Below the pieces are notes generated by a model that was given only the letters and a program-made list of their open reading frames with translations, was not told the origin of the DNA and did not search any database. Below, one piece after another: positions 1 through 50,371 of a DNA stretch of 50,371 nt. Origin of the DNA: a virus; IMG/VR virus record IMGVR_UViG_3300015371_000056, positions 1-50,371 of that record, one strand, 5' to 3'. Numbering within the stretch: position 1 is the stretch's first letter; every line of letters starts with the position of its first letter. The position numbers and the translations under genes were made by a program.

Positions 1-354
1 GAGAAAGTCGCCAGTGACAGCAGATGTCGTCGTCAGTGTCCCTGGCGTTTGTACGCCACGAATGGTCATACAGAGATGCTCTGCTTGCACTACCACAATC
101 ACTCCGCGTGGTTCGAGATGCTCAGCCAAGAACTCTGAGATCTCACGGGTGACACGCTCCTGGACCTGTAGTCGTCGCGCGTACCTATCCACAACACGCT
201 TGAGCTTTGACAAACCACAGATGACATCCCTGGGAATGTATCCGATGTGTGCGTGCCCGACGAATGGCAGGAGGTGGTGCTCACAGAGAGAATAGAGCGG
301 GATGTCCCACTGACAAATCATCTGGTCAGCGCCCTCAGCATCGAACGTCTTCCA
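1..354. repeat. Left copy of the terminal overlap (circle closure)
   Basis: Bases 1-354 match 50018-50371 without gaps, with 16 substitutions (about 95.5% identity; counted by eye at 49, 70, 85, 88, 91, 115, 127, 151, 169, 181, 187, 193, 208, 214, 244 and 292). Both copies lie inside folE in the same frame, and every change is silent. The ends therefore look like a circular map opened inside a gene rather than a physical genome end. The unique length would be about 50,017 bp. The silent differences suggest two co-existing variants. Confidence 0.9.
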
Positions 355-525
355 CCACTCTAGATAGTTGTCGTGGTACCCACTCGTTAGATCGCCCATC
401 GCTCGCGCGACACGAGCGGGCGTCTCACGCAGTCCTTCCCGGGATGGGTTCTCGCCTACCGCCTCGATGATCGCCTCAGCAGCGCGCGTTAGAACGCGAC
501 TGTTGTGGCTGGGCTCAGTACCCAC
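1..525 (-). CDS. folE: GTP cyclohydrolase I, FolE (5' part, runs off the left edge)
   Basis: GTP cyclohydrolase I opens the ring of GTP to make dihydroneopterin triphosphate, the first step toward preQ0. The protein shows the family signature GLRETPARVA at about residues 31-40, the zinc-binding CEHH near residue 81, and a later Cys in EHLCMTIRG. The start chosen is GTG at 525: it has a GGGGGA Shine-Dalgarno 6-8 nt upstream and overlaps the queE stop by 11 nt. An in-frame ATG at 549 without a clear ribosome site would add 8 residues. The 3' end of the gene is at 49955-50371, and the joined protein is about 195 aa, normal for FolE. Confidence 0.93.
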   Translation of the reverse strand, partial: MGTEPSHNSRVLTRAAEAIIEAVGENPSREGLRETPARVARAMGDLTSGYHDNYLEWWKTFDAEGADQMICQWDIPLYSLCEHHLLPFVGHAHIGYIPRDVICGLSKLKRVVDRYARRLQVQERVTREISEFLAEHLEPRGVIVVVQAEHLCMTIRGVQTPGTLTTTSAVTGDFL

Positions 526-1315
526 GAGCGTTCCCCCAAAGGAGCACATGCTGCTGAGAGAAGATACGTACATCAGCAAAGCGTTGGTCTTCGAGGATTC
601 TCTCTGTCCACTTGCGCTGGTTCTGCAGGACTAGGTCAGCAGTTGCCCACCAGTCCATGTTCAGGTCTGGGTGAGGATTGCCAACTGTTGGAAGTGAGGG
701 ATCATTGTTTCCGATGGACAGAAACAGCTCACAGGTGTTACCCCAGTGATTCTTGACTTCCGCTGCAAACTCGAGATCCTCATCTGTGAAGATGGGTACC
801 TTGAGGTAAGGCAGTGGGAACGATCCCCTGTCTTGTGCCTCAGCCCACTCACACTGCATCTGGATCGTGCGCGTGAGGATTCGGTCAAAGTCGCCGAAAC
901 TCCATGCCATGCCAGACGATGGAGGCTTAGGAGAGAAGCAGAGATCATCGACTTTGCCGAACCACTCACGGAAGACACTTCCTTGAGTCTCCAGCATCAC
1001 CTTTTGACTTCTAGCGTGAAGGAGGTCAATCAAGTGGCTGAGGTTGAGTAGTGCTGGGTTACCTCCAGTGAGCACGATCCAGGTTGGAGAAAGTCCTGAG
1101 TCAATGTCGAGTGCGCTCAACTTGCCGAGGATCCCCCAAGGATTCATCTTCTCCAACTTTGCCACTTGGTCAGGAAGCACTGCGTGAGGGGTGTCACACC
1201 AACCACATCGGTAGTCGCACCCACCGAAACGGACGAAGTGGCAGGGTGCACCAACGTTGCGACCCTCACCTTGAATCGTCGGGCCGAAGATCTCTGCGAC
1301 ACGGAAATCAGTCAA
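515..1315 (-). CDS. queE: 7-carboxy-7-deazaguanine synthase, QueE (radical SAM)
   Basis: QueE turns 6-carboxytetrahydropterin into 7-carboxy-7-deazaguanine using S-adenosylmethionine, a 4Fe-4S cluster and Mg2+. The N-terminus has FGPTIQGEGRNVG, then the cluster motif CX3CX2C (C33, C37, C40 in CDYRCGWCDT), then LTGGNPAL. The TTG at 1315 is preferred because GAGG lies 7 nt upstream and the start overlaps the queD stop by 8 nt. An ATG at 1336 (7 residues longer) is possible but has a poor ribosome site. It sits in the order queF-queD-queE-folE and is translationally coupled on both sides. At about 267 aa it is slightly longer than many QueE proteins. Confidence 0.93.
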   Translation of the reverse strand: MTDFRVAEIFGPTIQGEGRNVGAPCHFVRFGGCDYRCGWCDTPHAVLPDQVAKLEKMNPWGILGKLSALDIDSGLSPTWIVLTGGNPALLNLSHLIDLLHARSQKVMLETQGSVFREWFGKVDDLCFSPKPPSSGMAWSFGDFDRILTRTIQMQCEWAEAQDRGSFPLPYLKVPIFTDEDLEFAAEVKNHWGNTCELFLSIGNNDPSLPTVGNPHPDLNMDWWATADLVLQNQRKWTERILEDQRFADVRIFSQQHVLLWGNARGY

Positions 1316-1754
1316 CTTGGCACCTCGCCATTGCATTCTTCGTTTCCCACAGCTCAAGGAACACGCCACCAAGTTCGAGTTCGTCTTTTAGAGTGTGAGC
1401 GAGAAAGCGCACCATGTTCTCTGCTGTTGGATTAAAGGGGAGTGGAACAATTCCCTCGTCCAGGTGAGCTAGTGTGGTTCCGTCTGGGAGTGCTAGATTG
1501 CACCTGAACAAAGGATCATCTGTCCATAGCAGCATTCTGTGATCCCAGCGATTGACTATCTCCTTGATGTCTCCGAAGTCAGCGACGAATCCTGGCTCCC
1601 TCACCACCCCAATTGCTTGAATGTGAAGGCGGTAGGTGTGGCCATGAAGACGAGCGCACTTCCCTTTGTGCCCGACGATGCGGTGCCCGGCATCGAAGTA
1701 CATCTCTAGAGAGATCTCACCCCAACTCTCTGGCATTAGTTGCTTACCAAGCAT
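1308..1754 (-). CDS. queD: 6-carboxy-5,6,7,8-tetrahydropterin synthase, QueD
   Basis: QueD converts dihydroneopterin triphosphate to 6-carboxytetrahydropterin, the substrate of QueE. The 148-aa protein has the zinc histidines H24, H37 and H39 (the latter two in LHGHTY), the catalytic Cys C33 in KGKCARLHGH, and the substrate-binding Glu in the C-terminal LWETKNA. PTAENM is also typical of the family. The ATG shares one base with the queF stop (TAATG), so the genes are coupled. The length is a little above bacterial QueD (about 120 aa), with short N- and C-terminal extensions. Confidence 0.94.
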   Translation of the reverse strand: MLGKQLMPESWGEISLEMYFDAGHRIVGHKGKCARLHGHTYRLHIQAIGVVREPGFVADFGDIKEIVNRWDHRMLLWTDDPLFRCNLALPDGTTLAHLDEGIVPLPFNPTAENMVRFLAHTLKDELELGGVFLELWETKNAMARCQVD

Positions 1755-2182
1755 TAGGCCACCGCCTTGATTGAGATGCCTCCGCGAGATTTTTGGATAA
1801 GTGTGACGCGGACCTGCTCTTCGTCACACCCTAGTGCTTCGATAACCGTGTCACGGATATGGACTGCGAGTGACTCACAGAAGACACCTTGATTCTGCTC
1901 GAAGCTGTTTCGCATGATGTTCTGGAACCAGATTTTCAAACTCTTCGACTCGATCAGCTTTTCTGTCTGAGCGAGTTCGACCTCTACTCTGTAGAAGTCA
2001 GGCTGCTTTGTGATTGGACAGATGCTCATCACTTCGTCTGAAGACATAGAGACAAGAATGCAGCCAGGATTCTCGAACGTCTCTAGACCGACGTAGTGTT
2101 CTGACCCTGAGTGCCCGAGAGCCTCAAATTGAGGCTGCTCGGGCATCGGGACATCGCTGTCCAAGAAGCGATGACTTTCCAT
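1754..2182 (-). CDS. queF: NADPH-dependent 7-cyano-7-deazaguanine reductase, QueF
   Basis: QueF reduces the nitrile of preQ0 to the aminomethyl group of preQ1. The nucleophilic Cys is C55 in SICPITKQPD, with D62 beside it. The NADPH-binding signature ESKSLKIW is at residues 78-85. Its presence argues for a true reductase rather than the amidino-transferring QueF-L seen in some archaea and phages. The length (142 aa) is that of the unimodular QueF type. QueF in a phage that also has DpdA suggests the final DNA base could be preQ1 rather than preQ0; that is inference. The gene follows a DUF669 gene with a 2-nt gap. Confidence 0.93.
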   Translation of the reverse strand: MESHRFLDSDVPMPEQPQFEALGHSGSEHYVGLETFENPGCILVSMSSDEVMSICPITKQPDFYRVEVELAQTEKLIESKSLKIWFQNIMRNSFEQNQGVFCESLAVHIRDTVIEALGCDEEQVRVTLIQKSRGGISIKAVA

Positions 2183-2184
2183 CG

Positions 2185-2679
2185 CTACTTGAACTTCTTC
2201 TTGCCGCCGGACTTTTCGTCCTTCTTCTTGCTGGCACCCTTCTCCTTCTTCTCACCCTGCTTCGGCGTGTCGGAAGAGATCAGAGTGTCAACGTTGAGCG
2301 ACGGCTTGTTGTTGTAGCTGCCGATGGAGAAGACACCTACTGCAGGCAGACCACTGAGCTCAGGGGTCGTGACTAGCATCGTGTCCTCGTCGTAGTCGAT
2401 GTCTAGCTCGTCGTCGTACAGGCCTAGGTTCTCCAGGACCTCCTTGAGCTTGAACAGTGCCTTAGGCGAGAAGGAAGTGTTCAGCCAACCCTTGCGACCT
2501 TTGAACTCGCCATCACTGACAGTGAGTTCCCAGGACAGGTAGTCGTACTTGTCCTCCGACTGCGCCTCGACGTACTCGACCTTCTCGATCAGCACCGGAT
2601 GCTCACCTTCGAATGGCTCGAAGTCCTGAACATCCGAGAAATCGACAGTTACTCTTGCCACGTCAATCCTCCTTGCCAC
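2185..2679 (-). CDS. DUF669-like protein, putative ssDNA-binding partner of Sak4
   Basis: The 164-aa protein starts MARRIDVARVTVDFSDV and has the DUF669 pattern: a compact beta-rich domain containing W-E-L-T-V and G-R-K-GWLNTSF, then LGL near residue 90. It ends in a lysine-rich tail (KKKDEKSGGKKKFK). Proteins of this family are usually encoded next to a RecA/Sak4-type ATPase, as here, and are thought to bind single-stranded DNA during phage recombination. The family call is from pattern and context. The basic tail fits nucleic-acid binding. Confidence 0.7.
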   Translation of the reverse strand: MARRIDVARVTVDFSDVQDFEPFEGEHPVLIEKVEYVEAQSEDKYDYLSWELTVSDGEFKGRKGWLNTSFSPKALFKLKEVLENLGLYDDELDIDYDEDTMLVTTPELSGLPAVGVFSIGSYNNKPSLNVDTLISSDTPKQGEKKEKGASKKKDEKSGGKKKFK

Positions 2680-2688
2680 GTCTGTGGC

Positions 2689-3447
2689 TTAGCAGTGTAG
2701 GGCATCGAGTAGATCCGTAACTGTTGGATCCTCGATCTCATCCGGGGACTCAACACCCCATGGTGTACGGATCTTCGTCCTGATCTTGGCATAGTTCTGC
2801 AGGAGGAGAATCCGCTGAGTCTTACCTTCGTCGTCTTCGCCGAGTGCCAAGTAACCGGCGACTGACATCATGCCAGGAATCTCTGTTGCTAGCTTCCCTG
2901 ACAGGTTGACCATCTTGACGAGGCCTTCTTTCGGATCAACCTCGTCCTTGGAGTGAGCGGTATAGAAGACATGCAGTGGAAGGTCCCTGAACGCTCTGGT
3001 CAGGCGCCTGATCTGAACCATTGCCTTTCCGTAGTCGTCCTGGCGAAGCAAACTGTCATCATCCCTCCGGATTCCAGGATCGTCCAGGAGAGACATCAGA
3101 GCGAAGATGTGTGTCTCTGACAACGAGTCGATGGCGACTGCTTTCGCTCCTTCTTCATTCTTCTCTACGCGCTCGAAAGCCTCGTTGAAGTCGTCCCACG
3201 AGTGAATTGGTATGTGGTACCAATCAGGTCCATCAGGACCTCCGGGCAGTCCTTGGAGAACATCCAAGACACCACCTTCGAAGTCGAGAATGAAGATCGG
3301 CGATGTTCGTGGATCGAACACAGCAGTGCCGAGGAAGTGGGTCTTACCATGACCAGGTGGGCCAAAGATCAACCCTTTCACCATCCTCGTGCTCTCAACC
3401 TTCTTCTTCTTCTCTTTCTTAGGCGTCACTGTCTTGGAACTCCTCAT
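2689..3447 (-). CDS. RecA-family ATPase, Sak4-like recombinase
   Basis: The P-loop GPPGHGKT lies at about residues 29-36, the Walker B-like strand ending in IDSL near 105, and a later strand VFYTAHS typical of AAA_24/Sak4 proteins. These short RecA homologues anneal or exchange strands during phage recombination. The basic N-terminus (KKEKKKK) is unusual. The ATG at 3447 overlaps the upstream small gene by 29 nt; GTG at 3429 (11-nt overlap, GAGGAG upstream) is an alternative. The neighbouring DUF669, Cas4-like and RuvC-like genes make a recombination module. Confidence 0.85.
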   Translation of the reverse strand: MRSSKTVTPKKEKKKKVESTRMVKGLIFGPPGHGKTHFLGTAVFDPRTSPIFILDFEGGVLDVLQGLPGGPDGPDWYHIPIHSWDDFNEAFERVEKNEEGAKAVAIDSLSETHIFALMSLLDDPGIRRDDDSLLRQDDYGKAMVQIRRLTRAFRDLPLHVFYTAHSKDEVDPKEGLVKMVNLSGKLATEIPGMMSVAGYLALGEDDEGKTQRILLLQNYAKIRTKIRTPWGVESPDEIEDPTVTDLLDALHC

Positions 3448-3622
3448 CCTGCCAGCGGCTCTCTGCGAACACGACGCAGGCTTTCACACCGTTGTGCTTT
3501 GAGTAATTTGCTGCGTGGGCATATGCTCTCTTCCACGCATCCGGCATGCTCTCGTATTCCTCAGGGATCGGACGGTCCTCTGGGATGTCGATATCTGCCG
3601 GCACCCTGCGAGCTCTTGCCAT
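3419..3622 (-). CDS. Small hypothetical protein (67 aa)
   Basis: An acidic N-terminus (DIDIPEDRPIPEEYESMP) is followed by a helical stretch with AWKRAYAHAANYSKH and a C-terminal FAESRW. The middle is faintly like ChaB-type proteins, but that is not secure. GGAG lies 5 nt upstream of the ATG, and the start directly abuts the stop of the Cas4-like gene, so it is cotranscribed. Function unknown. Confidence 0.7.
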   Translation of the reverse strand: MARARRVPADIDIPEDRPIPEEYESMPDAWKRAYAHAANYSKHNGVKACVVFAESRWQDEEFQDSDA

Positions 3623-4711
3623 CTAAACTCCTTCCGGTATAGTGTGACGGGGTGGTGCAACTTCATAACTGCTTTCGATGATCCACTCGATGTCACTCTG
3701 TTCTTCCATCGCCTGGCAAAGAGGCATCACTGGGCAACCAGGACAGGTGTACTGAGAAGGATTCGGATAGCGCCAGTCTTCATCCTCAAGTGCGGCCTCC
3801 ATGTCTGACTGCTCGAAGTACAAACGGCGCTCAAAGGAGAGGAGTTCTTCCTTGTTGCGTACAATAGGTCCAAGACGCTGGAAGAACTGCGACCAACCTT
3901 TCTCTTTGAGGTAGGCCAGGTATTCCTTGTACTCAGCCTTATCGAACCCATGCTCTTTGATCCCATCTAGGTAGAGGTCATAGGTTGTGCGCTGACTCTT
4001 ATCCTGTGACAACTTCGTGTCATTAGAGATTAAGCGAGGAGGTTTCGGAGGATCCTTGAGGAGAACGTTGTACCAAAAACTCTTTAGAGGTTTCCCTGAG
4101 ATCCTCCACCAGATGTAAGAGTACCCAGTGATCTGGTCATCCACATCTAGCGCACGATCTGATGCTTTCGAGCTGAGGTTCTTGTGGTCCCACCCGTGGT
4201 ACCCATCGTCGCGCTGGAACACCAAGTCGATACGTCCAGAGAGTAGTGGGGTGCCAGGAAGCTCCTCACGAGTAAGATGGTCGAGGATTGGCACGAATGA
4301 CCTGTCCTCGACACCTACAGCGATCACCTTAGTGAAGAAGGGATCTGCACGGTCATACCGGTCGTAGTAGACGAGTGTCTGCTCACCGACCTCCTTGTAG
4401 CGCAGCCACTCTTCTTCGATACCCATGGAGTAGAGAGGACCATACTCATCCTTGAGTATCTGATTCTCTCTATCCCATGCCCCTCTGAAGGCGTCAATCG
4501 CTGTGGATACCTTGCGTGGTGGCCTTGTGCTGCGTGAGGAGGTGGGTCTGTAGTAGGCATCTAGTGCTTCATGCATCACATCGCCATAGATGAGGTACCA
4601 GGTGACCTTCCCTCGCGCACGCAACCGCAGCACATTGTCGAGATACCAACTGCGGCGGCAGGTTCTGAAGGCCTGGCGCTCTGTAACAGTGGTGTGAAAG
4701 CGTGCGCTCAT
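3623..4711 (-). CDS. PD-(D/E)XK nuclease of the Cas4/RecB type
   Basis: The 362-aa protein begins with a Cys-containing helix (RTCRRSWYLDNVLRLR) and has a C-terminal cysteine cluster YTCPGCPVMPLC. Together these are the four-Cys iron-sulfur arrangement of Cas4 and AddB-like nucleases. The nuclease core reads GRIDLVFQRDDGYHGWDHKN, with the Asp and the D-x-K-like pair in place, followed by DDQITGYSYIWW. It probably acts as a DNA exonuclease in recombination with the Sak4-like ATPase. A promoter with -10 TACTGT only 7 nt upstream of the ATG suggests a leaderless mRNA. Confidence 0.85.
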   Translation of the reverse strand: MSARFHTTVTERQAFRTCRRSWYLDNVLRLRARGKVTWYLIYGDVMHEALDAYYRPTSSRSTRPPRKVSTAIDAFRGAWDRENQILKDEYGPLYSMGIEEEWLRYKEVGEQTLVYYDRYDRADPFFTKVIAVGVEDRSFVPILDHLTREELPGTPLLSGRIDLVFQRDDGYHGWDHKNLSSKASDRALDVDDQITGYSYIWWRISGKPLKSFWYNVLLKDPPKPPRLISNDTKLSQDKSQRTTYDLYLDGIKEHGFDKAEYKEYLAYLKEKGWSQFFQRLGPIVRNKEELLSFERRLYFEQSDMEAALEDEDWRYPNPSQYTCPGCPVMPLCQAMEEQSDIEWIIESSYEVAPPRHTIPEGV

Positions 4712-4718
4712 CGTCGTG

Positions 4719-4747
4719 ACAGTATCATGGTCAAAGAGGGTTTACAA
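4719..4747 (-). promoter_or_regulatory. Candidate promoter for the Cas4-like gene (leaderless)
   Basis: On the minus strand TTGTAA (4742-4747) is separated by 17 nt from TACTGT (4719-4724). The ATG of the Cas4-like gene begins 7 nt after the -10 box, so transcription would start at or next to the start codon. The -35 overlaps the end of the RuvC-like gene. Assigned by sequence likeness only. Confidence 0.45.
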
Positions 4748-5116
4748 CCGCCCTAGATGCCAGTGACCAAGCCGAATAGCATCCTTCTCATGGGCTGATG
4801 TTCCGGCAGGACAGGGGAAGTTTTTTGATGGAGATGGCTTCCAGTTTGCTGCGTCTACCACCTTCAGTGGGCTAAGTACTGCCTCTGTAGTAGTCATTAG
4901 GTTTAATAGCCTGTCACCAAGTGGTCCACGTATGATGACTGGACGTTCAGCAATAGAGGAAGTTATCTTGTAGGAGTGAACTATGTGTTTCAGTTGAGCT
5001 CCGTATCCCTCCTCGTAGATCTCACCCCAAGAGAAAAGTGTCCACTCATCCTGAACGTGAGCCCAGACAGCCCAACCAGTAGTAATGCCGATGTCGAGAG
5101 CAAGGAGGCGCTTCAT
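4742..5116 (-). CDS. RuvC-like RNase H-fold nuclease (putative Holliday junction resolvase)
   Basis: The N-terminus LLALDIGITTGWAVW has the first catalytic Asp and beta-hairpin of the RuvC/RNase H fold. The C-terminus SAHEKDAIRLGHWHL has the D-A-x-R-L-G pattern that supplies the last acidic residue. At 124 aa it is shorter than RuvC (about 170 aa), as is usual for phage versions. The ATG at 5116 is chosen because GGAG lies 7 nt upstream and the start overlaps the upstream stop as ATGA. A GTG at 5128 would destroy that spacing. Confidence 0.75.
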   Translation of the reverse strand: MKRLLALDIGITTGWAVWAHVQDEWTLFSWGEIYEEGYGAQLKHIVHSYKITSSIAERPVIIRGPLGDRLLNLMTTTEAVLSPLKVVDAANWKPSPSKNFPCPAGTSAHEKDAIRLGHWHLGRL

Positions 5117-5256
5117 TGCAATCTCCACCGGCAGCTTGCGGTAGCGGCGGGTTGTCGCGGCATCTGAATCGGGAGGCAGACCCCTGGGGTCTTGTCAACG
5201 TCGGCGGCACCATCGGCCTGTTGACGCCTAGCCTCCCGAAAGTTTGCGGCAGACAT
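5113..5256 (-). CDS. Micro-gene, 47 aa, unknown
   Basis: It begins MSAANFREARRQQ and ends SCRWRLQ. The ATG follows directly on the stop of the upstream gene, and its TGA overlaps the ATG of the RuvC-like gene (ATGA). It is Arg- and Ala-rich with no recognisable domain. It is the last member of a chain of overlapping GC-rich micro-genes. Support comes from the tight coupling rather than homology. Confidence 0.5.
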   Translation of the reverse strand: MSAANFREARRQQADGAADVDKTPGVCLPIQMPRQPAATASCRWRLQ

Positions 5257-5433
5257 CTAGTAGCCCCTCCATCCGAGGTAGCGCATCCGCAGCCGAGCGC
5301 ACGCCGCGCCGATGTGCCACGGATGGCAGAGTGGAACCTCGCGCGTGTAGCGGCACGGCCAACGCGACGCGGGCCGCTTGAGCCGCTGCCAGAGCGTGCG
5401 TCGCCCCGAGACGTTCGCGGCATTACCAGCCAC
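5257..5433 (-). CDS. Micro-gene, 58 aa, basic, aromatic and Cys-containing
   Basis: It starts MAGNAANVSGRR (GTG at 5433) and ends MRYLGWRGY, with Cys in PCRYTREVPLCHPWHIGAAC. The start overlaps the stop of the upstream gene by 11 nt in the sequence GTGGCTGGTAA. The same 11-nt overlap, with ATG for GTG, begins the neighbouring micro-gene at 5557. The longer ORF in this frame from an ATG at 5547 is less likely, because it would overlap the upstream coding frame completely. The CRY...CHPWH pattern could bind a metal. Function unknown. Confidence 0.55.
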   Translation of the reverse strand: MAGNAANVSGRRTLWQRLKRPASRWPCRYTREVPLCHPWHIGAACARLRMRYLGWRGY

Positions 5434-5557
5434 GGCGCTGTCGCCTCCGTTCGTGCTCAAAGTCATCGACTGCCTCGCTCGGCTTGACCCGGAGCTGACA
5501 GCACAGCGCGACGATCCCCCGCAGTAGCCGAAGGCGTGTCGCGGCATTACCAGCCAT
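5423..5557 (-). CDS. Micro-gene, 44 aa, starting MAGNAAT
   Basis: ATG at 5557 overlaps the upstream stop by 11 nt (ATGGCTGGTAA). The product runs MAGNAATRLRLLRGIVALCC and ends EHERRRQRRGW. A short hydrophobic middle (LLRGIVALCC) is followed by a charged tail. Its end overlaps the next gene by the same 11-nt word. Not recognised; likely real from the paired overlaps. Confidence 0.5.
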   Translation of the reverse strand: MAGNAATRLRLLRGIVALCCQLRVKPSEAVDDFEHERRRQRRGW

Positions 5558-5741
5558 GGTCGGCCTCGCTTTCGACGGCTTCACGCAACCCGCGCAGAGC
5601 GTCAGGGATAGTGACTCCGTGCAGGTAGCAGTTCTTCTCGGCGGTGCAGACGCATCCGTTCAGGCGGAAGTCCTCGCCCATACAGAGTTCAAGTACCTCG
5701 ATTGCCTGCGTTGTCGCGGCACTGCGTTCTTGGCTAGACAC
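5547..5741 (-). CDS. Small Cys-containing protein, 64 aa
   Basis: GTG at 5741 overlaps the upstream stop by 8 nt. The product begins MSSQERSAATTQAIEVLELC, contains RLNGCVCTAEKNCYLHG (three Cys), and ends EADHGW. The CVC...C arrangement with a nearby His could hold a metal. The C-terminal helix IPDALRGLREAVES looks like a normal folded domain. Function unknown. Confidence 0.6.
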   Translation of the reverse strand: MSSQERSAATTQAIEVLELCMGEDFRLNGCVCTAEKNCYLHGVTIPDALRGLREAVESEADHGW

Positions 5742-5892
5742 CGTCCACGCCTTCGTCCATGTCGTAGTGCTCGGCAGGCTCATCGCAGTCGCCCTCGTCA
5801 GCGAAGCAACCGTGGACGTGAACCTCGGCCTCGCACTCACGAGAGCCGTCACACCTTGCGGCAGTGCCGCTCTGTGTCTCGTCAGCGGCCAT
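5734..5892 (-). CDS. Small acidic Cys-rich protein, 52 aa
   Basis: It starts MAADETQSGTAARCDGSREC and continues with HVHGCFADEGDCDEPAEHYD. Four Cys and three His with many Asp and Glu suggest a small metal-binding knuckle. The ATG overlaps the upstream membrane micro-gene by 11 nt (ATGGCCGCTGA). Not recognised. Confidence 0.6.
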   Translation of the reverse strand: MAADETQSGTAARCDGSRECEAEVHVHGCFADEGDCDEPAEHYDMDEGVDGV

Positions 5893-5992
5893 GGCGATGC
5901 CACCATCCCCAACCAACCCAGCCGATGACGGCACCCACTCCGACCGTGAGAAGGGCGACGAGCAGCGATTGCGCGTTGGAGGCAGCGAGCAT
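5882..5992 (-). CDS. 36-aa single-helix membrane micro-protein
   Basis: The translation is MLAASNAQSLLVALLTVGVG followed by a Trp- and Gly-rich end (AVIGWVGWGWWHRHGR). It has one clear hydrophobic helix and a basic tail. Its ATG shares one base with the preceding TGA (TGATG), and its stop is 11 nt inside the next gene. Such one-helix proteins are common in actinophage early regions. Function unknown. Confidence 0.55.
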   Translation of the reverse strand: MLAASNAQSLLVALLTVGVGAVIGWVGWGWWHRHGR

Positions 5993-6024
5993 CACGACGC
6001 CCCCATTATCGCGGCATCAGGCAT
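5992..6024 (-). CDS. Possible 10-codon leader peptide MPDAAIMGAS
   Basis: An ATG at 6024 lies within the end of the upstream basic gene and stops at a TGA that overlaps the next ATG. It may exist only to couple translation from the 38-aa gene to the membrane micro-protein. The start context GAAGGATCGGT gives a weak ribosome site. Confidence 0.25.
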   Translation of the reverse strand: MPDAAIMGAS

Positions 6025-6133
6025 ACCGATCCTTCCGTCGAGCTACTTTCTTCCAGAGACGCTTGCGCCTCCGCGACTTCGCGTTGTTGCGCGGCAACTC
6101 GCGGTAGTCCTGCCGTTTCGCGGCACTAGACAC
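6017..6133 (-). CDS. 38-aa strongly basic micro-protein
   Basis: It starts MSSAAKRQDYRELPRNNAKS (GTG at 6133, overlapping the upstream stop by 8 nt) and continues with RRRKRLWKKVARRKDRYA. More than a third of the residues are Arg or Lys, which suggests nucleic-acid or ribosome binding. It shares the M-x-x-A-A type of N-terminus with its neighbours. Unknown. Confidence 0.5.
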   Translation of the reverse strand: MSSAAKRQDYRELPRNNAKSRRRKRLWKKVARRKDRYA

Positions 6134-6482
6134 TTCGCAGCGCCCCTTCGATCCACTCGCGCCATTCGGACCGTCGCGTCGAGCGATAACGGCCCGCGTA
6201 GTCGGCGTCCAACTCGCACACGTCCTCCACGATCTCGCCGTCGCCGCCGACGATCACGGTCACGACGATCTTCCGGCGAAGCAGCCCCCGCAGGAGGTCA
6301 CGCCAGCCCACCGTGACACGGTGGTGGACGAACGGATCGCGGATCGGTGTCACGCTGACCGGGCGGTGGTCGAGCCGCGTCTCGATGTAGAACCTGTCGC
6401 CCGTCTCGCGGTGGTCGTAGGTCGGCGCGATGCTCTGTCTGATTGCGGCATTCCGTTCGTCACGTTCAGTTCCTGCGCACAT
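6126..6482 (-). CDS. Hypothetical protein, 118 aa
   Basis: The C-terminal half has WRDLLRGLLRRKIVVTVIVG and EIVEDVCELD, a pattern I associate with small conserved actinophage proteins. The N-terminus (TYDHRETGDRFYIETRLDH) is polar. GAGAGGAG lies 9 nt upstream of the ATG and just inside the end of the UDG gene. GC-rich compared with the UDG gene before it. Function unknown. Confidence 0.7.
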   Translation of the reverse strand: MCAGTERDERNAAIRQSIAPTYDHRETGDRFYIETRLDHRPVSVTPIRDPFVHHRVTVGWRDLLRGLLRRKIVVTVIVGGDGEIVEDVCELDADYAGRYRSTRRSEWREWIEGALRSV

Positions 6483-6487
6483 TCAAA

Positions 6488-7093
6488 TCATCTCCTCTCA
6501 CCTAACTTCTGATCGTCCGGGTGCCCTTCACCCATCCAGGCGATGATCTTCCCTGAGAACAGATCTACATCGTCACAAAATTGCTGAAACTCTTCTGTCC
6601 CATGGCCACCTTGTCTCAGAACATAGGCAGGATGGTAGGTTGGCATCACCCAGGTGGTTCTTTTACGGTCAAGGCGATGCCACTTCCCTCTCCTGCGCGT
6701 GATACCTGTGAGGCCAAGAAGTACTTCGATTGCTGAGTTCCCAAGCGCGAGGATGGCAATAGGATCGACCATTGCTATCTCTTTGTGCAGGTAGTGGAAA
6801 CAGGCCTTCATCTGTGCGCCTGTAGGCTTCGCGTTCTGTGGTGGGCGGCACTTCACCACGTTGGTCACAAAGATCTCAGAGCGAGCCAGTGAAGAAACAA
6901 AGGAGATGGTGAGAGCAGCGTCCAGTAGTTGTCCAGCCTCTCCAATGAATGGCTTAGCTCTGTTATCTTCGTTACGCCCAGGTGCCTCGCCAATAATCAT
7001 GGCGTGGTAGTCAACATTACCATCACCTGGCATACAGACAGTCTTTGCGCCTTTGTGGAGAGGGCAGAGAGTGCAACGTGGGTTGTAGATCAT
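6488..7093 (-). CDS. Uracil-DNA glycosylase, family 4-like
   Basis: The enzyme removes uracil from DNA. The N-terminal iron-sulfur cysteines are in CTLCPL and TVC. Motif GEAPGRNED supplies the catalytic region, TNVVKCRPPQNAKPT is the conserved middle block with a further Cys, and the C-terminal YHPAYVL is the HP[A/S] motif. At 201 aa it has the family length. It overlaps the upstream gene by ATGA. The DNA polymerase at 44178 carries a second UDG-like domain, so this phage has two versions of the fold. Confidence 0.88.
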   Translation of the reverse strand: MIYNPRCTLCPLHKGAKTVCMPGDGNVDYHAMIIGEAPGRNEDNRAKPFIGEAGQLLDAALTISFVSSLARSEIFVTNVVKCRPPQNAKPTGAQMKACFHYLHKEIAMVDPIAILALGNSAIEVLLGLTGITRRRGKWHRLDRKRTTWVMPTYHPAYVLRQGGHGTEEFQQFCDDVDLFSGKIIAWMGEGHPDDQKLGERR

Positions 7094-7665
7094 GGCCTCT
7101 CTCCGAGCTTCACCAGGGCGGCGCGAGCAATGCCGCGAGGGTCACGCTGGTCATCGAAGGTCGTAGCCCCGTGTCGGGAATGAGCAGCGAGCGCGACGAT
7201 CTCTCGCAGCGCGTCTATCGCCTGCTGCAACTGCTCAGTTAGTGTCAACCAATTGGCATCGGTTTCTAGCGCGTGCAGCCGCCACCTGTTCGCTTCCTCC
7301 TGTGCCTGCTGCCGCTCGGCCAGGAGCGCGTCTAGGGCGGCGAGTGCATCCATGTACGTCTCGGTGTCGCCTTCGTGGACGACGAACGAGTCGATGGCGC
7401 GGCGGATCGTGTCGGCGTGGTCGCTTGGTGGCGCAGACATGAACCCATGCTCCACCGCCCGCGCCTCTAAGCCCTGTTCGGTGATGTAGTCTGTGGCGGT
7501 GTCGCGGTTCGGGAACAGCGCAGCGTCATGGACGTTCTTCGTCCACTGTTTATGCGCTGCGGGATGCGAGGCGCTGTTTTCTAGGTACACGGGCGGATCG
7601 CACCCCTCAGGCTGACCGCGCTCAATCAGCCATTGAAACGTTGTCGTGTCGGCGTGGTCTACCAT
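7090..7665 (-). CDS. Hypothetical protein, 191 aa, coiled-coil C-terminus
   Basis: The N-terminal part reads FQWLIERGQPEG, then WTKNVHDAALFPNRDTATDY, a pattern seen in many small phage proteins of unknown role. The second half is helical (RQQAQEEANRWRLHALETD) and likely a coiled coil. It is GC-rich. Its stop overlaps the UDG start (ATGA). The leader upstream contains the long inverted repeat at 7694-7783. Confidence 0.75.
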   Translation of the reverse strand: MVDHADTTTFQWLIERGQPEGCDPPVYLENSASHPAAHKQWTKNVHDAALFPNRDTATDYITEQGLEARAVEHGFMSAPPSDHADTIRRAIDSFVVHEGDTETYMDALAALDALLAERQQAQEEANRWRLHALETDANWLTLTEQLQQAIDALREIVALAAHSRHGATTFDDQRDPRGIARAALVKLGERP

Positions 7666-7693
7666 GTCTTAAAAGGCCCTCCGATCAAGAAAC

Positions 7694-7783
7694 GGGTGCT
7701 CATATGCCGGCTGCGCTCAGGTGGCACGCTGCGCGAGTTGACGAGGCCCGCAAACCCGATCAGCAGCCGGCATATGAACACCC
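7694..7783 (-). repeat. Long inverted repeat, 21-bp stem with 48-nt loop
   Basis: Arms 7694-7714 and 7763-7783 are complementary over 21 bp. The single difference is an A-C mismatch in plus-strand RNA but a G-U wobble in minus-strand RNA, so the minus-strand transcript forms an unbroken 21-bp stem. It lies between genes 7798-8283 and 7090-7665, with no U-run after it, so it is not an obvious intrinsic terminator. Role unknown: RNA processing, attenuation or protein binding are possible. Confidence 0.8.
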
Positions 7784-7797
7784 GCGTCCTCATCGTA

Positions 7798-8283
7798 TCA
7801 AGGACAATTCCCCACTGCGTCAGCAGCAATCTGCTGCAACCTCTCTAGGTACTCGTCGTCATCTTCGTCATCAGCCTTCTCTGCGTTTTCGACTTCAGAC
7901 TCTGCACTCTCGAGTTCGGAGATGAACGAGTCGAGTTCCTCAGCCTTCTCTGCTGAAGGTCCTTGACCACCGAAGTTCTCTGCTGCATCTTCGTACTGAC
8001 CTTTGATTTCTTCAGCAGATTCCTTGACAGCAGAGATGTTGGTCACGATCTCTTCTACCGAACCGCCCCACCCGTGTTCCTCAATACCTTCGATAGTGCC
8101 GTAGACCTCACCGAGGAGTGACTGGGTGAGCTGAGACCTCTTCGGGTACCCACAGGTTACATGCTGACGATGAGGCCCACCATACCTGAACTCCCACTCG
8201 TAACGCTCCTGACCTGCTTCAATTGCTTCGCCGCAAGCAACACAGCGAAAGGCAGGCTTGTTGCTTCTCCGTGACCGAGTCAT
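7798..8283 (-). CDS. Zinc-knuckle plus coiled-coil hypothetical protein
   Basis: The N-terminus has FRCVACGEAIEAGQ and HVTCGYPKRSQLT, a small zinc-finger-like module, followed by SLLGEVYGTIEGIEE. The rest is an acidic helical region (AEELDSFISELESAESEVEN) ending in a run of Asp and Glu. ATG at 8283 is preferred; a GTG at 8313 overlapping the previous gene by 17 nt is possible. This arrangement is common in actinophages, but the function is unknown. Confidence 0.72.
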   Translation of the reverse strand: MTRSRRSNKPAFRCVACGEAIEAGQERYEWEFRYGGPHRQHVTCGYPKRSQLTQSLLGEVYGTIEGIEEHGWGGSVEEIVTNISAVKESAEEIKGQYEDAAENFGGQGPSAEKAEELDSFISELESAESEVENAEKADDEDDDEYLERLQQIAADAVGNCP

Positions 8284-8296
8284 GTACTTGTGCACC

Positions 8297-8722
8297 CTAG
8301 GCAACTGGTTCACCCCTCACGTTTATAGCCACTGGAATAGTGGCCTCGATGTAAGAACCTGCCGAACTGTCCACTTTGTGGCAGGTGATCCTCTTCTTTG
8401 CAACCCTCGCTGCAGAACGCATCTTGCTACGCACTGCCGTACCGTTCGTCTTTGCAGCCCAAGGCCCAGGCTCACGAATGAGGTGGCAAGCCTTGCCGTA
8501 ATCCTCCAACTGCTGTCTGATCTCTGCAGGTCTCGGGCACAACTTACGGATGAACTTTTGGTACAAAGGTGTGCCGCCGTAAGAGTCGAGACCAAACTCA
8601 CGAGTCAGCTTGCGGTGAGAGTAAAAGGCCTGCTGAAACGGCATGTCGTCAATAGGGATCAACTGTCCCTGTGACTCAGAGAAGTAGAACTCATCCTGGC
8701 CGAAGTAGTCGAAGTTGGTCAT
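8297..8722 (-). CDS. Hypothetical protein, 141 aa
   Basis: It starts MTNFDYFGQDEFYFSESQGQ and includes TPLYQKFIRKLCPRPAEI and a basic RSKMRSAARVAKKR stretch. ATG at 8722 has AAAGGG 5-6 nt upstream. A GTG at 8827 in the same frame (35 residues longer) begins only 5 nt after the -10 box of the promoter at 8833-8876, so it could be used only as a leaderless start. No family recognised. Confidence 0.7.
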   Translation of the reverse strand: MTNFDYFGQDEFYFSESQGQLIPIDDMPFQQAFYSHRKLTREFGLDSYGGTPLYQKFIRKLCPRPAEIRQQLEDYGKACHLIREPGPWAAKTNGTAVRSKMRSAARVAKKRITCHKVDSSAGSYIEATIPVAINVRGEPVA

Positions 8723-8832
8723 GCGTGCCCTTTCGTCGTCAGCAGAAGAGATGAGTGAGCCGCTTCCTACTAGCCGGGTTATGGTCCCGACCAAGTTCTT
8801 ATTGCGTTCGGCCAGCGACTCACTCACTCAAC

Positions 8833-8876
8833 ACATTAGCAACTAATCTGTTGCTTTGTCAATGCCTATCGTGGGG
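8833..8876 (-). promoter_or_regulatory. Leftward promoter with upstream CCCCACGA box
   Basis: On the minus strand CCCCACGA (8869-8876) is followed after 6 nt by a perfect TTGACA (8857-8862), an 18-nt spacer and TAATGT (8833-8838). It lies between the secreted lysozyme gene and the 8297-8722 gene. The same box and -10 type recur at 13336-13377 and 14907-14949. Confidence 0.7.
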
Positions 8877-9398
8877 TCAGGCGTACTTAATGCAGTAGTC
8901 AGCATCATCCCACTCGAACCACTCACTGTAGAGCATCGACGTTCCTCTCTTCTGCAGTTCACGCTCAGCGGCCCACTCTTGCTTACTCTGAGAGTAGTAG
9001 CCTGCGTTGTAGAGGCCTCCCCAGTTCAGGTGCATCTGCAGCCCACCTGTGTATGGTGGGCTCCTGTCGAACCACGTTGAGCTTTCATTGCTGTGGATGC
9101 ACAACCAGAGAGCGTGGTGTGGAGGGAAGACTCGACTCTTGAGTCTACGAGCAGCAGATAGACGTTTCTGCCACCTGTTGTTTATCCACCTCAGATAAGG
9201 AACTGAGGTCGTGTGTCTCTCTGCGAATACACTGCGTGTCCGAGCCACACCAGCAAGATCCTGGTAGTGCCAGGTCTTTGCCCTGTGGTAGACGATAGCG
9301 TGACGCAGTGGTTGTACTGACACTGTCCCTGCTACTGATGGAGCCGGAAAAGACAGCGCTACTGCTAGGCCGATGAGTGCCGTAACGTGCCGAAGCAC
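8877..9398 (-). CDS. Secreted Rpf/transglycosylase-like lysozyme
   Basis: The N-terminus is a signal peptide: charged start, hydrophobic VTALIGLAVALSF, then a likely cleavage after PSVAG. The mature part has LWLCIHSNESSTW, PPYTGGLQMHLNW, SKQEWAAERELQKRG and a C-terminal YC. This is the order of motifs in Rpf-type and related lytic transglycosylase domains, with a Glu in the catalytic position and a Cys pair. It probably cuts peptidoglycan. GTG at 9398 has GAGGAGG upstream with good spacing. Its place among early leftward genes, away from the holin, is unusual for a lysis enzyme. Confidence 0.75.
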   Translation of the reverse strand: MLRHVTALIGLAVALSFPAPSVAGTVSVQPLRHAIVYHRAKTWHYQDLAGVARTRSVFAERHTTSVPYLRWINNRWQKRLSAARRLKSRVFPPHHALWLCIHSNESSTWFDRSPPYTGGLQMHLNWGGLYNAGYYSQSKQEWAAERELQKRGTSMLYSEWFEWDDADYCIKYA

Positions 9399-9571
9399 TA
9401 CGCACCTCCTCTTCGGTTGCTTGTGCGTGAATCGTCGCGGTCATGCGTCAGAACGTCAAGTACAGCGATATAGGACCGCACAGAACGCGCGCTAACGGGA
9501 TGAAAGGACCAGTCCCATGCTTAACCATCGGGACTACTATGCCCTTGTCAGACGACGAGCGAGAACGCGCG

Positions 9572-11422
9572 CTACGACGGTACGAACTCGCTCCCGAGCG
9601 AGCGCAGGATCTTCGCAAGGTCAGCACCTGTGAGTGCTGCCATCGCCGGAAGTTTGCCTGCCAGGTTCAGCTCTATGAAGTCGTCTACAGTCTGGCGACA
9701 CCGGAGTGTCTTTACTACGGGCCGGTGTCTGTATCCGGCAAGGAGTGCTCTTGCGCCTCCGAATCTGTGCAGCATCTGGAACCAAGCATCCGAGTCCCAG
9801 GTCTTGTCGTAGATGTAGACAGTGCGAGAGTTGGCTAGTGTATGTCCGTACTTGCCGACACCGATGCCAAGTATGAGGACATCAACCTCACCTGCTTTGT
9901 AAGCTGCAATAGAGGCATCTGCATGCTTTTTATTGCCTCCGACAACGAGTTCAATCCTCTTGCCATAGAGAGCATCGCCTCGTTTAGTTCTTGCCGCCTT
10001 GCGTAGTCGATCAAGCAGAGCATGCGCTCCTGGGCGGTGGTGCACCCAGACCAATACAGGCCAATCCAGGTCTCCTCTGGTAAGATCTTCCACCATGAAG
10101 TCAGCCTTAGAAGACGCATCTGGCCACTCCTCTCCTGTCGTCTGCAAGTTGTAGAGGTTTGAGGTCACCTGCTGCAGTCGTGTCAGCATGGCGATCACTG
10201 CAGTGACTTCTACCCTCTTGTCTCTGTTCGCCTCGAGCTCATGCAGCCAAAGATCAAGGATGTCGTCGTGAGCTTTCTTCTGCAGCTTGGTCAGTGGTAG
10301 TTCGATGTCCTCGAAGATATTCTCTGGGAGATCATCGAACACCTCTTCCTGGTTGCGCACGAAGAGAAGATCCGGGTACTGCTCCCTCATGCTGAAGTTG
10401 TTGCGCGACCCCTGGATCTCTCCTTGGGACCACACCGTCTTAACGACGACGCATGACTCACGAGCGAAGGTCCAGAAGGAAGTGAAGTAGTCAGGCTCCA
10501 TCATGTTCATCTGTGCCCACGCATCTGAGTTGTCGTGAGTGATGTTCGACCCTGACAGCTTCCAGACGTTGTCCGCTGCTCGCGCGAGGGTGCGGTGGGA
10601 AGTCGTTCTCTTCGACTTGCGATTCTTCAGCATGACTGACTCGTCGTAAGCCACAATCTGCCAGTCGAAGTCCCAGTCCTCATTCAGGTTACCTGATGCA
10701 GTGACTCTGCCTGTGTTCGGGTCCTTGACCCTCTCCATTGGCGTCTCGTAGTTCGTCAGCGTCCACCGGACACTACGGTCAGCGGTAGGCAGGACACCAT
10801 GGCACGTCTCGACCCGTGGATCATCGCTCCACTGAATCTGCTTCTGGCCCATGAGTTCGTTCACAATCTGGTTCCCTGTGATCTCACGCCACCAGTTGTC
10901 GAGCAACGAGAGTGGCGCCACTATGAGAACGCGCCCTGAACCTTCTGGCTTAACCTGCAAGAGAAGATCTGCCGCCACGATGGTTACTGGAGTCTTGCCT
11001 AAACCTGGGCTGAGGATCAATCCCATGCCATGGAAGGCACGGGTGACAAGTGCCATGACCGCTTCCTGCTGGTAAGGCTTCAGTTCTTTCCACGCAGGAT
11101 GCTTCTTCGCTCTACGTGCGAGGTCACCTTTGAACGCAGTAGCATCCCACCCTTCAACATCACCAATACGAAGGATCTCTGCTTCCATGGAGAACTGAGC
11201 GTCTTCGTCATACTCAGCAATCTTGCGTGCCATACGTACGAGAGCAGGTAGGCGCCATGACCTCAACTTCTTGTCCCAGCGGCCACCCCACTCGCGCACC
11301 TCGTTGGACATAGAAAGTGTGGGGTGGTAGTAGAGCCAACGCCCGTCAACCCAGACATTGAACTTGTACTGTACCTCAGCCTCTGGGTGCAGTGTTCTCT
11401 GGATAATGTTCTGCTGAGGCAT
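9572..11422 (-). CDS. SF2 helicase, SNF2/DEAD-like (616 aa)
   Basis: This is an ATP-dependent DNA helicase or translocase. Motif I is LSPGLGKTPVT near residue 142, motif Ia VLIVAPLSLLDNWW, motif II AYDESVMLKN (DES in place of DEAH), motif III LSGSN, and the C-terminal domain has ILGIGVGKYGHTLANS and motif VI QMLHRFGGAR. A small N-terminal domain (about 100 aa) precedes the helicase core. The start overlaps the stop of the small zinc protein gene (TGATG). It probably helps replication or recombination. Confidence 0.88.
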   Translation of the reverse strand: MPQQNIIQRTLHPEAEVQYKFNVWVDGRWLYYHPTLSMSNEVREWGGRWDKKLRSWRLPALVRMARKIAEYDEDAQFSMEAEILRIGDVEGWDATAFKGDLARRAKKHPAWKELKPYQQEAVMALVTRAFHGMGLILSPGLGKTPVTIVAADLLLQVKPEGSGRVLIVAPLSLLDNWWREITGNQIVNELMGQKQIQWSDDPRVETCHGVLPTADRSVRWTLTNYETPMERVKDPNTGRVTASGNLNEDWDFDWQIVAYDESVMLKNRKSKRTTSHRTLARAADNVWKLSGSNITHDNSDAWAQMNMMEPDYFTSFWTFARESCVVVKTVWSQGEIQGSRNNFSMREQYPDLLFVRNQEEVFDDLPENIFEDIELPLTKLQKKAHDDILDLWLHELEANRDKRVEVTAVIAMLTRLQQVTSNLYNLQTTGEEWPDASSKADFMVEDLTRGDLDWPVLVWVHHRPGAHALLDRLRKAARTKRGDALYGKRIELVVGGNKKHADASIAAYKAGEVDVLILGIGVGKYGHTLANSRTVYIYDKTWDSDAWFQMLHRFGGARALLAGYRHRPVVKTLRCRQTVDDFIELNLAGKLPAMAALTGADLAKILRSLGSEFVPS

Positions 11423-11589
11423 CAGGCTTCGTCCTCACAGAACATCACTGGAGTGCAGTAGTCACACCCGTCACCAACAGGTGGAATCTGATCTTCGATG
11501 TCTATACCCCAGTTGTCGTACTGAGTTCCACAGTGCCTGCAGGTTAGTGTAGCTCCTGACTCACTCTGAATGAAGATTTCCTCATCCAT
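11422..11589 (-). CDS. Small zinc-ribbon protein, 55 aa
   Basis: It starts MDEEIFIQSESGATLTCRHC and has a second pair CDYC, so two CxxC knuckles for one zinc. It is acidic. The ATG shares a base with the stop of the upstream membrane protein and its stop overlaps the helicase start. The longer ORF upstream in this frame is a shadow of the membrane gene. Confidence 0.75.
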   Translation of the reverse strand: MDEEIFIQSESGATLTCRHCGTQYDNWGIDIEDQIPPVGDGCDYCTPVMFCEDEA

Positions 11590-11732
11590 CAGCGAGAGAA
11601 GATGCCGATCAGTAGAGCAGCGATACCGAAGATTCCGATGATGGCGAGACAGGTCACAATGAACCCGCTGACCATAGCAGAGGTCCAGACGAACACATTG
11701 CCGAACCTGCGTCCGATTCCTATGCGTGCCAC
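11589..11732 (-). CDS. Small membrane protein, 47 aa
   Basis: It begins MARIGIGRRFGNVFVWTSAM and has a strongly hydrophobic stretch (GFIVTCLAIIGIFGIAALLI) ending FSR, so one or two closely packed membrane helices. GTG at 11732 has AAGGAG 8 nt upstream and overlaps the previous stop by one base. Function unknown. Confidence 0.65.
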   Translation of the reverse strand: MARIGIGRRFGNVFVWTSAMVSGFIVTCLAIIGIFGIAALLIGIFSR

Positions 11733-12244
11733 TACACACTCTCCTTAATTGGCGAGAATCTAACCTGGCCTGTACCAGACCTCACACCATGCAATTCTTT
11801 TGGAGGAGCAAGCTTCCCTTTCTTACGACGACCTTTAGGCGCCTGTCTTTTCCCGTCTTTGATGTCCTTAGCGTACTGTCTGTCTCTCTTCCTGCGTGCT
11901 TCAAGAGTCGAACCCTCAGGAGGGGCCTTCAACCAGTAACCACCTTGTGCAGCGTGTCCTGTCCTATCGAAGTCGATGATCTGCTGAGAAGTTCTCTGTG
12001 GAATTTGAAATCTGAAGGCTGAAGGCACACCCTTGTCATCTGGAAGAACAACGTATGCCCATGCTCTCCAAAACCAAGCAAACGGTGACTTCAAAGTGTC
12101 CTTACAGGCCATTGCGAAAGCACAATTAGAAGGGTCAGCAACAGTTGCATCTTCGATGTGGACATCTTGAAGGTAGATAACCAAGTCACTCTTTGCTTCT
12201 TTGATTGGGTACCCACCAAATTTATCTAGAAGTTTTTGACTCAT
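11732..12244 (-). CDS. Hypothetical protein, 170 aa, basic C-terminus
   Basis: ATG at 12244 has AAGGAG 8 nt upstream (MSQKLLDKFGGYPIKEAKSD). The core contains DPSNCAFAMACKDTLKSPFA followed by WFWRAWAYVVLPDD, an ordered domain. The second half is rich in Lys and Arg (RRKRDRQYAKDIKDGKRQ). I do not recognise the family. Its mRNA leader contains the GC-rich hairpin at 12261-12300. Confidence 0.75.
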   Translation of the reverse strand: MSQKLLDKFGGYPIKEAKSDLVIYLQDVHIEDATVADPSNCAFAMACKDTLKSPFAWFWRAWAYVVLPDDKGVPSAFRFQIPQRTSQQIIDFDRTGHAAQGGYWLKAPPEGSTLEARRKRDRQYAKDIKDGKRQAPKGRRKKGKLAPPKELHGVRSGTGQVRFSPIKESV

Positions 12245-12260
12245 GGTTGCTCTCCTTTGA

Positions 12261-12300
12261 GGTGGGGCCAGCAGACCCGAAGTCACTATCTGGCCCCACC
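12261..12300 (-). terminator. 11-bp GC-rich hairpin between DUF932 gene and next gene
   Basis: Arms 12261-12271 and 12290-12300 (GGTGGGGCCAG and CTGGCCCCACC) are perfectly complementary with an 18-nt loop. On the minus strand it follows the DUF932 stop. There is no U-run after it, and the ribosome site of the next gene begins just beyond the stem, so attenuation or processing is as likely as termination. Confidence 0.6.
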
Positions 12301-12312
12301 ATCGTTGTGAAC

Positions 12313-13305
12313 CTACTTCTGAACCGCACTGACCGCGTACTCGAAAGCACGCTTCTTGGCCATCGCACGCTCACCGAAGAGTGCAGATGCACCGATCTGA
12401 TCGTCATTCCGGCCGCGACGGTAGTCCTCTGTCTCGACCACAGCGTTGTAGGCACCCCATAGCGTTCCTTTCGCTGCAGGAACATCCATACCTGTGCCCA
12501 TCCCCTCGAACAGTGACTTAGCACCCTCACGCCGGCGATCCATGAGGTTGACGTTCTCCTCCCACCACTTGATTCTCTGCTCCATGATTGCCTGGGGAGC
12601 ATTGGTGTTGGGCTTCTTCGGCGTTGGGTATGCAGCAGCGAAGAGTTTGCGTGCTTCCGCATCCTTTACCCGAGCCTTTGCCATCAGCTCGAACAGGTCC
12701 CTGAGAACCTTGGAAGTCGTCTCTGCGAACTCATAGGTCTCACGCAACCACTCTGCCATGCGCTGCTTGGCAGTGTTGTCGTGGATGATCTTCAGCTTCT
12801 GTGTCGCCATGTGGTCCGACGCCATGAGGGTGTTCTGGCAAACTACCCGCACGGGAGTAACGCGGATCTCTGCTGACTGAAGACCAGTCATCGGGTTGGA
12901 GATCAAAAGATAATTCTCGACCTCGTCACCACGAACGTCGAGTGTTGGCAACTGGGTGGAGAGAAAGAACGTCTCCCCGAACCCGAGTGCGCCAATTGTC
13001 TCGATGGGCTGCCCTACGTGCTCGTCGTAGATGGAGCACACATCCTGAGGGGTCAGGAGCGTGTAGTCCTCGCCGACGATACCGAAAACGCGGGTCTCCG
13101 GATCATCCGTTGTGGGTGAGCGAAGGATGGCGTTCTTCTGAAGAGGAGTACCTGCAGCCTCAGCAGGTGCTAAGCGCACCTCGTACTTACCGATCCGCTT
13201 CAAAGCGGTAGTGGCTGAGATCTCCTCTGCGAATACTTGCCCGAGGGAGTGCCATGCCGGCTGGCGAGCATCTCCGAACCTGTCACCGAACAGGTTATGT
13301 GCCAC
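12313..13305 (-). CDS. DUF932 protein (phage/plasmid-like, TIGR03299 type)
   Basis: The 330-aa protein matches the DUF932 layout: an N-terminal PAWHSLGQVF, then VFGIVGEDYTLLTPQDVCSI, TFFLSTQLPTLDVRGDEVEN, VRVVCQNTL, and a C-terminal GTLWGAYNAVVETEDYRRG. The family is common in phages and plasmids. Its role is not established, but it is often near replication genes. GTG start with AAGGAGG upstream. It follows the promoter at 13336-13377. Confidence 0.85.
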   Translation of the reverse strand: MAHNLFGDRFGDARQPAWHSLGQVFAEEISATTALKRIGKYEVRLAPAEAAGTPLQKNAILRSPTTDDPETRVFGIVGEDYTLLTPQDVCSIYDEHVGQPIETIGALGFGETFFLSTQLPTLDVRGDEVENYLLISNPMTGLQSAEIRVTPVRVVCQNTLMASDHMATQKLKIIHDNTAKQRMAEWLRETYEFAETTSKVLRDLFELMAKARVKDAEARKLFAAAYPTPKKPNTNAPQAIMEQRIKWWEENVNLMDRRREGAKSLFEGMGTGMDVPAAKGTLWGAYNAVVETEDYRRGRNDDQIGASALFGERAMAKKRAFEYAVSAVQK

Positions 13306-13335
13306 TGCGTGCCTCCTTACTGTTGGGTACTCGTC

Positions 13336-13377
13336 ATGTTAGTACAGTGTCAGGTACTCTGCAAGTCAATCGTGGGG
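13336..13377 (-). promoter_or_regulatory. Leftward promoter for DUF932 operon, with CCCCACGA box
   Basis: Minus-strand CCCCACGA (13370-13377), 5 nt, TTGCAG (13359-13364), 17 nt, TAACAT (13336-13341). The box and -35 lie over the 3' end of gene 13366-13560. A TTGACT directly after the box is a second possible -35, but its spacing to TAACAT is too long. Confidence 0.6.
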
Positions 13378-13560
13378 TAGGTCTCGTCTCTCTGGAATAA
13401 CGTCTGTCTGTAAGACAGCAACGAACATCTGAGTAGCGATAATGCTTTCTTCTTCCTTCGTCAGGCCGAACCTGCGCACCAGTTCGTCAGCCTTGGCCTT
13501 GATGATCTCGTCTAGGTGATTCACCGAACCCACTGAGATGATGTCGCCTAAGAAAGCCAT
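13366..13560 (-). CDS. Small hypothetical protein, 64 aa
   Basis: The sequence is helical: MAFLGDIISVGSVNHLDEII, then ADELVRRFGLTKEEESIIAT. It overlaps the upstream gene by 13 nt. Its end is inside the next promoter. No family recognised. Confidence 0.65.
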   Translation of the reverse strand: MAFLGDIISVGSVNHLDEIIKAKADELVRRFGLTKEEESIIATQMFVAVLQTDVIPERRDLPHD

Positions 13561-13742
13561 GAGAGGCTCACATCGAATCTATCTTCTCCGTTGTCCGTCA
13601 CCTCGACCCAGAGTTCATTCTCGTCCTCATACACCTCACCAGTCACGGTTACCTTCTTGCCCATCAGGTGAGTTGGCCCAGCAGCGACATTCCACTGCGT
13701 GCCCTTGTAGAACCGCTCGTGTGCTGGCATAGGAAGGCTCAT
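13548..13742 (-). CDS. Small hypothetical protein, 64 aa
   Basis: ATG at 13742 overlaps the stop of the upstream membrane protein as ATGA. It begins MSLPMPAHERFYKGTQWNVA and has beta-like HLMGKKVTVTGEVYEDENEL. That middle could be a small OB- or SH3-like barrel. The GTG at 13766 would lie inside the membrane gene and is less likely. Confidence 0.65.
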   Translation of the reverse strand: MSLPMPAHERFYKGTQWNVAAGPTHLMGKKVTVTGEVYEDENELWVEVTDNGEDRFDVSLSWLS

Positions 13743-13876
13743 GAGACCGACTCGATATACCACCAAGCGATCATCCCTAGCAAGAAGAAGATGAGGCAGG
13801 CATAGGCAGCGTGCCTTCCGAGCCAGGTGTTGACACCGACTCCGAGGCAGTACGTATCTGAAACTAAGGACTTCAT
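13739..13876 (-). CDS. Small membrane protein, 45 aa
   Basis: It starts MKSLVSDTYCLGVGVNTWLG and has one hydrophobic helix (AYACLIFFLLGMIAWWYI). Both ends overlap their neighbours by ATGA. Function unknown. Confidence 0.6.
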   Translation of the reverse strand: MKSLVSDTYCLGVGVNTWLGRHAAYACLIFFLLGMIAWWYIESVS

Positions 13877-14163
13877 TTCACCTCCGGTATAGGAACGAAG
13901 ACCAGACGGTCAAGTCGTTCCCCTAGTTGGATTGCTGTAGGCTCCCAACCCACAGCCTTACACCAGTCGTAGAACCCACGGCACATAAGTGCCATGTCTC
14001 CGTTCAGCGTGCCGTAGTGGCAGTTCTGGAACCTGTCCTCCTCACGCCAGGTGCGCTCGTACTCGTCTCTGCGTGCTGGTGTGATGCACGAGGAGGGAGA
14101 GAAAATGCACGTCGGGCACCTCTCTTCGCAGACGCGGATGCGGGTGAGGTCAGGCTTGCTCAT
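13873..14163 (-). CDS. Cys-rich metal-binding protein, 96 aa
   Basis: Cys appear in VCEERCPTCIFSPSSC, FQNCHYG, MCRGFYDWC. The order CPTCIF...CH...GDMALMCRGFYD is a recurring actinophage family likely holding a zinc or iron-sulfur centre. Role unknown. The start overlaps the previous gene by 14 nt. Confidence 0.75.
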   Translation of the reverse strand: MSKPDLTRIRVCEERCPTCIFSPSSCITPARRDEYERTWREEDRFQNCHYGTLNGDMALMCRGFYDWCKAVGWEPTAIQLGERLDRLVFVPIPEVK

Positions 14164-14311
14164 GTTTCTCTGGGTCGAAACAGGTCTGGTGGATAATCAT
14201 GTGCTGGTTAGGGAAGTGCCTCGCGCCTTTGTGGATGACCTCGGCGCGTTCCTCACCCATAAAACGCTCACCACACTCGTCACAGTGGGTAGGGGATTCT
14301 GACTCATCCAT
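14150..14311 (-). CDS. Small zinc-finger-like protein, 53 aa
   Basis: It begins MDESESPTHCDECGERFMGE and ends HQTCFDPEKHEQA, with CxxC and a distal Cys/His set. AGGAG lies 6 nt upstream of the ATG. It overlaps the following Cys-rich gene. Confidence 0.68.
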   Translation of the reverse strand: MDESESPTHCDECGERFMGEERAEVIHKGARHFPNQHMIIHQTCFDPEKHEQA

Positions 14312-14380
14312 TGCGTGCTCCTTTCGTTGTTGCCGTCGTCACGAACAATAGTGGAAACTTGCCACCAATGCAAGCACAAA

Positions 14381-14416
14381 TGTGGGGGCATCGGTTCTTC
14401 ACCAAATGCCCCCACA
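14381..14416 (-). terminator. 11-bp hairpin after the first leftward gene
   Basis: TGTGGGGGCAT (14381-14391) and ATGCCCCCACA (14406-14416) pair perfectly around a 14-nt loop. On the minus strand it stands 15 nt after the stop of gene 14432-14872 and is followed by TTTGTGCTT. A partial terminator or attenuator is likely. The GGGGGCA/TGCCCCC core is shared with the hairpin at 20005-20032. Confidence 0.6.
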
Positions 14417-14431
14417 CATGCTGCCGGCGTA

Positions 14432-14872
14432 CTACGCTGCTACCGGCTCGCCCTCCTTCTTCTTGCCACCACTGGCCTTGTCCTTCTTGGCCTCCTTCGC
14501 GGGCTTCTCGGCCTTCGGCTTCGACCTGCGCCCGAACGAGGGTGCAAGCATCTTGCGCCGGAGGAACGGCCGGACCTCCTGTGCGTAGGCCGTAGTCAGG
14601 CCACGCTTGGCGACCTTCTCGTCTGTGGCGCCGGCCTTGGTCAGCGCCTGGATCAGCTCGATGCCCTCCTTGCCGTCGAGCATGTTGCCCCCGACGAGGG
14701 AATCCGCTGCCTTCGAGAGGACGGAGTCGGAAACCGAGTTCACGTCAGCGTCGCCCTTCTTGACCAACTTCTCCTTAACGGCGAAGTTGAACACGACCAG
14801 GCGGGCATACTGCGCCCTCTTGTCGTCCGTCACGAAAGTGGCTTTCTCTGCCACCTCTGTCTTTGCTGCCAC
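14432..14872 (-). CDS. First leftward gene: basic-tailed hypothetical protein, 146 aa
   Basis: GTG at 14872 has AAAGGAG with ideal spacing (MAAKTEVAEKATFVTDDKRA). The middle is helical (GKEGIELIQALTKAGATDEK) and the end is rich in Lys, Ala and Glu, similar in style to the tail of the DUF669 protein. A longer ORF to 14941 would run through the promoter. As the first gene behind a promoter and before a terminator-like hairpin it is probably abundant. Function unknown. Confidence 0.72.
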   Translation of the reverse strand: MAAKTEVAEKATFVTDDKRAQYARLVVFNFAVKEKLVKKGDADVNSVSDSVLSKAADSLVGGNMLDGKEGIELIQALTKAGATDEKVAKRGLTTAYAQEVRPFLRRKMLAPSFGRRSKPKAEKPAKEAKKDKASGGKKKEGEPVAA

Positions 14873-14906
14873 TGCGCTCTCCTTTCGGTCGATGTGCGCA
14901 CCACGT

Positions 14907-14949
14907 ACGTTAGCGATTGAGACGCCAGAAATCAACCACATTCGTGGGG
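14907..14949 (-). promoter_or_regulatory. Main leftward promoter with CCCCACGA box
   Basis: Minus strand: CCCCACGA (14942-14949), 6 nt, TTGATT (14930-14935), 17 nt, TAACGT (14907-14912). It is divergent from the rightward promoter at 14984-15012 and lies in the only divergent junction of the two arms. Confidence 0.65.
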
Positions 14950-14983
14950 CACCAAGGCGTTTGGCAGACAGTTGTTCTACCGC

Positions 14984-15012
14984 TTGGCAAAATCGAGGTG
15001 ACCACTTATGCT
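14984..15012 (+). promoter_or_regulatory. Rightward promoter for HNH/primase operon
   Basis: TTGGCA (14984-14989), a 17-nt spacer and TATGCT (15007-15012). Transcription would begin near 15018-15020, exactly where the paired elements of the leader start. Confidence 0.65.
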
Positions 15013-15017
15013 CGCCC

Positions 15018-15128
15018 AGTCGGGAGGTAGGTGAGGCATGCCTAGATCCTCCTGTGTCGAGTGGCCACTTCGATGCACCATCTCATGGCGTTGGCTACCT
15101 CCCGATTAATCTAGGCAACGGAGGTCAA
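15018..15128 (+). promoter_or_regulatory. Structured 5' leader with pseudoknot pairing (riboswitch-like candidate)
   Basis: Arm A at 15018-15030 pairs with A' at 15095-15107 (13 bp, one G-U). Arm B at 15039-15047 pairs with B' at 15109-15117 (9 bp). The order A-B-A'-B' makes a pseudoknot. B' ends 2 nt before the GGAGG Shine-Dalgarno (15120-15124) of the HNH gene at 15129. The layout fits control of translation start, but no known riboswitch class was matched by eye. Confidence 0.55.
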
Positions 15129-15491
15129 ATGAAGCTTTGCGCTTGCTGCAGGGTGGAGAAACCTCTCGAAGAGTTCTCTACTGATAGTTGGCAGCCAGAC
15201 GGCAAGAACCCATGGTGCAGAAGTTGTGTCAGAGAAAAGGACAGACAACTTCGCCAGAAGAAGAAAGCGATCATTGACGAATTCAAGTCACAGCCTTGTG
15301 CTGACTGTGGCAACGAGTATCCTCCCTACGTAATGGATCTTGACCATGTTGTAGGTGAGAAGAAGTTTCGTCTCGCTGAGTTTTCTTGCTGGGGGATACA
15401 AGCCATTCTCGATGAACTACAGAAGTGCGAAGTCGTATGCTCTAACTGCCACAGGATTCGCACTAAGAGTCGTCAAGAGGTGGCTGCCTAG
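15129..15491 (+). CDS. HNH endonuclease-like protein with zinc ribbon, 120 aa
   Basis: It starts MKLCACCRVEKPLEEFSTDS, followed by NPWCRSCVREKD (a four-Cys ribbon) and the HNH part: CADCGNEYPPY, DLDHVVGEKKF and CSNCHRIRTKS. The DHV His and the NCH pair are the catalytic pattern. GGAGG lies 4 nt upstream of the ATG. It may be a free-standing nuclease for DNA packaging or a homing-type enzyme; the context beside the primase favours an early role. Confidence 0.82.
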   Translation: MKLCACCRVEKPLEEFSTDSWQPDGKNPWCRSCVREKDRQLRQKKKAIIDEFKSQPCADCGNEYPPYVMDLDHVVGEKKFRLAEFSCWGIQAILDELQKCEVVCSNCHRIRTKSRQEVAA

Positions 15492-17422
15492 TGGCACAGC
15501 ACACCGCAGATTGGTTTTTGGAGAATTTAGAGGGAGTAGAAGGAAGTTCAGGACAATTCAGCGCATGGTGTCCTTGTCACGAGGACATTGGCACATCAGT
15601 TAAAGGCCTCTCTATGACAGTGACGGCCTCAGGCAAGATACTGATCCGTTGCCACTCATGCGGCGCTGATATAGCAGCTGTAGCACGCGCGCTAGAGGGT
15701 GACGATCCCTATGGCATCTCCTCGGGCGAATTCAAGCCGAACGTGCGCAAGGTACGTAACGGCAATAAGCCTGAGCCTTACGAGGCAGAAGTAGATAACC
15801 CGCAAAAGACAGGCAAGAAAGGCGGGATGAAGTGGTGGGCAGATAAGACGGGCATCCCAAAGGGCACTTGGGAGAAGCTCGGCGTAGAAGAATTTGACGG
15901 CGGTGTAGCATTCACCTTCCCAGGCATGGAAGTGAGTAAGATCAGGCGCCCACCAAAAGAGTTTGCATGGATTGGAGCAGGCGAACGACCACCGCTGTGG
16001 CCATTGCCCGAGGATGAGTTGCCTGAAGAGATCGCTATCTGTGAAGGCGAATCAGACACTGGTACGATGCGGCACATAGGGTTCCACGCTTTTGGTATCA
16101 CCGCAGGCGCTGGCAAATCGCGGGATCAGAAGAGGTACCTCAGCGAGGCTCACTTTCAAGCGCTCAAAGACAGAGGAGCACAGAAGGTTCTCTTGTGTGG
16201 CGATGCAGATGCCTCAGGTGCTGAGATGATGGCGCTGATGGCGGACACAGCGACAGCAGTGGGCCTCGATGTGAGTGTCCTCCGCCTAGACCTTGTACTC
16301 GATCCGTTCGGAGGGTTGAATGACCTGAATGGAATGTGGCGCGAGGCAGGGCCCAAGGAGTTTGGCAAACTGCTGCAGCGCGCGATCCAGGAGTTGGCAG
16401 CAGCGGTACCTACGCTCAATCTGCAAGAGATGCTGCAGGTGGCAGAAGAGGATATCGACTGGTTGATCCCAGGCCTCGTCGCGCCTTCAGACAAGGTGCT
16501 CCTATCTGGACCTCAGAAGTCCTACAAGACCTGGGTGGCACTCGAACTGATGCGCAGCATGCTAACTGGACAACCTTTCCTCATGCGCGGCGTCGAGTGG
16601 ACACCGAACCAAACGGTGGCCAAGGCGATGTTCGTGCAAGAGGAAGGATCACGCCAGTTGTGGGCACGCAGGATCAGGCGGTTGCAGTTGCCAGAAGACA
16701 CGCCAGTGTTGTTCTGGCATCGGCGAGGGTTCAAGTTCACAGACGCAGAGAAGGTAGCACAGTTGATTGATACCTGCAGACGCGAACAGGTGGAAGTGTT
16801 GTTCCTCGATCCGATGCAGCGGATGATCCCAGGCGTGGACGAGAATGATTCTAGTGGCACTGGCGTTGTCTGGGATGAGGTACAGCGGATCCAAGAGTCA
16901 TGCCCAGGCATCGTCATAGTGATACTGCATCACTCCAACAAGTCGGAACGCCTCACCTGGGAATCAGTGCGTGGGTCCTCACGCCATGCAGGGGAGGTTG
17001 ATCTCGGTCTGTTCCTCGAGAAGCACCCGGTGGAGGATCATGTGATCCGGATTGCAGTAGACGGCAGGGATATCCCACAGTACCTAGGTACAGGTGAGTC
17101 GTTCGAAGCAAGGGTGGCGATGTCGAGTGAGGCGGAGGAAGAGAAGGGAGAGTTCTACTTCAGGATCGACGGGACTGAGATTCAAGCCAATGTGACGACA
17201 GGCGCGCTGAGAGGGAAGCACAACCGCAATGCAGTGTATGAAGCGATCAAGGACGGGGCGAATACGAGAACGAAGATCATGAGGGCAACAGATTTGTCTG
17301 ATGCCACTGTGCGTGAGCATTTGACAGATCTGATGGAGCAGTACCTGATTGAGGAGATCGACAACGGCAAAGGCAATGCCAAGAACTATGAGCTAAAGGA
17401 GGAAGGTGACGGGGATGCTTGA
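15491..17422 (+). CDS. Primase-helicase (zinc finger, Toprim, RepA-like ATPase)
   Basis: The N-terminus has a CHC2-like zinc finger (WCPCHED at about 26 and CHSCGAD at about 54). A Toprim domain follows, with the Glu in ICEGESDTG near 185 and the Asp pair in LLCGDADASG near 235. The second half is an AAA_25/RepA-like ATPase with Walker A LSGPQKSYKTW near 340 and Walker B VLFLDPMQR near 437. The C-terminal 80 aa look like a winged helix. It should prime and unwind DNA at replication forks. GTG start overlaps the HNH stop by one base. Confidence 0.88.
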   Translation: MAQHTADWFLENLEGVEGSSGQFSAWCPCHEDIGTSVKGLSMTVTASGKILIRCHSCGADIAAVARALEGDDPYGISSGEFKPNVRKVRNGNKPEPYEAEVDNPQKTGKKGGMKWWADKTGIPKGTWEKLGVEEFDGGVAFTFPGMEVSKIRRPPKEFAWIGAGERPPLWPLPEDELPEEIAICEGESDTGTMRHIGFHAFGITAGAGKSRDQKRYLSEAHFQALKDRGAQKVLLCGDADASGAEMMALMADTATAVGLDVSVLRLDLVLDPFGGLNDLNGMWREAGPKEFGKLLQRAIQELAAAVPTLNLQEMLQVAEEDIDWLIPGLVAPSDKVLLSGPQKSYKTWVALELMRSMLTGQPFLMRGVEWTPNQTVAKAMFVQEEGSRQLWARRIRRLQLPEDTPVLFWHRRGFKFTDAEKVAQLIDTCRREQVEVLFLDPMQRMIPGVDENDSSGTGVVWDEVQRIQESCPGIVIVILHHSNKSERLTWESVRGSSRHAGEVDLGLFLEKHPVEDHVIRIAVDGRDIPQYLGTGESFEARVAMSSEAEEEKGEFYFRIDGTEIQANVTTGALRGKHNRNAVYEAIKDGANTRTKIMRATDLSDATVREHLTDLMEQYLIEEIDNGKGNAKNYELKEEGDGDA

Positions 17423-17885
17423 CATCAGGGACCCAAAGGAGTTGGGTGAGCAATTGCTGCATCCTGGGTTGAGGGGATCAGCGCAAAGGCACCATGTAGT
17501 GAACTGTATAGGCGACGATGATCCAGAGAGAAGGCTCACCCTGTCTGAGATTTATGAGTATGCAGCAAGGTATGGTGTCCTCGATGATGTGCCTACCTAC
17601 TCGCGCACGGAATCGACTGTGGACCTGACGACAGCGCTCTACAGGCAACAGATGACTGATCTCGCGGCACAAGGTGATCGTTTTGCTCGTCGCGTCTGTG
17701 AGGACCATGGGTGGGCCTATGAAGTCCCACAGGATGCATCGAATGAGGAGAGCGTCGCACTCAGGCAGGAGCGCTCATGCGTTGAGAAGGAACCTCATGA
17801 CCCGCATGTGTGGACGCGCCTTGGGTTCGCTGAAGACGGGAAAGAGGTACAGGTTTATACGTGCCCAGGAGTTGCGGTTACATGA
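17415..17885 (+). CDS. Hypothetical protein, 156 aa
   Basis: It starts MLDIRDPKELGEQLLHPGLR (ATG 17415; a GTG at 17406 is closer to the AAGGAGG). It overlaps the primase-helicase end. The protein is acidic with LTLSEIYEYAARYGVLDDVP, a likely helical module, and a C-terminal VQVYTCPG. No family recognised. The position suggests a replication accessory. Confidence 0.7.
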   Translation: MLDIRDPKELGEQLLHPGLRGSAQRHHVVNCIGDDDPERRLTLSEIYEYAARYGVLDDVPTYSRTESTVDLTTALYRQQMTDLAAQGDRFARRVCEDHGWAYEVPQDASNEESVALRQERSCVEKEPHDPHVWTRLGFAEDGKEVQVYTCPGVAVT

Positions 17886-17901
17886 AAATCAGAGCACCAG
17901 T

Positions 17902-18032
17902 GATTTGCAGGTGTTTTGGGGGCTACCTCGGTACCCTAGGAACCCGGGGTACCAACCACCTCGGTACCACCCTGGTACCCTGGGCTGAGAATTGGAAAAA
18001 CCCCTGCAAATCGGTGGTGAGTGGGTGGTACC
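17902..18032. repeat. Cluster of GGTACC palindromes inside a 16-bp inverted repeat
   Basis: GGTACC occurs at 17930, 17948, 17963, 17974 and 18027, three of them as CCTCGGTACC or its reverse. Arms 17902-17917 and 17997-18012 are complementary over 16 bp with one mismatch and enclose four of the five copies. No ORF looks real in 17886-18138. It follows the primase-helicase operon, so an origin or operator array is plausible. Confidence 0.65.
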
Positions 18033-18138
18033 GAGGTTCCATGGTTCTCTTCGTTTTCGGGACGCACAGGACGGATGGAGTGGAGCTCTATAAGAGCTCC
18101 CTCCACCATGGTCCTCGACCGACCGAGGTAGGAGTGTA

Positions 18139-18564
18139 ATGGCGGTAAGGAATGGGTCATCACAGCTTGTTGTTTGGACAGAGGATCTGGCACAGGTACT
18201 GGAGAGGTGGATCAAGGAGTTTGAGGGGGAGGAATCACTATTCGAGAAGGTAAAGCAGAGGAGTAGTGCACGAAGGAATGAGAATGGAAATCAGCGTGAG
18301 TACTTCGGACGGATGGGTGAGGGGTATGGTCCAAGGATGGGAGGGGTGGCATATCTCAGCCATTGGTCAGGAATTCAAGAGAGGAGGGTCAGGGCGATTT
18401 TGAGACGAGAGACCCAGCGGACGATCATTGAGGTGGCGGATCAGTTGCTGACTGCGGCGGGTCTGACGCATGAGTTGGATACGCCTGCAGGTTCGGTCCA
18501 GGTGTGTGACAATCCGCTGGCTGAGGGAAGGAAGCAGAAGGTACGGGTGGGGGATCTGTATTAG
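18139..18564 (+). CDS. Hypothetical DNA-binding-like protein, 141 aa
   Basis: The middle contains GGVAYLSHWSGIQERRVRAI followed by LRRETQRTIIEVADQLLTAA, which reads like a helix-turn-helix with a following helix. The N-terminal half is charged and helical. The codons are purine-rich (many AGG and GAG). Not assigned to a family. The location between repeat arrays suggests a regulator or initiator. Confidence 0.65.
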   Translation: MAVRNGSSQLVVWTEDLAQVLERWIKEFEGEESLFEKVKQRSSARRNENGNQREYFGRMGEGYGPRMGGVAYLSHWSGIQERRVRAILRRETQRTIIEVADQLLTAAGLTHELDTPAGSVQVCDNPLAEGRKQKVRVGDLY

Positions 18565-18679
18565 GGGTAGAGTATTTGACCCAGGGGAAGAGCATTTGAC
18601 CTAGGGGTGGAGCTGAAATAGACCAGGGGTCAGGATAACCGGGCGGGGTCTATGGGTGACCGGGCGGGGCCTATAGTAG
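18563..18679. repeat. Tandem 20-21-bp repeat array
   Basis: Two 20-bp units beginning AGGGG (18563-18582 and 18583-18602) differ at three or four sites. A diverged 22-bp unit follows (18603-18624). Two 21-bp units beginning ACCGGGCGGGG then lie at 18638-18658 and 18659-18679. They sit directly upstream of the winged-helix gene. Candidate operator sites or iterons. Confidence 0.65.
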
Positions 18680-18725
18680 ACTGAGGATTTGGATAATTTG
18701 TTCGGGTGTGCTATCAATCGAGGTC

Positions 18726-18998
18726 ATGGGAGTGCAGGCACCAGTGCAGGTTTTGGGTAAGACGGAGCAGCGTGTTGCTCATGTGGTCAGGGTAGTCAAG
18801 GAGGCATCTCCTAAGCGCCTGACCTATGACCAACTCGCTAAGAAGACAGGGTCGTCTTACGACGTGCTTCTCTACATCTTGCAGACCTTGGTTGAGGTAG
18901 GCCTTGTAGATAGGCATGATGAACCTGGACATGGTCCTGGTCGCCCGAAGTGTTTCTTCCAGTGGCTCGGAGAGGGAGCGCAGGAAAGCGGATCCTGA
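18726..18998 (+). CDS. Winged-helix DNA-binding protein, 90 aa
   Basis: The fold pattern is clear: KTEQRVAHVVRVVKEASPKR, LTYDQLAKKTGSSYDVLLYI, LQTLVEVGLVDRHDEPG, then a wing GRPKCFF. This is the MarR/ArsR-like winged helix typical of small regulators. Start uncertain between GTG 18708, ATG 18726 and GTG 18732 (GAGG 8 nt upstream). It lies next to tandem repeats that could be its binding sites. Confidence 0.75.
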   Translation: MGVQAPVQVLGKTEQRVAHVVRVVKEASPKRLTYDQLAKKTGSSYDVLLYILQTLVEVGLVDRHDEPGHGPGRPKCFFQWLGEGAQESGS

Positions 18999-19056
18999 CT
19001 TGCTCCTTCCCCTAACCTCCTCGTGGCGCGAATGGACGGGGTAGGAGCATCGAGGC

Positions 19057-19107
19057 GAGTCGCCTAGACAAGTGTTCAAAGGACCCCCTGAACCGTTTAG
19101 GCGACTC
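19057..19107. repeat. Nested hairpin after the winged-helix gene
   Basis: GAGTCGCCTA (19057-19066) pairs with TAGGCGACTC (19098-19107), and GTTCA (19074-19078) pairs with TGAAC (19089-19093) inside it. It stands 59 nt after the stop of the winged-helix gene. No U-run follows, so it is a weak terminator candidate. Confidence 0.55.
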
Positions 19108-19231
19108 CCTCCCAAATCTTTCTAGAGAAACTTCCTGAGAATTCTTCGCGCATCATGCGCGTGCGCGCGCGGAGAGCTTCGAGGAGTTTGGGGCTCATAC
19201 CCCTTTTATATCAAGGGCCGATGTTCAGAGG

Positions 19232-19348
19232 GACGTAAGGCTGGCCTGACAGTAGGTGTAAGGGACGGCCTGGCAGGGGAGGTAAGGCCGACCTAACCTC
19301 AGGTGTGAGGCCATCCTGACGAGGGATGTATGGCCAGCCTTACGGGGC
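19232..19348. repeat. Five imperfect 22-24-bp iterons
   Basis: Five successive units share the form GTAAGG-CYRRCCT-GAC and begin near 19232, 19256, 19280, 19302 and 19326. Each carries an internal AAGGCYRRCCT half-palindrome. Tandem sites of this size are typical of initiator or repressor binding. Confidence 0.6.
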
Positions 19349-19547
19349 ACATCGCGGTGTGGGGTGAACGGGTCGGCGCGTCATGGGGGTAACACATTGT
19401 CCGATTCGCAACATGAACACATCGTAACGAAAACCTGCAACACCCACAACAGAACCGTGGGTTTGCAAAAGGGACGTTCGGGGCGCACGTTGTTATCCGC
19501 ACGCACGCGCACGCACGCGCGCTTATCACAAACGGCGAGGGATGTCA

Positions 19548-19583
19548 AGGAATTTAGCTCAAGAAATGCTGAGCCAAATTCCT
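19548..19583. promoter_or_regulatory. 14-bp inverted repeat between divergent -35 boxes (operator candidate)
   Basis: Arms 19548-19561 and 19570-19583 are complementary with one mismatch and an 8-nt loop. TTGACA on the minus strand (19543-19548) touches one side, and the plus-strand TTGACA (19595) is 11 nt from the other. This would suit a repressor or activator site. Confidence 0.5.
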
Positions 19584-19594
19584 GAGGGAATCGG

Positions 19595-19623
19595 TTGACA
19601 TTCGGCGATACCGGCACTAATGT
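19595..19623 (+). promoter_or_regulatory. Strong rightward promoter
   Basis: Perfect TTGACA (19595-19600), a 17-nt spacer and TAATGT (19618-19623), the same -10 as the leftward promoter at 8833. It drives the operon 19676-21217. Confidence 0.75.
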
Positions 19624-19675
19624 GTGTTGCGTAGGTTCAATCGCGGGTGACACCCGCACAACAAGGAGGTACGGC

Positions 19676-19993
19676 ATGGCACGCACGACGAACGACGAGG
19701 CGAAAATCGCCGCAGGGACGCACAAGCGTTGTACGAAGTCGGGGATCGTCCTTCCCGCGACGCCGGAGTTTTTCTACCGCGACAAGTCGCAAAAGGACGG
19801 GTTGTCCCCGTGGTCGAAGGATGCGGAACGCGCGTACAACAAGGCGTATCGCGCAGGCCTCAAGGACGCGAAGGCGACGCGCAAGGGCGACATCCCGACG
19901 AACACGCGCCCAGGGAAGGCGCGCGTGACGAAGTTCGAAAAGGCGATGTCAGGTGATCGGGTGAAGCGCGGCACGCACAAGGCACGCGCGTAA
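19676..19993 (+). CDS. Basic protein with degenerate zinc-ribbon pattern, 105 aa
   Basis: ATG at 19676 has AGGAGG 6 nt upstream. The region KRCTKSGIVLP, TPEFFYRDKSQKDGLSPWSK, DAERAYNKAYRAG copies the frame of HNH-associated zinc ribbons (C-x-x-C, EF, DG..PWC..C), but three of the four Cys are replaced (S, S, A). The rest is Lys/Arg-rich. It may bind nucleic acid without zinc. First gene behind a strong promoter, followed by a hairpin. Confidence 0.75.
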   Translation: MARTTNDEAKIAAGTHKRCTKSGIVLPATPEFFYRDKSQKDGLSPWSKDAERAYNKAYRAGLKDAKATRKGDIPTNTRPGKARVTKFEKAMSGDRVKRGTHKARA

Positions 19994-20004
19994 CGACGAC
20001 GACG

Positions 20005-20032
20005 TGGGGGCACATCGAAAGGTGTGCCCCCA
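20005..20032 (+). terminator. 10-bp hairpin after the first gene of the operon
   Basis: TGGGGGCACA (20005-20014) pairs with TGTGCCCCCA (20023-20032) around an 8-nt loop. It lies between the stop at 19993 and the next ribosome site. No U-run. It probably lowers or processes transcripts so that the first gene is expressed most. Confidence 0.6.
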
Positions 20033-20052
20033 AACGATTGAAGGGAGAAATG

Positions 20053-20329
20053 ATGGCGCGCATGGATATTGATGAGGTCGAGAACGACCGACCTCGCCGA
20101 CATCGGGGAAAACGACGTTCAATTCCTCGGGTGGGATTTGGATACGTTTGACAACGAACTTGCCAGGGTCAAGGACGTAATTGATCGCCACATTATGTCG
20201 GGGAATCACCTCCTCACATATTGGTTTCGGCGCAAGGACATCGTCGCAACGACCGCGGTCAATTGTTTCGGGGATCGCGCACGTTCGTCGCGCGTCGTCG
20301 GCACATACCTCGCGCAAAGGGGATTGTAA
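20053..20329 (+). CDS. Acidic hypothetical protein, apparent +1 frameshift near 20088
   Basis: ATG at 20053 has GGGAG 5 nt upstream and opens MARMDIDEVEND. That frame then changes to RPRRHRGKRR and soon stops. One base over, the frame from 20089 reads DLADIGENDVQFLGW to TYLAQRGL at 20329. Dropping one C near 20088 gives one continuous acidic protein of about 91 aa. It is either a sequence error, a real mutation or a programmed +1 shift. If not, the second frame starts at ATG 20072. Confidence 0.5.
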
Positions 20330-20331
20330 CT

Positions 20332-20412
20332 ATGAATCGCCATTCGAGGGACAAATTGATTCGTGAGGTCGAATTGTACCTCGCGTTTTGGGCGGAGGTT
20401 AAACGGTCATGA
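20332..20412 (+). CDS. Possible 26-aa micro-protein
   Basis: It starts MNRHSRDKLIREVELYLAFW and ends AEVKRS. AGGGGA lies about 8 nt upstream, and its stop overlaps the next ATG (ATGA). An amphipathic helix is likely. Confidence 0.4.
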   Translation: MNRHSRDKLIREVELYLAFWAEVKRS

Positions 20413-20522
20413 TATGGACATTCCTCGATCAATTTTGGATGATTTTGCACGGGTGGTGCGTCGGACCCATCCACCTCGCGCATGGAATTCCATGGTACGC
20501 AATTTGGAGGTGTTTGCCATGA
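20409..20522 (+). CDS. Possible 37-aa hydrophobic micro-protein
   Basis: It starts MIWTFLDQFWMILHGWCVGP and is Trp-rich. Both ends overlap neighbours as ATGA. It could lie along or in the membrane. Supported mainly by coupling. Confidence 0.4.
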   Translation: MIWTFLDQFWMILHGWCVGPIHLAHGIPWYAIWRCLP

Positions 20523-20713
20523 TAATTTCAGAGGTTAGCGTGTTAGTCGAACAAATCGACTACGAGATTAAGAGTTGTCGAATCAAATTGGCGCAAACAA
20601 ATCCTGCGACACAAAAACGGCAGGTTGATCGTTTGTTGGGTGTAATCGACGGGTTGGAATGCGCGAAGGTTTTGGTCAGGGACAATGCCGACTACGCAGA
20701 AACGGAGTATTAA
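20519..20713 (+). CDS. Small helical protein, 64 aa
   Basis: GGAGG lies 9 nt upstream of the ATG. The sequence MIISEVSVLVEQIDYEIKSC then TQKRQVDRLLGVIDGLECAK is helical and probably a short coiled coil. Unknown function. Confidence 0.65.
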   Translation: MIISEVSVLVEQIDYEIKSCRIKLAQTNPATQKRQVDRLLGVIDGLECAKVLVRDNADYAETEY

Positions 20714-20716
20714 ATC

Positions 20717-21217
20717 ATGAGCAAGGTTTACGTTGGAGAAGGTGACATCGTTACCGTTATGCGCAACGGAAGGGAATTCGAATTCAGGGTCGGTGTTTCA
20801 CACCGCATTGAGGGCGACATCGCGTTAACGCTTGACGCCGTACCCAGGGTAATTCTGTGTGAGGTATGCGGCGAAAACGAGGCGGGGGATTATGAAACCG
20901 GGGGTGGGCAACACATATGCCCGACGTGCGTAAATTCGGCGTTGGCATTCAAGGCCATCGAATACGTCCTCGATAACATCGGGGATTACGACGTGCCATT
21001 GGCACGCACAATCGCGGCATTGGATGAGGAGGATGCACATATGCGCTCATCCGGAATGTCATACGTTGATTCGGAGTCGAGTGCGTTGGACATGATGCGT
21101 GGTTACGGCGTTAATGATCGGTTCGATTTCATGTGCCCATTGTTTGAGACAATCGTGGGTGCATTCGGAGATCCTGGAGATATGCAGGGCGTGGCAATTC
21201 AGTTTAGACAAACGTAA
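20717..21217 (+). CDS. Zinc-ribbon hypothetical protein, 166 aa
   Basis: A beta-rich N-terminus (MSKVYVGEGDIVTVMRNGRE) is followed by a zinc ribbon CEVCGENEAG and CPTCVNSALAFKAI, then a helical acidic C-terminal half. Last gene of the operon before the hairpin at 21237. The operon uses many TTG, ATT and AAT codons, unlike the capsid genes. Family not recognised. Confidence 0.72.
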   Translation: MSKVYVGEGDIVTVMRNGREFEFRVGVSHRIEGDIALTLDAVPRVILCEVCGENEAGDYETGGGQHICPTCVNSALAFKAIEYVLDNIGDYDVPLARTIAALDEEDAHMRSSGMSYVDSESSALDMMRGYGVNDRFDFMCPLFETIVGAFGDPGDMQGVAIQFRQT

Positions 21218-21236
21218 CACGCGCCGAACATCGAGA

Positions 21237-21274
21237 CGTAAATAACGTGGGTTAATCACCCCACGTTATTTACG
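21237..21274. terminator. Perfect 15-bp hairpin, bidirectional terminator-like
   Basis: Arms 21237-21251 and 21260-21274 (CGTAAATAACGTGGG and complement) pair perfectly around 8 nt. It lies 20 nt after the last gene of the operon. The A/T-rich stem base can serve in both directions, although no separate U-run is seen. Confidence 0.7.
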
Positions 21275-21756
21275 GTGTCACACCCCGCTCTCTACCTGGG
21301 TCCCTTACCTAAATAGCACATCAGGTTATTGCCCTCATTGTCCCTTATCAACCTTCATTGTTCAGGGAATGGGTGATGATCATTACGCCACTCTTAACCC
21401 TTAGCGAAACGCAAAAGGGGGAGAAAAGGGGAGGGGGTATTCCGGCCTAAGAGACGGGCAAGAGACGGCGAAGGGCTCTCGCTAGCGTCTTCTCTCTTCC
21501 CTTGTATCTCCATACCACCTAAGTCAACTCTCTTCTATGCTTCGTCCACCTACACGGCCGTCCTGTATTATCGTTTCCGCGTAGGGCTTGAGACGCCTCG
21601 TCCCGGCGAGGACATTAGATAAGGAGTCGCCGCTCCTAAGTAAGGTTGAAGCCGTAAGGTGGATCCTGGCGCCTCAGGTCCTACGCCTTTTCTAATAGTC
21701 TGCTGAACGGTTGCAGGTTGTGACGGAACCATGTATCGTTCATGGTGCGGTAGCGA
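21275..21756. other. Gene-free region before the tRNA
   Basis: No convincing coding sequence. A purine-rich run (about 21410-21440) and an imperfect inverted repeat around 21452-21503 are followed by a TATTAT -10-like box (21566-21571) and the folded element at 21579-21686. The region is probably transcribed as structured RNA. Confidence 0.5.
21579..21686 (+). ncRNA. Candidate structured RNA with 14-bp closing stem
   Basis: A closing stem pairs 21579-21592 with 21673-21686 (14 bp, two G-U). Inside are hairpins CCTCG/CGAGG (21596-21611) and AGGAG/CTCCT (21622-21637). CTTTTCTAATAG follows the stem like a terminator tail. TATTAT at 21566-21571 could be the -10 box. No known RNA family recognised. 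The structure is judged by hand pairing only. Confidence 0.45.
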
Positions 21757-21829
21757 TGCGGGGTAGTTCAGTTGGTAGAACGCCAGGCCCATACCCTGGA
21801 GGTCGCCGGTTCGAGCCCGGCCCCCGCTA
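21757..21829 (+). tRNA. tRNA with anticodon CAT (tRNA-Met, or Ile2 if modified)
   Basis: The cloverleaf is complete: acceptor stem GCGGGG/CCCCGC (G2-C71), D stem GTTC/GAAC with loop AGTTGGTA, anticodon stem CCAGG/CCTGG with loop CCCATAC, T stem GCCGG/CCGGC with loop TTCGAGC. No CCA is encoded. Oddities: position 33 is C instead of the near-universal T, and bases 1 and 72 (T and T) do not pair. The anticodon stem lacks the three G-C pairs of initiators, so an elongator type is more likely. Confidence 0.85.
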
Positions 21830-21830
21830 C

Positions 21831-21962
21831 TCGGAGGTCAATGTCACGCAGCAGGCTCCTCAGCGTGAGGTTCTCTTTGCCGGAGGGCAAGCGTGATCAG
21901 TATGGTCAGGCCGGTGTAAATACCGTGTCTGGGCTTAAAGGCCACTCAGCCTGCGCCTCCGA
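21831..21962 (+). ncRNA. Candidate structured RNA following the tRNA
   Basis: TCGGAGG (21831-21837) pairs with CCTCCGA (21956-21962), and GCAGGCT (21851-21857) with AGCCTGC (21948-21954). Inside are hairpins CCTCA/TGAGG, TTGCC-GGAG-GGCAA and CGGT/ACCG. It begins two bases after the tRNA, so both may be cut from one transcript. There is no ORF with a ribosome site here. Family unknown. Confidence 0.4.
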
Positions 21963-22044
21963 CCGGACTTTCTACTACTGAGTATCAGGCTTCCTCGGTG
22001 TCTTGTACTGTGTTCAGGGTCAGCACCTTAGGAGGAAGCTCAGA

Positions 22045-22224
22045 GTGGTCGATCCAGACGTATCGGGCTCTGCCGATGCATTCCAGGTGAAGGATTCGGA
22101 AGTTGTGGCTTCTGGGTCTGTCCCGAGCTCTGATCCTCTGGTAGATGAGGCGGGGCAGGTTAGTGCTCCGGAACTGCCTGCCCTGTCTCGTGCATCGGTT
22201 TCGCCACTGCTAGGAGGGTCTTGA
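22045..22224 (+). CDS. Small hypothetical protein, 59 aa
   Basis: GTG at 22045 has GGAGG 9 nt upstream. It starts MVDPDVSGSADAFQVKDSEV and is rich in Ser, Val and Pro, probably disordered. Its stop overlaps the next ATG (TGATG). First of a run of small genes ahead of the terminase. Confidence 0.6.
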   Translation: MVDPDVSGSADAFQVKDSEVVASGSVPSSDPLVDEAGQVSAPELPALSRASVSPLLGGS

Positions 22225-22382
22225 TGCGTACTCTGCTTCTGGTTTTCTCTGCTGTCCTGCTGGTGATCGCGTTCTTCGTCTCAGTCGGGTGGATTCACAG
22301 TAACTGGGAGGCATGGGCCACTGCGGGGCTGGTGCTGTTCGTGGTTTCGTTCATCGAGGACCTGCCAAGGCGCCCGAGATAG
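22224..22382 (+). CDS. Two-helix membrane protein, 52 aa
   Basis: It begins MRTLLLVFSAVLLVIAFFVS, has a short loop HSNWEAWA, and a second helix TAGLVLFVVSFIEDL with a basic end PRRPR. It has the size and shape of a small holin-like protein, but that role is not shown. AGGAGG lies about 7 nt upstream. Confidence 0.65.
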   Translation: MRTLLLVFSAVLLVIAFFVSVGWIHSNWEAWATAGLVLFVVSFIEDLPRRPR

Positions 22383-22386
22383 TGAG

Positions 22387-22575
22387 GTGGAAGGAAGAAA
22401 GAAGAACGGCAGGAGGATTCTCGATCAGTGGTTTCCTACGGTGGTCAGGTACATAGGCGTTTGGATGGCTGTCTATGGTGCAGTAGTTGACCAAGGTAAG
22501 AATCCAGCATTGATTCCTCTTGCCACAGGCATGATCCTCTTCAAGACGATCTATGGAGGAGGCGACAAGGAGTGA
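22387..22575 (+). CDS. Small membrane protein, 62 aa
   Basis: A basic start (MEGRKKNGRRILDQWF) precedes VVRYIGVWMAVYGAVV and IPLATGMILFKTIYGG, likely two membrane helices. The stop overlaps the next start as GTGA. Could be a holin or other lysis-related membrane protein. Confidence 0.6.
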   Translation: MEGRKKNGRRILDQWFPTVVRYIGVWMAVYGAVVDQGKNPALIPLATGMILFKTIYGGGDKE

Positions 22576-22742
22576 TTGCGGTGGATATTCGCTATCGCAG
22601 CAAGTTGGGGTCGCCTAGAGGAGTGGTGGAAAAGGTCTTGCAGTTTTTGTGGAGGTGGAGAATCGAGCTTACGCTTGCGTACCTGACGCTCACTGCCACG
22701 GCGGTGCTTGCGTTTGAGTTCTACTTCGCCTACAGAAGGTAG
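22572..22742 (+). CDS. Small membrane protein, 56 aa
   Basis: GTG at 22572 overlaps the previous stop by 4 nt, with AAGG just before it. The N-terminal half is basic (RSKLGSPRGVVEKV, LWRWR) and the C-terminal half is one helix (LTLAYLTLTATAVLAFEFYF). Alternative GTG at 22581. Function unknown. Confidence 0.55.
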   Translation: MIAVDIRYRSKLGSPRGVVEKVLQFLWRWRIELTLAYLTLTATAVLAFEFYFAYRR

Positions 22743-22751
22743 GGGGTGCCT

Positions 22752-23141
22752 ATGCCGACGAAGACAGTCACGTTGAGGCGCTGGCAGGTTGTCGGGGCGT
22801 TCGTGATCTTGACGCTGTCCTTTGTCGGGATGGGTATCTGGATGAATGCCAACTGGGACAAGACGAACGACTTGGTGCACAAGACGGCGAAACTCACGAT
22901 CTCCAACAAGCACCAGATCCAGGAGTTGAAGCGCCAGAAGCGCCAGATTCAGGAGGCGCGGGTTCACTCTTGCAAGACCACTTATGGTGCCTTCAATGAG
23001 GTGTTCGAGCCGTTCTTTCCACCTCCTAAGTTGCGTACACCTCAGCAGGATGCTGATTTGGTAAAGTTGAAGAAGACGGTCAAGTCTCTTCAGGCTGGGT
23101 GTGCGAAGCAGACGAAAGTCAAGCCCAGTCACGGTGGCTGA
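22752..23141 (+). CDS. Membrane-anchored coiled-coil protein, 129 aa
   Basis: ATG at 22752 has AGGGGG 5 nt upstream (MPTKTVTLRRWQVVG). One membrane helix (GAFVILTLSFVGMGIWMN) is followed by a long charged helix (NKHQIQELKRQKRQIQEARV) and two distal Cys. This shape resembles i-spanin-like or adhesion-anchor proteins. Role not established. It ends just before the terminase promoter. Confidence 0.65.
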   Translation: MPTKTVTLRRWQVVGAFVILTLSFVGMGIWMNANWDKTNDLVHKTAKLTISNKHQIQELKRQKRQIQEARVHSCKTTYGAFNEVFEPFFPPPKLRTPQQDADLVKLKKTVKSLQAGCAKQTKVKPSHGG

Positions 23142-23147
23142 GTTCTC

Positions 23148-23158
23148 TGTGCTATCCT
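23148..23158 (+). promoter_or_regulatory. Extended -10 promoter for the small terminase (leaderless)
   Basis: TGTGCTATCCT contains TGC-TATCCT, an extended -10. The ATG of the terminase gene begins 7 nt after the box and has no Shine-Dalgarno, so a leaderless transcript is likely. No clear -35. Confidence 0.45.
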
Positions 23159-23165
23159 AGCGGGC

Positions 23166-23744
23166 ATGGCGAAGAAGGTTCTAGCAGAGGTTCTTCCAGC
23201 GGAACTTGGTAAGGGTTCAGGTGGTCACCGCGGGCAGAATGCTCGCTACACGAACATCACGCTCTTGGCGCGGGTGTGTCTGTACGTGAAGGCAGGGAAC
23301 TCGAAGTCGGATGCATTCCGCAAGGTGGGGGTTCACCCGGACACTGGATTCCAGTGGCTTGCGTGGGGAAAGCAGGAACCGCCACATCATCCGATCTTGC
23401 AGAAGTTCTATCGGGTGTTGGAGAAGTGTTGGGCAAGCTATAACTCTCACATGGTCAGCATGGTCGGTGCGGCAGCATCTTCAGGTGCTCCGAACACTTG
23501 GCAGGCTGCGATGACGATGCTGGAACGGCGTGATCCTTCTAACTGGGGACGCAGAGACACGCACAAGATCGAAGGCGGCGGTCAGTCGCCTCTCCAACTG
23601 AATCAGGTGATCCTTGTCGACTCAGACACAAGAGACAAACTTAGAGATGTCCTCAGAGGAGTTGCTGGCGCTGGCCCACACGAGCCCCTCAGGCCTAGCG
23701 TACGTGGCGAACTTGAAGCAGGGGAAGAGGTGGATTCACGCTAA
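23166..23744 (+). CDS. Terminase small subunit (putative), 192 aa
   Basis: It lies directly before the large terminase. The N-terminal region ITLLARVCLYVKAGNSKSDA then FRKVGVHPDTGFQWLAWG is a helix-turn-helix of the terminase small subunit type. TWQAAMTMLERRDPSNWGRR is the common segment after it. It recognises DNA for packaging. The last 30 aa overlap the large subunit and are low in complexity. Confidence 0.8.
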   Translation: MAKKVLAEVLPAELGKGSGGHRGQNARYTNITLLARVCLYVKAGNSKSDAFRKVGVHPDTGFQWLAWGKQEPPHHPILQKFYRVLEKCWASYNSHMVSMVGAAASSGAPNTWQAAMTMLERRDPSNWGRRDTHKIEGGGQSPLQLNQVILVDSDTRDKLRDVLRGVAGAGPHEPLRPSVRGELEAGEEVDSR

Positions 23745-25107
23745 GCATGTGGATCTGCTGGACGATCTTCTAGTTAAGCTTCACTCACGGGAACTCCAGA
23801 GGGCAGGCTACATAGGCCTGATCGTAGAGGAACCCCCTCGCCATGGGAAGTCAGAACTCGGCACGCACTACGACACCTGTTACTACTTGGGTGCCCATCC
23901 AGCAGAGAGGGTGATCCTTGGTACCTATGCCGGAGAGTTCGCTGAAGAGTGGGGCCGCAAGTGCCGTAACACACTTGAGGAGTGGGGTAAGGCGCTGTAC
24001 GGCATCGAGGTCGATCCAGAATCCCGTGCCTCTGGTCGCTGGGATATCAAGGGGCACAGTGGTGGGATGTACGCTGTGGGCGCTGGTGGTCCTATCACTG
24101 GTCGTGGTGCTGATTACCTGAAGGCTGACGATCTGATTAAGGGCTACCAGGAGGCCCAGTCAGAGACACTTCGAGAGAATACCTGGAACTGGTGGACAAC
24201 CACGTTCCGCACGCGCTTAATGCCTGGAGGGATCATCCTGGTCATCGGCACTCGCTGGCACGAGGATGACATCATTGGTCGGCTTCTCGCTCAGCAAGGT
24301 GAGGGGCCTCGGGATATGGTGGACACTTACTTCGATCCTGGTGCTGACAGGTTCCTCCGTATCAGGTTGCCTGCACTCGCAGAGGAGCCTGACGATGACT
24401 TCCCGGACCCAGATCCCCTAGGTCGCGCAGAAGGGGAGCCACTGTTTCCAGAGATGTGGCCTGCTGAGCTGCTAAGGCCACACCAGGCGAATGAGATGAC
24501 GTGGGCTGCTCTGTATCAGCAGCGCCCAACGCCGAAAGAAGGTGGCTTGTTCCATAAGGACTGGTTCAAGATCGAGGGTCATCCGGGTGGACGTTGGAAG
24601 CGCTTGATTCGCCGCTGGGATCTTGCTGCCACCGAACCGAAGAAAGGGACAGATCCTGACTTCACTGTTGGTGTGCTTATCGGTGAGCATGTGAACGGCG
24701 AAGTTTGGATTCTGGACGTTGTTAGGCTGCGAGGTACACCTGATAAGGTCAAGAGAACTCTTCGGTCTGTACGTGACAAAGACGGTCGCCATGTTAGGAT
24801 TCGGTACGAAGAGGAGCCGGGTTCAGCTGGCAAGTTCACCACAATCGACTTAGCGAGGACGTGCTTCCGTGGATATGCATTCAAAGGAGTCCGCAGCACA
24901 GGTGACAAGTGGTTGCGAGCCGAAATATATGCAGGTGCGCTCGAACGTGGGGATGTACGTCTCCTTAGGGCCGATTGGAACCGGGAATTCATCCGAGAAC
25001 ACATACGGTTCACCCGCAACGCGCTCAGGGACGATCAGGTCGATGCTGCGGCGGGTGGTTACAACGATCTGTTCGGTAAGAAACGCGGTGGGTTGGTAAC
25101 CTGGTGA
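23647..25107 (+). CDS. Terminase large subunit
   Basis: This is the packaging ATPase and nuclease. Walker A is EEPPRHGKSE, followed by the adenine-region TYAGEFAEEWGRK. The nuclease domain shows RRWDLAATEPKKGTDPDFTV (first Asp) and a C-terminal DDQVDAAAGGYN (last Asp pair). At 486 aa it has the usual length. ATG 23647 is chosen; TTG 23614 has a better-placed AGGTG and would add 11 residues. It overlaps the portal start as GTGA. Confidence 0.93.
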   Translation: MSSEELLALAHTSPSGLAYVANLKQGKRWIHAKHVDLLDDLLVKLHSRELQRAGYIGLIVEEPPRHGKSELGTHYDTCYYLGAHPAERVILGTYAGEFAEEWGRKCRNTLEEWGKALYGIEVDPESRASGRWDIKGHSGGMYAVGAGGPITGRGADYLKADDLIKGYQEAQSETLRENTWNWWTTTFRTRLMPGGIILVIGTRWHEDDIIGRLLAQQGEGPRDMVDTYFDPGADRFLRIRLPALAEEPDDDFPDPDPLGRAEGEPLFPEMWPAELLRPHQANEMTWAALYQQRPTPKEGGLFHKDWFKIEGHPGGRWKRLIRRWDLAATEPKKGTDPDFTVGVLIGEHVNGEVWILDVVRLRGTPDKVKRTLRSVRDKDGRHVRIRYEEEPGSAGKFTTIDLARTCFRGYAFKGVRSTGDKWLRAEIYAGALERGDVRLLRADWNREFIREHIRFTRNALRDDQVDAAAGGYNDLFGKKRGGLVTW

Positions 25108-26660
25108 GCACCTACGCTGAGCCAGCTGCTGCACTTTCTCCCTTGGAGCAGGCGCTACATGAACTGTCGAGTGCCTCACAGAACCAGCAGTATCGCCACT
25201 ACTGCAAGTACTACGATGGTATCCACGACCTGCGCTTTGCCACTCTGAAGTTTCGTAGCGTTTTCGGCAACCTCTTCAAGGAGTTTGCGGAGAATATGTG
25301 CCCAGCTGTGGTGGATTCACTGAATGAACGCCTGAAAATCACCGGATTTGAGTCATCTGCTGCGGAGCTGAAGGAAGAGCAGGTGCCTGTGCCGTTTCCA
25401 GGGGCGCCAGCGCACACTCGGATCACTCAGGTTGATCCTTTTGGCGAGTCTCTGTGGGATATCTGGGGTCGCAACAACATGGACGTCAAGTCTACGGAGG
25501 TTCACCAGGAATCTCTGAAGGAAGGCGACTCTTACGTCATTGTCTGGCCGGATTCGGACATGAAAGCCACAATCTGGCCTCAAGTGGCAGAAGAATGTCG
25601 GGTTCACTACGACCCGAACAACGAGGGAATCGTTCTCCAGGGTGAGAAGGGGTGGTTTGACACCTCGACCCGTCGTTGGCGCTTGAATATCTACCTGCCT
25701 GACAGGATCGACAAGTACCAGCTCAAGAGAAAGACGATGCAGTTCTCATCTCGGGAGAGTTCCTGGGAGCAGATCGGTTCTGTGCCGAATCCCTATGGTG
25801 AGGTGGCGATGTTCCACTTCCCCAACAAGTTCACTCACTGCTATGGCGTGTCTGAGCTGAAGGATGTTGTTGCTCTGCAAGATGCGCTGAATAAGTCGGT
25901 GATGGACATGCTGATTGCGATGGAGTTTGCCTCTTTCAAGCAGAGGTATGTAATCGGCATGGAAGTAGATATCGACCCGATAACAGGTGAGCCCACTGAC
26001 CAGAATGCCAAGAATTACGGTGTGGACCGCCTCATGACGATTCCGGATGAGAATGCTAAGGTCGGTCAGTTCGATGCAACCGATCTGAAGCAGTTTCTCG
26101 AGGTACAAGAGAAGTTCTGGACCTCATGCGCTAAGGTCACAGGCACGCCACTCCACTACTTCCTCATCACCAAGGGTGACTTCCCATCAGGTGAGGCAAT
26201 GAAGTCGGCTGAGGCCCGCTTCACCAACCGGATTCAGGATCGTCAGGTGCAGTTTGGGTCTGTCTGGGAGAAGGTCATGATGTTTGCGGCCTTAATCGAT
26301 GGTGTTGAGGTGCCAGTCGATCCTGAGGATGACTTCTCGCTGACTACGCAGTGGACACCTGCAGTGCCCCGCTCTGAGGCAGAGATCGCAGATGCCGCCG
26401 TAAAGAAGAAGAGCATCGGGGTCTCGCGGTCTGAGCTACTCAGGGATCTTGGGTATGACGAAGACACAATCCAGATGATCCTTGCTGAGGCTGATGCTTA
26501 CGAGGCTTGGAATGCTGAATTGAGGACGACCAAGGTCACAGAGACAGGCACGCTTGGTGCTGACGGGAAACTGGTCGATCCGACGAAGACAACTCCATCA
26601 GGTAACGCTACTCAGAATCCACGTACTGCTACTGGTGGGACTTCTGGGGTTCGGCAGTGA
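25104..26660 (+). CDS. Portal protein, 518 aa
   Basis: The order and sequence fit the SPP1-gp6-like portal family: YYDGIHDLRFATLKFRSVFG near the start, NMCPAVVDSLNERL, then HFPNKFTHCYGVSELKDVVA and LQDALNKSVMDMLIAMEFAS, and the conserved FLITKGDFPSGEAMKSAEAR. Twelve copies make the ring through which DNA enters and leaves the head. The GTG start overlaps the terminase stop. Confidence 0.92.
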   Translation: MSTYAEPAAALSPLEQALHELSSASQNQQYRHYCKYYDGIHDLRFATLKFRSVFGNLFKEFAENMCPAVVDSLNERLKITGFESSAAELKEEQVPVPFPGAPAHTRITQVDPFGESLWDIWGRNNMDVKSTEVHQESLKEGDSYVIVWPDSDMKATIWPQVAEECRVHYDPNNEGIVLQGEKGWFDTSTRRWRLNIYLPDRIDKYQLKRKTMQFSSRESSWEQIGSVPNPYGEVAMFHFPNKFTHCYGVSELKDVVALQDALNKSVMDMLIAMEFASFKQRYVIGMEVDIDPITGEPTDQNAKNYGVDRLMTIPDENAKVGQFDATDLKQFLEVQEKFWTSCAKVTGTPLHYFLITKGDFPSGEAMKSAEARFTNRIQDRQVQFGSVWEKVMMFAALIDGVEVPVDPEDDFSLTTQWTPAVPRSEAEIADAAVKKKSIGVSRSELLRDLGYDEDTIQMILAEADAYEAWNAELRTTKVTETGTLGADGKLVDPTKTTPSGNATQNPRTATGGTSGVRQ

Positions 26661-26686
26661 TGTCAGTAGACACTGTACCAAGCAGT

Positions 26687-26715
26687 TTGCGGATGGAGCA
26701 CTCTTGCGCTATGGT
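26687..26715 (+). promoter_or_regulatory. Promoter candidate for scaffold and capsid genes
   Basis: TTGCGG (26687-26692), a 17-nt spacer and TATGGT (26710-26715). It lies in the 90-nt gap after the portal gene. The scaffold ATG at 26751 follows with its own AAGGAGAG site. Confidence 0.5.
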
Positions 26716-26750
26716 GTCAGAGTGAAGGCTACCCAAGGAGAGCTTGAGTT

Positions 26751-27314
26751 ATGCCAGAAGAGCCAGTAACACCGGAGTCAGAATCCCAGGAGGAGGAAGC
26801 TCCAGAAGGAGGCGAAGAGCCTCAGGCCCAGGTGGCCACTGCTACTGCCCAGGGTGGTGGTAGTGAAGTTCCGAGTGACGACGAGATCGCCAAACTTCGA
26901 AGTGAAGCTGCAAGCTGGCGCAAGAAACTGCGTGATGCTGAGGCTGAACTGAAGAAGCACAGGGACGCCAACAAGAGCGACCTGGAAAGGACCCAATCCG
27001 AAGTGGATGACCTGAAGACACAACTGGAAGCTGCAGAGAAGCGTGCCCGCAAGGGTACGGTCCTTGCAGTAGCCGGTGATGTCGGAATCGTGAGGGAAGC
27101 TCGTTCAGACGCAGCTGATCTTCTCGATTGGTCAGAAATTGAGGATCCAACCGATGAGAAGGCTGTGGAGAAGGCTCTCCGCAACCTTATCAAGGAGAAG
27201 CCGTATCTGACTGGCGGCGTTGCCGGCGGAGCAGACGGTGGGGCAGGCGGTCGAGGTGGCACTCGGGCTACGTCCATGAATGACGTAATCAGGCAGGCTG
27301 CTGGCCGGCGCTGA
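26751..27314 (+). CDS. Scaffold (head assembly) protein, 187 aa
   Basis: An acidic, disordered N-terminus (PEEPVTPESESQEEEAPEGG) leads into a coiled coil (AKLRSEAASWRKKLRDAEAE and LKTQLEAAEKRARKG) and a helical C-terminus with a Gly-rich hinge and basic end. This is the classic phage scaffold layout just before the capsid. It should guide capsid assembly and then leave the head. Confidence 0.85.
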   Translation: MPEEPVTPESESQEEEAPEGGEEPQAQVATATAQGGGSEVPSDDEIAKLRSEAASWRKKLRDAEAELKKHRDANKSDLERTQSEVDDLKTQLEAAEKRARKGTVLAVAGDVGIVREARSDAADLLDWSEIEDPTDEKAVEKALRNLIKEKPYLTGGVAGGADGGAGGRGGTRATSMNDVIRQAAGRR

Positions 27315-27341
27315 GTGCGTCTGAGGGAAAGGTAAGAACCG

Positions 27342-28283
27342 ATGCCATTTAACAGCGTAGTGGGGCGTGACGATGCTGCTCCTCTGATTCCAGAGGAAGT
27401 GTCGCGCGAGATCTTGCAGAACGTACAGGATACGTCTGCAACCCTTCGGTTCTTCCGCCATGTGAACATGGGCAGCCAGCAGCAGCGGATGCCTGTGCTT
27501 GCGGCCCTGCCGACGGCCTACTTCGTCTCCGGCGATACCGGCGTGAAGCAGACCACCGAGCAGTCGTGGAAGAACAAGTTCCTCAACGCGGAGGAGATCG
27601 CCTGTATCGTCCCTGTGCCGGAGGCCGTCCTGGACGACTCCGACTACGACATCTGGGGCGAGGTAAGGCCGCTTGTCGAGCAGGCCATTGGCCGCACGCT
27701 CGATGCTGCAGTCTTCTTCGGCACGAACAAGCCGGCCTCCTGGCCGACGAACATCGTCGCGGCTGCTGTCGCTGCTGGTAACACCTACACCCGCGGTACG
27801 AACGCGGCTGCTGCAGGTGGTATCGCAGAGGACGTCAACCAGGTGATGGCGTTGGCTGAGGCTGACGGGTACGACATCTCTGGTCACGTCACTCGCCGCA
27901 CCTACAGGGCGAAGCTGCGCTCCGCGCGTGATAGCACCGGGCAGAAGTTGCTCGATGTGGGGATGGAGGCCCAGTCCATCGACGGTGCTCCTGTGTTCTA
28001 CGCCATGCCGGGTATGTGGGCTTCTGGTACTGGCGCTGCAGAGCTCATCACCGGCGACTGGAGTCAGGGTCTCGTCGGGATCCGCCAGGACATCACCTGG
28101 AAGCTGCTCGACCAGGCAGTCATCACTGATGGATCTGGTGTGATCCAGTACAACCTCGCTCAGCAGGACATGGTCGCCATGCGCGTAGTGGCAAGGTTCG
28201 CTTTCGAGGTTCCCAATCCAATCAACTACGACCAGCCGACCGAGGCTTCGCGCTATCCGTTCTCGGTCCTGGTTTCGCCGTAA
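27342..28283 (+). CDS. Major capsid protein (HK97 fold), 313 aa
   Basis: Recognised by position and by motifs of the HK97-type capsid: LIPEEVSREILQNVQDTSAT, MPVLAALPTAYFVSGDTGVK, KFLNAEEIACIVPVPEAVLD and ITWKLLDQAVI. No separate N-terminal delta domain is evident, which fits a separate scaffold. The GC-rich codon choice differs from its neighbours and fits high expression. Confidence 0.9.
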   Translation: MPFNSVVGRDDAAPLIPEEVSREILQNVQDTSATLRFFRHVNMGSQQQRMPVLAALPTAYFVSGDTGVKQTTEQSWKNKFLNAEEIACIVPVPEAVLDDSDYDIWGEVRPLVEQAIGRTLDAAVFFGTNKPASWPTNIVAAAVAAGNTYTRGTNAAAAGGIAEDVNQVMALAEADGYDISGHVTRRTYRAKLRSARDSTGQKLLDVGMEAQSIDGAPVFYAMPGMWASGTGAAELITGDWSQGLVGIRQDITWKLLDQAVITDGSGVIQYNLAQQDMVAMRVVARFAFEVPNPINYDQPTEASRYPFSVLVSP

Positions 28284-28295
28284 GGAGCGGGTGCC

Positions 28296-28523
28296 ATGGC
28301 AACCGTACAGCTCATCATCGTGAACCCGACGGATGCGGACGTCACGGTCAACTCACAGGTGGCGAAGGCTCGCCAGGCGACGAAGCTCGGTATCTCAGAT
28401 GCCGGGTTCGATGCCTATGGCTTTCTCGCTGCGAAGTGTGCCATCGTCTCCGCTACCGCCGGAGTCGCGTCGGACTTCGAAAAGAATGGCTACCTGATGG
28501 ACCGCCTCGCGCGGTTCGCATAG
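28296..28523 (+). CDS. Small head protein (decoration-like), 75 aa
   Basis: It starts MATVQLIIVNPTDADVTVNS and ends MDRLARFA. It follows the capsid by 12 nt and has similar GC-rich codons, so a minor capsid or decoration protein is likely. No family recognised. Confidence 0.65.
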   Translation: MATVQLIIVNPTDADVTVNSQVAKARQATKLGISDAGFDAYGFLAAKCAIVSATAGVASDFEKNGYLMDRLARFA

Positions 28524-28533
28524 CCACTGACCG

Positions 28534-28713
28534 ATGTCTCTGACGCCTGAAGAACAGGTCGCGCTGGACTACCAGATAACTCAGCGACAGCGTCTGGTAG
28601 CCCGGCGTGGCCTGCAGGCAAAGCTGAAGGCGCCCAGTGAGCCCGCTGCAACAACGAAGAGGAACTGGGCTCCTGTGACGAAAACCGGCTACATCAAAGG
28701 ACAGGCAGAATGA
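28534..28713 (+). CDS. Small basic protein, 59 aa
   Basis: It starts MSLTPEEQVALDYQITQRQR and ends TGYIKGQAE. The stop overlaps the next ATG (ATGA). Helical and basic. Probably a small head protein; function unknown. Confidence 0.6.
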   Translation: MSLTPEEQVALDYQITQRQRLVARRGLQAKLKAPSEPAATTKRNWAPVTKTGYIKGQAE

Positions 28714-29093
28714 GTGAGGAGTCGAAGACAGCACTGCTCGACAACAACACTCGTGATGAGCTGAATGCCCTTGCTGAGAAGGAAGGCGTCAGCGATCCCG
28801 AGTCTTACAGTACGAAGGAAGATCTGGCAGAGGCCATCATCGCGCAGCGTGAGTCAGGCGCGTCTGCTGACGTTGCTCCTGAGTCGTTGCAGGCCCAGGT
28901 CGATCATCCTGGGCAACTCACCCCTGATGAGACGCTTGAGGAGACGCGCGAGCGCTGGTTCGAGAATACGTTCGGGCATCTCGATGGTGAGCAGCTCGAG
29001 GCAGCGCGCAATGTTGCTGAGGCTCAGTGGCGCCAGGAGGACGAGCACAACGAGCGCATGGCCACTGGGACCTACCCGAGCACTGAGGGGTAG
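28710..29093 (+). CDS. Acidic protein with Rho-N/SAP-like start, 127 aa
   Basis: NTRDELNALAEKEGVSDPES then YSTKEDLAEAII has the helix-loop-helix rhythm of Rho-N/SAP-type modules, which are found in several phage head proteins. The rest is acidic and helical. Role unknown. Confidence 0.65.
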   Translation: MSEESKTALLDNNTRDELNALAEKEGVSDPESYSTKEDLAEAIIAQRESGASADVAPESLQAQVDHPGQLTPDETLEETRERWFENTFGHLDGEQLEAARNVAEAQWRQEDEHNERMATGTYPSTEG

Positions 29094-29095
29094 TC

Positions 29096-29416
29096 ATGAA
29101 GTTCGAGGTCTTGACAACTCAGTGGGCTACTGAGGAGGAGACCTTCGCTGGGGGCGAGAATGAGGTAACCTCGCCCTCAGCATCATTCCTCAAGCTCGTA
29201 GGTGCTGCTGAATCTGCTGGAACACTCACTGTCACTGAGTGCACTGACGCTGAGCGTGAGAAGCTCGACAAGTCAGTGCAGTCTCAGGAAGATGGTGAAG
29301 CGGCATATGCAGCTGCTCAAGAGAGTGGGGAGTGGCACGAAGGCAACCTTCTCCAGCACCAGCTTGATATTGAGAGCGGTGCTCCTGTTGCAAGTGTCGG
29401 AGGTGAAGAGGAATGA
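29096..29416 (+). CDS. Acidic hypothetical protein, 106 aa
   Basis: It starts MKFEVLTTQWATEEETFAGG and ends SVGGEEE. A small beta start is followed by an acidic helical part. The stop overlaps the next start. Likely a virion or assembly protein from position. Confidence 0.6.
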   Translation: MKFEVLTTQWATEEETFAGGENEVTSPSASFLKLVGAAESAGTLTVTECTDAEREKLDKSVQSQEDGEAAYAAAQESGEWHEGNLLQHQLDIESGAPVASVGGEEE

Positions 29417-30153
29417 GCGTTGTATCTTCAGATCTCGTTCTCTACCATGCTGCGACTCAGTCTGATGTCGATGGTTCCACTGTTGGTGGTGCTATTGACA
29501 CACTGCGGCGCCCTGACTTCACACAGGTCACTGCAGGGGATACGGTTGAGGTGGTCTCTTCATCTGCCTCAGATACACAGAACTGCACCATCGAGGTTCG
29601 TAAGGCAGATGGCACGATTACTTCAGAGACACTCGCTCTCACAGGGACAACGGCAAAGATCTTCGCTGGCAACGGTGCTATCGACCGCATCCTCAAGGTC
29701 GAGCTTGCATCTGTTGCTATCGGAACGATCACTGTGCGCAAATCAGTAGCAGGTGTGACTTACAGAGTGATCCCGGTCGGTGAGCGTGGATTCTCTATGG
29801 TCATGCGGAAGGGTACATCCAGCACTTCTGGGTCTACTACCTACTACGCCAAGTTGTTCTGGAAGAACACGAACAGTACGAATGCCTTGCTCTCTGCTCA
29901 GGTGAGTGAGTCAGCAGACCCATCTGGGGTGTTCACTCATGGCCTAGCAACGGCAGTGAACGACTCAGGTACGACTACCAACCGTCAAACTGCTCCAGGT
30001 GGAGTCACGATTGACGGTACAGCGAAGAACGTACCTGGTACAGATCTTGGTGCCACTGCCGCTATTGGCCTCTGGCTTGCGATGCTCTTGGCAACGAACA
30101 ATGTTGCTCTCCGCTCTACCTACACAAGTCAGATTGCAGGCAGCACAACTTAG
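29413..30153 (+). CDS. Putative virion structural protein, 246 aa
   Basis: A Ser/Thr-rich, beta-rich sequence: AIDTLRRPDFTQVTAGDTVE, CTIEVRKADGTITSETLALT, and a C-terminal DLGATAAIGLWLAMLLATNN. The style is that of phage surface proteins. Not assigned. It ends immediately before the GC-rich block. Confidence 0.65.
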   Translation: MSVVSSDLVLYHAATQSDVDGSTVGGAIDTLRRPDFTQVTAGDTVEVVSSSASDTQNCTIEVRKADGTITSETLALTGTTAKIFAGNGAIDRILKVELASVAIGTITVRKSVAGVTYRVIPVGERGFSMVMRKGTSSTSGSTTYYAKLFWKNTNSTNALLSAQVSESADPSGVFTHGLATAVNDSGTTTNRQTAPGGVTIDGTAKNVPGTDLGATAAIGLWLAMLLATNNVALRSTYTSQIAGSTT

Positions 30154-30849
30154 ATGAAACGGCTTTTAGGCCTAGCCGTCTTGGCGGTGCTTCTGCCTGG
30201 CAGCGCGTCCGGCAGCAACAAGCCTGTCCCGCTCGGCTCCTCGTTCGGTGGCGTTCGGGGTGGTTCGGGCGTCAACGTAGTCGAGCAGCAGTCGAACTAT
30301 CCGTACGATTCAACGGCGGTCACGAATCCGACCGGCTGCGCCTGGGACATCAACGACTGGAACGACACCGGCACCGATGGTTACCTCAACGCTGGCGCCT
30401 CCTACTCGATGACGGTCTGCCAGATCTCCGACCCGGATCCGGTCTACCGAACGATCAACGGGACGGCCGCTTGGTGGAGCAGCCCGCACGGCTATTTCTC
30501 CGGCTGGGTTGCTGCCCCCTCAGGTGCGTTGACGGTCACGGCTTGCTATTCCCCGCAGGGACGTTGCTTCCCGCTCGGCTCAGTCTTGAGCGGTGGGCAG
30601 TATCAGTGGCTGATTTGTTCGCACGCCGTCTACACCTCGTCCGATCCGGCCGTTATGGAGATCGCCGGCTCGAATGGCGGCCATGGCGTTGTCACGAATG
30701 TGGCCTTGACCGTGACCAATCCGACAGGTGCGCGGATCAAGAACATTGTCCTACAGGCTGGCGTCAGCTCGGACGTGCAGAAGGAGCCGGGTTGTCCTTA
30801 CCCAAGCGCTCCGCAATCCGATTATCCGTTCACATGGTCAACAAGCTGA
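30154..30849 (+). CDS. Secreted Cys-rich protein, 231 aa
   Basis: A clear signal peptide (MKRLLGLAVLAVLLPGSASG) is followed by a mature part with Cys in GCAWDINDW, MTVCQIS, TACYSPQGRCFPLG, WLICSHA and EPGCPYP, consistent with several disulfides. Such a protein is exported, so it is unlikely to be assembled into heads in the cytoplasm. It could be a cargo gene acting outside the host. Codons are GC-rich. It starts one base after the upstream stop. Confidence 0.75.
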   Translation: MKRLLGLAVLAVLLPGSASGSNKPVPLGSSFGGVRGGSGVNVVEQQSNYPYDSTAVTNPTGCAWDINDWNDTGTDGYLNAGASYSMTVCQISDPDPVYRTINGTAAWWSSPHGYFSGWVAAPSGALTVTACYSPQGRCFPLGSVLSGGQYQWLICSHAVYTSSDPAVMEIAGSNGGHGVVTNVALTVTNPTGARIKNIVLQAGVSSDVQKEPGCPYPSAPQSDYPFTWSTS

Positions 30850-31103
30850 CTGCGACTCTTGATCCTTACGTTTGGATCGAGGAGCAGCGTGAGGGGTATA
30901 TTCGCTATCGGCGCGATGATGGTGCCCGCTGGGAGGTGCACGGCGTTTGCGACCATCGGCGCGACTGTATGGTGGGGGCCATCGTAGATGGTGTTCTGAT
31001 CGAGACGGTGGAGCAGGCACGGGCACTGCCGAGACCCGAGCTGGATTGTCCGGTCGGCCCTGGCTTTAGCGGGTGCTGTCCGCTCCAGATCGAGGAGGTC
31101 TAG
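30834..31103 (+). CDS. Cys-rich hypothetical protein, 89 aa
   Basis: It starts MVNKLTATLDPYVWIEEQRE and has VCDHRRDCMVGAIVDGV and a C-terminal GFSGCCPLQIEEV. The CDHRxDC...GCC pattern recurs in actinophage proteins of unknown role. It overlaps the secreted gene by 16 nt. Confidence 0.7.
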   Translation: MVNKLTATLDPYVWIEEQREGYIRYRRDDGARWEVHGVCDHRRDCMVGAIVDGVLIETVEQARALPRPELDCPVGPGFSGCCPLQIEEV

Positions 31104-31889
31104 ATGGCGACCATCTCCAAGTTCTACTTCCTCGACGCAGCGACGCCGAACTCGGGGACGATGCCGACTGGAGCCTTCGTCAACCCTCACTTCGGAGCCG
31201 GGACCGACGCGACCGGGTCGCAGACGGCGAGAGACTCAACCGACACGCCCGGGGCGGCGCAGACGTCGGCGGTCGCTACCGCGGCCGCCAACACATCGAC
31301 GCAGACGCTCCAGCTTCGCCGTTACGTCTCTCGTCCGCTCGCGGCGCGCACCTTCGCCAACGCGGACGGCAACTGGACGTGGGACTACGCGGCGCTTGAA
31401 TCGAACACGAATCACAAGGCAGGATTCCAGATCAACGTCTACGGCTGGAGGCCGAGTACGGGGGCGCAAGTAGGGACCGGAGGTCTTGTGATCGGTACGG
31501 CGGCTCCGACCACGACGGCCGAGGCTCACTACAACGCCGCTGCCGGGTGGGGCGGGACGTCGCTCACGATTCAGGACGGCGACGTTCTCGTCTTTGAGAT
31601 CACCGACAACTTCACGCAGTCGATGGGCACCGCGTACCCCTCCACCTACTTCTACAACGGGACGACCGACGCCTCCACCACGAACGCGGCGAGCTATATC
31701 ACGCCTCCGTCTGCACTTACGCTGTTCTCAGGTGCTCCGACATCTCTAGTTGCTGCTCCTCGCCGTAATATGGCAGGCCTGATTACCCGGATGTCGCGCC
31801 TCACTCGGCGGCGCTCTGGTATCTGGGTTCCTGCTGACTGGAAAGAGAAGATTCTCGTCCCACAAGGAGGGCCAGATGTTGCCGTTTAG
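31104..31889 (+). CDS. Putative virion surface protein, 261 aa
   Basis: ATISKFYFLDAATPNSGTMP and a Thr/Ala-rich beta domain (TLQLRRYVSRPLAARTFANA, LTIQDGDVLVFEITDNF) suggest a jelly-roll-like structural protein. The first 205 codons are GC-rich. The last 50 (from about 31720) match the surrounding composition and have a basic RRNMAGLITRMSRLTRRRSG. The gene may therefore straddle a recombination joint. Confidence 0.68.
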   Translation: MATISKFYFLDAATPNSGTMPTGAFVNPHFGAGTDATGSQTARDSTDTPGAAQTSAVATAAANTSTQTLQLRRYVSRPLAARTFANADGNWTWDYAALESNTNHKAGFQINVYGWRPSTGAQVGTGGLVIGTAAPTTTAEAHYNAAAGWGGTSLTIQDGDVLVFEITDNFTQSMGTAYPSTYFYNGTTDASTTNAASYITPPSALTLFSGAPTSLVAAPRRNMAGLITRMSRLTRRRSGIWVPADWKEKILVPQGGPDVAV

Positions 31890-32361
31890 GATGTACACTG
31901 TTATCTTCGAGAATGTCACTGTCTCTGCAGCACAGGACTTCTTCGAGATCACTCCAGCAGATGACAAGCCCATCCAGATTAGGGGTTGGGAAATTGACAA
32001 TGTGGGTGGCACTGCTGACGCTGGTGATGCTCAGGAAGAACTCCTACGCTTACTTCTGCGCCGTGGGCACGCGACCAGTGGATCTGGTGGGTCGGCACCT
32101 ACTCCAGTTCCGGTTGTTTCATCTGACTCAGCTTCTGGGTTCACTGCAGAGGTGAACAATACCACGATTGCATCTACAGGTACGACGAAGGACATCTGGG
32201 CTGGTGGAGTGAATGTGCGTGTGCCTGGCCCATTCTTCCTCCCGCCAGAGTTGTGCCCTGTGATCTCTCAAGCTGACGTAACGATTGTGCTGCGCTTGCT
32301 AGCTGCACCTGCAGATGCAATCAGCCTCTCTGGCACACTGTGGGTTGCTGAGCTTGGGTAG
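31876..32361 (+). CDS. Putative virion structural protein, 161 aa
   Basis: AAGGAGG lies 6 nt before the ATG. The sequence is beta-rich with YTVIFENVTVSAAQDFFEIT, PIQIRGWEIDN and VPGPFFLPPELCPVI. Many phages carry such a domain in small tail or head proteins. It shares an end with the repeat protein (TAGTGAG). Confidence 0.65.
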   Translation: MLPFRMYTVIFENVTVSAAQDFFEITPADDKPIQIRGWEIDNVGGTADAGDAQEELLRLLLRRGHATSGSGGSAPTPVPVVSSDSASGFTAEVNNTTIASTGTTKDIWAGGVNVRVPGPFFLPPELCPVISQADVTIVLRLLAAPADAISLSGTLWVAELG

Positions 32362-33851
32362 TGAGCGTCTATCGCTACCCACCTCCCCTACTTAGGCGGA
32401 AGCCTTGGGTAGGAACGCTTCCCGTAACAACAACGCCAGTGTCAGCATCACTGGATATACCTGTTGAGGCACTTCAAGGTATCTCTAGTAATGGCGTAGT
32501 TGTTCCAGCAGAATCTCTTGGTGCCATTACCAAAATTCTTCTAGATCCAATCGAAGCGACTCAGGGGCTAGTGGTCGTTGGATCTGCTGATCCGATTGAA
32601 GCACGGCAAGGAGTCGCTACAACTGCACAAGAACCAGTTGAAGCACTCCAAGGCGTTGCTGCAACTGGACAGGAGCCTCTCGATAGCACTCAGAACTTGT
32701 TGGTTACTCTTTTACAGCCGATTGAGGCAGTTCAGGGTGGTATAACCAATACTGCAGTTGTGCAGATCGAAGCACTACAAGGAATCGTGCAGGCAGTTGC
32801 TGAGGTGATCGAAGCGCGGGGCGGTATTGCCACTACTGCTAGTGCTCCAGTTGAGTCGGTGCAGGGTATCGTCCAGACGCTGATTGACCAGTACGAGGCG
32901 CTACAAGGTCTCGGCACCACTTCACTCACGCCTGTAGAAGCACTACAAGGATTAGTGTCTACTGCTCAGGAGGCAGTGGAAGCACTCGGAGGTATTGCCT
33001 CACTTCTTGTTGAGCCATATGAGTCCCAGGGGCAAACTGCTGTGTCAACTGTCGCTGTACTTGCGATAGAAGCACAGCAAGGCATTGTGCGCACACTCTC
33101 AGAGGTGATCGAGGCGTCACAAGGCGTCGTAACGTCACAAGCGAGTCCCCTTGAGGCTTTGGGAGGGGTCGCAACAACATCCTCAGACGCCCTAGAAGCG
33201 CTGCAGAGCGTGGGTGTTACGAAGTCTGACCCGATTGAGGTAGTGCAGAGTGTTGTGAGCAGTATCTCTGATTCGATTGAGTCTACTCAAGGTGTAGCGA
33301 CGACTGCTTCTTCGCCAGTTGAGTCCCTCCAGGGCATCTTGAAGACGGTGCAAGATGCACTTGAAGCACTGCAGGGCATCGCAAGTGTTCTCTCAGACCC
33401 GATTGAGTCACAGGGACAGACTGCAGTGGTTGCTACTGGGGTGGTGGCAATCGAAGCACTTGGAGGCATTGCACAGACTCTGAGCAATGCAGTTGAATCT
33501 CTACAACGTTTGAGCACAACTGCATCTGAACCTGTTGAGTCTCTGCAGAGTGTCTCGACTACGGTTAGCGAGCCTGTTGAGTCGCTAAGTGGCGTATCTA
33601 AGTCAGTACCTGCTCCTGTAGAGTCACTCAGCGGAATCATCAGTTTGCTGATTGCCCCATTTGAGTCAATTGGTCAGGCACTTACAGCTCTTCTTAAAGC
33701 ATTCGCTAGGCCCACTCCGACTGACACTGAGTTCCAGGTTTCTCCAGATACTGCAGATTTGCTTACTGGTTCAGCAGACACTGGGTTTGCAGACCCGTCA
33801 ATAGATATAGCGGAGTTCAGTCCGCCCCATCCCAAGAAATCTAACCTCTAG
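32361..33851 (+). CDS. Protein of 29 tandem 14-residue repeats, 496 aa
   Basis: After a 33-aa start, about 29 units follow with consensus P(V/I)E(A/S)LQG(I/V)-x-x-T-x-x-x, mostly 14 residues (a few 15-16). Units 13-14 and 22-23 are near copies (IASxLxxPxESQGQTAV). The last 60 aa are not repetitive (PTPTDTEFQVSPDTADL, ending PHPKKSNL). No known family. A regular solenoid or fibre on the virion is likely. Confidence 0.75.
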   Translation: MSVYRYPPPLLRRKPWVGTLPVTTTPVSASLDIPVEALQGISSNGVVVPAESLGAITKILLDPIEATQGLVVVGSADPIEARQGVATTAQEPVEALQGVAATGQEPLDSTQNLLVTLLQPIEAVQGGITNTAVVQIEALQGIVQAVAEVIEARGGIATTASAPVESVQGIVQTLIDQYEALQGLGTTSLTPVEALQGLVSTAQEAVEALGGIASLLVEPYESQGQTAVSTVAVLAIEAQQGIVRTLSEVIEASQGVVTSQASPLEALGGVATTSSDALEALQSVGVTKSDPIEVVQSVVSSISDSIESTQGVATTASSPVESLQGILKTVQDALEALQGIASVLSDPIESQGQTAVVATGVVAIEALGGIAQTLSNAVESLQRLSTTASEPVESLQSVSTTVSEPVESLSGVSKSVPAPVESLSGIISLLIAPFESIGQALTALLKAFARPTPTDTEFQVSPDTADLLTGSADTGFADPSIDIAEFSPPHPKKSNL

Positions 33852-33869
33852 ACACTGTAGGATGTGGAC

Positions 33870-34784
33870 ATGAGCGACGGTATCACTATTTACCAAGGAA
33901 ACCTGTCTCCTGCAATCTCAGACGTACTGACGAACGAAGATGGGTCTGTGGTCAACCTCACTGGCGCATCACTCACCTTCAAGATGCGCAGAGTGGACAC
34001 AGGTGCGATCATTGCCAGCCATGCTGCAACTATTGTCGATGCCACTGCAGGTAAGTGGTCATACCAGTGGCAGGCAGGCGATACAGCGATACCAGGTGAG
34101 TTCAAGGCCTGGCTGACTGTCACTCCTTCAGGTGGTTCAGCCCAGGACACGCCTGAGTTCGATGTCGCAATCCTCGCGCATTCTCCACTGAGCATAGGCT
34201 CAGGGTTCATGCGAGCGCACACTCGCCAGAGATTGCGTTTGTTTGCTGACACTGGAACCTGCCCAGAAATCTCTGATCCAGTGGAAGTTGAGTTTCTTCT
34301 GGACATGGGTCGCATCATGGACACCTATGGTGCCCAGCCTCCAAAGGGGTTCACCTGGTACCCAGGAGTCGATCTAGGTCTCGGTACCTTTGTCGTGCCA
34401 TCTGTACCAAACGATCACTTCTACAAGGTTACGGCGCTTGCTGGGTCTCCGAAGTACACTGAACCTACTTGGCCTACAGCCTCTGGCACAAGTGTGGTTC
34501 AGGACGGTGTGACGTACACTGAGCAAGGGATCATGAGGTGGGAAGAGACTTACGATGCCAACTACTGTATCGCACAGGCTTGGCTGATGAAGGCAGGACG
34601 GATTGCTAGCTACTACAACTTCATGGTTGCCGGCAAGATGTTTTCTCGTCAGCAGTTCTACGATCACTGTATGAAGCAGTATCGGCAGTACGCCATGAAG
34701 GCACAGCTCAAGTCGATCAGACTCTCCACTCCACTGATTGGAAATGCGCTGACGAACATTCCTCTCTGGGTTGAGACGAACTGA
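33870..34784 (+). CDS. Ig-like plus head-tail connector protein, 305 aa
   Basis: The first 105 residues have the BppU-type beta sandwich found in baseplate and connector proteins: VVNLTGASLTFKMRRVDTGA, AGKWSYQWQAGDT, GEFKAWLTV. The remainder is helical (EVEFLLDMGRIMDTY, YCIAQAWLMKAGRIASYYNF) and could be the adaptor. ATG 33870 has AGG 8 nt upstream; GTG 33864 is an alternative. It is followed by other neck genes. Confidence 0.7.
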   Translation: MSDGITIYQGNLSPAISDVLTNEDGSVVNLTGASLTFKMRRVDTGAIIASHAATIVDATAGKWSYQWQAGDTAIPGEFKAWLTVTPSGGSAQDTPEFDVAILAHSPLSIGSGFMRAHTRQRLRLFADTGTCPEISDPVEVEFLLDMGRIMDTYGAQPPKGFTWYPGVDLGLGTFVVPSVPNDHFYKVTALAGSPKYTEPTWPTASGTSVVQDGVTYTEQGIMRWEETYDANYCIAQAWLMKAGRIASYYNFMVAGKMFSRQQFYDHCMKQYRQYAMKAQLKSIRLSTPLIGNALTNIPLWVETN

Positions 34785-35179
34785 TGCCTGCTCTAAGCGA
34801 ATGTGAGCTCGAGGCGATGCAGGCTGAGACCCAGACCTTCTACGACCACAAGCTAGATATCTACCGTGATTCACCTGCCTCCACGATAGATGACTATGGC
34901 GGGTACGGTGGTGGCACACCCACCAAGGTTCACTCAGATATTCCCTGTGAGATTTATCCAGGCATTGCGCATGTAGTGGACATGCTCGATCAAGGCCAGT
35001 TGGTGGATACTCAGCTCTATACGATCACTGTAGCACTTGGCACTGATGTGCAGAAGAACGACGAGGTGGTCATCACCACCTACAACAACCTCAGGCTACA
35101 GGTCAACGTAGTCTTCACACCAGAGTCACAAGCTATCGAGATGAGGTTTGTGGCAGACGCGGAGGTATTGCATGGCTAG
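34784..35179 (+). CDS. Head closure (stopper) protein, 131 aa
   Basis: The small beta barrel expected for the stopper is seen in KLDIYRDSPASTIDDYGGYG, IPCEIYPG, TITVALGTDVQKNDEVVITT and LRLQVNVVF. Position right after the connector supports it. The start overlaps the previous stop (TGATG). Confidence 0.75.
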   Translation: MPALSECELEAMQAETQTFYDHKLDIYRDSPASTIDDYGGYGGGTPTKVHSDIPCEIYPGIAHVVDMLDQGQLVDTQLYTITVALGTDVQKNDEVVITTYNNLRLQVNVVFTPESQAIEMRFVADAEVLHG

Positions 35180-35747
35180 AAAGTTTCACTTCAAGAATCT
35201 GAAAGCGCTCTTGCGCTGGAAGAAGAAGCACCCTAAGCAGCAGATCACTGACATCGTGATTACTGCGAACAGGCCGCATATCGTTCCTGCTAGCGACACT
35301 GCAACGACTCGTAGTCAGGTTGTTGCTATGGTGCACCACTCTCTGGCATACGCTGGAAAGTTCTACTACAGTATGCAGAGCAATCGTTCGGAACTGTTCC
35401 ATCGCGCCAAGGGAAACTTCACTGGCGCACATGCTGACTGTTCTCAGTTCTTCTGCTCAATCCTTCACTGGTTCGGTGTGAGGGGTGTGACTGACAGTGA
35501 TTGGACCGGCACGCTGTGGGACAAGGGAAAGGTGTTGACAGGACCGAAGCCTGGGTGCGGTGTGATTTTTGGTGCAAGACCTGGCGAGCATATTGCCTTC
35601 ATCTCTGAGAAAGACGAGCATGGCGTTTGGTGGACAATCGGGTTCGGACACCAAGGTGCACCTACTCATGTGTCTCTGCCAAATATGAAACACTACTTTG
35701 AGAGTCGCGGCCACCATGGCGTGAGGTACATCGATCTGATTCCCTAG
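35172..35747 (+). CDS. NlpC/P60-like peptidoglycan peptidase, 191 aa
   Basis: The catalytic Cys is in HADCSQFFCSILHWFGV and the His probably in RPGEHIAFISE, with GFGHQGAP further on. The preceding VAMVHHSLAYAGKFYYSM and FHRAKGNFTG match the opening of LysA-type peptidase domains in actinophages. It should cut stem peptides of the wall. ATG 35172 has GGAGG 7 nt upstream. Its place between stopper and tail-completion genes is unusual and could mean it is packaged in the virion. Confidence 0.75.
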   Translation: MARKFHFKNLKALLRWKKKHPKQQITDIVITANRPHIVPASDTATTRSQVVAMVHHSLAYAGKFYYSMQSNRSELFHRAKGNFTGAHADCSQFFCSILHWFGVRGVTDSDWTGTLWDKGKVLTGPKPGCGVIFGARPGEHIAFISEKDEHGVWWTIGFGHQGAPTHVSLPNMKHYFESRGHHGVRYIDLIP

Positions 35748-36091
35748 TGCCTGCTGCAGCCGGATACTTCGTCGTCTTCAACATCATCCCTGAGGTGATC
35801 GCTGCTGTTGAAGCACGGTCTCGCTCCTATCCGAAGCAGAAGGCAGACGAAGTGCTGAAGAATGCTCGTAGCAAGATCCACCGGGTGACTGGTGAGCTGC
35901 AAGACACAGCGTACACTCAGTCAGTAGAACACGGCAAGACGGCAGAGATCGTTTTTCCTTCTGATCACGCTGCACCTGTCGAGTATGGCACCTACAAGAT
36001 GAGTGCACGTCCTTACCTGTACCCAGCGATGATGGAAGCAGAAGATGACTTCTTCTCTGGGATCTTCACTGAGGCGGTAATGCGTGCCTGA
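35747..36091 (+). CDS. HK97 gp10-like tail completion/neck protein, 114 aa
   Basis: Family pattern: KNARSKIHRVTGELQDTAYT, then AEIVFPSDHAAPVEYGTYKM, SARPYLYPAM. These are the G-x-L and A-x-x-x-E-x-G-T...R-P-(F/Y)-L motifs of gp10. GTG start sharing one base with the lysin stop. Confidence 0.82.
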   Translation: MPAAAGYFVVFNIIPEVIAAVEARSRSYPKQKADEVLKNARSKIHRVTGELQDTAYTQSVEHGKTAEIVFPSDHAAPVEYGTYKMSARPYLYPAMMEAEDDFFSGIFTEAVMRA

Positions 36092-36542
36092 TAATCCGTA
36101 CGAGGTCTATGAGGCTGCAAAGTGGATGCAAGCTCTCTTTGAGGCTGACACTGGTGCTGGAGGTCTCTTCCAGACAGGCAACCCGAAGATCAATGGTGCC
36201 TTCATGGACCTAGTTCCAGAGGAAGTCAAGCTTCCAGCTGTGCGCTACCACGTACAAGGGTCACACTCAGTCAGAGGCGTTGGGCCAGGTAAGGCCTCCA
36301 AGATCATGGTCAAGATCGACTGGCTGGTTGTGGTGATGCGTGAGGGACATGAAGTCACACCGCTTCTGCCAATTGTGATGCGACTCGACACTCTACTGGA
36401 AGGAGCTACAGGGAGCACAACCCTGTGCAACATCGACTCTTGCGTGAATATGGAGCCATACCAGATCCTTGAGACAGACAAGTCTGGGGTACAGGTTCGT
36501 CACGCTGGGGCAATCTACCGTACCATAGTCATACCCAAGTAG
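36084..36542 (+). CDS. Tail terminator protein, 152 aa
   Basis: It follows gp10-like and precedes the major tail protein. EVYEAAKWMQALFEADTGAG and VKLPAVRYHVQGSHSVRGVG, then IMVKIDWLVVVMREG, match the alpha-beta fold of tail terminators. GTG start overlapping the previous gene by 8 nt. Confidence 0.75.
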   Translation: MPDNPYEVYEAAKWMQALFEADTGAGGLFQTGNPKINGAFMDLVPEEVKLPAVRYHVQGSHSVRGVGPGKASKIMVKIDWLVVVMREGHEVTPLLPIVMRLDTLLEGATGSTTLCNIDSCVNMEPYQILETDKSGVQVRHAGAIYRTIVIPK

Positions 36543-36563
36543 TAGGAAGGAGTAGGTCAAACC

Positions 36564-37550
36564 ATGCCAGAGCGTACCACTATCGCACAGGTCACGCAGA
36601 TCGGCGTAGAGAGTACGCCCGGTACTGGTGTCGCTGCGAATAAGCTCTTCCTGGCCACTGGCATCTCACCTGCGATCAAGGTGGACATGCAGAGGTTCAG
36701 GCCGATGGGTCAGAAGTTCCCAACGGTGCTCGTCCCTGGTAAGGAGTGGGTCGAGGCCAAGATCGACGGTTCTGGTTCCTATACGGAACTGACGTACCTC
36801 CTCGCGTCGCTTCTTACGGACCCGGGTGCACCAACCACTGTCGATACGACGGCGAAGAAGTACACATACAACCCGAGTGCCTCGACTGAGGATACACCTA
36901 AGACGTTCACTATCGAGCAGGGTTCTGCTGTTCGTGCCGGCAAGTTCTCTTACGGCATCGTCAATGAACTGCAGCTCGGGTTCTCACGGGATGGCATCGA
37001 CGTCTCTGGCTCTGTCCTCGGACAGAAGTACCAGGATGGCATCACTATGACTGCCACCCCGACTGCGATTACTCAGCTTCCAATCTTGCCGACTGATATC
37101 GACGTCTACGTGGATCCGACGTTTGGTGCACTTGGTACGACGAAGCTCACCCGCGCACTGAAGGCCTCCTGGAAGATCTCTGATCGTTGGGGGACTGTGT
37201 GGCCTCTCAACTCGGCGAATGCTTCCTTCGCTGCTACTGTTGAGACTGAGCCGAAGAGCGAAGTCAAGTTGCTCTTGGAAGCAGACACAGCAGGTATGGC
37301 GAATCTTCCCATCCTGCGTGCAGGTACCACCCAGTTCCTACGTCTCAGCGCCACCTCACCTACTCTTGCTGGGTCTACAACTCAGAAGTATCAGGTGATC
37401 CTGGACCAGGCGGTCAAGGTATCTGACGTTTCAGAGTTCAGTGATGAGGATGGTGTCTACGCTATCGAGTACACCTTCGAGATGGTGTTCGATGGCGGGT
37501 GGACCCGCTACCTGCAGGCTCAGGTAATCAATCAGCTCGCTTCGCTGTAG
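36564..37550 (+). CDS. Major tail protein, 328 aa
   Basis: It has the expected start (QVTQIGVESTPGTGVAANK), a MTP-like core with DGSGSYTELTYLLASLL and QGSAVRAGKFSYGIVNELQL, and a C-terminal EDGVYAIEYTFEMVFDG. It forms the tail tube. GC-rich codons as in the capsid gene fit high expression. Confidence 0.85.
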   Translation: MPERTTIAQVTQIGVESTPGTGVAANKLFLATGISPAIKVDMQRFRPMGQKFPTVLVPGKEWVEAKIDGSGSYTELTYLLASLLTDPGAPTTVDTTAKKYTYNPSASTEDTPKTFTIEQGSAVRAGKFSYGIVNELQLGFSRDGIDVSGSVLGQKYQDGITMTATPTAITQLPILPTDIDVYVDPTFGALGTTKLTRALKASWKISDRWGTVWPLNSANASFAATVETEPKSEVKLLLEADTAGMANLPILRAGTTQFLRLSATSPTLAGSTTQKYQVILDQAVKVSDVSEFSDEDGVYAIEYTFEMVFDGGWTRYLQAQVINQLASL

Positions 37551-37562
37551 GAAGGAGGGTAG

Positions 37563-37805
37563 ATGGCAGACGCAACTGATGCCGCGGTCGAACTTGCTGA
37601 GGAGCACAACATCGACTTGGAAGCTGTCGAAGGTACTGGAGAAGACGGCAGGATTGTTGTCGATGATGTAAGGGCACTCATCCCACCGAGTCCTCCTGCA
37701 GAGGAATCTGACAGGCCTGACACAAGTGGGTGGCCTCAGGGTGAGGACTATGACCCGCGGGAGGATCTAGGTCCAGTTCGTCCTGAGGATGAGCCGGACG
37801 AGTAG
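37563..37805 (+). CDS. Peripheral-subunit-binding-domain-like protein, 80 aa
   Basis: The first 40 residues (ATDAAVELAEEHNIDLEAVE, GTGEDGRIVVDDVRALI) match the PSBD/E3-binding domain of 2-oxo acid dehydrogenase complexes. An acidic, Pro-rich tail follows. In a phage it may be a small docking module on the tail tube or assembly factor. Position between the tube protein and the chaperones is typical for small tail proteins. Confidence 0.75.
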   Translation: MADATDAAVELAEEHNIDLEAVEGTGEDGRIVVDDVRALIPPSPPAEESDRPDTSGWPQGEDYDPREDLGPVRPEDEPDE

Positions 37806-37831
37806 TAGGACTACAACAAGGAGAGCAAACG

Positions 37832-38293
37832 GTGAAGGTTTCAGCGCTTAAAGCTCGGACTCGCACCGTTCCAGTAGTGGTCCCAGGATCAGATGGTGAG
37901 CCAGACGAACCTGTCAAGCTCACCTACTGTCCTGGTGCACTCACAATGGAACTGTGGCAAGGCCTCCAGGAAGTTGCTAACGATCCGCAGTCCGCGGACA
38001 TCGAAGCAGTGAAGATCTTCCTGATGAACCCGGACGATCCGCTGGTGGTTGACTGGGATCTGGAAGAGGAAGACGGATCGAAGTTCCCTTGCGATGCAGA
38101 GCACTTCGCTAAGTTGCCTCTCGACTTTCTCGGTTTGATTGTCGAGGCAATCGGGAATGACTCAGCCCCTTCCCCACAGAGGGGCGGGACCTTGGTCGGT
38201 GGCTCGCAACTGAAGGCGCTACCGGATCCTGCCCCTGGTGGTTCAGAATTGTCCGAGCAGCCGACAGGCTCGGATGCCGACCTTGGGAACTGA
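37832..38293 (+). CDS. Tail assembly chaperone G-type, 153 aa
   Basis: GTG start. Residues 30-110 (PVKLTYCPGALTMELWQGLQ, FAKLPLDFLGLIVEAIGND) are the G-protein fold. The last 44 residues are low in complexity (GGTLVGG, DPAPGGSELSEQPTGSDADL) because the other frame is the constrained one. Together with the T extension at 38161-38391 it makes the G-GT pair that loads the tape measure. Confidence 0.8.
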   Translation: MKVSALKARTRTVPVVVPGSDGEPDEPVKLTYCPGALTMELWQGLQEVANDPQSADIEAVKIFLMNPDDPLVVDWDLEEEDGSKFPCDAEHFAKLPLDFLGLIVEAIGNDSAPSPQRGGTLVGGSQLKALPDPAPGGSELSEQPTGSDADLGN

Positions 38294-38391
38294 TGGATCA
38301 GCACCCTGCCTGGACAGAAATCGGTGTCCAGACAATCGGTGCTGAAGCACATGCTGAGAAGCAACTGAGGAAGAGGGAACCTTACATCTAG
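38161..38391 (+). CDS. Tail chaperone T extension, reached by -1 frameshift
   Basis: In the -1 frame the stretch from 38161 is open to TAG at 38389. It reads like a T domain: GRWLATEGATGSCPWWFRIV, RAADRLGCRPWELMDQHPAW, IGAEAHAEKQLRKREPYI. The -1 frame has a stop at 38158-38160, so the shift must occur after it and before the G stop at 38293. No canonical X-XXY-YYZ is seen. Runs CCCCTTCCCC (38166-38175) and GGGGCGGG (38181-38188) are the best slip sites. The stop directly abuts the tape measure ATG. Confidence 0.75.
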   Translation, partial: LSPFPTEGRDLGRWLATEGATGSCPWWFRIVRAADRLGCRPWELMDQHPAWTEIGVQTIGAEAHAEKQLRKREPYI

Positions 38392-41300
38392 ATGGCACTG
38401 ACTGTTGCTCAGCTCGTTGCCCGCCTGTCTGCTGATACCTCTGGGTTCTACAAAGGTATGGCAATCGCTAATGCGTCACTTGTGCGCACGGGCGGCATTG
38501 TCAAGAAGGTAGCAGCGGGCGCCGGGCTGGCGACAGTTGCCATGGGTTACATGGCACTGACTGCTGCTGGCGATTTCCAGCAGAGTATGAACGTCCTTCA
38601 GGCTGTTTCTGAGGCAACAACAAACCAGCTTGGTAGGATGCGTAAAGAGGCTATCGCACTTGGAGAAGACTTCAAGTTGCCTAACACCTCAGCGAAGGAT
38701 GCTGCGGATGCGATGGTCGAGCTGTCAAAGGGTGGTTTGTCTGTCAATCAGATTCTTACTGCCACTCGCGGAACAATCCAGCTTTCTCTTGCTTCCAATG
38801 AGGATCTAGCTACCTCTGCTATGTTCGTGGCGCGTTCTCTCAAGGCGTTTGGTCTTGGGGGTAGTCATGCAACTGAGATTGCTAACCTCATGGCAGCAGC
38901 AGCGAATAAATCAACTGCAGAGATGTCAGACCTGGAACTTGGTGTGCAGAATGCTTCAGCACAGTTCTCAGGTGCTGGGTACAAAGTTCAGACACTGGCC
39001 GTTGCTCTTGCTGAACTTGCAGATAGAGGTCTGAATGGGTCAATCGCTGGTACTTCTCTGAAGTACATGCTGCAGCGTCTGGAGAATCCAACGACTGCTG
39101 CTGCAGCAGCGCTAGCGAAGTTCAACTTCCACCTTGCTGATTCTAAGGGTCACATCCTCCCACTGAGGGACATCATTGGCCAGTTCTCCCGTGGCCTTGC
39201 TAACCAGACACAGGTGCAAAAGCAGCAGACACTGAATACCATCTTTGGGCAGCGCGCTAATGCAGCGATGTTTAAGTTGGTTCAGGGAGGCACCAGTACT
39301 TGGGATAGCTACACCAAGAAGATCGTAGGTACGAATGCTGCTCAGAAGATGGCTGAGGCACGCACTAAGGGCTTCAATGGTGCTATGGGTGCTCTTAACT
39401 CAGCGTTCTCGACGTTCCTTATCAAGATCGGCACACCACTTCTCGGGCCAATGGAGCGTGCCATCAGAGCAGTGGCAAGGTTCATCGAGAGTGTCAACAC
39501 TGATGCCATGATTAAGTTTGGCGCTGGTGTTGCGCACCTGATTGGCAGGTTTGTTGACTTTGCCAAGCAGATCCCGCACGTCGGTGACATTCTGAAGATA
39601 CTGCTTGCTGGCTTCTTGGCGTTCGAGGGTGTTGCTGCTGTTACTGCAATCATCACCCTCCTTACTGGTGCATTCACAGCACTGAATGCTGCAATGTTTG
39701 CTAACCCAGTTGGCCTGGTGGTTGGTGCTATAGCAGCACTCGCTGTTGGCTTCTACTTGCTGTACCAGAGATCTGAAACCTTCAGAAATATCATCCAGTC
39801 TATCTGGAGTTTCCTCAAGGGGCCATTCGTCAATGTGTTCATCGCAATTAAGAATGCAGTAGTGGCTGCTGCACACTGGGTTGCTAGTGCTTTCAGAGAT
39901 ATGAAGGCTGTAGTGGTAACTCAAACAGGTGGAATTCGCTTGGTCATCAGTGCAGCATGGTCAGTCATAACTGGTTTGTTCAGAACTTTCATGACCAGTA
40001 TCAAAACTATCTGGAGTATCGGATGGCCGATACTGGGAGCTGTTGTTAAGACAACGTGGGCAATAATCAAGACGGTGGTCATGACAGGCCTGAGGCAGAT
40101 CAGAGATATCGTTAATATCGTCATGGGCCTCCTCCGTGGTGACTGGGGGAGGGCATGGCGTGGCCTGAAGAGTTTGGTCAGAGACACACTAAGTGGAATC
40201 GGAACTCTTACCTCCAATGTTCTCCATGGAATTGTTAACATCGCTTACACAGCTGCTAAGAGCATTGGTAGTGGAATCATCCATGGAATCATTGATGGCG
40301 TTAAGGGGCTCGCTGGTGACTTGGCTGGTGCTGTAAAAGGTGCCGTAACTGGTGCTATCGGAGGCCTTGCTGGTCATCTTGGGATCCACTCTCCTTCAAC
40401 CGTCACTCGTGACAAGATCGGAAAGCCTCTTGCCGCTGGTATCATCGAAGGGTTCCTTCTTGGGATCAGAGATCTACCTGAGAAAATGAACAGTTCGCTG
40501 CGTTCTGCGCTTGAACGCGGTCAGCAGATTGTCAGTGCTCAACTCAGTCTCTTCCAGGATAAGTTCTCTCGCTTCTCTGACTATGTCAACCAGGCCTTTG
40601 ACGCTATCAGTGCTGCTCATCTTGGCCCGAAGGGGTCACTGCTGCAGAAGCTGATTACACAGCATGACCAGGCTCAGTTGAAGGATCAACTGAATCAGGC
40701 AAATCAGTCAGTAGCAGATGCACAGAAGCAACTTATCGCTGCTCAAGGCGCGACTTACGACTCTGCCCAGTCGCGTGCTGAGGCCATCGCACAGGCTGAA
40801 AAGGCTCTGACTGATGCCATTGCTCAGCAGAAGGAAGCTCAGTACCAGATCAGGATTGCCAAGCTTCAGAAGGAGGCTGACGAAGAGGATAAGCAGTACC
40901 AGGCACGCCGCAATCTGCAGAAGCAGCATCTTGACGACCTTCTCGCTAACTTCGAGAAGCAGATGCAGAGGCATCCAGAGAGGGCAGCATTTTGGCAGCA
41001 CAAGATCACTGAAACGCTGAGGAAGTATGGCATCACCTATCAATCAGCAGGTGCTGCAATGGGTGATGCTTTCGCTCTTGGCCTGCGCCAGTCTGAACAC
41101 GCAATTGAGGCTGAAATCAAGAAGATCGCCAGGATCATCGAAAGGTACCTGCGACTGCATTCTCCTGCAGAGACAGGACCACTGTCCAGCCTGCACCAGT
41201 GGTGGGCACCCTTCGCAGGCGTACTGACATCAGGCCTTGACCCGTCTGTGGTTCGCTCTGCTGCTCTCGGGATGGCAGACGCATCCCGGGTTCCGTATCA

Positions 41301-41490
41301 AGGTGGGTCCTCGGCAGGCCTTGCTCGCGCGTCTGCTGCGGGAGGTATGGCTGCGCCTTACCAGATTGTCGTCCCAGTGTCAGGTAACACCTTCCTGACC
41401 AACGAGCGTGAGACACTGCGTGCTATCAGTGACGCGCTTGCCAAAGTGTCTCCTAACAGTGACTCACGTCTCCAGTTGAGGCCAGCATGA
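38392..41490 (+). CDS. Tape measure protein, 1032 aa
   Basis: The TP901-type core is visible near the start (FQQSMNVLQAVSEATTNQLG, LAEAL-like ALAELADRGLNGSIAGTSLK). Hydrophobic segments follow at about 395-480 (ILKILLAGFLAFEGVAAVTA, MFANPVGLVVGAIAALAVGF). The later part has a coiled coil (AQAEKALTDAIAQQKEAQYQ) and a C-terminal HSPAETGPL repeat of the earlier LGIHSPSTV. Its length would set a tail of roughly 150 nm by the usual 0.15 nm per residue rule. Confidence 0.9.
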   Translation: MALTVAQLVARLSADTSGFYKGMAIANASLVRTGGIVKKVAAGAGLATVAMGYMALTAAGDFQQSMNVLQAVSEATTNQLGRMRKEAIALGEDFKLPNTSAKDAADAMVELSKGGLSVNQILTATRGTIQLSLASNEDLATSAMFVARSLKAFGLGGSHATEIANLMAAAANKSTAEMSDLELGVQNASAQFSGAGYKVQTLAVALAELADRGLNGSIAGTSLKYMLQRLENPTTAAAAALAKFNFHLADSKGHILPLRDIIGQFSRGLANQTQVQKQQTLNTIFGQRANAAMFKLVQGGTSTWDSYTKKIVGTNAAQKMAEARTKGFNGAMGALNSAFSTFLIKIGTPLLGPMERAIRAVARFIESVNTDAMIKFGAGVAHLIGRFVDFAKQIPHVGDILKILLAGFLAFEGVAAVTAIITLLTGAFTALNAAMFANPVGLVVGAIAALAVGFYLLYQRSETFRNIIQSIWSFLKGPFVNVFIAIKNAVVAAAHWVASAFRDMKAVVVTQTGGIRLVISAAWSVITGLFRTFMTSIKTIWSIGWPILGAVVKTTWAIIKTVVMTGLRQIRDIVNIVMGLLRGDWGRAWRGLKSLVRDTLSGIGTLTSNVLHGIVNIAYTAAKSIGSGIIHGIIDGVKGLAGDLAGAVKGAVTGAIGGLAGHLGIHSPSTVTRDKIGKPLAAGIIEGFLLGIRDLPEKMNSSLRSALERGQQIVSAQLSLFQDKFSRFSDYVNQAFDAISAAHLGPKGSLLQKLITQHDQAQLKDQLNQANQSVADAQKQLIAAQGATYDSAQSRAEAIAQAEKALTDAIAQQKEAQYQIRIAKLQKEADEEDKQYQARRNLQKQHLDDLLANFEKQMQRHPERAAFWQHKITETLRKYGITYQSAGAAMGDAFALGLRQSEHAIEAEIKKIARIIERYLRLHSPAETGPLSSLHQWWAPFAGVLTSGLDPSVVRSAALGMADASRVPYQGGSSAGLARASAAGGMAAPYQIVVPVSGNTFLTNERETLRAISDALAKVSPNSDSRLQLRPA

Positions 41491-42734
41491 GTGCTGCACT
41501 GTACCGCTTGCGGGTAGGTTGGTCTGGACGCTTCGCTGGTTACTTCAAGGTAGGCGTTTCCCTCATCGCGCCTGCTACTGACTCCCCTGGGTATGACCGT
41601 CTAGGTGATAACATCGCTATTCCTAACTACGGCGGTGCTTATGACACCATCGCTGACGACAAGTACGGCATTCTAAACTTCGGCCTCACGCGAGGAAGGG
41701 ACGATCAGTTTGCCAACATGCTTGCTGGTCAGTTGGAGGTGACCTTTAATGATGTCTGGCCAGGAAGGTACAATCCGAAGAATCCTTCTTCACCCCTCTT
41801 CGGTGATATCTTGCCGATGCGTCCCTGCTGCTTCGATGCAACACTCGATGGAGGCTCATCCTGGATTCAACTGTTCAATGGGTGGCTTGCTGAGGTAGGA
41901 AGCGATGTGGATGTCGGAGGGTCAGCGAAGTTCACCTTTAAGGATCTGTTTCTATGGCTGGAAAGAGCGAAGAATGTCACTATTGCTCCTACTGGACCTA
42001 CTACAGTAGGTGCAGTGATAAATCTTTGCCTCGATGCTGTTGGGTGGCCTGCGACACTTAGAAATATCTCTACTGGGTCGTCCATTGACGATTTCTCCCT
42101 TTCCCAGGGAACCTCAGTCCTAACTGCTCTAGCAGAACTCCTTCAGGTGGACCTTGGGTACTTCTTCCACTCGCGCGATGGTTACGCAACCTACTGGGAT
42201 CGCTATGAGATGGCAAGGAAGGTATCAATTGGCACCTTCCAAATTGCTAAGGCTGCCAACCCTGGCTTGTCCCTGGACAACGTGCGCAACACTGCTACAG
42301 CCACTAAGACGGGTGGTGTGCAGCAATACTGGGAGGACACAGAGTCAGTCAATGCTTACACAGCGAATGCTTGGGACGACGTTGAGTCTCCGTACTTCCT
42401 CAACGACAACGATGCTCTTGGCTTCTGCCAGATGAAAGTTGCCATGGGCGCAGTTCCAGCAGTACCTGTCTGGACCTACACAGTGCAGGAAGGTCCATCA
42501 GGCTATCTTCCTCTGATCCTCCAGGCAGAGTTCCTAGACCGAGTCTCGATTGACGCCTATGGTCAGGTAGGTGACTACTATGTGCAGAAGATGGTTCACC
42601 GAGGAGAAGGTGGCGCACTTCACCAAACTGACTGGACGTTGTCAGAGAAGCCTTTCAGCAATCCATTCCTCGTTGGTGTATCTACAATCGCACCAGCGTC
42701 CAACTCAGCCGGTTACGACCGCATCTGGCACTAA
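41487..42734 (+). CDS. Minor tail / baseplate hub-like protein, 415 aa
   Basis: It follows the tape measure with a 4-nt overlap, the position of Dit/hub proteins. It has EVTFNDVWPGRYNPKNPSSP, FNGWLAEVGSDVDVGGSAKF and TALAELLQVDLGYFFHSRDG, typical of this class in actinophages. The motif VGVSLIAPATDSPGYDRL near the N-terminus returns as VGVSTIAPASNSAGYDRI at the extreme C-terminus. Confidence 0.75.
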   Translation: MSAALYRLRVGWSGRFAGYFKVGVSLIAPATDSPGYDRLGDNIAIPNYGGAYDTIADDKYGILNFGLTRGRDDQFANMLAGQLEVTFNDVWPGRYNPKNPSSPLFGDILPMRPCCFDATLDGGSSWIQLFNGWLAEVGSDVDVGGSAKFTFKDLFLWLERAKNVTIAPTGPTTVGAVINLCLDAVGWPATLRNISTGSSIDDFSLSQGTSVLTALAELLQVDLGYFFHSRDGYATYWDRYEMARKVSIGTFQIAKAANPGLSLDNVRNTATATKTGGVQQYWEDTESVNAYTANAWDDVESPYFLNDNDALGFCQMKVAMGAVPAVPVWTYTVQEGPSGYLPLILQAEFLDRVSIDAYGQVGDYYVQKMVHRGEGGALHQTDWTLSEKPFSNPFLVGVSTIAPASNSAGYDRIWH

Positions 42735-42743
42735 GGAGGGCAG

Positions 42744-43754
42744 ATGAGCCGCTTCGCAGCACTTGCAACACTGAACGTAAACGATGCCCTTCCCGATGCG
42801 TGGGTGGATGAGGTAAAGGTCTTGCATGACTACCTCGGCCTGGCAGGGGCAGACCTTGCATCAGCTGGAACTATCACTATCACTGCTGAGTACCACAGGG
42901 TGACTGGTTCGACTCAGATCAACACCATTAACGATGGGTCAACTCAGAACAAGGGTCAGATTGTTCGTCTCAACCTGGCCAATGGAACGACCTTCGGGAC
43001 TTCTGGCAATATCACCACGATCACTGGGGGCACCTCAACTTACGCTGCTGGAACTATTGCCACCTTCATGTGGGATGGTACTTCGAAGTGGCTTGAGGTT
43101 GGTACTGGAGATCCAATTGATGGTGCGTATGCAGGTGCCTCACAGGGAGTATTGAGTTCTTTGTTTATTGGTGGTGGGCAAGCCACTCTAGGTTCCTGGA
43201 ACGGTGTAAGTCTTGACAAGGTAGGTGGGATTCTTGTGGAGGCGGCAGGAGCCGGAACTGGTGCACTGCAGGCTGCTGTCAATGGTGACACTGTAGCGCG
43301 ATTTATTGCTCTTACTGGTGGCGGGTTGCGCTGGGGGCCTGGTGGTGGTACTGCAGTTGACACAACGGTTGACCGCAGTGCGGCAGGTGCACTCCTCGTC
43401 GGCAATGTCTTGCGCTATACGAAGCTTGCTGCCACCTATGGGACCACGGTAACCATCGACGCACGAGCAGGTGTGTACCACCAGATCAGTGTGACCAACG
43501 GTACTGCCTTCACCATTGCTGCACCAACCAATCCGCCAGGTTCTCTAGAGACTCAGGACTTGGTCATCGAGATCATTAACAGCAGTGGTGGCGCGATGGG
43601 GGCAGTGACCTGGAACGCAATCTTCAGGCCACTCTCTGCTGGTCAGCCAGTCAACTACACCAACCCAGCAAATGGTTCACGCCGTTCAACTCACTGGCGC
43701 TGGAATGGTGGAGCATGGATCTGGGTTGGCGCAAACTCGATTGACTACACATAA
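42744..43754 (+). CDS. Tail fibre-like protein, 336 aa
   Basis: Gly/Thr-rich beta repeats (TITITAEYHRVTGSTQINTI, GNITTITGGTSTYAAGTIAT) lead to a C-terminal domain with HQISVTNGTAFTIAAPTNPP and HWRWNGGAWIWVG, common at the tips of phage fibres. It probably binds the host surface. AAGGAGG-type site upstream. Confidence 0.75.
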   Translation: MSRFAALATLNVNDALPDAWVDEVKVLHDYLGLAGADLASAGTITITAEYHRVTGSTQINTINDGSTQNKGQIVRLNLANGTTFGTSGNITTITGGTSTYAAGTIATFMWDGTSKWLEVGTGDPIDGAYAGASQGVLSSLFIGGGQATLGSWNGVSLDKVGGILVEAAGAGTGALQAAVNGDTVARFIALTGGGLRWGPGGGTAVDTTVDRSAAGALLVGNVLRYTKLAATYGTTVTIDARAGVYHQISVTNGTAFTIAAPTNPPGSLETQDLVIEIINSSGGAMGAVTWNAIFRPLSAGQPVNYTNPANGSRRSTHWRWNGGAWIWVGANSIDYT

Positions 43755-43765
43755 GGAGGTGAATG

Positions 43766-43954
43766 ATGAGTACACCACCGAATAAGCCTGTTAAGCCTGG
43801 CTACCAGACGACTGAGTTCTGGGTGACCCTTGCCATCGTGATTGGGTCACTGACAGCGACGCTGGCAGGCAACCTGCCTGACAAGTACGCTGCGATTGCT
43901 ACTGCAGTGTCTGCTGCTGCCTATGCCATCGCGCGAGGCATCGCTAAGCACTGA
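43766..43954 (+). CDS. Holin-like protein, 63 aa
   Basis: A short polar start (MSTPPNKPVKPGYQTTEF) precedes two membrane helices (WVTLAIVIGSLTATLAG and YAAIATAVSAAAYAIARG) and a basic end. This is the shape of small class II holins. ATG 43766 has AAGGAGG 6 nt upstream. Last gene of the late operon before the terminator. Confidence 0.75.
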   Translation: MSTPPNKPVKPGYQTTEFWVTLAIVIGSLTATLAGNLPDKYAAIATAVSAAAYAIARGIAKH

Positions 43955-43982
43955 GAGATCCCTCCAGGCGAGGGGTGTGACG

Positions 43983-44031
43983 GGCGGGATCCGGATTTGG
44001 CGCTCTCCTTACCGGATCCCGCCTGCTTTTA
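43983..44031 (+). terminator. Rho-independent terminator of the late operon
   Basis: GGCGGGATCCGG (43983-43994) and CCGGATCCCGCC (44012-44023) form a perfect 12-bp stem with a 17-nt loop, followed by TGCTTTTAG. Plus-strand direction. Confidence 0.85.
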
Positions 44032-44044
44032 GTTCTAAACGGGC

Positions 44045-44133
44045 GCGTCTGCTCGATGCTTACGGGACGCGAGTACCATGCCCAGTAACTATGTCGCGGA
44101 CGGTATGCCCTCCCGAGAGCGTCGAGCAGACGC
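44045..44133. repeat. Structured 16-bp inverted repeat in the convergent gap
   Basis: Arms 44045-44060 and 44118-44133 pair over 16 bp (one G-U). Inside, CGGGA/TCCCG (44063-44067, 44111-44115) and CGCGA/TCGCG (44068-44072, 44094-44098) stack on. GTACC (44073-44077) could pair with GGTAT (44102-44106) as a pseudoknot. It lies between the late terminator and the polymerase stop at 44178. It may be a small RNA, a protein-binding site or the leftward terminator. Confidence 0.5.
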
Positions 44134-44177
44134 AGGCAGACGTGGTATCTCGATTCTGCCCAGGACTGTGCGCGTGA

Positions 44178-46856
44178 CTAGGCGACGAGTTCAAGGGGTT
44201 CCTCCTCCTCGCCGAGTTCCTGCTCCAATGTGCGCACGCCGAAGTGTTCTGCCTCCTCCTTACACTCTCCCCAGTTCGGCCCGACTGCAACATCAGCGAC
44301 GAAGGGAAGGTTGTAAGGCAGCGATTCACCTACCTGGAATGGTGAGTGCTCAAGCGTGGGCAGTGTGACTTTGCAGAACTCTGGCAAGTCGTTCTCCATC
44401 GTTTCCTTGATAAGTGCAGCCACCTCGCGCACATGAGACACGAGACACTCCACCATGATCGAGTCGTGGACAGTGAACACTACTCTAGCCACTGCGGGAT
44501 CGAACTTCTCCATGAGGCGAACGATTGCCCAGGTCGTCATCTGAGCTGCGAATCCTTGAATGGGAGTGTTAACTGCCTGCCGCTCGATGTGCCCACGCTC
44601 TGAGTCGAGGATCAGATCGAAGCGCCTGCGATGCCCTGTGGGCGCCTCGACATACTGCTTCTGGAGGCTGTCCTTCTTGACTTCGTCCATCCAGTCGAAC
44701 AGGATCTTGTAGCCCACCTTGAACTTGGCGAAGTAAGCGTCAATCTCCTTGTTAGTCCATGAGCGCCCAGACATCTCGACCAGGTTGTCCATCTCAGGTC
44801 CAGTGGCGATGCTGCGTGCGCCTCGTCCATAGATCACGCCGAAGTTCATGCACTTAGCGAGGTACCTCTCGTACTTGGTGATCTTGCTCTTAGGCTTGTT
44901 CCACAGCATCAGCGCTACTTCTTGGTGGATGTCTGCTCCGTCTTTGTAAGCCTGGATGAGTACTTCATCCTGAGAGAAGAGACCTGCAACGCGGAGTTCC
45001 AACTGGCTATAGTCAGCTTCGAGAAGCATGCAACCATCTGCTGGGATGTATGCCTTACGGATGTCATAGCCAACATGGGACGCATCAGGGATGTTCTGCA
45101 GGTTTGGATTGCTGCACGAAGTTCGTCCAGTTGCCGTTCCGAAGTAGAAGTCACCTCTGATCCTTCCGTCGTCGTCAAGACGTTCAAGGAGGCCGTTCAC
45201 GTAAGTGCCAAGAATCTTGCTCTTCACGCGGTAGGAGAGAATGAGGTTGATTAGTTTGGCTGCTGCCGGGTAGTCCTTTGCAACTTGGCGAGCGAGAACC
45301 TTGAGAGTGTCACTGTTCGTTGTAACCTCTCCTGGCTTTCTCTTGTACGCATACCTACCGACCCCAGTCGGCATAGCGAGGCCGAGGCCTCCTTCATCCC
45401 CTGCATTGTAGAGAGCCTCCTTAACTTGCTTCGATGAGTTCGGGTTGAACTCTGGGCCTTTGGGATGCTCAGTTTCAGCCTGAACGATCTTCCGAATTTG
45501 CTCCATCTCTGACTCAAGGACCTCTTCAATGTGCGCCTTCATCTGGAGGAGGTAAGGAACGTCCACCTTCGCACCATCGAGTTCCATCCGCGCGAACGCC
45601 ATGGTCACTGGCACCAGGAGATCCTCGTGGTAGTCCCAGAGGCGTGAGGACTCTTCATCCATCCTCTCACGGATAGCAGGGAACAGTCTGGCTGTGTGGT
45701 AGCAATCCTCACCCATGTAGCGAAGCATCGACTCCCACATCTCTTCTTTGCGATCATCGCTAGGTGCTGACCAGAGATCCTTCGGGAGGGGAATCAGTGG
45801 CGCTACATCTTCGACTGGGATGTCACGTCCGACTCTCTTGCCACGCCAGTCAGGCTCCTCACCGAACGCCTCCTCGTGCCACTCGCGCCAGATCTTGCGT
45901 GCCTTCTCTGGATGCTCATCACAGAACGCTTCTCGCCAAGCGTCCTGCATCCCTGGGTGTGGATCTGCTTTGAAGTACTCGAACAGCCACTCTCCCATGT
46001 GGATGTCATACTCAGGTGCATCGAAGTAAAGACGAGAGAGTAGTTTCAACCCAAGGTGCCTGTAGCGATTGAGCGGACGTTCGTCCAATGTGTATTGCAT
46101 CAGCATCGTGTCAGCAGGTTGCTGCTGAAAGGGGAAGATGCCGAAGTGATTCCAGATGTGCTTTACGTCGAACTTGGCGTTATGGAAGACGAAGCGTCCT
46201 TTGTAGCGCTTCAGGAAGGAGAGGACTTCCTTGCCGATGAGTTCATATGGGACACAGAGGACGTAGCCTGAATCATCCTGGTTAAGAGCTGCGAATCCGA
46301 TCCCGAGGACTTCAGCACCATAAGTGCGGATGCCTGTTGTCTCTGTATCGCAGCCAAGGAACGAAGCGTCGTGGAGATCTTTGAGGAGGGATAGATCCTT
46401 GCGGGTCTCAATGAGGATGGTTTCGATCTCTGGAAGATCCTGAGGCGCATCTTGCATACTCACTTTCTCTACATCGTGCGCGAGGTCACGAAAAAAGTCA
46501 GTGTCCTTGACGATGGTGGAGGGGGAGAATGAGCAGACAGTGAACTTACCATTAGGCGCCCAGAACCCACGGCCACGAATCCTAGTAATAGGCTTCACTG
46601 CATCCGCTTGGAAGACAGTTGCTGCCGAGATGGCACCAAGGCAGAGGATCTTGTCGTGCTTGCGTGACTCGGCAAGGATGCGCTCTGACTGAGGCAACCA
46701 ATCCTCAGGCTTGAGCTTCTTCAGTTCCTTGTCGCTCATCTTGCTGACGACGTTGGTCAGTTCATACTCTTCACCGAAGGCCTGCATCAGAGCATGAACG
46801 ATGTTCTTGTGGTGTCCTGAGAGGATCGGCGTATCGTGGACGACGAGAATGCTCAC
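44178..46856 (-). CDS. DNA polymerase I with N-terminal UDG-like and 3'-5' exonuclease domains
   Basis: Residues 1-130 look like a uracil-glycosylase fold (ILCLGAISAATVF near 70-82 and CSFSPSTIV near 108-116). The DEDD exonuclease starts at FLGCDTETTG (D170, E172) with FVFHNAKFDVKHIW further on. The polymerase has motif A EADYSQLELRVAG, motif B KCMNFGVIYGRGARSIA and motif C FTVHDSIM. At 892 aa it is the replicative polymerase of the phage. It ends about 150 nt from the late terminator. Overlaps the upstream gene by ATGA. Confidence 0.93.
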   Translation of the reverse strand: MSILVVHDTPILSGHHKNIVHALMQAFGEEYELTNVVSKMSDKELKKLKPEDWLPQSERILAESRKHDKILCLGAISAATVFQADAVKPITRIRGRGFWAPNGKFTVCSFSPSTIVKDTDFFRDLAHDVEKVSMQDAPQDLPEIETILIETRKDLSLLKDLHDASFLGCDTETTGIRTYGAEVLGIGFAALNQDDSGYVLCVPYELIGKEVLSFLKRYKGRFVFHNAKFDVKHIWNHFGIFPFQQQPADTMLMQYTLDERPLNRYRHLGLKLLSRLYFDAPEYDIHMGEWLFEYFKADPHPGMQDAWREAFCDEHPEKARKIWREWHEEAFGEEPDWRGKRVGRDIPVEDVAPLIPLPKDLWSAPSDDRKEEMWESMLRYMGEDCYHTARLFPAIRERMDEESSRLWDYHEDLLVPVTMAFARMELDGAKVDVPYLLQMKAHIEEVLESEMEQIRKIVQAETEHPKGPEFNPNSSKQVKEALYNAGDEGGLGLAMPTGVGRYAYKRKPGEVTTNSDTLKVLARQVAKDYPAAAKLINLILSYRVKSKILGTYVNGLLERLDDDGRIRGDFYFGTATGRTSCSNPNLQNIPDASHVGYDIRKAYIPADGCMLLEADYSQLELRVAGLFSQDEVLIQAYKDGADIHQEVALMLWNKPKSKITKYERYLAKCMNFGVIYGRGARSIATGPEMDNLVEMSGRSWTNKEIDAYFAKFKVGYKILFDWMDEVKKDSLQKQYVEAPTGHRRRFDLILDSERGHIERQAVNTPIQGFAAQMTTWAIVRLMEKFDPAVARVVFTVHDSIMVECLVSHVREVAALIKETMENDLPEFCKVTLPTLEHSPFQVGESLPYNLPFVADVAVGPNWGECKEEAEHFGVRTLEQELGEEEEPLELVA

Positions 46857-47089
46857 AGTTCTTCCTCGTACCTACGGCGGAAGACGAACAGTCCACCTAC
46901 CACTGTCTTGCCACCTGACAATTCGCAGTCGCTGTGTGCGAGAAACCAGTCGTCATCTGACTTGCACTCCTCAGGATCTCTAAACACTGAACACAACTCT
47001 CCAACTGCGTCCTTGCAGTCGCGCATAGCCTCTAGGAGTGCATCGTCGTAGTTAGGCCCACTGGCCTCTACCTTTATGTTCTCACACAC
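46853..47089 (-). CDS. Hypothetical protein, 78 aa
   Basis: It starts MCENIKVEASGPNYDDALLE and contains four Cys (one at position 2; DCKDAVGELCSVF; EECKSDD; HSDCELS). It ends RRRYEEEL. It sits between dpdA and the polymerase gene, coupled to both by overlap. No family recognised; it may be small and metal-binding. Confidence 0.65.
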   Translation of the reverse strand: MCENIKVEASGPNYDDALLEAMRDCKDAVGELCSVFRDPEECKSDDDWFLAHSDCELSGGKTVVGGLFVFRRRYEEEL

Positions 47090-47937
47090 TATGCCGCTGC
47101 CTTAACCTGTCCAGAAGCAAGGAGCTGGAACAGTCCGACATTGCGTAGCGCAACATGATCGAGAAAGGCATCCTCCATCTTTCGCCTGAAGTAGTTCTTA
47201 GGCCGTGTCGGGTAGTCAGGTGTGGTGCCTTCCTCGTAGGCTGTCACCAGGTCGATGTTCTTCAGCGCATATACAAATGGCTTTGCGCTATCAGTACTGC
47301 GCACCCATGGGCAGGTTGCAGCAATCTCTTCCAGACGCCAGAGGTACCTTCCCCAGCCCAGAAGGTGCACCTGCATCTTGATCCCGCGCTGGAGAAGGTG
47401 TGCGCGAAGCGGGTAGATGTCGTTCTCCAGCAGCCTCAGTGTCCCTCCTGACCAGGTCTCATAGTCCTTAGAGATTCCAATGACGAAGTCCTGGCGAATC
47501 TTGTAACGCTTAGCAGCGAAGGTGTGGATGTCTACCAGACACTCTAGGCAGTCTCGCCACGTCTGATAGTCACGTCCCTGAGGCACGTACATCAGCGCAG
47601 GATCAAGGTTGACCATGATCTCGCTGTCCCCCTCGTGCCAGGCTTCGTGCGCACACAGTGCAGCCTCAACTGTCTTCTCAGCATCCTCTAGCGCATCAGG
47701 GACAACAACCTCCTGAGCAGCTAGTTCCCGTGCCCAGTGTGCAAGGTTCATAGCGTTGTCACCTGAACCATGCTCATGTGCTGAGTTGTCGAGGACGAGG
47801 TAAGCACCCTGATCCCGCTGCCGCCTGTAGTGGATGAAGTAATGCGGGTCTTCAAGCAGGTGAGACAGCAGTAGGTGGAAGTCACCCAGCCCATAGCGCT
47901 TTAGCGCAGGAGTCGGTGGAATTAAAGCAGCCTTCAA
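47089..47937 (-). CDS. dpdA: DpdA-like DNA 7-deazaguanine transglycosylase
   Basis: DpdA exchanges guanine in DNA for a 7-deazaguanine base. The protein has the phage DpdA/TGT-like marks: YLVLDNSAHEHG (D50), VVVPDALEDAEKT (D81), FVIGISKDYETW, MQVHLLGWGRY (the VHLLG strand of the TGT barrel), and VRSTDSAKPFVYAL. At 282 aa it is the short phage type. It lies in the same leftward transcript as queC and folE. Confidence is high for the family; the base actually inserted is not known. Confidence 0.88.
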   Translation of the reverse strand: MKAALIPPTPALKRYGLGDFHLLLSHLLEDPHYFIHYRRQRDQGAYLVLDNSAHEHGSGDNAMNLAHWARELAAQEVVVPDALEDAEKTVEAALCAHEAWHEGDSEIMVNLDPALMYVPQGRDYQTWRDCLECLVDIHTFAAKRYKIRQDFVIGISKDYETWSGGTLRLLENDIYPLRAHLLQRGIKMQVHLLGWGRYLWRLEEIAATCPWVRSTDSAKPFVYALKNIDLVTAYEEGTTPDYPTRPKNYFRRKMEDAFLDHVALRNVGLFQLLASGQVKAAA

Positions 47938-47938
47938 G

Positions 47939-48700
47939 TCAACCCCTTTCCCAGACGGTGATAGTTGTGACTGGGATCATCTTGTTTTGGATGCACCACT
48001 TCAGTTTGCTCTTGACTTGCGGAATCGCCGTCTTGATCCCGAAGTATCGTGCCCACTCCTGGAATCTGTCAAGAATGGAGAGAAGATCTTCCAGATCCAT
48101 TTCTTTCACAGTGTCTACTTGCTCGAACTGGCACTGCGGAGTTGGAGTCATTGCCCACGCGCGTCCGTATGGCTTCTTGAGGACATATGTGGCCCTATGG
48201 CGCATTTGAATGAATTGGAGCTGGGGAGCAGAGACGCATGAAAGTGGAGGAGCGGGCCATTGAGCACAACCGAGACCTCCGGTGGGTTTCTCCACAGTGA
48301 GAAAGTCGCAGATAGGATTCTGGTTCTGGTCGTTAGTGAAAACAAGTTTTGGCTTCCCATTAACCCACACTTTCCTCTCTACAAATCCTGTCTTGTCCTG
48401 GAGAAGTGTCTCGTACTCGCTAGGCACGTAGTCAAGAGTGAACTTCTGACAGCACGCAGTGCAACCACTAGTACAGATGAACTTGCGGAACAGTGAAGGT
48501 GTGAGGAGCACAGCATCTACAGGTGCATTGAACACGCGCTCTTTGAGGATGCGTCCAGCAGGTGTAGTAGGCTGGTACCTCACCTCGTCGGGAGAGAGCA
48601 AGGCGATCTGCCCGAGGATCTTCTCCACACTGTCAGCGTGCCCTACTGAGTTCTTGCGTGGTGTCTCTTGGCTGCGGAGAAGTTCTATGCGCTTCTGCAC
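47939..48700 (-). CDS. YkgJ-like Cys-cluster protein, 253 aa
   Basis: The central CTSGCTACCQKFTLDYVPSE is the C-x3-C-x2-CC motif of YkgJ/UPF0153 proteins, and CDFLT...GLGCAQWPAPPLSC gives the second set. This family is thought to bind zinc or iron; its reaction is unknown. A 65-residue N-terminal part and a C-terminal helical part with two more Cys extend the domain. It lies immediately upstream of dpdA in transcription order with a 1-nt gap, so a link to DNA modification is a fair guess. Confidence 0.68.
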   Translation of the reverse strand: MQKRIELLRSQETPRKNSVGHADSVEKILGQIALLSPDEVRYQPTTPAGRILKERVFNAPVDAVLLTPSLFRKFICTSGCTACCQKFTLDYVPSEYETLLQDKTGFVERKVWVNGKPKLVFTNDQNQNPICDFLTVEKPTGGLGCAQWPAPPLSCVSAPQLQFIQMRHRATYVLKKPYGRAWAMTPTPQCQFEQVDTVKEMDLEDLLSILDRFQEWARYFGIKTAIPQVKSKLKWCIQNKMIPVTTITVWERG

Positions 48701-48915
48701 GCCTCACGCTCCTTCTCTACTTTGATAAGTCGGTTGAGGTACCAACGTGCCTTCTCTAGATCTTTCACACCGTCTTTGTGCCTAAACCTCGCTACGTACT
48801 TGACGATGTTCCCCTGGTAGAAGTCGAGGTCAAGTCCATCAATGACATCTATGACCTCGATAGTGCCAAAGGTGTAGTGGGGTGGGTGGTTAATCAGATC
48901 AGGTTCCGGATCCAT
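48685..48915 (-). CDS. DUF3310 protein (SaV-like), 76 aa
   Basis: LINHPPHYTFGTIEVIDVID, FYQGNIVKYVARFRHKDG and DLEKARWYLNRLIKVE are the three blocks of DUF3310, a small protein of many phages sometimes called a nucleotide kinase without strong proof. It overlaps the next gene by 16 nt. Confidence 0.88.
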   Translation of the reverse strand: MDPEPDLINHPPHYTFGTIEVIDVIDGLDLDFYQGNIVKYVARFRHKDGVKDLEKARWYLNRLIKVEKEREACRSA

Positions 48916-49243
48916 CTATACCCACCCCCTGAACCGTGTCGAAGAAGTCCTTGCTGAAGTTATCAGCATCTTCTGCAGGGAGTTTCCAGATGTACCTGGT
49001 GTTGAATGCCTGGTCGAAGAGGACAAGTGCCACTCCAGTAAACTCATCCTCGTCATTGACCATGCGGAAGAGGCTGACTGCAACGTTCTTCAGCTCGATT
49101 GTTGTCTCTGTCCTGTTCTGGAGTGCTACAGCGATCTTGTGTGCTTGCAACTGCTGAAGCACATTGTCTTCTGCAGCACCTGCACGAGCTTGTGCTTCTA
49201 CTGCTCGTAGATCTCTCTGGAACTGTTCATCACGCCCTGGCAT
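48899..49243 (-). CDS. Hypothetical protein, 114 aa
   Basis: ATG 49243 (MPGRDEQFQRDLRAVEAQAR) has GGAG 7 nt upstream; ATG 49249 is possible. The N-terminal half is helical, then a beta part (TTIELKNVAVSLFRMVNDED and LVLFDQAFNTRYIW). The large upstream extension of this frame is a shadow of queC. Function unknown; coupled to queC. Confidence 0.68.
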   Translation of the reverse strand: MPGRDEQFQRDLRAVEAQARAGAAEDNVLQQLQAHKIAVALQNRTETTIELKNVAVSLFRMVNDEDEFTGVALVLFDQAFNTRYIWKLPAEDADNFSKDFFDTVQGVGIDGSGT

Positions 49244-49958
49244 TGGCATACTCCAATGGATCGGGAAAACCTGCCTCCATGAATGCTTCAAGACGAGCAT
49301 GGCATGTAGAACAGCGTCCGCACGCTGGCCTCTCACCACGGTAGCACGAATGGGTAAGGTGGTAAGGAACTTCGATCCGCATGCCGTACTGAATGATCTC
49401 TGCCTTCGTTGCCTGCTGGAAGAGTGCGTGCAGACGGACACGCTCATAGGTACCAATGAGCACTGCAGCAGCCATCGCACCAAGGAACTCTGGTGTGCAG
49501 TCAGCGTAAGCGAATCCTGCTGCATCCTCAGCGTGCATGCCACAGTAGAGAAGAGCAGTATCCCACGCAGCAAGTCCTCGTGCAGAGTTGAACCCGGACC
49601 TCAGCATGCTGTCTGCAAAAGATGCTGACTGAGCAATGAGGTTGCCGTTTCTGAACGGGACGTAAGTTGGAGACATTGTTCCCTGAGGCAGATCGTCATA
49701 GCGCATATCTTCGATCTCTTCATCTGTCGTGAGGACCCCGCCCTTGAACATCTGTGGATTGAGCGGGATGATCGAGTGCTTCACGTTGTAGTGCTCAGCG
49801 ATGAGGATTGCTTGCTGGATTTCTACTGCATGCTTTTGGCCGTACTCATATGAGACAGCCCAGACATCGTCAGGTGAGGAATCCTCAACCGCAATACCAA
49901 GAGCAGTGGTTGAGTCGAGTCCTCCAGAGAGGATGACAACCGAAAGGGGTGGTTTCAT
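49230..49958 (-). CDS. queC: 7-cyano-7-deazaguanine synthase, QueC
   Basis: QueC turns 7-carboxy-7-deazaguanine into preQ0 with ATP and ammonia. The PP-loop SGGLDSTTALG is at residues 11-21. QKHAVEIQQA and MSPTYVPFRNGNLIAQSASF are typical. The zinc site is C-terminal: HSCYRGERPACGRCSTCHAR. 242 aa, usual length. The ATG overlaps the folE stop (ATGA), so folE and queC are translated together. Confidence 0.95.
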   Translation of the reverse strand: MKPPLSVVILSGGLDSTTALGIAVEDSSPDDVWAVSYEYGQKHAVEIQQAILIAEHYNVKHSIIPLNPQMFKGGVLTTDEEIEDMRYDDLPQGTMSPTYVPFRNGNLIAQSASFADSMLRSGFNSARGLAAWDTALLYCGMHAEDAAGFAYADCTPEFLGAMAAAVLIGTYERVRLHALFQQATKAEIIQYGMRIEVPYHLTHSCYRGERPACGRCSTCHARLEAFMEAGFPDPLEYANARA

Positions 49959-50371
49959 CTAAGCCTCCTTGCTGACATCAGGCGGAGGAACTCATCGCGG
50001 GAGCCTTCCGCTGGATTGAGAAAGTCGCCAGTGACAGCAGATGTCGTCGTCAGTGTCCCTGGCGTCTGTACGCCACGAATGGTCATGCAGAGATGCTCTG
50101 CCTGTACCACCACAATCACTCCGCGTGGTTCAAGATGCTCAGCTAAGAACTCTGAGATCTCACGGGTAACACGCTCCTGGACCTGCAGTCGTCGCGCATA
50201 CCTGTCCACCACACGCTTGAGCTTGGACAATCCACAGATGACATCCCTGGGAATGTATCCAATGTGTGCGTGCCCGACGAATGGCAGGAGGTGGTGCTCA
50301 CAGAGAGAGTAGAGCGGGATGTCCCACTGACAAATCATCTGGTCAGCGCCCTCAGCATCGAACGTCTTCCA
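49955..50371 (-). CDS. folE: GTP cyclohydrolase I, FolE (3' part, continues at the left end)
   Basis: This is the C-terminal 138 residues of FolE: DIPLYSLCEHHLLPFVGHAH with the zinc Cys and His, SKLKRVVDRYARRLQVQERV, and VVQAEHLCMTIRGVQTPGTL with the last zinc Cys. It ends RDEFLRLMSARRLR. The reading frame runs off the right edge and continues at 525-355 on the circle. The stop overlaps the queC ATG. Confidence 0.93.
   Translation of the reverse strand, partial: WKTFDAEGADQMICQWDIPLYSLCEHHLLPFVGHAHIGYIPRDVICGLSKLKRVVDRYARRLQVQERVTREISEFLAEHLEPRGVIVVVQAEHLCMTIRGVQTPGTLTTTSAVTGDFLNPAEGSRDEFLRLMSARRLR
50018..50371. repeat. Right copy of the terminal overlap (circle closure)
   Basis: This is the partner of the repeat at 1-354. 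The gene reads through the end of the window: the folE 3' part is here and its 5' part is at 355-525 at the other end. Joining 50371 to 355 restores an uninterrupted folE of 195 codons plus stop. Confidence 0.9.

What the first reader, a model, noticed from the sequence alone, without database searches (positions are those of the whole stretch)
47089..50371. Complete 7-deazaguanine pathway with DpdA: self-made modified DNA, probably preQ1
folE, queD, queE, queC and queF plus a DpdA-like transglycosylase are all on one leftward transcript when the circle is closed (515-2182 and 47089-50371). QueF here keeps the NADPH-binding motif ESKSLKIW, so free preQ0 would be reduced to preQ1. Known phage and archaeal-virus systems use dPreQ0, dPreQ1, dADG or dG+. 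The gene set here predicts dPreQ1, a less common choice, as protection against host restriction.
Basis: partly seen in the sequence, partly recalled or inferred. Interest (0 to 1): 0.85.

Follow-up and report, generated by a model that had tools for sequence, protein, structure and literature searches.

The report
Phage operon for methylated preQ1 DNA

Summary
folE, queD, queE, queC, queF and a DpdA-type transglycosylase lie on one leftward block. An independent contig (L004) bridges the contig ends, so the genome is a circle of about 50,017 bp.

The product prediction needs changing.
- It was found in viruses by peptide motif alone, yet queF is present in every Ykg-bearing record long enough to judge.
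- It never co-occurs with the formyltransferase that sits beside this DpdA type in Flavobacterium phages.
- It is absent from the three viruses whose DNA was measured as dPreQ1 (Dp-1, HVTV-1, Vibrio 6E35.1a).
- It resembles FliB, a [4Fe-4S]/SAM amine methylase.

It is most likely DpdM, the dPreQ1 N-methyltransferase. That name and activity are recalled from Cui et al. 2023, which is not held here. The predicted base is therefore 7-(methylamino)methyl-7-deazaguanine (about 0.7), with plain dPreQ1 as the main rival.

DpdA belongs to the family of a Campylobacter CP220 protein. CP220 DNA has all its G replaced, so dense or complete replacement is possible. Known kind of system; no measurement exists for this phage.

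The parts
1754..2182 (-). queF, 142 aa, unimodular preQ0 nitrile reductase (preQ1 synthase)
   Evidence: Pfam QueF 7.7e-07; TIGR03139 2.8e-14, below its cut-off; best PDB matches 4f8b/5udg/4fgc, all bacterial QueF; C55, D62, ESKSLKIW and the E97 equivalent kept, His96 equivalent is Cys
1308..1754 (-). queD, 6-carboxytetrahydropterin synthase
   Evidence: PF01242 2.3e-25; CxxxHGH motif
515..1372 (-). queE, 7-carboxy-7-deazaguanine synthase (radical SAM); the true start may be further in than the TTG listed
   Evidence: TIGR03365 1.3e-62 over cut-off; CxxxCxxC
1..579 (-). folE (GTP cyclohydrolase I), 5' part, cut by the contig end
   Evidence: PF01227 5.7e-65; the intact gene is read across the junction in L004
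49955..50371 (-). folE, 3' part; the last 354 bp repeat window 1-354 at 95% (same gene, strain variant)
49230..49958 (-). queC, 7-cyano-7-deazaguanine (preQ0) synthase
   Evidence: PF06508 2.4e-46; SGGLDS and four-Cys motif
48899..49246 (-). small conserved gene between queC and DUF3310, function unknown (start uncertain)
   Evidence: no Pfam match; similar small ORF at the same place in relatives L011, L010, L091
48685..48915 (-). DUF3310 protein
   Evidence: PF11753 6.7e-18
   Evidence: relatives in QueF-bearing phages; PF03692 matched by those relatives; eight invariant Cys in 47/47; co-occurrence survey; pLDDT 90.1 model with no PDB fold match
47089..47937 (-). dpdA: 282-aa DNA-guanine transglycosylase of the Campylobacter CP220 / Flavobacterium immuto type, TTG start after GAAAGGGG
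   Evidence: tblastn to immuto DpdA 2e-10; profile hit in CP220 1.2e-59; AlphaFold model best PDB match 7ui4 DpdA 1.7e-05, then TGTs; invariant D50, D81, D216, H191, G194
2185..2679 (-). DUF669 protein (SSB-like), upstream neighbour of queF
   Evidence: PF05037 5.2e-04, just below cut-off; same place in relatives
44178..46856 (-). family A DNA polymerase downstream of dpdA: the cassette sits inside the replication block
   Evidence: PF00476 1.6e-79, PF01612 3.2e-09

Best explanation
The operon makes a hypermodified guanine for the phage's own DNA. FolE, QueD, QueE and QueC convert GTP to preQ0. QueF reduces preQ0 with NADPH to preQ1. DpdA, a TGT-fold transglycosylase, exchanges guanine in finished DNA for the 7-deazaguanine base. 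The protein at 47939-48700 (DpdM-type) then transfers a methyl group from SAM to the exposed primary amine, probably using a [4Fe-4S] cluster as FliB does on lysine, giving 2'-deoxy-7-(methylamino)methyl-7-deazaguanosine (mdPreQ1). Shown here: gene content, order, closure of the circle, TGT fold of DpdA, conserved catalytic residues, strict association of the PF03692-type gene with QueF. Inferred: the methyl transfer, whether it acts on the free base or on DNA, the density of modification, and protection against host restriction.
For: Complete gene set on one strand with overlapping or 1-4 bp spaced genes, bridged by an independent contig. DpdA: best fold match is the solved DNA preQ0 insertase, and it has annotated or profile relatives in modified phages. 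QueF residues intact apart from His96 to Cys, a change seen in 16 of 38 unimodular viral QueFs here. PF03692-type gene: found by peptide motif alone, 52 distinct loci, QueF in 36 of 39 with at least 3 kb on both sides; the other three hold QueF elsewhere in the record. Never with the formyltransferase (0 of 52), although 41 DpdA loci carry that one. In mycobacteriophages, 52 records match QueE, 3 match QueF and only Knocker has this gene, as an extra 645 bp relative to Rinkes. Measured dPreQ1 viruses lack it: Dp-1 and HVTV-1 (PMC6884629), Vibrio 6E351A = 6E35.1a (295 Da, PMC12028318; genome scan). Cellulophaga phi38:2, which has it, is reported as extensively 7-deazaguanine-modified, citing Cui 2023 (PMC11515303). 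FliB, with a PF03692-like motif, one [4Fe-4S] and eight conserved Cys, N-methylates lysine with SAM (PMC8598068); this family also has eight invariant Cys.
Against: No chemistry was measured. That this family is the DpdM of Cui et al. 2023 (NAR 51:9214, PMC10516641) is recalled, because the paper is not held. The window protein itself does not reach Pfam PF03692; only its relatives do, at 25-31% identity. The QueF His96 equivalent is Cys and QueF scores below the TIGR03139 cut-off. Sister contigs L011 and L018 have the same operon without the gene, so the core system does not need it.
Confidence: 0.7

Rival explanations
1. One reading: QueF makes preQ1, DpdA inserts it, and the DNA carries plain dPreQ1; the PF03692-type protein does something else or is inactive.
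For: QueF keeps Cys55, Asp62 and the NADPH motif. dPreQ1 is the measured base in Dp-1, HVTV-1 and Vibrio 6E351A. Window-clade contigs L011 and L018 lack the extra gene.
Against: Those three dPreQ1 viruses all lack the PF03692-type gene, whereas this phage has it beside dpdA with all eight cysteines kept.
Confidence: 0.2
2. The PF03692-type protein is an iron-sulphur or metal-handling helper for the radical SAM enzyme QueE, not a base-modifying enzyme.
For: PF03692 is named 'putative zinc- or iron-chelating domain'; QueE needs a [4Fe-4S] cluster (established knowledge).
Against: It follows QueF, not QueE: of 52 mycobacteriophage records matching QueE, only one that also has QueF has this gene. 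DpdA loci with QueE but no QueF (L031, L036) lack it.
Confidence: 0.05
3. The QueF homologue works as a QueF-like amidinotransferase and the DNA carries dG+ (archaeosine), or it is inactive and the DNA carries dPreQ0.
For: Hutinet 2019 states that QueF and QueF-L are hard to tell apart by sequence. His96 equivalent is Cys and the score is below the TIGR03139 cut-off.
Against: NADPH motif present, PDB matches only to nitrile reductases; the two viruses with QueF-L-like calls that were measured turned out to carry dPreQ1.
Confidence: 0.07
4. The genes raise queuosine in host tRNA and do not modify DNA.
For: preQ0/preQ1 genes are shared with the tRNA pathway.
Against: A DpdA of the family found in DNA-modified phages is in the operon, and the block sits between DNA polymerase A, a DUF669 protein and an AAA protein.
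Confidence: 0.03

Closest known systems
Cellulophaga phages phi38:2 / phiSM 7-deazaguanine cluster (QueF, PF03692-type protein, DpdA, QueC, QueD, QueE, FolE)
   Same: Same enzymes including the PF03692-type protein next to queF and dpdA; phi38:2 DNA reported as extensively 7-deazaguanine-modified (PMC11515303)
   Different: Its transglycosylase is of the 9g/Dp-1 type and not matched by the window's DpdA profile; PF03692-type protein about 31% identical
Flavobacterium phage vB_FspM_immuto cluster (DpdA, PurN-like formyltransferase, QueF, QueD, QueE, FolE)
   Same: Closest annotated DpdA (26% identity); a decorator gene beside dpdA
   Different: Decorator is a formyltransferase (PF00551), QueF is bimodular (306 aa), 160-kb phage
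Campylobacter phage CP220
   Same: CPT_0056 belongs to the same DpdA family (profile E 1.2e-59)
   Different: Measured base is dADG, 100% of dG (PMC8306585); no PF03692-type protein
Streptococcus phage Dp-1, Halovirus HVTV-1, Vibrio phage 6E351A (dPreQ1 DNA)
   Same: preQ0 genes plus QueF; preQ1-level modification measured
   Different: No PF03692-type gene and no DpdA of this type
FliB flagellin lysine N-methylase
   Same: PF03692-like Cys motif, eight conserved Cys, SAM-dependent methylation of a primary amine through a [4Fe-4S] cluster (PMC8598068)
   Different: Acts on protein; motif CX4CX3CC against CX3CX2CC here; no direct sequence comparison was made

Membership tests
Phage 7-deazaguanine DNA modification system | preQ0 synthesis genes folE, queD, queE, queC | tested here: met
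   catalytic motifs
Phage 7-deazaguanine DNA modification system | a DNA-guanine transglycosylase (TGT fold) | tested here: met
   best PDB fold match 7ui4 DpdA, E 1.7e-05, then TGTs; catalytic Asp positions invariant
Phage 7-deazaguanine DNA modification system | 7-deazaguanine nucleosides in virion DNA | not testable with these tools
   needs LC-MS/MS
DpdA type of Campylobacter CP220 / immuto (recalled as 'DpdA3' of Cui 2023) | sequence relation to CP220 and immuto DpdA and not to 9g/Dp-1 DpdA | tested here: met
   CP220 1.2e-59, immuto 2.0e-112; no hit in 9g, Dp-1, Pan1, phiSM, VH7D
DpdA type of Campylobacter CP220 / immuto (recalled as 'DpdA3' of Cui 2023) | complete replacement of dG | not testable with these tools
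   known for CP220; not known for this phage; window lies in a sister clade
QueF (nitrile reductase) rather than QueF-L | catalytic Cys55 and Asp62 | tested here: met
QueF (nitrile reductase) rather than QueF-L | NADPH motif E(S/L)K(S/A)hK(L/Y)(Y/F/W) | tested here: met
   ESKSLKIW, one conservative departure (I for L/Y), at residue 78
QueF (nitrile reductase) rather than QueF-L | curated NCBIfam cut-off for QueF-II | tested here: not met
   52.9 bits against 86.9; another phage QueF, that of VH7D, also falls short at 59.8
DpdM (dPreQ1 methyltransferase, recalled from Cui 2023) | homology to the PF03692-type protein of Cellulophaga phi38:2/phiSM | tested here: met
   tblastn 1e-11; BLASTP 8e-18; model matches M1PXL2, a 217-aa viral protein that I take to be the phiSM one by its length, at 4e-12
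DpdM (dPreQ1 methyltransferase, recalled from Cui 2023) | occurs with QueF (preQ1 is the substrate) | tested here: met
DpdM (dPreQ1 methyltransferase, recalled from Cui 2023) | fold not seen before for nucleic acid methylases | tested here: inconclusive
   no PDB chain matches the model (best E 0.22); agrees with the recalled statement but absence is weak evidence
DpdM (dPreQ1 methyltransferase, recalled from Cui 2023) | SAM-dependent methylation of preQ1 | not testable with these tools
   needs enzyme assay or mass spectrometry
PF03692 (CxxCxxCC) | Pfam match | tested here: inconclusive
   phiSM relative passes (25.7 bits), Pan1, Knocker and VH7D relatives below cut-off; the window protein has no match

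The most novel reading that the evidence does not exclude
A CP220-type DpdA, whose relative sits in a phage with every G replaced, works here with QueF and a FliB-like [4Fe-4S] methylase, so that most or all guanines of a 50-kb, 55% GC genome are the methylated, positively charged base mdPreQ1. A large part of the phosphate charge would then be balanced by the DNA itself. No cultured phage checked here combines this DpdA type with this decorator.
Probability: 0.22. Interest if true: 0.65.

Novelty: new member of a known kind. Interest (0 to 1): 0.42.

Why it matters
It corrects the predicted chemistry from dPreQ1 to a methylated derivative and gives a simple rule, checked against published measurements for the plain-dPreQ1 side: QueF without the PF03692-type gene gave dPreQ1 in three viruses. 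With the gene, a +14 Da base is expected. It also suggests that preQ1 decorators are modular: the formyltransferase and the PF03692-type gene are alternatives beside the same DpdA type. If replacement is dense, such phages would be largely invisible to many restriction enzymes and could be under-counted by amplification-based viromics.

Tried and rejected
Sequence-only proof that the DpdA is a TGT: Pfam PF01702 and NCBIfam NF041059 gave nothing (NF041059 also found nothing in four relatives' records), phmmer against PDB gave chance hits, and hhalign with the 9g/Dp-1-type DpdA alignment gave only 9% probability although the motifs line up. The family profile put the solved DpdA second in PDB at a weak E of 0.059. 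Only the structure comparison settled it.

Two folE genes or a duplicated segment at the ends: rejected, since L004 reads through a single folE.

PF03692-type gene as a QueE iron-sulphur helper: rejected on distribution.

I looked for a replacement decorator in window-clade contigs lacking the gene (L011, L018 and others). L011 and L018 show a clean absence with nothing extra between DUF3310 (or its equivalent) and dpdA.

Host assignment: no near relative of the structural region among phage records, and the six bacterial-genome hits of the PF03692-type family are MAG contigs with only 23-29% identity, so no host is claimed.

The key paper (Cui et al. 2023) is not held; literature searches for its terms found only papers that cite it.
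Full report
What was claimed and what is there. All six are there, at the stated coordinates and on the minus strand. The window is an IMG/VR virus record of 50,371 bases. Its first and last 354 bases match at 95% without gaps, both inside folE. A second IMG/VR contig, L004 (6,335 bases), matches window 46443-50371 at 99.98% and runs on into 1-2760 at 99.3%, agreeing with the right-hand copy at all 16 differing positions. So the ends are one folE caught in two strain variants, and the genome is a circle (or circularly permuted) of about 50,017 bp. Terminase, portal, major head protein and a 1,032-aa tape measure protein mark a tailed phage. No phage record matches its structural half by megablast.

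Order of the block, read from L004 in the direction of transcription: DUF669 gene, queF, queD, queE, folE, queC, a small gene, DUF3310, the 253-aa gene, dpdA, a 78-aa gene, DNA polymerase A. Genes overlap by 1-4 bp within queF-queC (larger overlaps depend on assumed TTG starts), and 1 bp separates the 253-aa gene from dpdA. Shine-Dalgarno-like GAAAGGGG, GAAGGAG and AAGGAGG precede dpdA, the 253-aa gene and queC.

The pathway enzymes look active. QueE has CxxxCxxC, QueC SGGLDS and four zinc-type Cys, QueD CxxxHGH; FolE has CEHH and the later Cys (sequence). QueF keeps Cys55, Asp62, the NADPH motif ESKSLKIW from residue 78 and the E97 equivalent. The His96 equivalent is Cys, as in 16 of 38 unimodular viral QueFs here. 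It matches bacterial QueF structures and no QueF-L in PDB, but it scores below the NCBIfam QueF-II cut-off.

The DpdA. There is no Pfam or NCBIfam match. tblastn over 50,697 phage records finds only Flavobacterium phage immuto DpdA at 26%. A profile from 61 relatives (A4) also finds a protein of Campylobacter phage CP220 (CPT_0056, E 1.2e-59) but nothing in 9g, Dp-1, Pan1, phiSM or VH7D, nor in 6E35.1a, HVTV-1 or phi38:2. The AlphaFold model (pLDDT 95.6, pTM 0.92) matches the solved DNA preQ0 insertase DpdA first (7ui4, E 1.7e-05), then archaeal and bacterial TGTs. D50 (LDNSAHE), D81, H191 and G194 (HLLG) and D216 (DSAKP) are invariant in 61 sequences; I read D50 and D216 as the counterparts of the TGT catalytic aspartates (inference). 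So the enzyme is a TGT-fold transglycosylase of the CP220/immuto type. CP220 and CPt10 DNA has 100% of dG replaced by dADG (PMC8306585, citing Crippen 2019). I recall this family as 'DpdA3', linked to complete replacement, from Cui et al. 2023; I could not check that here.

The missed gene. 47939-48700 encodes 253 aa with CTSGCTACC. Relatives lie beside queF and/or dpdA in Cellulophaga phiSM and phi38:2, Pseudanabaena phage Pan1 and Mycobacterium phage Knocker, otherwise unrelated phages. Relatives match PF03692. Eight cysteines are invariant in all 47 aligned members. The model is confident (pLDDT 90.1), has no match in PDB (best E 0.22), and in the viral library matches only three proteins, whose lengths (214, 304, 217 aa) are those of the Knocker, Vibrio and phiSM relatives.

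Its distribution reads like a preQ1-using enzyme. I collected loci with a short peptide motif that knows nothing of queuosine genes. Of 52 distinct loci, 39 have at least 3 kb on both sides; 36 of these have QueF there. The other three have QueF elsewhere in the record. DpdA lies within reach in 40 of 52. The formyltransferase that sits next to dpdA in the immuto clade never occurs with it (0 of 52), while among 73 distinct loci with this DpdA type 41 have the formyltransferase and 14 the PF03692-type gene. Part of that exclusion is phylogenetic, because the two decorators mostly mark different clades. But L136, in the immuto clade, carries the PF03692-type gene instead of the formyltransferase, and within the window clade the gene comes and goes. 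L011 and L018 have the same operon without it.

Isolates give cleaner contrasts. 52 Mycobacterium phage records match QueE, three match QueF, one has this gene. Knocker's queE starts 645 bp later than Rinkes's, the length of the gene. Vibrio phage 6E35.1a (6E351A) has QueF but not this gene, and its DNA was measured as dPreQ1, 295 Da, 15% of dG (PMC12028318). I take 6E351A and 6E35.1a to be the same phage from name, host and QueF. Its relative D481 has both genes. Dp-1 and HVTV-1, the other two viruses measured as dPreQ1 (PMC6884629), also lack it. Conversely phi38:2, which has it, is described as extensively 7-deazaguanine-modified, citing Cui 2023 (PMC11515303).

Mechanism. FliB, the flagellin lysine methylase, has a related Cys motif (the authors themselves compare it with PF03692), one [4Fe-4S] cluster, eight conserved Cys, and methylates a primary amine with SAM (PMC8598068). 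preQ1 offers just such an amine. From memory, Cui et al. 2023 (NAR 51:9214-9226) describe mdPreQ1 and fdPreQ1, a dPreQ1 methyltransferase DpdM with a fold new for nucleic acid methylases, and a formyltransferase DpdN. The citation is confirmed, the contents are not. Putting these together, the most likely final base is 7-(methylamino)methyl-7-deazaguanine. Shown: gene set, closure, folds, residues, association. Inferred: methyl transfer, order of insertion and methylation, density, and biological role.

Judgement. The system is a new member of the known phage 7-deazaguanine class. The pairing of a CP220-type DpdA with the PF03692-type decorator was not found in any isolate examined; it occurs in this phage and its uncultured relatives.

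Noticed in passing
L005:1457-3064: queE of a related virus is interrupted by an intein placed inside the radical-SAM CxxxCxxC motif (Pfam Intein_splicing and Hint matches); the same locus has a GIY-YIG/NUMOD3 homing endonuclease between folE and queF (3730-4635).
   Followed up: partly
L029:3823-4203: A different, short (127 aa) PF03692 protein (E 6.7e-06) lies inside the que operon of a DpdA-bearing virus that lacks the 253-aa type.
   Followed up: no
L031, L032, L033, L036: Viruses with this DpdA type but no QueF and neither decorator in the stretch held, which should carry dPreQ0 or another preQ0-level base.
   Followed up: no
L005:8954-10456; window 44178-46856: DNA polymerase A next to dpdA is fused to an N-terminal uracil-DNA-glycosylase domain in L005 (PF03167 4.6e-26); in the window polymerase the N-terminal region no longer matches that family.
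   Followed up: partly
FN667788 (CP220) 54675-55451: CPT_0056, annotated as hypothetical, is the CP220 member of this DpdA family and so a candidate for the transglycosylase behind its complete dADG replacement.
   Followed up: partly
window 1-354 and 50018-50371: 354-bp end overlap at 95% with 13 transitions among 16 differences: strain variation inside folE, not a repeat.
   Followed up: yes
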